A stretch of DNA of 34,315 nucleotides from Candidatus Woesearchaeota archaeon (lineage in GTDB: Archaea > Nanobdellota > Nanobdellia > Woesearchaeales > ARS49): positions 1-34,315 of the forward strand of contig WJJS01000033.1 of NCBI GenBank assembly GCA_014729505.1. Direction: 5' to 3'. Below are positions 1 to 34,315 of the stretch, piece after piece (positions within the stretch are counted from its first letter, which is position 1; the number at the start of each line of letters is the position of its first letter). Both the position numbers and the translations under genes were made by a program. The notes below the pieces were generated by a model. The model was not told where the DNA came from. It worked only from the letters and a program-made list of their open reading frames with translations, and ran no database searches.

Positions 1-1
1 A

Positions 2-826
2 ATATTTGTACTAGCCTTTGAATTGTTTTTGTTACAAAAACTACTGCGAAAAGAATGGAAACCGGTCGTGTTATACACTATTCCGCTTGTCATTGGAGCA
101 CTAGGCACGCTTGCGTTCAATTACTCGATGTATGGCAATGCATGGCGACCAGTAGTGCAATTACTCTCCTCAACAGGATGGATTGCCCCAACACTATTGG
201 TTTCCCAATCACCCTTTATTTATCTCTTCACTCTCTTAATCAGTATGAATATTTTGCTGCCATTTTTCTTCATCGGTTTCTCAAGAGCAATACGCAACCG
301 TCAAATGAAATGGTACCTGATCATCCCACTGCTCTTAGGATTTCTAGCTTTTCAACTCATATCCATGAAAACAGAACGCTATTTGATTCCTCTCTTACCT
401 TTCCTAGCAATACTTCTTGCTATGGGATTACAGAAAGTACGTCAAGCAACTATTCGATGGTCACTTATTGTCACGTATTGCGTTATCAGTGTAAGTATCG
501 TTGGATTCCTCGTCCTCATTGTGCAAAGTCCATGGCCTGAAGAATTCTTTTCAGGAACGCATGTTCAAGAACAGTGCCCTTATTCTTTGCGCGTCGCGTC
601 GAGCAATCCACTAGCAGTCGTTTATTACGATGATGTCAGACCCTACTATTCTGAACACTCAAACCAATGGCTTGACGACTTTGACACCGTCACGTGCTTT
701 TTTTACTCCAGTTGCTTTTTTGCAGGCAATGTCTCGTCGATTATTATTGAAGAATTTGAACCAGCATACACAGAAACAATAAATGGTTGTACGAATATCG
801 TGTACAGACGCGTTAGCGCACCTTAA
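2..826 (+). CDS. C-terminal part of a membrane glycosyltransferase-like protein (5' partial)
   Basis: The frame is open to the left edge, so the N-terminus is missing and the TTG at 23 is probably not the true start. About 270 residues are visible: several hydrophobic helices, including a segment with E-R-Y-L-I-P-L-L-P-F, a pattern common in polytopic GT-C fold (PMT/ArnT-like) sugar transferases, then a hydrophilic C-terminal tail of about 90 residues with five cysteines that would lie outside the membrane. In that family the protein moves a sugar from a lipid-linked donor to an acceptor on the outer face of the membrane. The catalytic acidic residues lie near the N-terminus and cannot be checked here. 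Its stop overlaps the stop of the convergent MBF1 gene by 14 nt. The family call is moderate; an unrelated polytopic membrane protein is possible. Confidence 0.5.
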   Translation: MFVLAFELFLLQKLLRKEWKPVVLYTIPLVIGALGTLAFNYSMYGNAWRPVVQLLSSTGWIAPTLLVSQSPFIYLFTLLISMNILLPFFFIGFSRAIRNRQMKWYLIIPLLLGFLAFQLISMKTERYLIPLLPFLAILLAMGLQKVRQATIRWSLIVTYCVISVSIVGFLVLIVQSPWPEEFFSGTHVQEQCPYSLRVASSNPLAVVYYDDVRPYYSEHSNQWLDDFDTVTCFFYSSCFFAGNVSSIIIEEFEPAYTETINGCTNIVYRRVSAP

Positions 827-1250
827 TATAATCGCCAAGTGTAAAACTGCCAGAAGATTTCTTTGATGCATCTGGCGTGATCTTCTCATCAGGCTCAGTC
901 AAACGCACCTTGAATTTTTTCTCCAATTTTTTAGCCAAAGACAAAGAAGGACAAAAACCCTTAGACTCCAACTTATGCACAATACTCTCACGTTCAGAAA
1001 TCTGTGCAGCAAACTCCTTTTGTGTCAAGCCAAGCTGTTCACGAATCGTACGAATACGCGCTGCAGCATCGAAGACCACACGCAATTCAGGAACATCCTC
1101 TTGAAGCCTGGGCTGTTTTTTCTTAATAGGTTTTGGAGCAGCAAGAACTTTACCAAACGAAGAACAGGACTTACAAACCCGAAGTTTTACACCTTCGACA
1201 AGACAGTCAAGATGCGCGTTATCAGATCCGCACATTTCACAACGTGGCAT
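813..1250 (-). CDS. Multiprotein bridging factor 1 (archaeal MBF1)
   Basis: 145 residues. The N-terminus has a zinc-ribbon arrangement, C4-x2-C7 and C26-x2-C29, then a Lys/Pro-rich linker and a Cro/C1-type helix-turn-helix at about residues 65-125 (IRTIREQLGLTQKEFAAQIS). This zinc ribbon plus HTH is the layout of archaeal MBF1, a conserved protein of about 150-165 residues linked to transcription and to the ribosome. A GTG at 1256 would add two residues, but the TATA octamer at 1273-1280 is centred 26.5 nt before the ATG at 1250, so the leaderless ATG is preferred. The gene is monocistronic, divergent from the ABC exporter, and convergent and overlapping with the glycosyltransferase-like gene. 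Confidence 0.92.
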   Translation of the reverse strand: MPRCEMCGSDNAHLDCLVEGVKLRVCKSCSSFGKVLAAPKPIKKKQPRLQEDVPELRVVFDAAARIRTIREQLGLTQKEFAAQISERESIVHKLESKGFCPSLSLAKKLEKKFKVRLTEPDEKITPDASKKSSGSFTLGDYIKVR

Positions 1251-1272
1251 GATCACATTGCTGTCTGTACGG

Positions 1273-1280
1273 TATAAAAA
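1273..1280 (-). promoter_or_regulatory. TATA box of the MBF1 gene
   Basis: TTTTTATA on the minus strand, centred 26.5 nt upstream of the ATG at 1250. This predicts a transcript beginning at or next to the start codon. Confidence 0.7.
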
Positions 1281-1338
1281 AGTTTCGAGAACACTACAAA
1301 CCTGCTCAATTCATGACTCTTCGATGATTACGCTTTTA

Positions 1339-1346
1339 TTTAAATA
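1339..1346 (+). promoter_or_regulatory. TATA box of the ABC exporter operon
   Basis: TTTAAATA, centred 24.5 nt before the ATG at 1367. The box overlaps the first possible in-frame ATG (1346), so that codon cannot be the start if this box is used. Confidence 0.7.
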
Positions 1347-1366
1347 TGCACTATACTATTATGCAT

Positions 1367-2305
1367 ATGCCCGTACCGGTCGAAGAATTACGAGAAGCAG
1401 GATGGCCAGAGCCACTCATTAACGAATACCTGGGCTCGAACGGACAAACACAACCCATCCTCGAAGCAGAACACGTCACGTTTTCCTTTACCTCAAAACC
1501 CCTACTCTCTAACATCTCATTTGCCGTCTATCCAGGAGAAATATTTGGTATTCTCGGACGGTCAGGAGTAGGAAAAACCACATTACTCAATATACTCGCC
1601 GGTATACAACACTCAAAAGGAACAATCACAACAAAAACCACTCGACAAGGATTTTCCACACAATACCCTTCGTTTTACCCGGACTTAAGTGTTGCAGAAA
1701 ACTGCAAATACTTTGCCCGCGTAGCAGGATTAGAAAAAGTGCGGCTACGCACACTGCTTGAACGATTAGGATTATGGGACACACTCCATACGCCGGCAAA
1801 AGAACTGTCTGGAGGAATGAAAAAGAAACTCGACCTTGTCCTTGCACTACTTGGAGATCCAGAACTCCTCTTTCTTGATGAACCGACAGCAGACCTCGAT
1901 CCCGTATCGCGACAATACATCTGGCGATTCCTCGGTCATCTGCGAGACCAAGGAAAAAGCATCATCGTAGCCACACATCTGCTCGATGAAGCAGAACCAC
2001 ACTGCACACGCGTTGCAGTACTCCACGACACTCATATTGCAGCAATAGGAGCGCCAGACGATTTTCGCATGAGACTCGGCATGAGATACGTCTTACGCGT
2101 AGGCTTTGAATCACAACAATACGGCGCACTTGTCAGCTCACAACAACATTACTGGCTAGATGACAAACAAGTACTCATAGGCATACGCACACAAAAAGAG
2201 GCAATACAATTACTCCAGCACGCACTGCAACTCGGAGAAAGCATACAGACCCTCAGCATAGAACAACCATCACTACAAAACATTTTTTCGCTCTTAACAC
2301 AATGA
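1367..2305 (+). CDS. ABC-2 type exporter, ATP-binding subunit
   Basis: 312 residues from the chosen start. It carries a complete nucleotide-binding domain: Walker A GRSGVGKT (about 64-71), signature LSGGMKKKL (147-155), Walker B LLFLDEPT (167-174) and an H-loop His in VATH (204). The C-terminal 90 residues form the accessory region typical of DrrA/CcmA-type exporters. A 30-residue N-terminal segment before the ABC domain contains GWPEPLINEYL, a short helix I do not recognise. The gene overlaps the permease gene by ATGA (2302-2305), so the two are translationally coupled and almost certainly form one transporter. ATGs at 1346 and 1361 are in frame, but the promoter spacing favours 1367. The substrate cannot be read from the sequence. 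Confidence 0.9.
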   Translation: MPVPVEELREAGWPEPLINEYLGSNGQTQPILEAEHVTFSFTSKPLLSNISFAVYPGEIFGILGRSGVGKTTLLNILAGIQHSKGTITTKTTRQGFSTQYPSFYPDLSVAENCKYFARVAGLEKVRLRTLLERLGLWDTLHTPAKELSGGMKKKLDLVLALLGDPELLFLDEPTADLDPVSRQYIWRFLGHLRDQGKSIIVATHLLDEAEPHCTRVAVLHDTHIAAIGAPDDFRMRLGMRYVLRVGFESQQYGALVSSQQHYWLDDKQVLIGIRTQKEAIQLLQHALQLGESIQTLSIEQPSLQNIFSLLTQ

Positions 2306-3993
2306 AATTTATCAAAGCAACACTTGCCATTGTAAGCAAAAATCTACGATTACTCGCACGGTCAAAAACAAGCGCACTCATCATCCTCTTAGGTCCGCTC
2401 GTTCTCATCGTTTTAGCAGGACTTGCCTTTGATCATGCAGAACCCTTTGCCATAACCCTTGGAGTCGTTGCACAAGAGTATACTGAGGATGCACAACTCT
2501 TCTTAGACACTCTTGCAAGCAATAATCTTGATCTAGTCACCTTTGAAGCACAGGACAGTTGTACGCGAGGAGTCCTGTCAGGAGAAGTAGATGCGTGCGT
2601 AGAATTTCCACAACATTTTGCATTTAGCGAAAAAGACAACAACCAAATCTCTTTTCACGTCGATTACAGCAAAGTCAACTTAGTTTATGCAATTGTCAAC
2701 ACTTTCTCAGAACAAGTAGATGCGCAAGCAAGCAAACTACGTCAGGAACTCGCTGATGACGTGATAGGAGCAATAGCGGTAAGCAAAGACGAAGTCAGCA
2801 AAGGAAAACCACTCGTCGTAGGACTCGCCACAAACGCAGAGACCGTCCTTGAAAAGAGCCGCCAAGTCAGCTCACGATTCTCAGATCTTGACTTCAGTGC
2901 GCCAACAATCAATACCAGTATTGATGAAGACCTTCGTACTGACGTACAAAATCTTACCAATAATACGCTTGAAGCCATCATAGACGCGCTAACAACACTG
3001 AGAGCAGTACGCGACAGCACCACAGACAATAGTACGCGAGCATCACTTTCATCACTTATCCACACTCTTGAAAATTCTTATGACGATCTTCTTGCCACAA
3101 GCAATGAAACAATAATGGAAACAGAACAAGCACTCAATCATACACAAACACTTGTCAACACGCTGCACGATAACGCACAACGACTACAACACGCAGGATC
3201 ACTCAAAGCAACACTCGCTGCAGACCTGAGCACCGTTACTGAACAAGTCGACGGTTCACTCCTCCTAGCGCTAAAACTTCAAGAATCACTCAATACACTC
3301 TCAGGTCGTCTCGACGCTGTAGGCACAACAAACGCACAAACACTCACCAATCCAGTGCAAACCGTCATCAATCCTGTAGGATCAGAACAATCATATCTCA
3401 GCTATATCTTTCCCTTACTCCTCATTCTCGTAGTAGTATTCAGTGGATTGCTCATAACTCCGACAATCATACATCTTGAACGATTAAGCCCTGCACACTT
3501 GCGCAACACACTCGTAGACAGAACGCAAGCAAACTTTCTTGCAACCTTTATCACCAGCGTTCTTATCATCAGCATTGAATTAGCAGTTGTTCTCGGCGTG
3601 AGCATGTTCTTTTTTGGCAATTTCTTTGGTGTTTTACCGCCAACACTCCTTGTCTTAGGACTTGTCACTATAGTCTTTGTGTTTTTAGGAATGATCATAG
3701 GACATGTCTTTGCCACAGAAACAACAGCAATACTTGCCGGAGTAGCAACAACTGCTGTCCTGCTCTTCAGTTCAAACATCGTCATACCGCTAGCAAGCGC
3801 ACCGTCCATTCTGAGACAACTACTCTGGTTTAACCCGCTAAACCTTGCAGAAGTCATGCTACGCACGACCTTTGTCTACGGACACTCTTTCAGTATTGTA
3901 GCACAAGAATTCCTGGTACTCTTAGCAGGAGCAGTTCTTCTCGGATTCTTAGCCCATACGAGCTATCGATATATACAATCGATAAGGTTATAA
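2302..3993 (+). CDS. ABC-2 type exporter, membrane subunit with large coiled-coil ectodomain
   Basis: 563 residues. One transmembrane helix near residues 20-42 is followed by about 325 hydrophilic residues rich in heptad-like spacing, then a C-terminal cluster of about five helices (from SYIFPLLLILVVVFSGLL onward). This YhgE/Pip-like layout of ABC-2 permeases places the long coiled coil outside the cell. The ectodomain holds several N-x-S/T sequons (NTS, NLT, NNT, NST, NET, NHT), consistent with archaeal N-glycosylation, although use of the sites is an inference. It is coupled to the ATPase gene by ATGA. Its last codons contain the TATA box of the following nop5 operon. The substrate is unknown; export of lipid-linked or surface material is typical of the family. 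Confidence 0.85.
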   Translation: MKFIKATLAIVSKNLRLLARSKTSALIILLGPLVLIVLAGLAFDHAEPFAITLGVVAQEYTEDAQLFLDTLASNNLDLVTFEAQDSCTRGVLSGEVDACVEFPQHFAFSEKDNNQISFHVDYSKVNLVYAIVNTFSEQVDAQASKLRQELADDVIGAIAVSKDEVSKGKPLVVGLATNAETVLEKSRQVSSRFSDLDFSAPTINTSIDEDLRTDVQNLTNNTLEAIIDALTTLRAVRDSTTDNSTRASLSSLIHTLENSYDDLLATSNETIMETEQALNHTQTLVNTLHDNAQRLQHAGSLKATLAADLSTVTEQVDGSLLLALKLQESLNTLSGRLDAVGTTNAQTLTNPVQTVINPVGSEQSYLSYIFPLLLILVVVFSGLLITPTIIHLERLSPAHLRNTLVDRTQANFLATFITSVLIISIELAVVLGVSMFFFGNFFGVLPPTLLVLGLVTIVFVFLGMIIGHVFATETTAILAGVATTAVLLFSSNIVIPLASAPSILRQLLWFNPLNLAEVMLRTTFVYGHSFSIVAQEFLVLLAGAVLLGFLAHTSYRYIQSIRL

Positions 3994-3995
3994 AA
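3988..3995 (+). promoter_or_regulatory. TATA box of the nop5 operon, overlapping the permease stop codon
   Basis: TTATAAAA, centred 25.5 nt before the ATG at 4017. It covers the final sense codon and TAA (3991-3993) of the ABC permease gene. Confidence 0.65.
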
Positions 3996-4016
3996 CGCAC
4001 CAAAATAGGCTCTCTT

Positions 4017-4787
4017 ATGAAGCATATCGTTCTTCACGAACAGACGACTGCCAAGGTATTGCACAAAGCAAAAGCACAACAGTACCATAAAAAGCTCGTC
4101 AAAGAAAACACGCAACTCACCATACAAGACCTCAAAACACACGAGTATGTCGACGAACTACTCATCAATGCCATAGCGTATCTTGACACACTACAGGACT
4201 CTTTTGAACAACAAGGAACAAAAATGAGAGAAGCTCTGCGCTATCTTGATCCAGAAACAGCACACGCGCATCGCGATATGGACTCGCTTGTAACAGCAGT
4301 GCGCAACAAAGGATCGGCACTTGGCAAATCCAGCGCATTGGGAGGCACTATTGCTAGCACAAGCAAACACTACATTCTGGGCATGATACCTCCCCTTTTG
4401 CAGCTTAAAGAAGAAAAGAACAGAGTCAAAACATACCTGGAGCACAACACGTCGAGATACCTGCCAAACACGACTGCACTTATTGGGCCGGAACTAGCAG
4501 CACGACTCGTACAACTCTCAGGATCAAGAAAAAAACTGGCGTTTCTACCCTCATCAAGCATTCAAGTTTTAGGAGCGAGTAAGGCAGTCTTTCGCCATCT
4601 ACGAGAAGGAAGCAAAAGTCCAAAACACGGCATTCTCTTTACACATCCACTCGTCAAAAAAACCAAAGACAAAGGGCGAGTAGCAAAACTGCTTGCAGAC
4701 AAAATCGCAATAGCTGCTAAAGTGGATTATTTTTCAGGAGAATACATAGGGGAACAACTCAAAAAAGAGGTTGAAGAACAATTATGA
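4017..4787 (+). CDS. Nop5-type C/D box sRNP core protein, short form
   Basis: 256 residues. The C-terminal two thirds is a Nop domain: TALIGPELAARLVQLSGS, KLAFLPSSSIQVLGASKAVFRHL and KHGILFTHPLV are family hallmarks. Nop5 bridges L7Ae-bound C/D guide RNA to fibrillarin for 2'-O-methylation of rRNA and tRNA. Archaeal Nop5 proteins are usually about 370-420 residues with an N-terminal domain that docks fibrillarin. Here that domain is absent: the protein starts close to the coiled-coil segment, and the usual WY-x2-HFPEL motif is not visible. The next gene, overlapping by ATGA, is fibrillarin, which supports the role. The start is fixed by the promoter at 3988-3995. Identity is firm; how it docks fibrillarin is open. 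Confidence 0.88.
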   Translation: MKHIVLHEQTTAKVLHKAKAQQYHKKLVKENTQLTIQDLKTHEYVDELLINAIAYLDTLQDSFEQQGTKMREALRYLDPETAHAHRDMDSLVTAVRNKGSALGKSSALGGTIASTSKHYILGMIPPLLQLKEEKNRVKTYLEHNTSRYLPNTTALIGPELAARLVQLSGSRKKLAFLPSSSIQVLGASKAVFRHLREGSKSPKHGILFTHPLVKKTKDKGRVAKLLADKIAIAAKVDYFSGEYIGEQLKKEVEEQL

Positions 4788-5410
4788 TTGTCAAAAAAGG
4801 CAAGGTACTTGTAGAACAACGATACCCTGTTAATCCATTCTCCTCACGACAAGAACGACACAAAGGAACATCCTATCTTGTTATGGATCCCAAACGATCA
4901 AAACTCGCAGCAGGACTCAAAACAGGACTGCAACATCCTCCACAAGAACACGATATTGTACTCTACCTGGGTGCAAGCGCAGGATACACTGTCTCTTTTC
5001 TCGCACAGCAAACACCATTACTCTTAGCAGTGGAATTCTCACCAGTAATGATGCAAGAACTGCTCTTTATCGCACAAGAACTGCCAACCATCGCGCCACT
5101 ATTAGCAGATGCCCGACAACCAGAACAGTACGAGCACAGACTCTGCGAAGCAGATTATCTATTCTGCGATATCTCACAACGAGATCAGGTAGATATCTTC
5201 AACAAACATCTGAAGTATCTACGACGAGGAGGAATAGGAGCACTAGCACTAAAAACAAGAAGCATCAACGCAGTAACACCACCAGACATAATCTTTAAGA
5301 AGGTGCTCAACACACTGCAACAAAGGATGGAAATCGTTGAACATCACCGCCTAGAACCATACCAGAAGGATCATTACCTGATCATCATTCGCAATGATAC
5401 AACTCTATAA
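4784..5410 (+). CDS. flpA: Fibrillarin-like rRNA/tRNA 2'-O-methyltransferase
   Basis: 208 residues, within the 200-230 usual for archaeal fibrillarin. The SAM-binding glycine loop is YLGASAGYTVSFLA (61-74), followed by VEFSP, the acidic FCDIS (128-132) and LKTRS (156-160), which match the K-D-K-type catalytic layout of the family. It methylates ribose 2'-OH groups at sites chosen by C/D box guide RNAs in complex with L7Ae and Nop5. It overlaps nop5 by ATGA, and its last 17 nt overlap the start of cysS, so the three genes are one transcription unit. Confidence 0.95.
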   Translation: MIVKKGKVLVEQRYPVNPFSSRQERHKGTSYLVMDPKRSKLAAGLKTGLQHPPQEHDIVLYLGASAGYTVSFLAQQTPLLLAVEFSPVMMQELLFIAQELPTIAPLLADARQPEQYEHRLCEADYLFCDISQRDQVDIFNKHLKYLRRGGIGALALKTRSINAVTPPDIIFKKVLNTLQQRMEIVEHHRLEPYQKDHYLIIIRNDTTL

Positions 5411-6815
5411 TAGCCTTACAAAACAAAAAGAACATTTTACACCACTACAAAAAGGACAAGTGCGTATGTACAGTTGTGGGCCGACAGTATACAATTATGC
5501 CCATCTTGGCAATCTCATGGCCTTTTGCGTTGCAGATGTACTCAAACGCAACCTTCGATTACAAGGCTACCAGGTACGTCATGTAATGAATATCACAGAT
5601 ATAGACGATAAAACGATACGAGACAGTCAAGCACAACATATCACACGAGAAGAACTCACAGAGAAATACACCAAGGCATTCTTTGAAGACCTGGACGCTT
5701 TACACATCGACAAAGCAGACGAGTTCCCAAGCGCAACAGCGTACGTCGATCATATGATAGTGTTCATACAACAACTCCTCGATAAACAATATGCATATCA
5801 AGGACAAGATAACAGCATCTACTTCAAAGTACGACAATTTTCAGATTATGGAATATTGGGAAATATAGATCTTGATGCGCTAAAAGAAGGAGGTTCAGGA
5901 CGAATAAAAGCAGACGAGTATTCAAAAGAGAACGTTCAAGACTTCGCCTTATGGAAAGCATGGGAATCAAACGACGGCCCAAATTATTGGGAACCATGCT
6001 TTACTATCAATAAAGAAAAGAAAATAATCAAAGGTCGACCAGGATGGCACATTGAATGCAGCGTCATGTCAACAGAGCTCCTCGGCGAACAGATAGATAT
6101 TCATACCGGCGGAATAGACCTTCGCTTTCCTCATCACGACAATGAAATCGCACAAACAGAAGCAGTAACAGGCAAACAATTCGTCAAGTACTGGATACAC
6201 AACGAACACTTACTTGTTGACAACAAAAGAATGTCAAAGAGCGCAGGAAACTTTTACACACTGCGCGACATCACAGGCAAAGGCTATCGTCCGGCAGCAT
6301 TTCGTTACCTAGTACTCTCAGGACACTACCGGCAACAAACAAATTTTACCTGGAACTCATTGGAAGCAGCACAACACAGTATCGAACGCCTCCAGGATTT
6401 TGTTGTACGAATGCACGAGATTACTGCCACAGGGAACGCGGTACTGCTCGACGAAATAAAAGCACAACGACAAATGTTCCTTGACGCCTTAGCAAATGAT
6501 CTCAACACCCCGGTAGCATTAGATGCCATTTTTGATATGATCAAAACAGTGTATGCGCACATAGACAAGATCAGCGAACACGATGCAAAAGAAGCACTCC
6601 ACGTCATGAATGACTTCAACTCCGTTTTTGCTGTTCTTTGCATGGAACAAGAAGAACTGCCGCCAGAAATCGCAAAACTCATCGCACAACGAGAACGCGC
6701 ACGAACACTAAAAGACTGGGCACTAGCAGACACGCTGCGCGAACAACTGCGACAACAAGGATACGAGATCGAAGACACTGCACAAGGAACGCGATGGAAA
6801 AGGATCTCTTCGTAG
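5394..6815 (+). CDS. cysS: Cysteinyl-tRNA synthetase
   Basis: 473 residues, normal length. Class I signatures are present: the HIGH-like HLGN (37-40) after the zinc ligand C28 in YSCGPTVYN, and KMSKS-like RMSKS (279-283). Further zinc-site residues are visible at C222 and H247/H248. It charges tRNA-Cys with cysteine. The start at 5394 (MIQLYNSLTKQKE) matches the usual CysRS N-terminus, although it lies 17 nt inside the fibrillarin gene. The downstream methyltransferase gene starts 22 nt before its stop. Its place inside an RNA-modification operon is a compact-genome arrangement and not evidence of another role. Confidence 0.97.
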   Translation: MIQLYNSLTKQKEHFTPLQKGQVRMYSCGPTVYNYAHLGNLMAFCVADVLKRNLRLQGYQVRHVMNITDIDDKTIRDSQAQHITREELTEKYTKAFFEDLDALHIDKADEFPSATAYVDHMIVFIQQLLDKQYAYQGQDNSIYFKVRQFSDYGILGNIDLDALKEGGSGRIKADEYSKENVQDFALWKAWESNDGPNYWEPCFTINKEKKIIKGRPGWHIECSVMSTELLGEQIDIHTGGIDLRFPHHDNEIAQTEAVTGKQFVKYWIHNEHLLVDNKRMSKSAGNFYTLRDITGKGYRPAAFRYLVLSGHYRQQTNFTWNSLEAAQHSIERLQDFVVRMHEITATGNAVLLDEIKAQRQMFLDALANDLNTPVALDAIFDMIKTVYAHIDKISEHDAKEALHVMNDFNSVFAVLCMEQEELPPEIAKLIAQRERARTLKDWALADTLREQLRQQGYEIEDTAQGTRWKRISS

Positions 6816-7678
6816 AACGATACCTCAAATGGGGAGGGAAAGTAGTAGCAATTACTGAAAAGCCATGTTTTCGGATCAATACCACACTCATTACTCCAGA
6901 ACAACTCCTCAAACGCTTCGACAATGAAGACATCGCCGTGCGAAAAGTGCCCTATCTGGATCACGGGTATGAAGTGCTCACAAGCTCATTTAGCATCGGA
7001 TCAACCATTGAATACCTTCTAGGATATTATTACATACAAAGTGCTATCGCACAATTACCAGTTCTCATCTTACAGGTCAATGAAAACGACCTCGTCCTAG
7101 ACTGTTGTGCAAGTCCGGGAGGAAAAACAACACAACTCGCACAATACATGAATAACAACGGCCAAATCATCGCGCTTGAAAAGAAAAGAGAACGACTCTC
7201 ACGATTAAAAAATAACCTTGAACGATGTCAAATAGCAAACACGACCGTGTACCACATGGACGCACGAAAAAACCACGAACTAGGAGTCTGTTTTGATAAA
7301 ATACTAGTTGATGCGCCATGCTCAGGGAATTACGTCACCGACAAACACTGGTTTAGCAAACGCACACCAGAAGATTTTGTCCGCATGGCAACAGTGCAAA
7401 AAGCCATCATAAAAAGCGCTATAAAATCACTGCGCCCCGGCGGAACGCTCGTCTACTCCACCTGCAGTCTTGAACCAGAAGAAAACGAACTAGTCATCGA
7501 TTACGCACTACGACATTTGCCAGTAACATGTAAAAGCACAGGACTCCAACTAGGAACGCAAGGACTGCAACAACCATTTGAACGCACACTACACCCTGAC
7601 ATTCGCCACTGCCGACGATTCTGGCCCCATCAGACAACAACACAAGGATTTTTCATAGCAAAACTGGTGAAAAAATGA
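6794..7678 (+). CDS. NOL1/NOP2/Sun-type RNA cytosine-C5 methyltransferase
   Basis: 294 residues from the ATG at 6794. The frame is open further upstream, but there it only covers cysS in another frame and reads as low-complexity Arg/Thr. SAM motif I is DCCASPGGKTT (103-113); the catalytic pair of cysteines lies in DAPCSGN (C176) and STCSLEPEENE (C224), exactly as in RNA m5C methyltransferases. The C-terminus ends with the family's GFFIAKL. The target may be rRNA or tRNA; it cannot be told from sequence. It overlaps cysS by 22 nt and the next gene by ATGA. The adjacent PUA-like protein may supply the RNA-binding module often fused to or paired with such enzymes. Confidence 0.93.
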   Translation: MEKDLFVERYLKWGGKVVAITEKPCFRINTTLITPEQLLKRFDNEDIAVRKVPYLDHGYEVLTSSFSIGSTIEYLLGYYYIQSAIAQLPVLILQVNENDLVLDCCASPGGKTTQLAQYMNNNGQIIALEKKRERLSRLKNNLERCQIANTTVYHMDARKNHELGVCFDKILVDAPCSGNYVTDKHWFSKRTPEDFVRMATVQKAIIKSAIKSLRPGGTLVYSTCSLEPEENELVIDYALRHLPVTCKSTGLQLGTQGLQQPFERTLHPDIRHCRRFWPHQTTTQGFFIAKLVKK

Positions 7679-8109
7679 AAGCATTCATTTCACAATTTTG
7701 GAACGGAGAACTCGCACACATCAAGATCGGCAATGAATACTACAAAAAAAACGACGCGCTCACGACACTAACACGCGACATTTCAAAAACGCCAGTCTCG
7801 CAAGGACAATACCTAGGACAACAACGCAAAGGATTATTCTATCCCAGTTCGTACTTACTACAATTTCTGGCAAAAAAAACCACAAAAAAACTCATCGTGA
7901 CAGACAAAGCAGCATGGCTCTTTGTGTGCGGCAAAGACATACGACGACGAAGCGTTATCGAACAATACACTCCTGACGATGGCGATTATGTTCTTATACT
8001 CAACACGAAAAAAGAAACGCTAGGGTATGCGCGTATAACAGTCAAAAACAAAGCAATCGTGCGCATAACAAGATTATTTGACATAGGAGACTATCTGCGA
8101 CGCGAGTAA
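7675..8109 (+). CDS. PUA-like RNA-binding protein
   Basis: 144 residues. The C-terminal half, from KLIVTDKAAWLFVCGKDI through YVLILNTKKETLGYARI, has the pattern of a PUA or PUA-like fold: a hydrophobic A-W-L-F start, a charged C-G-K-D turn, then a G-D-Y-V-L-I strand and an L-G-Y-A strand. The N-terminal half is not recognised. It overlaps the m5C methyltransferase gene by ATGA, and the two probably act together, as archaeal NSUN enzymes and PUA domains often do (an inference from context). A Nip7-like ribosome-biogenesis role is an alternative. Confidence 0.6.
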   Translation: MKAFISQFWNGELAHIKIGNEYYKKNDALTTLTRDISKTPVSQGQYLGQQRKGLFYPSSYLLQFLAKKTTKKLIVTDKAAWLFVCGKDIRRRSVIEQYTPDDGDYVLILNTKKETLGYARITVKNKAIVRITRLFDIGDYLRRE

Positions 8110-8132
8110 TCCACATTCCATGAAAGCTAAAA

Positions 8133-8140
8133 GCTTAAAA
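8133..8140 (+). promoter_or_regulatory. TATA box of rfcL
   Basis: GCTTAAAA, centred 26.5 nt before the ATG at 8163. It follows a partly repeated A/G-rich run (AAAGCTAAAAGC) that could act as BRE. Confidence 0.55.
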
Positions 8141-8162
8141 GCATAGAAATCCAAGAACACCC

Positions 8163-9341
8163 ATGCCCTGGATCATTACATACGCGCCAACAAAAGCCGC
8201 AGAATGTTTGCAAACAGAAACAGAAAAAGTCGTACAATTTGTAGAAACCTTTGCGAAACAAAAAAAGAAAGCCATCCTGCTCTGGGGACCGCCAGGATCG
8301 TGCAAAAGCAGCACCGTCTATGCAATAGCAAAAGAACGAAATCTAGAAGTCATTGAAACAAACGCATCAGATTTTCGCACAAAAGATGCAATCAGTTCAC
8401 GCCTTGGAGCTGCTATGTTCCAACAGTCCCTCTTCAGCTCAGGAAAAATAGTCCTCGTTGATGAAGTCGACGGATTATCAGGAACAAAAGACAGAGGAGG
8501 TGCACAAGAAATAGCGAAACTCGTTGATCGCAGCCCTTATCCAATCATTCTTACTGCAAACGAGCCATTTAGCAAAAAACTCAAAGCACTGCGAAAAAAA
8601 GCAGTACTCATAGAGTTTAGCATGCTCGACACGACAAGCGTGCAACGTGTTCTTGAACAGATCTGCAAAAAAGAACAGATAACCGCAGATGAAAAAGTAC
8701 TGCGCATGATCGCACGACGAAGCGGAGGAGATCTACGAGCAGCCATCAATGATCTGCAAAGCGTTACAATAAACAAACAAATAGATCCTGAACGAGTGCA
8801 CTCACTAGGGGACAGAGATCACACTGAGCAAATCACTATGGCTCTTCTCAAAGTGTTTAAAACACAAGATCCTCTCATTGCCCTTGAAGCATTTGACAAC
8901 GTACAAGAACCACTAGATCAGCTCATGCCATGGATTGATGAAAACCTCCCACTAGAATATACCAGATCAGCAGATCTTGCACGCGCATATCACGCTCTTT
9001 GCAGAGCAGATGTATTTAAACGACGCATCATGCGACGACAACACTGGCGCTACCTTGCAACAATGAGACCATTACTCACTGCGGGAATCGCTGTAGCCAA
9101 AGACGAGAAAAATACAAAACGAATAGACTACAAAGAAACACGACGATTTCTTAAAATCTGGCAAGCAAAAATGAAATACAACAAACGACAAACAATAGCA
9201 GAAAAAATAGCAGAACAACTCCATTGCAGCACACACAAAGCACTCACACACATAGTTCCGTACCTACAACACCAGGTTCGACACGGCATGATACCCTCAC
9301 TTGATCTTGATGCAGAAGAAATAGCGTGGCTAGCGCATTAA
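8163..9341 (+). CDS. rfcL: Replication factor C large subunit (clamp loader)
   Basis: 392 residues, shorter than many RfcL proteins (450-500). The AAA+ domain shows the N-terminal W-x3-Y-x-P motif, a Walker A-like GPPGSCKSS (42-50), Walker B VLVDEVDG (97-104), sensor 1 ILTANE and the family's RRSGGDLRAAINDLQ. With RfcS it loads the PCNA sliding clamp onto primed DNA. The third P-loop glycine is replaced by cysteine at residue 47 (codon TGC). I see no PIP-box (Q-x2-L-x2-FF) at the C-terminus, which ends in DLDAEEIAWLAH. It has its own leaderless promoter and overlaps the convergent pyruvate kinase by 4 nt. Confidence 0.92.
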   Translation: MPWIITYAPTKAAECLQTETEKVVQFVETFAKQKKKAILLWGPPGSCKSSTVYAIAKERNLEVIETNASDFRTKDAISSRLGAAMFQQSLFSSGKIVLVDEVDGLSGTKDRGGAQEIAKLVDRSPYPIILTANEPFSKKLKALRKKAVLIEFSMLDTTSVQRVLEQICKKEQITADEKVLRMIARRSGGDLRAAINDLQSVTINKQIDPERVHSLGDRDHTEQITMALLKVFKTQDPLIALEAFDNVQEPLDQLMPWIDENLPLEYTRSADLARAYHALCRADVFKRRIMRRQHWRYLATMRPLLTAGIAVAKDEKNTKRIDYKETRRFLKIWQAKMKYNKRQTIAEKIAEQLHCSTHKALTHIVPYLQHQVRHGMIPSLDLDAEEIAWLAH

Positions 9342-10693
9342 AGAAGATCGACAAGACGCACAACAGTAATAGTATTTGTTCCCCGTTTTTTAGTTACCGT
9401 TCCAGCACTAAAGACGACCGTCTCGTCCTTTTGTAGCACATTCTTTTTCACACAAAAACGAGCACAAGCCACTATTTGACCGTGTTGAGGAAGTTTTGGA
9501 AAGTGAAGAGGCGTAACGCCATACACTAGTTCTAACTGGCGACGCACTTTTTCCTCTCTAGTTACTGCGACAATAGGTTCATTATTTCTAAAACGCGCAA
9601 TCATACGAGCAGTAAAACCAGAACGAGTAATCGTCACAATATGATCAAGATCCATCACAGAACAAAAATGATTAAGCGCATCAGTAATTACCTCACTAAT
9701 TGCTTCAGAGGAACGACGAACTTTTCCCTGAACAAAAGGTTCGGTCTCCTTAGCAATAGCAACCATCTCTTTGACTGCAAGCACAGGATACCTGCCAACA
9801 GCAGTTTCAGCAGAAAGCATCACTGCATCAGTACCGTCAAGAATAGCATTAGCTACATCACTAGTCTCTGCACGCGTAGGTCGCTTATCCTCGACCATGG
9901 ATTGCAACATCTCAGTAGCAGTAATAACGATCTTACCAGCCTGATTCGCACGTACAATAAGGCTTTTTTGCAAAATAGGTACCTTCTCCTTATCCATTTC
10001 AATACCCAAATCACCACGAGCGACCATAATGCCATCAGCAACTTTCAGGATTTCATCAACATTAGCGACTCCCTGAGCACTCTCAATCTTAGCGATAATA
10101 GCAATAGAATCATCCTTTAATGCCCGACGAACAGCAAGCACATCATCCTTTGATTTAGTAAACGACAACGCTACAAAAGCCACATCATGCTCTTTGGCAA
10201 ATGACAAAACCTGACGATCCTTTTTACTCAGCAAAGGATGAAGATCCAAAGGTTTAGGAACATTAACACCAGTCGGTTTATCAATTGTGATGGCATCGAG
10301 AAAACGCAAGGTTACCGCATTATGATGCTTTTTTACGACCTTTGTAGTGATCGTGCCATCTTGCAAGAAAATCTTATCACCAACTGTGACACTGTCAATA
10401 AATTGTTTGTTAAACGATAAAGGACCGTGCAAGAAATCCACACGAACCTTTTCTCCCTTCTTAATCTCTACAGAAGAGCTAGGTACAAGACGAATATCAG
10501 TACCCTTAATATCGAGCATGACAGGAGCTTGACTGTGCCTGCGCACCCTTTTTAGAAGTTGTTCATAATACTCAAGATCGCCAAACGCAGTATTAATACG
10601 AAAACAATCAGTACCGGCCTTTGCGAGTTGACGAATCATCTTGGCACTCTCACAGGCAGGGCCAAGCGTTGCAACGATTTTCACCCTTTTCAT
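9338..10693 (-). CDS. pyk: Pyruvate kinase
   Basis: 451 residues, near the usual 460-480. It begins KRVKIVATLGPA, with RINTAFG (32-38), catalytic K202 and metal ligand E204 in AKIESA, MVARGDLGIE (223-232) and TATEMLQSM (258-266). It converts phosphoenolpyruvate and ADP to pyruvate and ATP, the last step of glycolysis. Two positions tied to monovalent cation binding differ from the K+-dependent consensus: RLNFSHG reads RINTAFG (Ser to Ala) and LDTKGPEIR reads LDIKGTDIR (Thr to Ile). The TATA octamer at 10715-10722 is 25.5 nt before the ATG, so the mRNA should be leaderless. It is monocistronic, with its 3' end touching rfcL. Confidence 0.95.
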   Translation of the reverse strand: MKRVKIVATLGPACESAKMIRQLAKAGTDCFRINTAFGDLEYYEQLLKRVRRHSQAPVMLDIKGTDIRLVPSSSVEIKKGEKVRVDFLHGPLSFNKQFIDSVTVGDKIFLQDGTITTKVVKKHHNAVTLRFLDAITIDKPTGVNVPKPLDLHPLLSKKDRQVLSFAKEHDVAFVALSFTKSKDDVLAVRRALKDDSIAIIAKIESAQGVANVDEILKVADGIMVARGDLGIEMDKEKVPILQKSLIVRANQAGKIVITATEMLQSMVEDKRPTRAETSDVANAILDGTDAVMLSAETAVGRYPVLAVKEMVAIAKETEPFVQGKVRRSSEAISEVITDALNHFCSVMDLDHIVTITRSGFTARMIARFRNNEPIVAVTREEKVRRQLELVYGVTPLHFPKLPQHGQIVACARFCVKKNVLQKDETVVFSAGTVTKKRGTNTITVVRLVDLL

Positions 10694-10714
10694 GACACTA
10701 TGAAAAGTGGCGGA

Positions 10715-10722
10715 TATTTATA
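10715..10722 (-). promoter_or_regulatory. TATA box of pyk
   Basis: TATAAATA on the minus strand, centred 25.5 nt before the ATG at 10693. Confidence 0.7.
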
Positions 10723-10994
10723 ATTGTTATGTGATAACAGCAACCATAATTGAAAACGCGCCAAAGGAATTAAAAAAAGCAGTATCACAAAAGGCAGGAA
10801 ATTTCTCATGATGGTAAATCCCCATGTACTATTTGGTATGCCAGTTTATCTTATGTTCGAGTAGATACCATAACTCTTTCCAGTACCACTCTGATCATGG
10901 CCGCTAATGCATAAGCATCAAGGGATGTTTCCACTGCAGGAGTAGTTGGCACCTTACTCTACTCCAACTCTATAAGAAAAAGTAAGCACAAGCA
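10723..10994. other. Intergenic region between pyk and glyS promoters, unassigned
   Basis: About 270 nt without a supported gene. It contains a possible hairpin, GGAGTAG (10939-10945) pairing with CTACTCC (10959-10965), and an 18-codon ATG frame at 10808 that looks like chance. No riboswitch or guide RNA could be identified with confidence. For a genome this compact the gap is unusually long. Confidence 0.4.
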
Positions 10995-11002
10995 TTATAA
11001 AT
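10995..11002 (+). promoter_or_regulatory. TATA box of glyS
   Basis: TTATAAAT, centred 25.5 nt before the ATG at 11024. Confidence 0.7.
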
Positions 11003-11023
11003 CACGCATTTCTCGAAAGGAAT

Positions 11024-12514
11024 ATGGCAACATACGAAGACGTGATCAACCTTGCACTGCGGCGTAGCTTCTTTTATCCCTCAAGCGATATTTACGCAAA
11101 CGCGCCAGCAGGTTTTTACAGCTACGGACCCTACGGCACCGCGATACGACGAGCACTCATCGAGCAATGGCGACGATTATTACTAGAACGCACAAACATG
11201 CTGGAAATCGACAGCGCGATCACGATGCCAGAAGACGTATTCAAAAGCTCGGGGCATCTCGCAAGTTTTGCAGATCCTATCACTGAATGTGTGAAATGCG
11301 AATCTACGTATCGTGCAGACCAACTCCTCACAGACCATACAGAAAAAGAATACAAAGAAGCACAATCCGATGAGGAACTGACAGCCGCACTCGTTGAGAA
11401 CAAACTCAAATGCGGCAAATGCGGAGGCGCATTGGGACCTGTGAAACGATCAAGCCTTATGGTCAAAGCAGACGTCGGCGTGGCAAAAAAAACAAATTGT
11501 TACCTTAGGCCAGAAACCTGTCAAGGTATCTTTTGTGACTTTGCAAAACTCTACAAAACAATGCGGGTCAAACTACCACAAGGAATTGCACAAGTAGGCA
11601 AGGCTTTTCGTAACGAAATTTCGCCGCGACAAACATTACTGCGACAAGTAGAATTTTATCAAATGGAAGCAGAAGTATTCTTCAATCCGCGAGAGATCAA
11701 CGACGTCAGCGAATTTGATGCAGTAAGGGACACGAAACTCAATATCCAATTAGCAGATCAAGACAAACCGAAAATAATGACCGCAGGAGAGCTTGTCGAG
11801 AAGAAGATCGTGTCAGGAACGCTTGTCGCACACTATCTTGCACTCACCCAGCAACTAATGGCATCATACGGTCTTGCTCTTGAACATTGTCGCTTTCGAC
11901 AACTCGATGAAGACGAGCGTGCGTTTTATGCAAAGGAAGGATGGGACTTTGAAGTACAATCAAGCGTAGGATGGTTAGAACTCATCGCAAACAATTACCG
12001 CACAGATTATGATCTTAAAGGACATCAGGAAGGAAGCGGAACAGATCTTACCGTCCTAGACGAAGAAACAAACAACAAATACATCCCGCATGTCTGGGAG
12101 ATCTCGATAGGATTGGATCGCACATTTTATGCAGTACTGGAACACGCGTACAACAAAGACGACAAACGCATGTGGCTTAGTCTTCCAGCAGTTCTGGCAC
12201 CGCGAAAAGTAGCAGTGTTTCCACTGCTCTCAAACAAACCACCACTCGTTGAAAAAGCAAAGGAAGTACAAAAAGTATTGCTTGGACTCAACCCTGTACT
12301 AGACACGCGAGGAAGTATCGGAAAACGCTACGCCAGATCAGACGAAATCGGCATACCGGTCTGTGTCACGATCGATTTTGATACTCTTGAAGACGAAACC
12401 GTTACTGTACGCGAACGAGACACCACAGAACAGAAACGAGTCCCGATACAGGAATTGTGGAAGGTACTCGAAGACGTTCTTGTCAGGGCGAAGCGTTTAA
12501 GCACTCTGCAATAA
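11024..12514 (+). CDS. glyS: Glycyl-tRNA synthetase (alpha2 type)
   Basis: 496 residues. It is the single-chain class II enzyme found in archaea and eukaryotes. The N-terminal FFYPSSDIY and SYGPYG segments, class II motif 2 in AFRNEISPRQ, and the motif 3 stretch EISIGLDRTFY are all present. A pair of CxxC motifs (ECVKC and KCGKC) in the insertion between them suggests a zinc-binding module. The C-terminal anticodon-binding domain starts near KVAVFPLL. It charges tRNA-Gly. Transcription should be leaderless from 10995-11002. The gene is monocistronic, and the convergent GNAT gene ends 5 nt past its stop. Confidence 0.97.
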   Translation: MATYEDVINLALRRSFFYPSSDIYANAPAGFYSYGPYGTAIRRALIEQWRRLLLERTNMLEIDSAITMPEDVFKSSGHLASFADPITECVKCESTYRADQLLTDHTEKEYKEAQSDEELTAALVENKLKCGKCGGALGPVKRSSLMVKADVGVAKKTNCYLRPETCQGIFCDFAKLYKTMRVKLPQGIAQVGKAFRNEISPRQTLLRQVEFYQMEAEVFFNPREINDVSEFDAVRDTKLNIQLADQDKPKIMTAGELVEKKIVSGTLVAHYLALTQQLMASYGLALEHCRFRQLDEDERAFYAKEGWDFEVQSSVGWLELIANNYRTDYDLKGHQEGSGTDLTVLDEETNNKYIPHVWEISIGLDRTFYAVLEHAYNKDDKRMWLSLPAVLAPRKVAVFPLLSNKPPLVEKAKEVQKVLLGLNPVLDTRGSIGKRYARSDEIGIPVCVTIDFDTLEDETVTVRERDTTEQKRVPIQELWKVLEDVLVRAKRLSTLQ

Positions 12515-12519
12515 TTTCA

Positions 12520-13047
12520 TTACAACAATTTGTAAAACGCAGGCATGCTAGTATTATACGCGGTAAACTGATGTTTTCGCAAAAAATTTTTCATAGCTCT
12601 CTGCCAGGTAAACGTGTATAACACGCGCGCATCATGTTCTAAAGAATCCTCCACCAGTTGTTGCAACACTCTCGTGCCGACACCTTGTCGAGCAAATCTA
12701 GATAACGCCGCTTCGTTATACCCTCCCACTGAATTTCGAGGAGAGAACACCGTTTCATCTCCATTGGGATAGAACAACGCAATAGTAGCCAGTACGTCAC
12801 CAGCATGTACCCCCGCTTTTACAAGCGGCTCATGATTGGGCAGATCAAGGCGAAGACCGGCATCTTCAAGATGCAAACGAGCATATCCACTGGGCCGATC
12901 ATCTTCAAACTCCACACGATACGTAAAGGCATTAATGAAACCGCAATATCGCAGGGTCTGCACATCCACAGGCTCTCGAAGAATAGAAAACCTAGGAACA
13001 GATTTTTTGACCATGCGCCATTTTTCCAGTGGGAGCCTTTTAAACAT
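12520..13047 (-). CDS. GNAT-family N-acetyltransferase
   Basis: 175 residues from the ATG at 13047. The core acetyl-CoA loop is SRFARQGVGTRVLQQLVE, the R/Q-x2-G-x-G/A pattern of GNAT motif A, followed by RVLYTFTWQRAMKNFLRKHQF, where the F-L-R-K-x-x-F pattern matches the motif B region. The substrate could be a protein N-terminus, a lysine or a small molecule; the sequence does not say. The frame stays open to 13230, but that extension is Arg/Ser/Cys-rich, overlaps a structured RNA-like region, and is preceded by no TATA, whereas a TATTTAAA box lies about 22 nt before 13047. The spacing is a little short, so the ATG at 13014 remains possible. Confidence 0.72.
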   Translation of the reverse strand: MFKRLPLEKWRMVKKSVPRFSILREPVDVQTLRYCGFINAFTYRVEFEDDRPSGYARLHLEDAGLRLDLPNHEPLVKAGVHAGDVLATIALFYPNGDETVFSPRNSVGGYNEAALSRFARQGVGTRVLQQLVEDSLEHDARVLYTFTWQRAMKNFLRKHQFTAYNTSMPAFYKLL

Positions 13048-13065
13048 TTCTCTAACCGAAACCCA

Positions 13066-13073
13066 TTTAAATA
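13066..13073 (-). promoter_or_regulatory. TATA box of the GNAT gene
   Basis: TATTTAAA on the minus strand, centred about 22 nt before the ATG at 13047, slightly closer than at other genes in the window. Confidence 0.5.
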
Positions 13074-13095
13074 CGAGCAGGTCTAGATTCGCTAA

Positions 13096-13140
13096 CAGGC
13101 ATTGGCGCAGTCTGGAAAAGCAGGCAACTGATGACTTGGC
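13096..13140 (+). pseudogene. tRNA-like remnant resembling the D arm and anticodon loop of tRNA-Phe
   Basis: Compared with the tRNA-Phe gene 154 nt downstream, positions 13103-13122 match 18 of 20 bases of the D-arm region and 13128-13135 match 7 of 8 bases of the anticodon loop, in the same register. The anticodon position reads GAT. The anticodon stem and D stem do not pair properly, the acceptor strand is poorly matched, and no T arm or 3' acceptor strand follows. It therefore looks like a decayed tRNA copy. An atypical intron-containing tRNA is less likely, because the needed 3' halves are not found before 13250. Confidence 0.45.
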
Positions 13141-13145
13141 CCTGC

Positions 13146-13219
13146 GCAAAGCTCTGCTTTGCTGGACTTGAGAAACAATGTTTCTCAAATCATCGACAGC
13201 GACGTGGGTTTCGCTGTCG
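13146..13219 (+). other. Three consecutive perfect hairpins upstream of tRNA-Phe
   Basis: GCAAAGC-TCT-GCTTTGC (13146-13162, 7 bp), TTGAGAAAC-AAT-GTTTCTCAA (13168-13188, 9 bp) and CGACAGCGA-loop-TCGCTGTCG (13194-13219, 9 bp, 8-nt loop). All stems are perfect. They may be part of a non-coding RNA or palindromic repeat elements; the function is unknown. Confidence 0.55.
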
Positions 13220-13249
13220 CTCAAGCACACAATTTCAACATACTATTCT

Positions 13250-13323
13250 GGGGCGGTGGCTCAGTCTGGAAGAGCACACGGCTGAAGACCGTGGTGTCGC
13301 TGGTTCAAATCCGGCTCGCCCCA
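13250..13323 (+). tRNA. tRNA-Phe (anticodon GAA)
   Basis: 74 nt with a full cloverleaf. Acceptor GGGGCGG pairs with TCGCCCC (one G-T), with discriminator A at 13323. The D stem is GCTC/GAGC, the anticodon stem CACGG/CCGTG with loop CTGAAGA (anticodon GAA), the variable loop GTGTC, and the T stem GCTGG/CCGGC with loop TTCAAAT. The terminal CCA is not encoded and no intron is present. No clear TATA box is visible upstream. Confidence 0.96.
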
Positions 13324-13564
13324 TATTCTTTTCGCGGCACTAGCCGTACTTCTCTTCTGGGCAGTCAGGACTTGACTTATCGGACAACTCTACCTCAAAC
13401 TCTTAAAGCGTTTACATAAAAGAACATACTGTAGGCACATAACACGTTACTTCTAAAAATGGTCCTGCTACCTTTCAAAAGTGGAAGAACCCCACAATAC
13501 AAAAAGCATCAAAAATTTATTGAGGTGTCATAACATGCTGTTAGAACAATCAAAAAAACTATTC
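13324..13564. other. Intergenic region between tRNA-Phe and the platform-protein gene
   Basis: About 240 nt, AT-rich. It contains only a 24-codon frame (13459-13533) without a convincing promoter. No structure or gene could be supported. Confidence 0.4.
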
Positions 13565-15757
13565 CTACGTAATCGGAGCAGTCCTACCAAGAATAACACT
13601 TGCAATAATCGTAAAAATAAGCAAGACAACAGTAGCGATAATACAGTACACCTGAGGACTTCGCATAATGTTTTTAGCAATAGAATCCTCCAAACCAACA
13701 CGGTCAGAACCATTCTCAATACCCGTTTGCATCATCGTGAGAATGTAAATAATCTGCACCACATAAATACCAACAACCAGTTGGAAATAATACGTAGGAA
13801 GACCATCACCAAACAATGAAGCAACATTTAATGCAGTCGAACTAGGGCCTGCCGCTTCAATATTCTCAAAATTATTATTCAAGCGACTCAAAATAAACGT
13901 GATCATGCTAGTGATACCAATAACAATACCTGCAATAGCAGGAGTCAAGAACTTAATCTGCGACTTCATATCACTAATCACATCAGAAAGCAATTGTTGA
14001 AGCTGAAAATTGACTTCATTAATCTTAGTCACATATGTTGAAATACCCCATAACGCCTGAGCAGCAACCTTAGGACCCTTATCTGCAGCTTCGATCAAAA
14101 TACGCATAGAACTATTAATCAAATTAGAAGGGTATTGAATCATCGCGCCAAGCTTCTTATCAAAAATAGCCTGTTCAGGAGTCATACCCTTAGCAATATT
14201 ATTACTAATACGCGCAAAAAACCTGCCCGTAGAACTTCCCGGAAGCGCCTGAGCAGACTGACCAAACGCCCGTTCCAAAGGAATATCATTATCAAGAATA
14301 CCGCCGAGCTGATAGAGCGCAGTACTAAATTCTTCTTCAGCTTTATCACGCTGATCTTTCGTCTTAAGCAAACGACGCACACGAAGCTTATACGTCAACC
14401 CAATACCCACTGACAACGCAAGAGGAAAGAAAAAACTCAGCAACGAAGCACCAAGACCATAAGGGCCTACAATGACCGTCGTAGAATCTGCAGCAAAACG
14501 ATAACCAAGAAGAACAAAATCCAAAAACAAAGGCACATCAAAATCAACACTGGGCTGAAACCAGTGAATAATAAGAGGAATCAACGCAATAAGAAACAAA
14601 AAAGATCCAACGATCGTACCCACCACCCAGGGTTTAACACGAACAAAAGACAGCGAGGGCTTACCCTCTTCAGCCTCCTTTAACGGATCAACAGGCTTAA
14701 ACGAAGGCAGCCAAACCCTATTATCAAGTTCAATACCTGTCTCGCTCATGTCAGTATCACCATACCCCGTGGGTCGCTGATTGAGCGCTTCACGACCTGC
14801 AAGATACACAATAAAAGGCAACACCACATTATACAAAGTAGCAATATGATACCACTTGACATCACTCATAAAGCTCACAACCAAGGGAAGAATCACCAAT
14901 CCCAAAATCGGAAGCACAATACCAAGCATGTGAAGCGCAGTAATCTTACTCTTCAAATTACGCGCATAGGTCGTCATCTTATTATACGTACCATCAAGAA
15001 TTTCCTTAAGCGCACGATCAAGAACCTCGCGCTGACGTTCCTCATCAGGTTCAACAACAGCATGTTGCACCAATTGAATAGCACGAACAAATTCAGGATT
15101 AAACTCCTGCCAGGTACGCAAGTACTCATCCAACGCCTCCTTTGTCGTCGGATACTTATCGCTTAGCGCATCCTCGAGCACACGAGCAAAATCAGCAGCA
15201 AGAGGACCGGTCAAGTACTGTGCAGCAAAACGAAGAGCGTTTTCCACGTTCGGCGTATGCTTCATGTAGGTAACCAGATAAAACACACACAACACCATCT
15301 GATTACTAGCCCTCAAACGCCAGGTGGTCGCCAGATACGAAGGAAGCTTACTGAATACCATAAAACCGGCGCCGCCTACCACGAGGAAAAAAATCGCATA
15401 AAAAGCAGAATCAAACAACAGCAAACTCAAAGTAAGACCCAACAAACCGATGAGGGAAGGCCACAGAATAGCTGCAGTATACGCACTCGTTGGCGTAATA
15501 GTAGCATGAGCAATCTGAATATCCTTTTCCAACTGCACACGCTGTTTTTCAGGAGGATCAATCTTTAAGCCGGTCTTGACAGCCCAGAAACACAATTTTT
15601 CATAAATACTGAGCGATCGAGGAACATAACGCTTCTTATACTCAAGATAATCAATACTTGGAGACGGTTCATATTGTACAGGTTCAGGCCTGTCCAACGC
15701 AAGCTCTTTTGCAAGCAACAATTTCTGCTTTGCAATCAGCGCTTCATAATCAGTCAT
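13565..15757 (-). CDS. Archaellum/type IV pilus-like platform membrane protein (ArlJ/TadC-type, T2SSF domains)
   Basis: 730 residues with two T2SSF-like modules, at about 150-290 and 470-625, each a cytoplasmic helical block followed by transmembrane helices, plus helices near 95-135, 375-400, 435-455, 655-675 and 700-723. Archaellum platform protein ArlJ also holds duplicated T2SSF modules but is usually 550-600 residues; the extra length here lies in the N-terminal soluble region and the linker at about 330-375. Such proteins form the inner-membrane platform on which the ATPase drives assembly of pilin-like subunits. The gene lies 31 nt after the ATPase gene, with a GGAGGA motif in the gap, so the two form an operon. 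A C-terminal Arg-Thr-Ala-Pro-Ile-Thr ends the chain. Confidence 0.85.
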   Translation of the reverse strand: MTDYEALIAKQKLLLAKELALDRPEPVQYEPSPSIDYLEYKKRYVPRSLSIYEKLCFWAVKTGLKIDPPEKQRVQLEKDIQIAHATITPTSAYTAAILWPSLIGLLGLTLSLLLFDSAFYAIFFLVVGGAGFMVFSKLPSYLATTWRLRASNQMVLCVFYLVTYMKHTPNVENALRFAAQYLTGPLAADFARVLEDALSDKYPTTKEALDEYLRTWQEFNPEFVRAIQLVQHAVVEPDEERQREVLDRALKEILDGTYNKMTTYARNLKSKITALHMLGIVLPILGLVILPLVVSFMSDVKWYHIATLYNVVLPFIVYLAGREALNQRPTGYGDTDMSETGIELDNRVWLPSFKPVDPLKEAEEGKPSLSFVRVKPWVVGTIVGSFLFLIALIPLIIHWFQPSVDFDVPLFLDFVLLGYRFAADSTTVIVGPYGLGASLLSFFFPLALSVGIGLTYKLRVRRLLKTKDQRDKAEEEFSTALYQLGGILDNDIPLERAFGQSAQALPGSSTGRFFARISNNIAKGMTPEQAIFDKKLGAMIQYPSNLINSSMRILIEAADKGPKVAAQALWGISTYVTKINEVNFQLQQLLSDVISDMKSQIKFLTPAIAGIVIGITSMITFILSRLNNNFENIEAAGPSSTALNVASLFGDGLPTYYFQLVVGIYVVQIIYILTMMQTGIENGSDRVGLEDSIAKNIMRSPQVYCIIATVVLLIFTIIASVILGRTAPIT

Positions 15758-15788
15758 TGCAGACTAATTCCTCCGCCCCCGACGACAC

Positions 15789-18191
15789 TCATCTCACCAG
15801 CTCCTTTGCGGCACGATCAAGCCAATGCTTGAACAAACGAAGAATGCGAGAAGGATCAAAATATCCCACACCCTTTTGAGCCTTAATTTCATCATGAACT
15901 TCCCAACTGATATCGCGAAACGCGTCAAGCGCATCAACATAAAACGGAGCACGAACAATATCAGGATTTTCCCTTTCAATCGCTTTAGCAATGATCTCCT
16001 TAATCACCTGCGACCGCAGGATAATATTTTCCCAAATCCTATCCCATTGACCGGCAAACGCTGCATAACGAGCACCAATCTCCTTAATTATTTGAGAATC
16101 ACCACGAAGCAGCGCTTCAGTAGGTTCCAACGCATCAGCATCATGATCAAAATCAACCAGCTCGACAAAGCCATTCTCCGTTAAAGGATCCGTCGTCCAA
16201 AACTTACGCACCTCAGTAATAGACGTCATACGCGGTCCTGTCTTATCAGGCAAAGGACGAGCCATTAACACAATATCAGTAGCTTTGAAACTCGTTGTCG
16301 GCACTTCAAGATCATTAACCACACGATCAAAAACACCATATGGATCATTGGCATGAATCGTACCAGCAACAACATTAGCAAGAGCACCTACACGCATCGC
16401 CTCATACAACGAACGCGCCTCAGTAGAACGCACTTCTCCAACAATCAGCGAAGAATCACCAAGACGTAACGTAGAACGAATACCTTCCTCAGCACTCACC
16501 TCACGAGAACCACGCGCAAGCGCAGAAGCAACCTTTAAGGATTGAATATTAAAACCGATCTCCTTGAGCTTTCCAACAGGGATTTCCAACGTATCCTCAA
16601 TAGTAATAATACGAACCTTACGACTGATATTGACAAGCAGAGAAGAGAGCAGGGTAGTCTTGCCAGAACTACGCGTACCAGCAACAAGAAATGTGCGCTT
16701 ACCATCAATGAGAAAACTCAACAATCCCGCAGCAAGAGGAATATCAAGACGTTTTGACGGAGCAAGCATCATCGAACCCCACGTCGTCGCACCCCACCTC
16801 TTTACCTTAGCACTCATCTCCTTATACGTCACAAGCGGCTGCGAATAACGAGCAAACGTCACAGGATCGGGAGCATGCTGGCGAATAGCAAGAGCATATT
16901 GGTCAGGTTCAGGCACAAGAGGAGAAGTGATAATAGCAGTTCTTGAACGAAAATTGCCAGGCACCTCCAATTTGTCAGTATCAAGAATAGGGTGTGAACG
17001 ATCAAGAGGACGACCAGAGAGAAACTTCAAACGAGTACCCCAACTTTTCACTTCGGCAACAGTAGGAGTAATATTAGTGATACACTCTCCAAAACCACGC
17101 ATCTTAATGTAAATAGGAGTCTGCGCATTAGGCGTGTTAACAACGATGTCCTGCACCTTTTTATCAGTGAGAAGAATCTCAATGACACCAAAACCAATAG
17201 TGTTACGCACAAAAATCGCTGCGAGTTCCTCAAACTCCTCCTTTGACAAATCCATAGGTGTCGCGCTGGAACGCACAACATCATTAATAATACCAAGAGA
17301 TACATTAAACAACGAACCACGGGGATTCTCCAAATACGCACCCGTGTGATCCTGAATCTCTGCTGTAGGACGAGTCTCGTAACGCTCCTTTGCCGCATGC
17401 AAAATATTGTACTTCTCCCACGTCAGATTTGCCTCAATAGGAACCACATGATACATGCGCTGCTCAGAATCAACAAGTTCAAAAATCGTGACTTCAGCAA
17501 CCGTCATCTTAAAAACAGGATCAACGACATGATACGAATCAAGAATCTGCGCGTTTAACGGGTACTGAGCCTGAATCTTAGAACGCATAAAATCAGGCTT
17601 AATCGTAGCTTGAAAAACAGTAGTATACCCACTGCGATCACCAATTTGGAAACGTGCAATATCAGGATCAATCTTGGTAATCAAGGAGGTCTGAGATAAC
17701 TGTTTTTTTGCATACTCAACAAAACGAGCGTACTTATCAAGACAATCTGCACGAGGCATTTCAGGAACGCCGGCCTTCAATTTTTTCTTATCCTCATTAG
17801 TCGTACGCACAAACTGCACATACGCGCCAATAGGATCAAGCAGGATCTCATGAGTAAACAAATCAACAAGCATAGCCATGCGCGGACCAAAAAAAGACTT
17901 ACACTCCTTATGATTGGCCACATCAAGCTTTTTTACCTCCTCTTGCAAAGTCACAATAACATCTGCCATCTGAGAGAGAATTTTTGTCTGTTCAGGATTA
18001 TACTCATACTCTGTTAATTGCTCCAGACGAATACTATGAGGGTGTCCAAGATCAATAATTTTTTGAAGCACAAGCTCCATCGCCTTAGGCTGATTCTCAA
18101 TAGAAGGAAAAAAATCACACTCATCACAATCAATAATCATGATTGCGGAGCCTTCTTGATATTCTATTCTCGTATTGCCACACTTGGCCAT
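15789..18191 (-). CDS. Type II/IV secretion system ATPase (ArlI/archaeal pilus family), long form
   Basis: 800 residues. The C-terminal motor has Walker A GTRSSGKT (505-512), the Asp-box region IITIEDTLEIP (528-538), Walker B LIVGEVR (582-588) and the His-box AGTIHAND (609-616). About 330 residues precede the RecA-like core. The N-terminus carries C4, C22 and C25 in an I-x-DCDECDFFPS context that could bind metal. ArlI proteins are usually 500-550 residues, so this is an extended form, seen also in archaeal pilus and secretion ATPases. It hexamerises at the membrane and powers the platform protein encoded just downstream. A GGTGA motif lies 4 nt before the ATG at 18191, so translation is probably leadered. 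Confidence 0.9.
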   Translation of the reverse strand: MAKCGNTRIEYQEGSAIMIIDCDECDFFPSIENQPKAMELVLQKIIDLGHPHSIRLEQLTEYEYNPEQTKILSQMADVIVTLQEEVKKLDVANHKECKSFFGPRMAMLVDLFTHEILLDPIGAYVQFVRTTNEDKKKLKAGVPEMPRADCLDKYARFVEYAKKQLSQTSLITKIDPDIARFQIGDRSGYTTVFQATIKPDFMRSKIQAQYPLNAQILDSYHVVDPVFKMTVAEVTIFELVDSEQRMYHVVPIEANLTWEKYNILHAAKERYETRPTAEIQDHTGAYLENPRGSLFNVSLGIINDVVRSSATPMDLSKEEFEELAAIFVRNTIGFGVIEILLTDKKVQDIVVNTPNAQTPIYIKMRGFGECITNITPTVAEVKSWGTRLKFLSGRPLDRSHPILDTDKLEVPGNFRSRTAIITSPLVPEPDQYALAIRQHAPDPVTFARYSQPLVTYKEMSAKVKRWGATTWGSMMLAPSKRLDIPLAAGLLSFLIDGKRTFLVAGTRSSGKTTLLSSLLVNISRKVRIITIEDTLEIPVGKLKEIGFNIQSLKVASALARGSREVSAEEGIRSTLRLGDSSLIVGEVRSTEARSLYEAMRVGALANVVAGTIHANDPYGVFDRVVNDLEVPTTSFKATDIVLMARPLPDKTGPRMTSITEVRKFWTTDPLTENGFVELVDFDHDADALEPTEALLRGDSQIIKEIGARYAAFAGQWDRIWENIILRSQVIKEIIAKAIERENPDIVRAPFYVDALDAFRDISWEVHDEIKAQKGVGYFDPSRILRLFKHWLDRAAKELVR

Positions 18192-18299
18192 GCGCTCACC
18201 ACTCTTTTGCAGTTACAAAAACTTAATATGCTCGACAGACCGTACATAAACATATTCGTCATTCATGACGGGGAGTTGACTATATATAAAACTTTGCGC

Positions 18300-18680
18300 A
18301 TGGCAAACAAAACAATACCGGATTCGGCAAGCACTGAACAGGTGCAAACACTCAAAGCGCTTTCATCACGAATCGCTTTTATGGAAGATCGCTACAAGGC
18401 CTTTGATTCACGACTGCGACAATTACAAAAGAACCTGCTCGATCATCACCAGGAACTACGACGACTCATCGGAGACCTTGATCGCGAAATGATACGAGCT
18501 CAAGATGATATCGATGAAATCAACGATCGCATGAAAACACTGCGTAACGAGATACTTTTGCGCGCAAGCAAGGAAGATATCGAAGCACTGCGACGATACA
18601 TGGATACCTGGGAACCACTCAAATGGGTCACCGCAGATCAAGTAGAAGAAATCGTACGAGACATACTGAAGAAAAAATAA
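18300..18680 (+). CDS. Coiled-coil protein of unknown function, next to the secretion ATPase
   Basis: 126 residues from the ATG at 18300. Residues 10-105 are strongly helical with heptad spacing (QLQKNLLDHHQELRRLIGDLD and IDEINDRMKTLRNEILLRAS), and the C-terminus has TWEPLKWVTADQVEEIVRD, a W-x-P-L-x-W-V-T motif that looks conserved-domain-like but that I cannot name. There is no signal peptide or membrane helix, so it is cytoplasmic. It is divergent from the ATPase gene. A TATATATAAA stretch sits at 18281-18290, only about 15 nt before the ATG, which does not fit the 26-nt rule, so the start is uncertain (GTG at 18342 and ATG at 18381 are later options). A role like the archaellum ArlC/D/E coiled-coil proteins is a guess from context. 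Confidence 0.6.
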   Translation: MANKTIPDSASTEQVQTLKALSSRIAFMEDRYKAFDSRLRQLQKNLLDHHQELRRLIGDLDREMIRAQDDIDEINDRMKTLRNEILLRASKEDIEALRRYMDTWEPLKWVTADQVEEIVRDILKKK

Positions 18681-18693
18681 ACTACGCAGAACA

Positions 18694-18701
18694 TTTAAAT
18701 A
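18694..18701 (+). promoter_or_regulatory. TATA box of the 53-residue gene and coiled-coil operon
   Basis: TTTAAATA, centred 25.5 nt before the ATG at 18723. It lies 13 nt after the stop of the preceding coiled-coil gene. Confidence 0.7.
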
Positions 18702-18722
18702 ACTCCCTCTCTTATCACGACC

Positions 18723-18884
18723 ATGCCAAGTGAAAAAGAGGTAGAACAACTCATAGATAACGCTCTTGCACCATTACTTGCGCAAATAGAGGACTTGCAA
18801 CGCGCACAAGAACAATGGCGTTTTACCGTACTGCGCTTTAAACGTCGCCTGCAACTCATGAGAGACTTGGCGGAGGCACCCTAA
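18723..18884 (+). CDS. Small 53-residue helical protein
   Basis: A short gene: MPSEKEVEQL at the start, then a single predicted helix with heptad-like leucines and many charged residues, ending RDLAEAP. It has its own TATA box at the standard leaderless distance, and its stop TAA overlaps the ATG of the following gene (TAATG at 18882-18886), so it is translationally coupled to the 211-residue coiled-coil protein. It has no membrane segment or metal motif. The function is unknown. The promoter and coupling are the reasons for treating it as a real gene despite its length. Confidence 0.68.
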   Translation: MPSEKEVEQLIDNALAPLLAQIEDLQRAQEQWRFTVLRFKRRLQLMRDLAEAP

Positions 18885-19519
18885 TGGGCGTACTCGATAC
18901 ATTTCGCGGACTCTTCAAGAAAGAGCCCAAAAAAGAGGAAAAAAAGGAGGTCAAAAACGTGGTTGACAAAGCTCCAGCAGATCCTGTTGTTGATTACATC
19001 ATAAGCCAACGCAACAAAGGTATTGGTGATGATGATATCATCGCAACATTACTCAAACACGGTCATCAAGATGACGACATCAAAGAGGCCATGAAAAAAG
19101 CAGACAAAGCAATGGGTGTTGAACCCATGGACACAAAAGAATTACCAGAACCAACACCGAATGGAACATCAAAAATGCCTGAAGGAGTAGAAATAATAGA
19201 ACCCTCAAAAGCACTTGCAGAAATACAGAATATGGTTGATGACCGCGTAAAAGAAGTGCAAGATGACGTTGCAGAACTCGCAAAATGGCGTTCACAAGTG
19301 GATGCAGATCTACAAGGGCTTGAAGCGGAGGTCAAAGATATCAAAAGCATGCTCAAACAACGACGAGAAGAAGACCAATCACGATTCCAACGCTACGATC
19401 AACACCTCTCTGAAGTCAAAGTCGAGCTCAAAGCGATGCAGGAAGTGTTCCAAAAGGGACTGCCAGAATTCACAAAAGGAATACAAGAACTCTCACGCAT
19501 CGTCAAAAAACAAAAATAA
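18884..19519 (+). CDS. Coiled-coil protein with amphipathic N-terminus and UBA-like helical module
   Basis: 211 residues. The N-terminus MGVLDTFRGLFKK could be an amphipathic membrane-touching helix, followed by a Lys/Glu linker. Residues about 32-70 (VDYIISQRNKGIGDDDIIATLLKHGHQDDDIKEAMKKA) resemble a small three-helix module of the UBA/SHOCT kind, with paired G-x-D-D-D-I repeats. Residues 100-211 form a long coiled coil. No transmembrane helix is seen. It is coupled by a 1-nt overlap to the 53-residue gene, and its 3' end is 7 nt from the convergent membrane-protein operon. The function is unknown; the setting suggests a cytoplasmic partner of the nearby membrane machine. Confidence 0.68.
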   Translation: MGVLDTFRGLFKKEPKKEEKKEVKNVVDKAPADPVVDYIISQRNKGIGDDDIIATLLKHGHQDDDIKEAMKKADKAMGVEPMDTKELPEPTPNGTSKMPEGVEIIEPSKALAEIQNMVDDRVKEVQDDVAELAKWRSQVDADLQGLEAEVKDIKSMLKQRREEDQSRFQRYDQHLSEVKVELKAMQEVFQKGLPEFTKGIQELSRIVKKQK

Positions 19520-19522
19520 TCC

Positions 19523-19534
19523 TTTTTTATTTTT
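19523..19534 (+). terminator. T-rich terminator of the coiled-coil operon
   Basis: TTTTTTATTTTT immediately after the stop at 19519, matching the oligo-T terminators of archaea. It overlaps the stop codon region of the convergent gene. Confidence 0.5.
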
Positions 19535-20093
19535 CTGATTTCTTTGATAATTGTCCGATCGCAAAAAATGCGATAAGAAGAATCACTGCCATACCCAAGA
19601 CTTTAGGATGCAAAATCACCTGGAAAAAACCGGCCTGCTCTTCAGGACCTTCCTGCAACGCAGAAGAAACATTATCTGCAGTTAAATCAGTAAACCCCTG
19701 TTCTTGAGAAATAACAGACGTAAGACTGCCAATAACAATAATAAGAATCAACGCAAAAATCCACCATCCAAGCGTCGAAGAATACTCCCCCTCATGAATA
19801 GCCTGCCTTAACGATTCCTCATTATGACCAACAATATAATACGCGAGCAGAGCAAAGATAATCGCGACAAACAAAAGCACAAACCACGGCGCCATAACAT
19901 TAATGGTCTTTATGGCAATAGGACTAAACATGGTAAGCACGGCAAGTGCCACCGCCATTAAGGCAGCATACAAGTAGTTCTCCTTGAAAGGAGGAACCTG
20001 CGTCAAGAACGCAAAAACCGCCGTGAGTACAAAAATAAAAGGAAAAACTACCTGAAACGTTTGCAAGAGTCCAACATCAAGAGGAGAGACCAT
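19527..20093 (-). CDS. Four-helix membrane protein C (third of a tandem set)
   Basis: 188 residues with about five hydrophobic segments. It begins VGLLQTFQVVFPFIFVLTAVFAFL, which lines up in position and pattern with the first helix of the two upstream genes (G-L-L/V-Y-D-x3-P-F-x-L-x-F-x-I-x-Y-A). A loop with EGPEEQAG sits between the last two helices, and the tail is short and Lys-rich. It starts exactly where the preceding gene stops (20093/20094), so it is the last gene of a three-gene operon. It has no recognisable enzymatic motif. It is probably a paralogue that has diverged further than the other two. Confidence 0.7.
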   Translation of the reverse strand: MVSPLDVGLLQTFQVVFPFIFVLTAVFAFLTQVPPFKENYLYAALMAVALAVLTMFSPIAIKTINVMAPWFVLLFVAIIFALLAYYIVGHNEESLRQAIHEGEYSSTLGWWIFALILIIVIGSLTSVISQEQGFTDLTADNVSSALQEGPEEQAGFFQVILHPKVLGMAVILLIAFFAIGQLSKKSEK

Positions 20094-20690
20094 TTATGGA
20101 GGAGTACCTGGTTGTGTTACCTTGTTACCTTTCTTATCATCTCCGCTGTCAGAAAACACGACAGCCCAGACAACAAGACCAAAGACAAGGATAATAATCA
20201 TCACACTGTAAAAATGAGGATTCGCAAGGAAATTAAGAAAACCCGGTAATTGACCTGGAGGAGCCATCGCACCAAAAAAGACAAGCGCAACCAAAACAAG
20301 AGCAATCCATTTTGCACTATTCTGCCAGTACGTAAACTTTTCCCAATCCTTACCTGCCAGCAAACCAGTAAGAATCATCACTACAGTTACTGCAAGAACA
20401 ATCAACGCAATCTCAGGAAGAGCCCTGTTAATGATGGCAACAGGATCAGCAGTTGGCGACGGATACAAACCAAGAGCGTGAGGCACCACAGTGATAAGCG
20501 CAACAGAAAGCGAAACGACCAAATTAGCCTGACGATTCTTTAATACCTTGATTTGATCCATCACTGCATAAAAGATAGCGAAGATCAACGCAAAAGGAAT
20601 CAATGCATCAAGTAAGCCAAGATTTTCAAGAAATTGCAGGGCATCTGCAAACGGACCGAAACGTCCATACCCGTAATATTGGAATATCAT
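20094..20690 (-). CDS. Four-helix membrane protein B (second of a tandem set)
   Basis: 198 residues from the ATG at 20690. A longer frame runs upstream, but the ATGA overlap with the previous gene (20687-20690) marks the start. It has four to five hydrophobic helices: LGLLDALIPFALIFAIFYAVM near the N-terminus, then a K-V-L-K-N turn, two further helices, a W-rich loop (KFTYWQNSAKW) and a C-terminal helix, ending in a hydrophilic DSGDDKKGN tail. The first helix and following K-V-L turn closely resemble those of gene A. There are no catalytic or binding motifs. It is probably a structural membrane component and is co-translated with its neighbours. Confidence 0.75.
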   Translation of the reverse strand: MIFQYYGYGRFGPFADALQFLENLGLLDALIPFALIFAIFYAVMDQIKVLKNRQANLVVSLSVALITVVPHALGLYPSPTADPVAIINRALPEIALIVLAVTVVMILTGLLAGKDWEKFTYWQNSAKWIALVLVALVFFGAMAPPGQLPGFLNFLANPHFYSVMIIILVFGLVVWAVVFSDSGDDKKGNKVTQPGTPP

Positions 20691-21274
20691 TCTTTTTTGC
20701 CTCCCTTGTCGGCCTCGCCTCCAGTAGATTCGCCCGACGTTATATAATACATGAACCCTATGAGTAAGAGGATGAATATAACACTTGCGGCTGCAGCACT
20801 CGTCCAAAAGCTCGCAATAAAACCCCACAACCATTCAAGAACACTCGTGCCATCCTGCAACACAATAGCATCAGCAAAGATCAATGCGATGCCGATAAAC
20901 AAGACAACCATAAAAAACGTACGCCAGGAATTTTCAAGTTTCACTTCCTCCTCTTTACCATAAAACGTACCAATAAGCATGAGAAAAAAGATTACCAGAA
21001 CAAGGAGAACAACAACCTTTGCAGAGACCTCTGTTATAATAGAGACGATCTGTGAAGAAGCAACAACAAGGAAAGCGACGACAAAACTAGCCATGGCATT
21101 CAAATTCTTACGAGGAATATCCTCGCCATTCCATTTCTCTGTGCCAAGAACCTTCGTCTTTTCAAGAATAGCATACATAATGGTAAACACCAGTAAGAAT
21201 GGCAACACCACATCATAGACGCCAAGACGCGCCATAAATTCGATAACTCCTGCTAAAACGGTTTGTTCGGGCAT
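20687..21274 (-). CDS. Four-helix membrane protein A (first of a tandem set)
   Basis: 195 residues. The helices run LGVYDVVLPFLLVFTIMYAIL, then a loop with K-V-L-G-T-E-K-W-N, a pair of helices around residues 60-105, and helices around 118-140 and 155-178, ending in a Gly/Lys-rich tail. It has the same order and spacing as gene B, and more loosely gene C. It leads the operon: a TTTATATA box at 21312-21319 predicts a short leader, and GAGGT lies 3 nt before the ATG. The protein family is not one I can name. The position near the secretion ATPase and platform protein suggests a membrane complex. Confidence 0.75.
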   Translation of the reverse strand: MPEQTVLAGVIEFMARLGVYDVVLPFLLVFTIMYAILEKTKVLGTEKWNGEDIPRKNLNAMASFVVAFLVVASSQIVSIITEVSAKVVVLLVLVIFFLMLIGTFYGKEEEVKLENSWRTFFMVVLFIGIALIFADAIVLQDGTSVLEWLWGFIASFWTSAAAASVIFILLLIGFMYYITSGESTGGEADKGGKKE

Positions 21275-21277
21275 GTA

Positions 21278-21282
21278 ACCTC
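21278..21282 (-). promoter_or_regulatory. Shine-Dalgarno motif of the four-helix protein operon
   Basis: GAGGT on the minus strand, 3 nt before the ATG at 21274. The spacer is short but the motif is clear. Confidence 0.5.
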
Positions 21283-21311
21283 TTTTACTATTATGATATT
21301 GAGTAAGAAAC

Positions 21312-21319
21312 TATATAAA
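21312..21319 (-). promoter_or_regulatory. TATA box of the four-helix membrane protein operon
   Basis: TTTATATA on the minus strand, centred about 41 nt before the ATG, predicting a leader of about 15 nt. Confidence 0.6.
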
Positions 21320-21357
21320 GGTTTTGTCAGCAATCAGTCGAGCAGGCCGAGAAAGAT

Positions 21358-21365
21358 TTTATATA
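21358..21365 (+). promoter_or_regulatory. TATA box of the translin operon
   Basis: TTTATATA, centred 25.5 nt before the ATG at 21387. The competing ATG at 21381 would be only 19.5 nt away. Confidence 0.65.
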
Positions 21366-21386
21366 ACGAAACGATATTGTATGCAT

Positions 21387-21959
21387 ATGGTAGACAAGAA
21401 CATGTTTGCACGATTACGAAAAGAACTCGCAGCACAAGATGCGATGCGAGAAGAAGTCATCAAAGACAGTCGCGGCATCCTTAAAAGCGCAAAACAAGCC
21501 ATCTATGCAGTACATCGAGGGGATACCACAAAAGCAGAACGACTACTCAAAAGCGCAGCAACACAATTAGCACGATTATCAAAGAAAAAAGGTTCAGAAA
21601 GCATAGGCGCTTTAGGTGATGCACAAGAAGAATACGTCGAAGCACGACTCTACCTTGCCTTTGCACAAGACAAACCATTACCCACGCCACAGACATTACG
21701 CGTAGGAGCAGAACGCTACCTGGCAGGAGTCTGCGATCTTGTCGGAGAACTCGTAAGAGCAGGCATCAACGCAAGCATAAAAGAAGATTATGCAAGCGCA
21801 AAACATATCAAGGATTTCGTCGCACGAATATATGAAGAATTATTACAATTCGATTTTCGAAACTCCTCGCTACGACGAAAATTCGACGCGACAAAATACG
21901 GGCTTGACAAATTAGAAGATCTCGTTTACGATCTCAAACTACGAGGTAAACTCTCATGA
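21387..21959 (+). CDS. Translin-family RNA/ssDNA-binding protein
   Basis: 190 residues, all-helical. The pattern matches the translin/TRAX family: SRGILKSAKQAIYAVHRGD near residues 25-45, IGALGDAQEEYVEARLYLAF (about 75-95), a P-T-P-Q linker, YLAGVCDLVGELVRAGI, then RIYEELLQFDFRNSSLRRKFDATKYGLDKLEDLVYDLKLRG. Translin assembles into an octameric ring that binds or cleaves nucleic acids; the archaeal role is not settled. Catalytic Glu/Asp positions of TRAX-like nuclease subunits cannot be judged by eye. The start follows from promoter spacing; an ATG two codons earlier is possible. It overlaps the MBL hydrolase gene by ATGA. Confidence 0.85.
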   Translation: MVDKNMFARLRKELAAQDAMREEVIKDSRGILKSAKQAIYAVHRGDTTKAERLLKSAATQLARLSKKKGSESIGALGDAQEEYVEARLYLAFAQDKPLPTPQTLRVGAERYLAGVCDLVGELVRAGINASIKEDYASAKHIKDFVARIYEELLQFDFRNSSLRRKFDATKYGLDKLEDLVYDLKLRGKLS

Positions 21960-22612
21960 ACATAAAAGGACTAGAAATACACTGGAAAGGCCATGACTGT
22001 TTTTCTATCAAGACAAGCAAAGGCATAATCTACATTGATCCGTTCGAACTCAAAGAAACAACACATGATGCAGACTACATTTTCATCACACACGAACATT
22101 TTGATCATTGCCATCCAGAAAGCATAGGAAAAATCATAAAAGAAGACACCATTATCATAGCAACACCAGACTGTCAAAGCAAACTGTCGTCGTTTCGCTT
22201 TAAAGCATTACATCCTGTAGAGCCAAACAAGAATTATACTATTGGAGAACTTAACATTGAAACCGTGCCCTCCTATAATACCAATAAGTTCCGCAGTCCA
22301 GGACAACCATTCCATCCAAAAGAAGACGGAAAAGTCGGGTATCTCATCACTATTGACAACAAACGACTCTATCACGCAGGTGACACAGATCATATTGCAG
22401 AAATGAAAGATCTTCATAATATCGACATTGCTTTTGTACCCGTATCAGGAACCTACGTGATGACCGCTCAAGAAGCAGCAGAAGCAGTCAATAACTTTCG
22501 ACCAGCACTTGCCATACCCATGCATTACGGATCAATCGTGGGCAGCAAAGCAGATGCGGAAACGTTCAAAAACGCAAGTCACGTGCCAGTGCAAATACTT
22601 GAAAAAGAATAA
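21956..22612 (+). CDS. MBL-fold metal-dependent hydrolase (UlaG/UPF0173-like)
   Basis: 218 residues. Metal-binding motifs of the metallo-beta-lactamase fold are complete: THEHFDH (45-51), a later Y-H-A-G-D-T-D-H segment with the bridging Asp, and PMHYGS near the C-terminus with the final His. The short length and I-x-W-x-G-H-x-C/S-F start fit the UlaG-like/UPF0173 group. The substrate is unknown; enzymes of this group include lactonases and phosphodiesterases. Co-translation with translin through an ATGA overlap may hint at a nucleic-acid-related substrate, but that is only context. Confidence 0.85.
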   Translation: MNIKGLEIHWKGHDCFSIKTSKGIIYIDPFELKETTHDADYIFITHEHFDHCHPESIGKIIKEDTIIIATPDCQSKLSSFRFKALHPVEPNKNYTIGELNIETVPSYNTNKFRSPGQPFHPKEDGKVGYLITIDNKRLYHAGDTDHIAEMKDLHNIDIAFVPVSGTYVMTAQEAAEAVNNFRPALAIPMHYGSIVGSKADAETFKNASHVPVQILEKE

Positions 22613-22646
22613 GGACAAGCTCATTTCCTTCTTGTTAACAGAAAAC

Positions 22647-22654
22647 GTTAAATA
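22647..22654 (+). promoter_or_regulatory. TATA box of asnS
   Basis: GTTAAATA, centred 26.5 nt before the ATG at 22677. Confidence 0.65.
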
Positions 22655-22676
22655 CGCAACGTCTTAGGCAACGCAT

Positions 22677-23969
22677 ATGACATTTCAGAGTATTCAAGAA
22701 GCCATGAACAAAGGCAGCGGAACAGTACACCTTCGAGGATGGGTCTATCGCATACGCACAAGCAAAAAACTCGCCTTTCTCGTGCTACGAGACAGCACCA
22801 ACATCATCCAATGCGTCATAGAACAAAACACTATCACGCCGCAGGAATGGGATCTTGCCACCACACTGCAAATAGAAGCAAGCGTACAATTGACGGGAAC
22901 AATAAAAGAAGACAAGAGAGCACCAACAGGATATGAAATACACGTCAACACCATAGAACTCATCGGCGAATCAGATCAATACCCCATACAAAAAGATCAA
23001 AGCCCGGAATGGTTACTCGACAACAGACATCTCTGGCTACGAAGCCGCCATATGGTAGCAATCATGAAAGTGCGCGCAACAGTCATGGACGCATTTCGCG
23101 AATACTATCAAAAAAAAGAATACACAGAATTTACACCACCAATACTGCAACCCACACAATGCGAAGGAGGATCAACATTATTTCCCGTCAAATACTACGA
23201 CGATGAAGTATACCTCACACAAACAGGACAACTCTACTCCGAAGCAATGATCTTTGCACTAGAAAAAATCTTTCTTATCAGCCCTACCTTTCGCGCAGAA
23301 AAATCAAAGACAAGCAGGCATCTCTCAGAATTCTGGATGGCAGAAATGGAAGCGGCATGGATGAATCTCGACGAATTATGCGATGATGTAGAACAATTAC
23401 TTACCCATATTGTTGCGCGAGTACTCAAAGACCACAAAAAAGAACTCACCATTTTGGGACGCGACACCACAGTACTAGAAAAAATAGTACCGCCATTTCC
23501 GCGCATGACATACAAAGAAGCACTGGCGCTTCTTAAAGAAAAAGAAGGGTTAGACATACCCTTTGGAAAAGACTTGCGCACCATTGAAGAAAACAAGTTA
23601 TCACATTATTTTGACAAACCTCTCATCATCACTCATTATCCAAAAGAAATAATGGCCTTCTACAAACCAGCAGATCCAAAGAATCCAAGCACTGCACTCT
23701 GTCTAGACGTGATCGCCCCAGAAGAATACGGAGAAATCATCGGAGGCAGTCAACGAGATCTTGACGTTGAACAAATGAAACAAGCACTGCGACACGACGG
23801 AGAAGATCCCAAGAATTACTCCTGGTATTTCGACTTACGAAAATACGGATCAGTACCTCATAGCGGTCACGGCATGGGTGTTGAGCGCGTCGTAGCATGG
23901 ATATGCAAACTTGACAATATCAAAGACGCAATACCGTTTCCACGAACAATCAAACGCTTTACTCCGTAA
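22677..23969 (+). CDS. asnS: Asparaginyl-tRNA synthetase
   Basis: 430 residues, normal for archaeal AsnRS. An N-terminal OB-fold (VHLRGWVYRIRTSKKLAFLVLRD) is followed by the class IIb core, with EGGSTLFPVKYYDDEVYLTQ, motif 2 FRAEKSKTSRH (205-215), HLSEFWMAEME, and motif 3 within GHGMGVERVVAW. The E-G-G-S-T-L-F and S-R-H-L-S-E-F-W features favour AsnRS over AspRS. It charges tRNA-Asn directly, implying that this organism need not rely wholly on transamidation for Asn-tRNA. It is leaderless from 22647-22654. Its stop overlaps the convergent mre11 by 11 nt. Confidence 0.93.
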   Translation: MTFQSIQEAMNKGSGTVHLRGWVYRIRTSKKLAFLVLRDSTNIIQCVIEQNTITPQEWDLATTLQIEASVQLTGTIKEDKRAPTGYEIHVNTIELIGESDQYPIQKDQSPEWLLDNRHLWLRSRHMVAIMKVRATVMDAFREYYQKKEYTEFTPPILQPTQCEGGSTLFPVKYYDDEVYLTQTGQLYSEAMIFALEKIFLISPTFRAEKSKTSRHLSEFWMAEMEAAWMNLDELCDDVEQLLTHIVARVLKDHKKELTILGRDTTVLEKIVPPFPRMTYKEALALLKEKEGLDIPFGKDLRTIEENKLSHYFDKPLIITHYPKEIMAFYKPADPKNPSTALCLDVIAPEEYGEIIGGSQRDLDVEQMKQALRHDGEDPKNYSWYFDLRKYGSVPHSGHGMGVERVVAWICKLDNIKDAIPFPRTIKRFTP

Positions 23970-25149
23970 TATCGAGTAAAACGTTGAGCTCAGATTCTAC
24001 ACGAGATTCAAAATCAGATTTATTCATCGCCTCATCTTTTAAAGAACTCAACACTGCAAGAACACTGTGCGTCCGTTTCACCTCTGCATCCTTGCTAAGA
24101 AACTGACCTGCACGCTCTTCAATAAGACGAGATTCAATAGATTCAATACTCTGCGGGATCACTTGAACACGTTCAAAGTCTGCACTGTGCAATTTGTAGG
24201 TGTTCTTCATCACAAAACAATCCACAAAGAGTTGGGAGAGACCAACAAAATCAATATCGGAGGGCTTTCCCTGGGACAAGGTCCCCTCAAAACGAAGCGT
24301 CACGATACTTCCAGGAGTCACTTTTTTTGCATACTCAGTAACTTGCTCTGTTATGGTATCAGGAGTTTTTTGATCACAGTCAACTGCAAAAGAGTACACT
24401 GGAGGCGTATCAAGAACGATCTCTTTGACCTGTCCATTGTCAACGATGCAGCAACTACCCTGCTTGAGTTTTTCAATTTCTGCAAACGAACAAGGAAACG
24501 TCGGACCGGGAAGCACAATACGAGGATGTCCCTCAAGGCTAGCCTGTTGACACACATGAACGTGACCGCCTGCATAATAGTCAAAACCCTTGGGAAGATA
24601 GGAGACACTCATGGCATCCATTACTTCCAAACCCTTTGGCTTTAACTCATGCAAAGCAGCATGCCAGACAAAAATCTTGAAACCCCCAATATTCAAACTT
24701 TCCCGGTGAAGATCCTGATAATAATATTTGTCTAAGCCGCCTCGACGACCAAAAATGCCTGTAATCAAGGCTCCGGTCTTAGGATCTTTTGTAAAGCGCA
24801 ATTTCAGCTTACCCTCAGACTCTTCACCCTTTGCTACGTTTACAAAAAGATCAGCACTCTCCAGGACATCAATCATGGACTTGCCGCTAGGACTAAAATC
24901 ATGACTTCCAGGAATACCATAAACGGGAATACCAGCGTCCTTTAAGCGCTTAAGCTGTGTTACCGCAAGACGAATACTCTCAATACTTGGAAGCGCTGAA
25001 TTAAACAAGTCGCCAGCGATAATGACAAAATCAACATTTTCTTGAAGAGCATGGTCAACACTCAACACAAAACCTTTTGCATTTGCTCTGCGCATGACAG
25101 GTTCTCGCCAACAACCCAAATGACAATCAGCAATATGGGCAAACTTCAC
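23959..25149 (-). CDS. mre11: DNA double-strand break repair nuclease Mre11
   Basis: 396 residues. Phosphodiesterase motifs are in order: ADCHLG (D8, H10), GDLFNS (D47), GSHDF (H83) and GGHVHV. The usual GNHD motif reads GSHD, Ser in place of the Asn ligand; I recall this variant in other archaeal Mre11 proteins but cannot confirm how common it is. Mre11 with Rad50 processes DNA ends; in archaea HerA and NurA complete the resection set. It overlaps herA by ATGA, with herA first. Rad50 and NurA genes are not in this window. The last 11 nt overlap asnS. Confidence 0.92.
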
Positions 25150-26657
25150 GAAAAATCACCAAAATACCTTTTACCCTGCACCTCAGGCAACAATTTTTTG
25201 TCAAACATAGGAATCATAATGGGAGCTGCAAAACTCAAAAAATTCGACGAGACGATGGCTTCGCCGCGATCAAGAGAGGCAATCATGCGACTCGCATCAC
25301 TCAAGTCTTGAGCAGCACTCTCGATTATTGCCTGACGTTCATTGCGCAGTTCAATTCCAAGAATAATCTTTGTATTTAGATTAGCAAGAACCGCACGAGG
25401 AATCAAGCTAGGAAGTTGAGTAATAGCCACAAGGCCCACCTTAAACTTACGGCCTTCACGAGCAATCGTAGAAAAAATATTGGGACCTTTCTCAAGCACC
25501 TCCTTTCCTAGCACGCGAGGAGCTTCCTCAAGGACAATGCTGACTACCGGGTGGTCTTGCAAGTCCTTTGACGAACAACGTTTATACTTTGCAAGAATTG
25601 CCCGCGCAAACAAACTGGCAATCAACACCTCCACAGCTCCGCTAAACGAAGAAGTATCAATAATAACAGTCATACCAGAAGTGACCTGTCGCACGACATC
25701 ACTAATCGTGTTTTGACCAAGAACAGGGTCAAAAGCACCCCTGCTGCGAATAGAGGAGCCATCAAAATCAAGAGAAAGAATAGACAAGAGTCGACGCTTT
25801 ACAACAGCAAGTGTTGCTTCATTAAAGCGCGCATGCTCAAGAGGAGTCTCACGCACCACCTCGAGAATCCACTGCTGACCAAAGGCCTGCTCGTACGCGC
25901 GAAGCGCATCGCGTTGAGCATCACTCCAATCAAAAACAGCAAGAAGATCAGCAGAACGAATTGCATGAAGATTGATCTTTAATGTATGGGCGCCAACAGG
26001 AGGCGTAGAACTATAGTATGCAACGCCGTGGGGGTGATCCTTTAAACCAAAGCCAGATCTGCCGTAATACTCGTCGTGCGGATCAAGTACGAGCATACCG
26101 CAATAAGCAGCACTGGACGCGTGCCACAATAAGTTGCTCATTAACACACTTTTACCTCTGCCCGTTGTTCCAGCAATGAGGACGTGATGGGAAAGTGCCA
26201 GAGACCCGTTGATGTGAACTGGAACATCAAGTTTCTTCGTACCACTGCGAAGTTGACCAAGCAAAAGAGCATTTCCATCAGTGCTCGAGAGAAATCTGAC
26301 ATCATCAGCAGTCACTTGAGAAATTGGAGAAAAGAAACGGGGCAAAGTCTTAGGAGACCTGGCACGACCATCCTTAACAGCAAGAAGAGACTTCAGTCGA
26401 GCAAGCACATACGTTCGAGACGAAGGATCAATCAATTCCGTATCCACGCCCTCCTCAAGTCGCAAACCAGAGATGAGTTCAAGATTCTGCTGGCCAAGTT
26501 GGGAGCCATACAACAAATCAAAGACCTGCAAAAGAATAGTCTCCTCATCCTCGCTCTTAGCGACGAGCAACTCACCCAATTCGAAACATTCCCCGTGCTT
26601 TTGTCTGGCACACAAACTACCAAATTCTCCAGAGACAAGCACGCCTTTTTCCCCCAT
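25146..26657 (-). CDS. herA: HerA bipolar DNA helicase
   Basis: 503 residues. The N-terminal HAS-barrel region (about 1-110) is followed by a FtsK/HerA-type ATPase with Walker A GTTGRGKS (163-170), [10 protein letters not shown], Walker [13 protein letters not shown] and the sensor-like [18 protein letters not shown]. HerA forms a hexamer that, with NurA, unwinds and degrades DNA ends exposed by Mre11-Rad50. It leads the herA-mre11 pair with a leaderless promoter at 26680-26687. The start at 26657 fits the promoter exactly. Confidence 0.93.
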
Positions 26658-26679
26658 GCCTTATCCCAGGAAAGAGGAT

Positions 26680-26687
26680 TTATTTAA
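26680..26687 (-). promoter_or_regulatory. TATA box of herA-mre11
   Basis: TTAAATAA on the minus strand, centred 26.5 nt before the ATG at 26657. Confidence 0.7.
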
Positions 26688-26720
26688 TGATATCGCGCCT
26701 TGCAAGCAACTGTCAGGCAG

Positions 26721-26775
26721 TACTGGTGTCCTGGCAGACCCTGAGTTGATCAGGCACCGCATCTGTCAACCAGTA
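26721..26775. other. Long imperfect hairpin, candidate structured RNA or operator
   Basis: TACTGGT (26721-26727) pairs with ACCAGTA (26769-26775), stacked directly on TGGCAGA (26732-26738) with TCTGTCA (26762-26768, one G-T), leaving a 4-nt bulge. An apical stem CCTGA-GTTGA-TCAGG spans 26740-26754. It lies between the divergent herA and 61-residue genes, outside both predicted leaderless transcripts. Confidence 0.45.
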
Positions 26776-26832
26776 TGATGCGCAAATTTTCACAAAAAAA
26801 ACTGTAGAAGAAAGGATATTGCGCTCGAAACC

Positions 26833-26840
26833 ATTAAATA
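26833..26840 (+). promoter_or_regulatory. TATA box of the 61-residue gene
   Basis: ATTAAATA, centred 26.5 nt before the ATG at 26863. Confidence 0.65.
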
Positions 26841-26862
26841 GGTCCGAGTCCTGCAAGAATCC

Positions 26863-27048
26863 ATGTCAGACAAGAATATTCGACGAGCAATGAAAAAAGC
26901 TCATGACCTTGAAAAACACAAACTACTGGACAAAAAAGAGGTTGTCAGTGTCTACAAAGAAGGCATTTCACTCTCAGAGAAACTCAAGAAGCTCCTGCGT
27001 CCGTCGTGGTTTGTCAAGGATCTCGACAGCAAAAAACGCAAAAAATAA
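26863..27048 (+). CDS. Small basic protein of unknown function
   Basis: 61 residues, strongly basic, with helical character: a first helix IRRAMKKAHDLEKHKLL, a second around VVSVYKEGISLSEKLKKLL, then PSWFVKDLDSKKRKK. The promoter spacing supports a leaderless gene. It stands alone upstream of the Lys-rich protein gene, which has its own promoter starting 7 nt past this stop. The basic ends suggest nucleic-acid or ribosome contact, but nothing specific is recognised. Confidence 0.6.
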   Translation: MSDKNIRRAMKKAHDLEKHKLLDKKEVVSVYKEGISLSEKLKKLLRPSWFVKDLDSKKRKK

Positions 27049-27054
27049 GAAAGG

Positions 27055-27062
27055 TTTAAATA
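27055..27062 (+). promoter_or_regulatory. TATA box of the Lys-rich protein gene
   Basis: TTTAAATA. A 26-nt spacing puts the transcript start near 27085, leaving a leader of about 23 nt that holds a strong Shine-Dalgarno motif. Confidence 0.65.
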
Positions 27063-27089
27063 TTCAAAACGTTTTTTCTCGCCTACCAA

Positions 27090-27097
27090 AAGGAGGT
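27090..27097 (+). promoter_or_regulatory. Strong Shine-Dalgarno motif of the Lys-rich protein gene
   Basis: AAGGAGGT, 10 nt before the ATG at 27108. It is the most complete Shine-Dalgarno match noticed in the window and suggests strong translation. Confidence 0.75.
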
Positions 27098-27107
27098 AAT
27101 TTGTTCC

Positions 27108-27530
27108 ATGGGACAGGTTGTACAAAAAACAGGTATTAAAAAAGAAGATGGGTACCTTTATTTTCTGGACAAAGACGGAGATGTTGCCCGCGTAAAAGCA
27201 GCACGTGGAAAGAAGAAGGGAGGCCGACCACAAAAGGTCTTTAGAGCAAATCTGAAGAAGGAAAAAGGATATCTCTACTACATTGACGGACAAGGCAACA
27301 TCGCTCGAGCAAAGATGGTGCGCGGCAAACGACGAAGCAAAAAGAAATCTACTAAGAAGAAAGCTTCAAAGAAAAAAGCCACCAAGAAGAGATCTGCAAA
27401 GAAGAAATCTACTAAGAAGAAGGCTTCAAAGAAGAAATCTACAAAGAAGAAATCTACAAAGAAGAAGGCTTCAAAGAAGAAATCTACCAAAAAGAAATCA
27501 ACAAAGAAGAAAGCTCGACGTCGTAAATAA
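27108..27530 (+). CDS. Lys-rich chromatin-like protein with duplicated N-terminal repeat
   Basis: 140 residues. Residues 10-35 and 49-74 are a clear internal duplication (KKEDGYLYFLDKDGDVARV against KKEKGYLYYIDGQGNIARA), each ending in a basic R-G-K motif. From residue 81 to 135 the chain is 11 five-residue units of Ser/Ala-Thr/Ser/Ala-Lys-Lys-Lys/Arg, then ARRRK. Such tails recall histone H1-like and bacterial HctB/AlgP-like Lys/Ala repeats that bind DNA or RNA. The strong Shine-Dalgarno site and the oligo-T terminator suggest an abundant monocistronic product. I infer a nucleic-acid-compacting or RNA-binding role; the YLY-D-x-G repeat family is not one I can name. Confidence 0.75.
   Translation: MGQVVQKTGIKKEDGYLYFLDKDGDVARVKAARGKKKGGRPQKVFRANLKKEKGYLYYIDGQGNIARAKMVRGKRRSKKKSTKKKASKKKATKKRSAKKKSTKKKASKKKSTKKKSTKKKASKKKSTKKKSTKKKARRRK
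27348..27512 (+). repeat. 15-nt-period coding tandem repeat (Lys-rich tail)
   Basis: Eleven in-frame 15-nt units encoding [SA][TSA]KKK/R. AAG/AAA alternation and synonymous changes show that copies have diverged a little. Copy number could vary by slippage. Confidence 0.85.
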
Positions 27531-27533
27531 ACA

Positions 27534-27560
27534 TTTTTCCTTTTTTCCTTTCTTTTTCTT
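27534..27560 (+). terminator. Oligo-T terminator after the Lys-rich protein gene
   Basis: Four T-runs of 4-6 separated by CC, C and CT, starting 4 nt after the stop codon. This is a typical archaeal intrinsic terminator. Confidence 0.65.
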
Positions 27561-27580
27561 GTGTTCTTGGCAACAGAAAA

Positions 27581-27588
27581 CTATAAAT
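27581..27588 (+). promoter_or_regulatory. TATA box of the GTPase cluster
   Basis: CTATAAAT. The predicted transcript start near 27611 gives a 19-nt leader containing GAGGGGT (27619-27625), a Shine-Dalgarno-like motif 4 nt before the ATG at 27630. Confidence 0.6.
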
Positions 27589-27629
27589 AGTCAAGGTATT
27601 TATTTGATCGTAACTTAAGAGGGGTTGTT

Positions 27630-28268
27630 ATGATTAGTGTTTTACGACGGATGTTTCGAGGGTTTCTCTCCATATTTCGCTCAAAAAAAGATATAAAATT
27701 AGGACTGTACGGGCCGCCAAACGGTGGCAAGACAACGCTTGCAAATGCCATCTGCAAAGACATACTAGGAGATGATTTTGAACAAGGAATAGTAAGTCGC
27801 ATTGCTCATGAAACAAGAAGCGTAGAAGTCAGAGACAAAATGGAACTCGATGTTGAAGGGCGAACAATCTCATTTAACCTCGTAGACACACCAGGAATCG
27901 CGACAAAAATCGATTATGAAGACTTCCTCAAAGTTGGAATGCAAGAAAAACAAGCAAAAAAACGCGCCAAAGAAGCAACCAAAGGAGTTATCGAATCCAT
28001 CAAATGGTTAGATGACATGGATAGCGTGGTAGTCGTCCTTGATGCCACCAGGGATCCATATAGCCAAGTCAATATCACCATACTAGGAAATCTTGCAGCA
28101 CGAGACATACCAGTACTCATTGCAGCAAACAAAGTAGATTTGAAACGAGCAAATATCAAACGTATCAAAGCAGCATTTCCACAATACCCCGTTGTCGGCA
28201 TCAGTGCCAAATACGGCAATAATCTTGATATCATGTACAAAGAACTCGTCAATCTTGTAGGTAAATAA
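27630..28268 (+). CDS. Era-like small GTPase
   Basis: 212 residues. G1 is GPPNGGKT (28-35), G3 DTPG (86-89), G4 NKVD (167-170) and G5 SAK (192-194). A basic, hydrophobic N-terminal stretch (VLRRMFRGFLSIFRSKK) may bind membrane or RNA. No KH domain follows, unlike bacterial Era. Archaeal GTPases of this kind are found next to DUF2073 and a Zn-ribbon gene, as here; the cellular role is not known to me. It is followed directly by the DUF2073 gene (stop 28268, start 28269). Confidence 0.85.
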   Translation: MISVLRRMFRGFLSIFRSKKDIKLGLYGPPNGGKTTLANAICKDILGDDFEQGIVSRIAHETRSVEVRDKMELDVEGRTISFNLVDTPGIATKIDYEDFLKVGMQEKQAKKRAKEATKGVIESIKWLDDMDSVVVVLDATRDPYSQVNITILGNLAARDIPVLIAANKVDLKRANIKRIKAAFPQYPVVGISAKYGNNLDIMYKELVNLVGK

Positions 28269-28643
28269 ATGGTAACAATACAATTCATGCCCTATACAGA
28301 AATTGAAGATCTTACTAGCGTAGGACGTATACGAAAACTGCTCAACATCGCAAAAGACAACAAAATTGTTCTCCTACAAGGCAGGTTGAAAGCCGAAGAA
28401 GAAGCAGAACTTATTCAAGCAACAATGGAAGAGATCAACAAAGACTTCAAAGGAATAGAATTAGCAGTTATTGAACCAAAAGAAAAAGAAGGAGGTTTTA
28501 AGGGATTCTTCACCAACCTCTTTTTGGGAGATCGTCTGGGCATGACGGTCATAGGTCCTGCAACAGTTGTAAAATCAATAAAACGCAACCCGAATAAGAT
28601 CGAGTTACTAACCAAGGAGATCCGAAAAAGGAAAAAACGCTAA
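28269..28643 (+). CDS. DUF2073 family protein
   Basis: 124 residues. The sequence, including LTSVGRIRKLLNIAKDNKIVLLQGRLKAEEEAELI and GDRLGMTVIGPATVVKSIKRNP, fits the archaeal DUF2073 family, usually located beside an Era-like GTPase. A Gly/Phe-rich hydrophobic loop (GGFKGFFTNLFLG) interrupts a compact alpha/beta core. No catalytic motif is obvious. The gene starts at the nucleotide after the GTPase stop, so the two are co-translated and may act together. Confidence 0.75.
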   Translation: MVTIQFMPYTEIEDLTSVGRIRKLLNIAKDNKIVLLQGRLKAEEEAELIQATMEEINKDFKGIELAVIEPKEKEGGFKGFFTNLFLGDRLGMTVIGPATVVKSIKRNPNKIELLTKEIRKRKKR

Positions 28644-28644
28644 T

Positions 28645-29022
28645 ATGCCTCACCAATGTGTTCGCTGTGGTTCACTCTATGAAGGAGGAAGCGCACAGAT
28701 TCTCAAAGGCTGCACATGCGGCGCAAAACTCTTCTTTTTTATCAAACAAAGCAAACTGGATACACAACAAGCACTGCCAAAACTCAGCAGCAAAGACAAA
28801 GAACAAATAGAAAAAGACGTTCTCGACGTGATTGGCATACCCGATCCTGACAAACCAGTCATTTTGGACCTTGAAAGCATCAATGTATTGCAGCCCGGCA
28901 AATACGAACTCGACCTTGTACGATTGTTCAAAGGCGATCCACTCATCTTCAAAGTGGAAGACGGCAAATACATCATCGACGTAGCAGAGAGCTTTCAAAA
29001 GTTTCGAAAAGACAAGCAATGA
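28645..29022 (+). CDS. Zn-ribbon protein (archaeal DUF2072-like)
   Basis: 125 residues. The N-terminus has four zinc-ligand cysteines, C5-x2-C8 and then C23-x-C25 in LKGCTCGAKLFF. The remainder holds a Lys/Gln linker and a compact domain with VLQPGKYELDLVRLFKGDPLIF and DGKYIIDV, as in the archaeal Zn-ribbon DUF2072 proteins. It lies one base after the DUF2073 stop and overlaps the DHH gene by ATGA. It may bind RNA or the GTPase; the function is unknown. Confidence 0.75.
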   Translation: MPHQCVRCGSLYEGGSAQILKGCTCGAKLFFFIKQSKLDTQQALPKLSSKDKEQIEKDVLDVIGIPDPDKPVILDLESINVLQPGKYELDLVRLFKGDPLIFKVEDGKYIIDVAESFQKFRKDKQ

Positions 29023-30092
29023 TTCAGGAACAGTTTCAGCAATTACTAAGACAATTAACACTCAAAGACCGCATAGGCATACTGCATGATTTTGACCCTG
29101 ACGGTATCTGCTCTGCAGCAGTGATGGCTGATCTCGTCGAACGAGCAAGCAAAGCCAAAGTGGTTGCTCATGACATTCTCGATCGAAAAATCGAATTGAA
29201 AAGATTTACACAATTCATACAAGATCATCAATTAACTCTGCTCATAACAATGGATGTCAGTACAGACATGGCACCAGAGGTTCTCAACGCCCTTAGCATA
29301 CCCGTACTCGTCATTGATCACCACCCACTATATGAAGGTCCATTTCGATCAGATGTGCTCATCATAAAACCACAACTGCTTTTTGAACAAGTAGACGCTG
29401 CAAAATACAGCACGAGTTATCTCGTCAACTATCTTAGTGAAGGACTCGCTGATATCAGCAACGATGACTGGAAAATAGCAACAGGAGTTATTGCCGATAT
29501 CGGTTATGAACTACACAAAGACTATGTGGACCACGTCTTTGCAGCACTCGGTATTGAGGTACAAGCCGATATCTTTGATACGCTACTAGGACAACTCGCA
29601 ATACTCATTAACAACAGCGTGATATACGACATACATAATGCACACGTCGCGTTCACACTGCTTCGACAAGCAAAAAAACCACAAGAACTCTTCACCTCAT
29701 CACTGGCAGCAGATTCTGCAGCAATACAATCAGCAATTGAAACATACGTAGGACAAGTCAAGCAGAAAGCAACCTATTTTGCTGACGTAATCTATTATCA
29801 CATCGATTCCAACTACAACATCAAAAAACCAATATCAACAATACTCAGCCTGGCACACCCGCATAACACTATCATAACGTATAGCACAGTCGGCAACCTG
29901 ATACATGTCAGTGCCCGACGAGGAGATGGCAAAGTACCGTTAGATAAGATTCTTGCACAAGCTATTAAAAATATAGAAGGAGCATTTAGCGGAGGACATC
30001 CCGTCAGTTCAGGAGCTCGCATACCAAAAGACAAATACCATATCTTTGAGAAACGACTGATACACTTGCTAAAAACATATAAAGGGTCCTAA
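29019..30092 (+). CDS. DHH/DHHA1 family phosphoesterase (RecJ-like)
   Basis: 357 residues. Motif I is HDFDPDGICSA (D24, D26, D28), the DHH motif is VIDHHP, and the C-terminal DHHA1 motif is FSGGHPVSSGARI. This combination marks the DHH superfamily, which includes archaeal RecJ-like exonucleases (such as the GINS-associated nuclease), nano-RNases and cyclic dinucleotide phosphodiesterases. Without structure the substrate is open. It is the last gene of the GTPase cluster, and the following GGDEF gene has its promoter inside this gene's 3' end, which makes a cyclic-dinucleotide link tempting but unproven. Confidence 0.85.
   Translation: MIQEQFQQLLRQLTLKDRIGILHDFDPDGICSAAVMADLVERASKAKVVAHDILDRKIELKRFTQFIQDHQLTLLITMDVSTDMAPEVLNALSIPVLVIDHHPLYEGPFRSDVLIIKPQLLFEQVDAAKYSTSYLVNYLSEGLADISNDDWKIATGVIADIGYELHKDYVDHVFAALGIEVQADIFDTLLGQLAILINNSVIYDIHNAHVAFTLLRQAKKPQELFTSSLAADSAAIQSAIETYVGQVKQKATYFADVIYYHIDSNYNIKKPISTILSLAHPHNTIITYSTVGNLIHVSARRGDGKVPLDKILAQAIKNIEGAFSGGHPVSSGARIPKDKYHIFEKRLIHLLKTYKGS
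30076..30083 (+). promoter_or_regulatory. TATA box of the GGDEF gene, inside the DHH gene
   Basis: CATATAAA, centred 26.5 nt before the ATG at 30106. It gives the GGDEF gene an independent start from within the upstream coding region. Confidence 0.6.
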
Positions 30093-30105
30093 GCCACGAG
30101 ACTAC

Positions 30106-31095
30106 ATGAGTGAACGTATACGTGAACTAGAAGTGGTGCTCGAATTTATTGAGAACACGTACGTCTCACAAAGCCTGGTAGAACTCGCACAACGGACAAG
30201 CGATTTTTTTGTCAATCGTTTCAAACTGGGTAATTGTGCAGTCGAACTCTTTGGAGCACATCACCGTTTTATCACAAACAGCAACGTATCAAGAACATAC
30301 CTACTCATCGAAAAACGAGTGCGAAGCATACTTGATAATACACGAACACCACATTTTGTTGCACGAGCCGATGACCCGATCTTTTCAGGACTGGAAGAAC
30401 TAGGCTACGCGTTAAGTGCTTTTCCCATCATGGCAGGAAAAGATCACATCGGCAACCTCTACCTATACGGCAAGACAACAGTCGAACATGACATGCAACT
30501 CATCACCGCCATTCTTATCAAACTAGTCAAAGCAGCAGTACACGTCAAAAATTATTCAGAAGTCAAACACTCTGCAATAAGCGATCCTCTCACAGGATTA
30601 TACAATAAAACGTACTTTTTTGAAACACTAAAACACGATCTTGCACGAGCAATGAAAGAAAAAGAACCAACAAGCATTGTAATTATTGATATTGACAACT
30701 TCAAAAACTTCAACGACACCAGAGGTCATATGGAAGGAGACATCCTCCTCAAGGGTCTTGGCGATGTACTGCGAAACGTAGCTCTTGACAGTCATACCAC
30801 TAGCCGTTTTGGAGGAGAAGAGTTCGTCATACACCTGCCAAACACAAAAACAGGAGAAGCCTACACGTGGGCAGAACGATTACGAAAAGAAGTAGAAACA
30901 CATCTTGAAGCAACAATCAGCATCGGAGTCTGTACCTGTTTGAACAGCAGCGCTTCAGCATCACAAATGATGAAACACGCTGACGAAGCACTGTACAAAT
31001 CAAAAGGAACAGGAAAAAACAAAACCACACACTACCTTGTCATCGACCGTTCACTTGGAGTAATAGATGCAGAAGCGCACCACGTTACCGGCTAA
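30106..31095 (+). CDS. GAF-like sensor plus GGDEF domain (putative diguanylate cyclase)
   Basis: 329 residues. Residues 10-145 look like a GAF-type sensory domain; residues 155-315 are a GGDEF domain with DPLTGLYNKTYF (160-171), DIDNFKNFND (195-204), GHMEGD and the active-site loop SRFGGEEF (233-240). Glu-Glu is an allowed form of the signature, so cyclase activity is expected: two GTP to cyclic di-GMP. The inhibitory I-site RxxD, normally five residues before the loop, is absent (residues 227-230 are LDSH). No membrane helix is seen, so it is cytosolic. The GAF ligand is unknown. It has its own leaderless promoter and overlaps the convergent ychF-like gene by 11 nt. Such enzymes are rare in archaea. 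Confidence 0.9.
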   Translation: MSERIRELEVVLEFIENTYVSQSLVELAQRTSDFFVNRFKLGNCAVELFGAHHRFITNSNVSRTYLLIEKRVRSILDNTRTPHFVARADDPIFSGLEELGYALSAFPIMAGKDHIGNLYLYGKTTVEHDMQLITAILIKLVKAAVHVKNYSEVKHSAISDPLTGLYNKTYFFETLKHDLARAMKEKEPTSIVIIDIDNFKNFNDTRGHMEGDILLKGLGDVLRNVALDSHTTSRFGGEEFVIHLPNTKTGEAYTWAERLRKEVETHLEATISIGVCTCLNSSASASQMMKHADEALYKSKGTGKNKTTHYLVIDRSLGVIDAEAHHVTG

Positions 31096-32263
31096 CAATT
31101 TCTACAACATCACGATGTTGTAGCACATGCTCCTTACCAACAGCGCGTTTTGTTTTCACATCAATAGCCTTGACAAAACCCTTGCCAAGATCAGTATGAA
31201 TCTTAAACGCAAAATCCAACGCAGTACTTCCCTTAGTCAACAAAAACGCATCAGGCAAACAATTACCATCCTTATCAACAAGATTATTCACCCCGCCAGG
31301 AAACACAACAATCTGATCGAGCTCATCAAAAACCGCCCTATTAATCACTTCCTGCACGCCAGTGGAACCAAAAGTATCAAGATATTGCTGAATATACTCC
31401 AATCCCTTTTGCTGCTTGTCAGACAAAGATCCTTTGATGCGGAACGTATTACCGCCAGGCGTATAGTCAATCAAATTACTGCCCGCAGCTTCGCGAAGAG
31501 CAAGCTCAAGATCTGCAGCAGTAGGAATGACAAGAAGATCCCCGTTCCTTTTAATGCGCTCATAATTACTTTTACTCGAAGGTAAATCCATTTTATTTGC
31601 AGCGATCACAATAAGTTTTGTACGCTGACGAAGAAGACTGGCCAACGAGTACAATTCTTCTTCAGACCATGTTGTTGGATTATCCGACAAGGAAAGTTCA
31701 CGAATAGATTCCTTGACCATCTCCTCGTCAACATTCAAACCAGACAATTGCTTGCCAAGAATTTGAGCAATATTCTTAGACTGTTGTGCAGCCCTAGCAG
31801 ATTTATCCCAGCCCTTTTTCAAAATAGACAAGTACCACATATTCAACTCATTTTCCAAAAAAGCAATATCTTTTCCAGGATCATGCGTTGGAGGATCAAC
31901 AGGCTCGCCCTTCTCATTTGTCGAGCCAGACATGTCAACAACGTGAATCAACACATGGGCCTGACGCAAATCATCGAGAAACTGCAAACCCAAACCCTTG
32001 CCCTTATGCGCTTCAGGAACAAGACCTGCCACGTCCATAATCTTCATAGGAATAAAACGAACATGATCAAGACAAAAACCTTCACGAGGATCGCACTGCT
32101 TGCCAAACTCCTTATCAACACATTCAATACTCGCATAACCAACACCCTCATTAGGTTTTATCGTCGTGAAAGGATAAGCACCAATATCTACTTCTGCAAG
32201 TGTCATTGCCTTAAACAACGTACTCTTACCAGCAGAGGGTTTGCCAACAAGACCGATGATCAT
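31085..32263 (-). CDS. YchF-like translation-associated ATPase/GTPase (OBG family)
   Basis: 392 residues, as usual for the family. G1 GKPSAGKST (7-15), G3 DVAG (77-80), and NKMD (223-226) at the G4 position, with a C-terminal TGS domain that ends in the family's HVLQHRDVVEIVS. The first switch region AYPFTTIKPNEGVGY is a strong OBG hallmark. Archaeal YchF homologues bind ribosomes and hydrolyse nucleotide. A TACTTAAA-type box (32286-32293) lies 26.5 nt before the ATG at 32263, so the transcript is leaderless. Its 3' end overlaps the GGDEF gene by 11 nt. Confidence 0.93.
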   Translation of the reverse strand: MIIGLVGKPSAGKSTLFKAMTLAEVDIGAYPFTTIKPNEGVGYASIECVDKEFGKQCDPREGFCLDHVRFIPMKIMDVAGLVPEAHKGKGLGLQFLDDLRQAHVLIHVVDMSGSTNEKGEPVDPPTHDPGKDIAFLENELNMWYLSILKKGWDKSARAAQQSKNIAQILGKQLSGLNVDEEMVKESIRELSLSDNPTTWSEEELYSLASLLRQRTKLIVIAANKMDLPSSKSNYERIKRNGDLLVIPTAADLELALREAAGSNLIDYTPGGNTFRIKGSLSDKQQKGLEYIQQYLDTFGSTGVQEVINRAVFDELDQIVVFPGGVNNLVDKDGNCLPDAFLLTKGSTALDFAFKIHTDLGKGFVKAIDVKTKRAVGKEHVLQHRDVVEIVSR

Positions 32264-32285
32264 TACCCTTTTTCACAGCCGGCAA

Positions 32286-32293
32286 TACTTAAA
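32286..32293 (-). promoter_or_regulatory. TATA box of the YchF-like gene
   Basis: TTTAAGTA on the minus strand, centred 26.5 nt before the ATG at 32263. Confidence 0.65.
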
Positions 32294-32307
32294 TGTTTGG
32301 AAAAAAA

Positions 32308-33420
32308 TCAACGACCGTCAAGAGATTCAAGAGCAAGCTCAATGCGATTGATTTCTTCATACTTACGAGTCTCCTGTTCGCGATACGCCTGCAAACGATC
32401 ACGGACACCCTCCAATCGAACACTGGGATTACCACGACGAGACAAGCAGGGATTATAATCGTCAATCATGTCTGGAGGAACAAGACCGCGATCGATAATG
32501 CGCGCACCCACCTCATCTTGTGCAGCAAGGAGCTCCATCACTACAAGATCGCCAATCCTGCTTCGGCGCGTAATGCGACTACCAACCGGTTTAACAAAAT
32601 GAGGAGGAATGTCAGAATAACTACACGTCGAATTCGGTTTCCACACGACCTCAAACTCCAAGTCGCCAGTTCCACCATAGAACACTGAGGTAGCATGATC
32701 GGGACGGCCAAGCTGTTGCTGCAAATCACTTTTAAGCAACTCGTAGAATCGAGGAATTCTCACTGTGCCCTCGTCAGTGCGCTCAACGACTTCGCGACAA
32801 CGAGCATCACCTTCTTTGGTCATGTGTTTACATCGCACAACATCAAGAGCATTACCCTCATTTACTACATGATAATTCCTGCCCGCAAACGCAACAAAAA
32901 GATGCTCTGGGGTATCTACTTGTCCTTCAACAATAACCGACTGTTTTGGTCCAGAGACAGGAGAAGTAAAACGACCCTGATACATCGCCAAACGATCAGT
33001 TAACGTACTGATCTCAACAAAAGGTTCCTCAGCCCCCTCAGGAGTCCAGACGCCCTCGCGCGACACACCCTCCCTATACTGATCTGCAAGCTGATCGAGA
33101 AAGTCCCCCCAGCTTGTCACCACTTTTTTCCAACTGACAGACGGACGACCAGGCTCACTTTTCACCTGAACACGAGTCACCCTCGTCTCAAGCAATGTCT
33201 CCAAGACAGGCTCATCAGGAATACGAGCCTCGCAATAACACGACGCGCTTGTGGCAGCTTCAGTAAAAGGGTCCACGATCATCCGTTTTAAGACACCCTT
33301 TGACCGCTCCCAGGTCAAAAAATCCCTAAAAGCAGAACCCTCAAGACTGTCAAGAACCGGCGGCAAACAGTATTTTTTTGTTTCATGTCGTTGTCTCATC
33401 ATTATCATCCTCTCAAGCAC
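32308..33420 (-). CDS. Unrecognised 370-residue protein
   Basis: 370 residues if GTG at 33420 is used; ATGs at 33408, 33402 and 33399 are in frame and equally plausible, and the only nearby TATA-like sequence is about 45 nt upstream. It is mostly soluble and acidic-basic mixed, with no signal peptide or membrane helix. Scattered cysteines (CYC, CKH...DARC, TCSY, NPC) do not form an obvious zinc site. The C-terminus is helical (RDRLQAYREQETRKYEEINRIE). I recognise no family. Base use is like the other minus-strand genes, so I see no sign of recent transfer. It is divergent from the CBS gene and sits in line with, but not overlapping, the YchF-like gene. Confidence 0.6.
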   Translation of the reverse strand: MLERMIMMRQRHETKKYCLPPVLDSLEGSAFRDFLTWERSKGVLKRMIVDPFTEAATSASCYCEARIPDEPVLETLLETRVTRVQVKSEPGRPSVSWKKVVTSWGDFLDQLADQYREGVSREGVWTPEGAEEPFVEISTLTDRLAMYQGRFTSPVSGPKQSVIVEGQVDTPEHLFVAFAGRNYHVVNEGNALDVVRCKHMTKEGDARCREVVERTDEGTVRIPRFYELLKSDLQQQLGRPDHATSVFYGGTGDLEFEVVWKPNSTCSYSDIPPHFVKPVGSRITRRSRIGDLVVMELLAAQDEVGARIIDRGLVPPDMIDDYNPCLSRRGNPSVRLEGVRDRLQAYREQETRKYEEINRIELALESLDGR

Positions 33421-33468
33421 GGCATTTGTTATGCTGCGCTTCTATGATCCCCTTAAGGATAAAGAAGA

Positions 33469-33476
33469 TTTAAATA
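33469..33476 (+). promoter_or_regulatory. TATA box of the CBS/antiporter operon
   Basis: TTTAAATA, centred 26.5 nt before the ATG at 33499. Confidence 0.7.
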
Positions 33477-33480
33477 TGGA

Positions 33481-33498
33481 GCCCCCCTTAGTGGGGGC
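33481..33498 (+). promoter_or_regulatory. GC-rich inverted repeat at the start of the CBS operon
   Basis: GCCCCC-CTTAGT-GGGGGC, a perfect 6-bp inverted repeat ending at the base before the ATG and beginning 4 nt after the TATA box. In a leaderless unit it would cover the initiation site, as an operator might. Confidence 0.5.
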
Positions 33499-33942
33499 AT
33501 GAAAAAGAGGGACATACGCGTAAGCGATGCTATGATAAAACCAGTACTAGTGTACGAAGACGATTCCATAGCAACGCTGAAGAGAAAACTCAAAGCAAAA
33601 GAGACGAATGTTGTACTGGTTGTTGACCGAAAAAAACACTTCCTAGGGGAGATCACCGAAGAAGAGCTACTCAAAAAATTCGTACCAGAACACTTACTCA
33701 GCAGCCAAAAAATCGTCGGTGTCCTCGGTGCAGGGGTAGATCGCAGTTATTTTGCAGAAACAGCACACGATTTGATGCTAGAGCATAACTACACCGTTAC
33801 CAAAAAAACACCGATGGACAAAGTATTATGGCTTGTCTACGCACCAGGATTTCGATTCATACCAGTACTCAATGACAAAAAACAAGTCATAGGTGTCATC
33901 ACGCCAAGCAGTCTCCTCGACGCGTTCGAATACAAACAATGA
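33499..33942 (+). CDS. CBS-domain pair protein
   Basis: 147 residues with two CBS motifs: residues 8-60 (VSDAMIKPVLVYEDDSIATL, VVLVVDRKKHFLGEIT) and 90-145 (TVTKKTPMDKVLWLV, FIPVLNDKKQVIGVITPSSLLDAF). CBS pairs bind adenosine nucleotides or similar ligands and regulate linked proteins. The gene overlaps the downstream antiporter gene by ATGA (33939-33942), so it probably gates or senses for that transporter. The start is supported by the 26.5-nt promoter spacing. No catalytic domain is attached. Confidence 0.87.
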   Translation: MKKRDIRVSDAMIKPVLVYEDDSIATLKRKLKAKETNVVLVVDRKKHFLGEITEEELLKKFVPEHLLSSQKIVGVLGAGVDRSYFAETAHDLMLEHNYTVTKKTPMDKVLWLVYAPGFRFIPVLNDKKQVIGVITPSSLLDAFEYKQ

Positions 33943-34315
33943 GCGAAGCAGCAGGTATAGAAAACATCCTTTTAGCACTCGTCCTACTCATAGGATTAGC
34001 ACGAATTCTTGGAGAAATTTTTGAACGACTCAAAATCGGAGCTGTAGTAGGAGAATTACTTGCAGGTCTCATCCTTGGACCGTCACTACTTGCATGGATA
34101 AGCCCGCACACTGTGGAAAGTTTTGCGATCGTAGGAAGCGTACTCATACTCTTCTTTGCAGGACTCAAACAAAAACACACGCATGAACTCATACGAAACA
34201 AATCAGCAGTACTCATAGCCATAAGCATGCTCGTTCTTACATTTGCAGCAATCTTCCTGCTCTTTAGAGGGACATTTACACTCACACAAGTCATCTTTCT
34301 CGCACTAGGATATGC
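33939..34315 (+). CDS. CPA2-family (Kef-like) cation:proton antiporter, 3' partial
   Basis: The first 125 residues are visible before the window ends; the frame remains open. It opens with a hydrophobic helix containing LLALVLLIGLARILGEIFER, then GAVVGELLAGLILGPSLL, which is the conserved start of Kef/NhaP-type CPA2 antiporters, and a VGSVLILFFAGL helix. These exchange K+ or Na+ for H+ across the membrane. It is translationally coupled to the CBS-domain gene, a plausible regulatory subunit. The C-terminal RCK/TrkA-type domain, if any, lies beyond the edge. Confidence 0.85.
   Translation, partial: MSEAAGIENILLALVLLIGLARILGEIFERLKIGAVVGELLAGLILGPSLLAWISPHTVESFAIVGSVLILFFAGLKQKHTHELIRNKSAVLIAISMLVLTFAAIFLLFRGTFTLTQVIFLALGY

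Follow-up and report, generated by a model that had tools for sequence, protein, structure and literature searches.

The locus analyzed here raises the question of whether a pilus-type motor, the coiled-coil proteins beside it, and a triplicated family of membrane proteins are parts of one membrane machine and, if so, of what kind. The window (the whole stretch of 34,315 nucleotides that was analyzed) is one contig of the 1.05-Mb genome of a Candidatus Woesearchaeota archaeon, whose small size and gene content point to a member of the DPANN (phylum Nanobdellota). The seven ORFs in three closely spaced units described in an earlier note on this DNA were all present in the window, and its observation was partly confirmed; what did not stand were the number of membrane helices, the relevance of a 53-residue ORF, and the absence of pilus genes when the whole genome was considered.

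The first unit, on the minus strand, comprises a 730-aa platform protein of the FlaJ/TadC type (13565–15757) and an 800-aa pilus-type secretion ATPase (15789–18191). On the plus strand are CC1, a coiled-coil protein of 126 aa (18300–18680), the 53-residue ORF found by ORF calling (18723–18884), and CC2, a protein of 211 aa with a helical stretch followed by a coiled coil (18884–19519). The membrane proteins are again on the minus strand: M3 (188 aa, 19527–20093), M2 (198 aa, 20094–20690), and M1 (195 aa, 20687–21274). The stop of the 53-residue ORF and the start of CC2 overlap by one base, and the stop of M1 overlaps the start of M2. CC1 was taken to start at 18300, as a longer frame that opens at 18018 runs into the ATPase gene on the opposite strand; the start of M2 was placed at 20690, the alternative frame of 246 aa containing extra sequence that overlaps M1. 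No relative of the 53-residue ORF was found in 60 loci; it is known only from this window and falls outside the conserved set. The earlier note had listed it with the other genes.

The motor pair could be assigned by comparison with Pfam. The ATPase, composed of a long N-terminal region and a T2SSE/VirB11-type ATPase, matched T2SSE (PF00437, E 3e-17), and the second half of the platform protein matched T2SSF (PF00482, E 9e-6); each match exceeded its curated cut-off. The nearest solved relatives of the ATPase are 2oap and the CpaF and FlaI ATPases, and it is the only PF00437 match in the genome. A secretion ATPase of the T2SSE/VirB11 family and an adjoining polytopic platform of the T2SSF/TadC/FlaJ type, two marks of the type IV pilus/archaellum superfamily, are therefore both present, and the sequences support an archaeal pair of this kind, with the two genes adjacent as in the known cores PilB-PilC, FlaI-FlaJ, and TadA-TadC. 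The archaellum itself differs: its ATPase model gave 102 bits on the block ATPase against a cut-off of 550, no FlaC/D/E family was found among the block's proteins with Pfam, and no ArlC/D/E, ArlF/G, or ArlH family was recognized among them with Pfam and NCBIfam. In the search of relatives, the ATPase was present in 55 of 57 genomes, including all 39 good assemblies. Where at least 3 kb of downstream sequence was available, the platform gene lay downstream from it in 39 of 42 loci. The ATPase frame reaches 1250–1960 aa in several relatives (L082 of G002, L037, and genomes G006, G014, G032, G063, G072, and G102); in G002 (L082:5872-9621), its conserved core contains an intein with a LAGLIDADG domain (Pfam Intein_splicing, E 2e-23).

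The gene order platform–ATPase, CC1–CC2, M3–M2–M1 recurs in the loci of relatives across the order to which the organism belongs. Where 5 kb or more of sequence lay upstream of the ATPase (39 loci), CC1 and CC2 were each found in 36 and at least three M genes in 33. Most other sampled families of the phylum have the same order and orientation, with different flanks. Of 279 phylum genomes searched with a combined M profile, 269 carried the membrane family, usually in three copies. Because the block recurs across the phylum, its clustering is far beyond chance. Conserved co-occurrence in related archaeal genomes, which the earlier note had proposed as a check, was thus strongly positive throughout the phylum for all the genes but the 53-residue ORF. 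In most genomes of the order, M1 is followed by a gene for a translin-family protein (21381–21959 in the window; PF01997, E 2.5e-24), which was not seen after M1 in the loci outside the order. There, the gene after M1 often encodes a conserved protein of ~95 aa (L119:4809-5093 and equivalents), PRC-barrel-like by eye and without a Pfam match; in the same locus, a TraB/PrgY-family protein was also found after M1 (L119:4079-4741, E 2.6e-17). Farther along the window (23959–26657) are adjoining genes for an Mre11-like phosphoesterase and a HerA-type ATPase, a DNA-repair pair that is ordinary for archaea.

The membrane proteins, taken to have four helices in the earlier note, were found by hydropathy to have about five hydrophobic membrane segments instead. 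For M1 and M2 this was also seen in AlphaFold2 models (pLDDT of 84 and 79, respectively), with five membrane helices predicted for M2; TM2 and TM3 are continuous in the M1 model. M1 and M2 carry an additional short N-terminal helix, and all three proteins have short loops and no sizeable exported domain. They are homologous to one another (probability of 98.5%–99.9% in profile comparisons). Best cross-genome matches kept to the positional group in 120 of 123 cases, and in a tree of 119 M proteins from across the phylum, position took 6 changes, compared with 57 when labels were shuffled. Because the proteins sort by position in both analyses, M1, M2, and M3 are, by these measures, three lineages, and their triplication is older than the radiation of the phylum. 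Seven loci (L040, L041, L048, L082, L084, L085, and L086) had one M gene beyond the three, which was usually another copy of the M2-like type.

In the alignments, M1 is the most conserved member of the trio. Among the conserved residues are a Gly/Asp/Pro cluster where the first helix begins, Glu38 and Asn59 in M1, a Pro-His in M2, and a His-Pro-Lys in M3. No conserved acidic residue was seen mid-membrane in these alignments, so an ion-driven stator is not suggested. Searches of M1–M3 against Pfam, NCBIfam, and PDB sequences gave weak scattered matches only, all under cut-off, and the family is nameless in Pfam and NCBIfam. Neither the M models against solved structures nor the M2 model against viral structures gave a fold match at E ≤ 0.001. 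A viral origin is likewise unsupported, since no relative turned up when IMG/VR viral contigs were searched with M1. As their folds match nothing known, the role of these proteins can be deduced from the company they keep only.

What kind of machine the motor serves depends on its connection to pilins. The earlier note had reported neither a pilin nor a prepilin peptidase, which holds for the window; in the genome, however, a single A24 prepilin peptidase was found on contig 7 (G000:C7; 278-aa ORF, E 2.4e-13), with a pilin-like ORF ~1.2 kb away that starts with MARGLSPLTTTGLLLFISILLGATVMTFGEEF. In a second genome of the family, a related ORF with the motif RKGISPLIATVLLVAFSVALGALVMSWG (pairwise E 3e-17) likewise lies close to the peptidase, and the N-termini of these ORFs look like those of archaeal pilins. 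Pilins were sought in the genome by inspecting ORFs near the peptidase only, and the pilin-like ORF found there had no match in Pfam. The class III signal model PF04021, which is short and fired in only 2 of 14 control genomes, detected nothing in the genome, and the DNA pattern 'GQVT.F' had no match in it. None of the loci compared inside the phylum encodes a pilin in the block. The A24 peptidase, a further mark of the pilus superfamily, was present in 54 of the 57 genomes searched. Because it is nearly universal and is kept in most genomes that lack the block ATPase, it does not track the block system and was discarded as an uninformative co-occurrence marker.

The nearest named matches are in the Diapherotrites/Micrarchaeota, in which a homologous pair (ATPase 32%–36% identical) adjoins ORFs with pilin-like N-termini, for example QKGQEFEVFNVLIGAVLALAILVII. 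No convincing M gene was found in the seven Diapherotrites/Micrarchaeota genomes carrying the pair. Since the pairs of other phyla adjoin pilin-like genes and have no convincing M, the ATPase–platform pair was, on this comparison, associated with pili ancestrally, and M1–M3 appear to have been added in this phylum. The occurrence of the pair apart from the other five genes, which the earlier note had named as an argument against one system, was observed outside the phylum, in those seven genomes, and not inside it. The distance from the pilus that the earlier note had implied is not supported, in view both of these relatives and of the genome itself, which keeps a prepilin peptidase together with its single T2SSE-family ATPase.

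The same evidence bears on the idea that a pilus-derived motor no longer builds a pilus, M1–M3 forming a channel or gate that moves other cargo (protein, DNA, or host contact). Inside the phylum the pilin is never in the block, unlike in the Diapherotrites; three obligate membrane proteins would be unusual for a pilus; the near-universality of the block suggests a core role; and for another pilin-less archaeal clade, 4D, a non-pilus option is left open by Makarova et al. (2016; PMC4858521). We nevertheless regard this idea as unlikely, given the peptidase retained with a single ATPase of this family and the pilin-like gene near it; moreover, according to the same paper, the pilins with which Haloferax PilB3 works are likewise encoded at a distance from it. 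It is distinctly unlikely that M1–M3 and CC1/CC2 constitute a new membrane module altering the motor, which would make the block a DPANN-specific envelope machine for contact or exchange with partner membranes and not a conventional pilus.

Another possibility is that the block consists of two unrelated neighbors, an ordinary pilus motor (perhaps with CC1/CC2) and a separate M1–M3 system, joined by gene order only. In its favor, fair conservation inside the order extends to the flanking genes for GlyRS, a translin-family protein, and AsnRS; loci outside the order were therefore compared, and there the block was intact although the translin neighbor was gone. In 69 genomes, M and the ATPase were both present in 57 and both absent in seven, leaving five discordant (Fisher p 3.7e-6). 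Three of these five have the ATPase without M: in G168 and G288 the sequence stops at or near contig edges where M would come (L152 and L153), and G228 belongs to a family, f70, in which M sits on another contig. The other two (G137 and G068) keep one M gene each without the motor ATPase, as a separate membrane system might, and CC2 was also not found in them. In G137, a genome 95% complete, the ATPase, CC2, and the other M genes were not found; its lone M gene (L156:5920-6375) adjoins a PRC-barrel-like gene of ~100 aa. CC2 was detected in all 18 ATPase-positive genomes and in none of nine ATPase-negative ones. Shared absence is, however, weakened as evidence because the genes are linked, and one deletion or missing contig takes them all; the genomes had also been chosen partly for missing M.

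Stronger evidence is the retention of parts that are no longer linked. In two single-contig genomes of family f86, a distance of ~150 kb or more separates M1–M3 from platform–ATPase–CC1–CC2, an arrangement which, with CC1/CC2 staying by the ATPase, is also what two separate systems would give. In f89, however, the break falls between the coiled-coil genes, with CC1 beside the ATPase and CC2 beside M1–M3, which ties the two halves together, and in f70 the parts are scattered and still kept. Beside the ATPase in this last family, the place of CC1/CC2 is taken by a large protein, predicted to be secreted, that is protease-like and by eye resembles sedolisin (L145:7891-10329 and L147:2025-4514). 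With M presence following ATPase presence and unlinked parts retained, two unrelated neighbors joined by gene order only are very unlikely. Taken from sequence, the data support one conserved, phylum-wide set formed by the ATPase, platform, CC1, CC2, and M1–M3, and with it the single shared machine suggested by the earlier note, for all the genes that it listed except the 53-residue ORF.

For the coiled-coil proteins, alignments and hydropathy showed a conserved C-terminal 'YxxxWxPxxFVT' stretch in CC1 and, in CC2, an N-terminal helical stretch 'GxSxxQIIxxLQxxGxxxxQIxDA' that precedes the coiled coil. Neither has a membrane segment: the highest 19-residue mean hydropathy was 1.09 for CC1 and 1.27 for CC2 (39 sequences each), and a hydrophobic segment for export or anchoring was absent from every one of these proteins, because of which both are probably cytoplasmic. 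Comparisons of CC1 and CC2 with Pfam, NCBIfam, and PDB sequences gave only weak scattered matches, all under cut-off. The weak match of CC1 to a cytotoxin subunit, at 35 bits against a cut-off of 360, reflects generic coiled coil. That CC1 and CC2 are surface attachment proteins, as the likeness to the viral fiber sigma-1 (6GAO) pointed out by Hamm et al. (2024) might imply, is highly improbable: 6GAO is also the best PDB match of the CC1 profile (E 0.0014), but the match lies in generic coiled coil, on which GCN4 fusions and syntaxin score as well, and the proteins have no segment for export or anchoring.

Parts of this system have been described before. Two conserved DPANN loci that combine CpaF and TadC with coiled-coil proteins were tied to host interaction by Hamm et al. 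(2024; PMC11291902), who reported them in Woesearchaeota, Pacearchaeota, Nanoarchaeota, and others; the ATPase is CpaF-like, and the coiled coils, which resemble 6GAO, were read as being like viral attachment proteins. The block shares with those loci the coiled-coil proteins beside CpaF and TadC and the 6GAO likeness of CC1, and is very probably the same system, matched by description; the published main text, however, names no membrane trio. Makarova et al. (2016; PMC4858521) describe a nanoarchaeal orphan pilus ATPase, subclade 4F, without identifiable pilins. The block ATPase is likened to it by description; in 4F the ATPase often has a cysteine-rich N-terminal domain, and a halobacterial coiled-coil partner is described; no mention of M-like proteins was found there. 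Makarova et al. (2019; PMC6393860) remarked that the pilus components of some DPANN genomes lack any detectable resemblance to their counterparts in other archaea. In the literature searched, no description was found of the coiled-coil pair and membrane trio as companions of archaeal pili, and M1–M3 were not mentioned in the article texts searched. The word "undescribed" used in the earlier note therefore applies mainly to M1–M3, the ATPase, TadC, and coiled-coil genes (PMC11291902) and the orphan ATPase (PMC4858521) having been reported.

We favor, with a probability of roughly 0.65, the reading that the block is the inner-membrane core of a type IV pilus-type machine, nearly universal in the phylum, with cytosolic and membrane additions. 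Like the known archaeal cores, it is accompanied in the genome by a prepilin peptidase and a pilin-like gene; it differs from them in that the pilins would be encoded outside the block and in having two coiled-coil and three membrane proteins as constant companions. In such a machine, the ATPase hexamer would use ATP hydrolysis to move the two-domain platform, and the platform would in turn push processed pilins, whose genes lie elsewhere, into a filament. CC1 and CC2, placed in the cytoplasm because neither has a signal or membrane segment, could act on the ATPase as a scaffold, clutch, or regulator, and M1–M3 may form a membrane subcomplex or ring around the platform that anchors, stabilizes, or gates it. 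A cytoplasmic scaffold on the ATPase and a membrane ring around the platform would be the most economical model, and attachment to partner or host cells is a likely use of the machine.

The locus thus belongs to a real machine that spans the phylum and is of a known kind, but carries unexplained and nearly constant extra parts. Present in nearly all sampled genomes of a large group of archaea that are reduced and probably host-dependent, the machine must have an important role, and the membrane trio is nearly as widespread as core genes are. The resulting list of seven proteins makes testable a question that has been open since 2016, namely the role of the pilin-less nanoarchaeal pilus ATPase.
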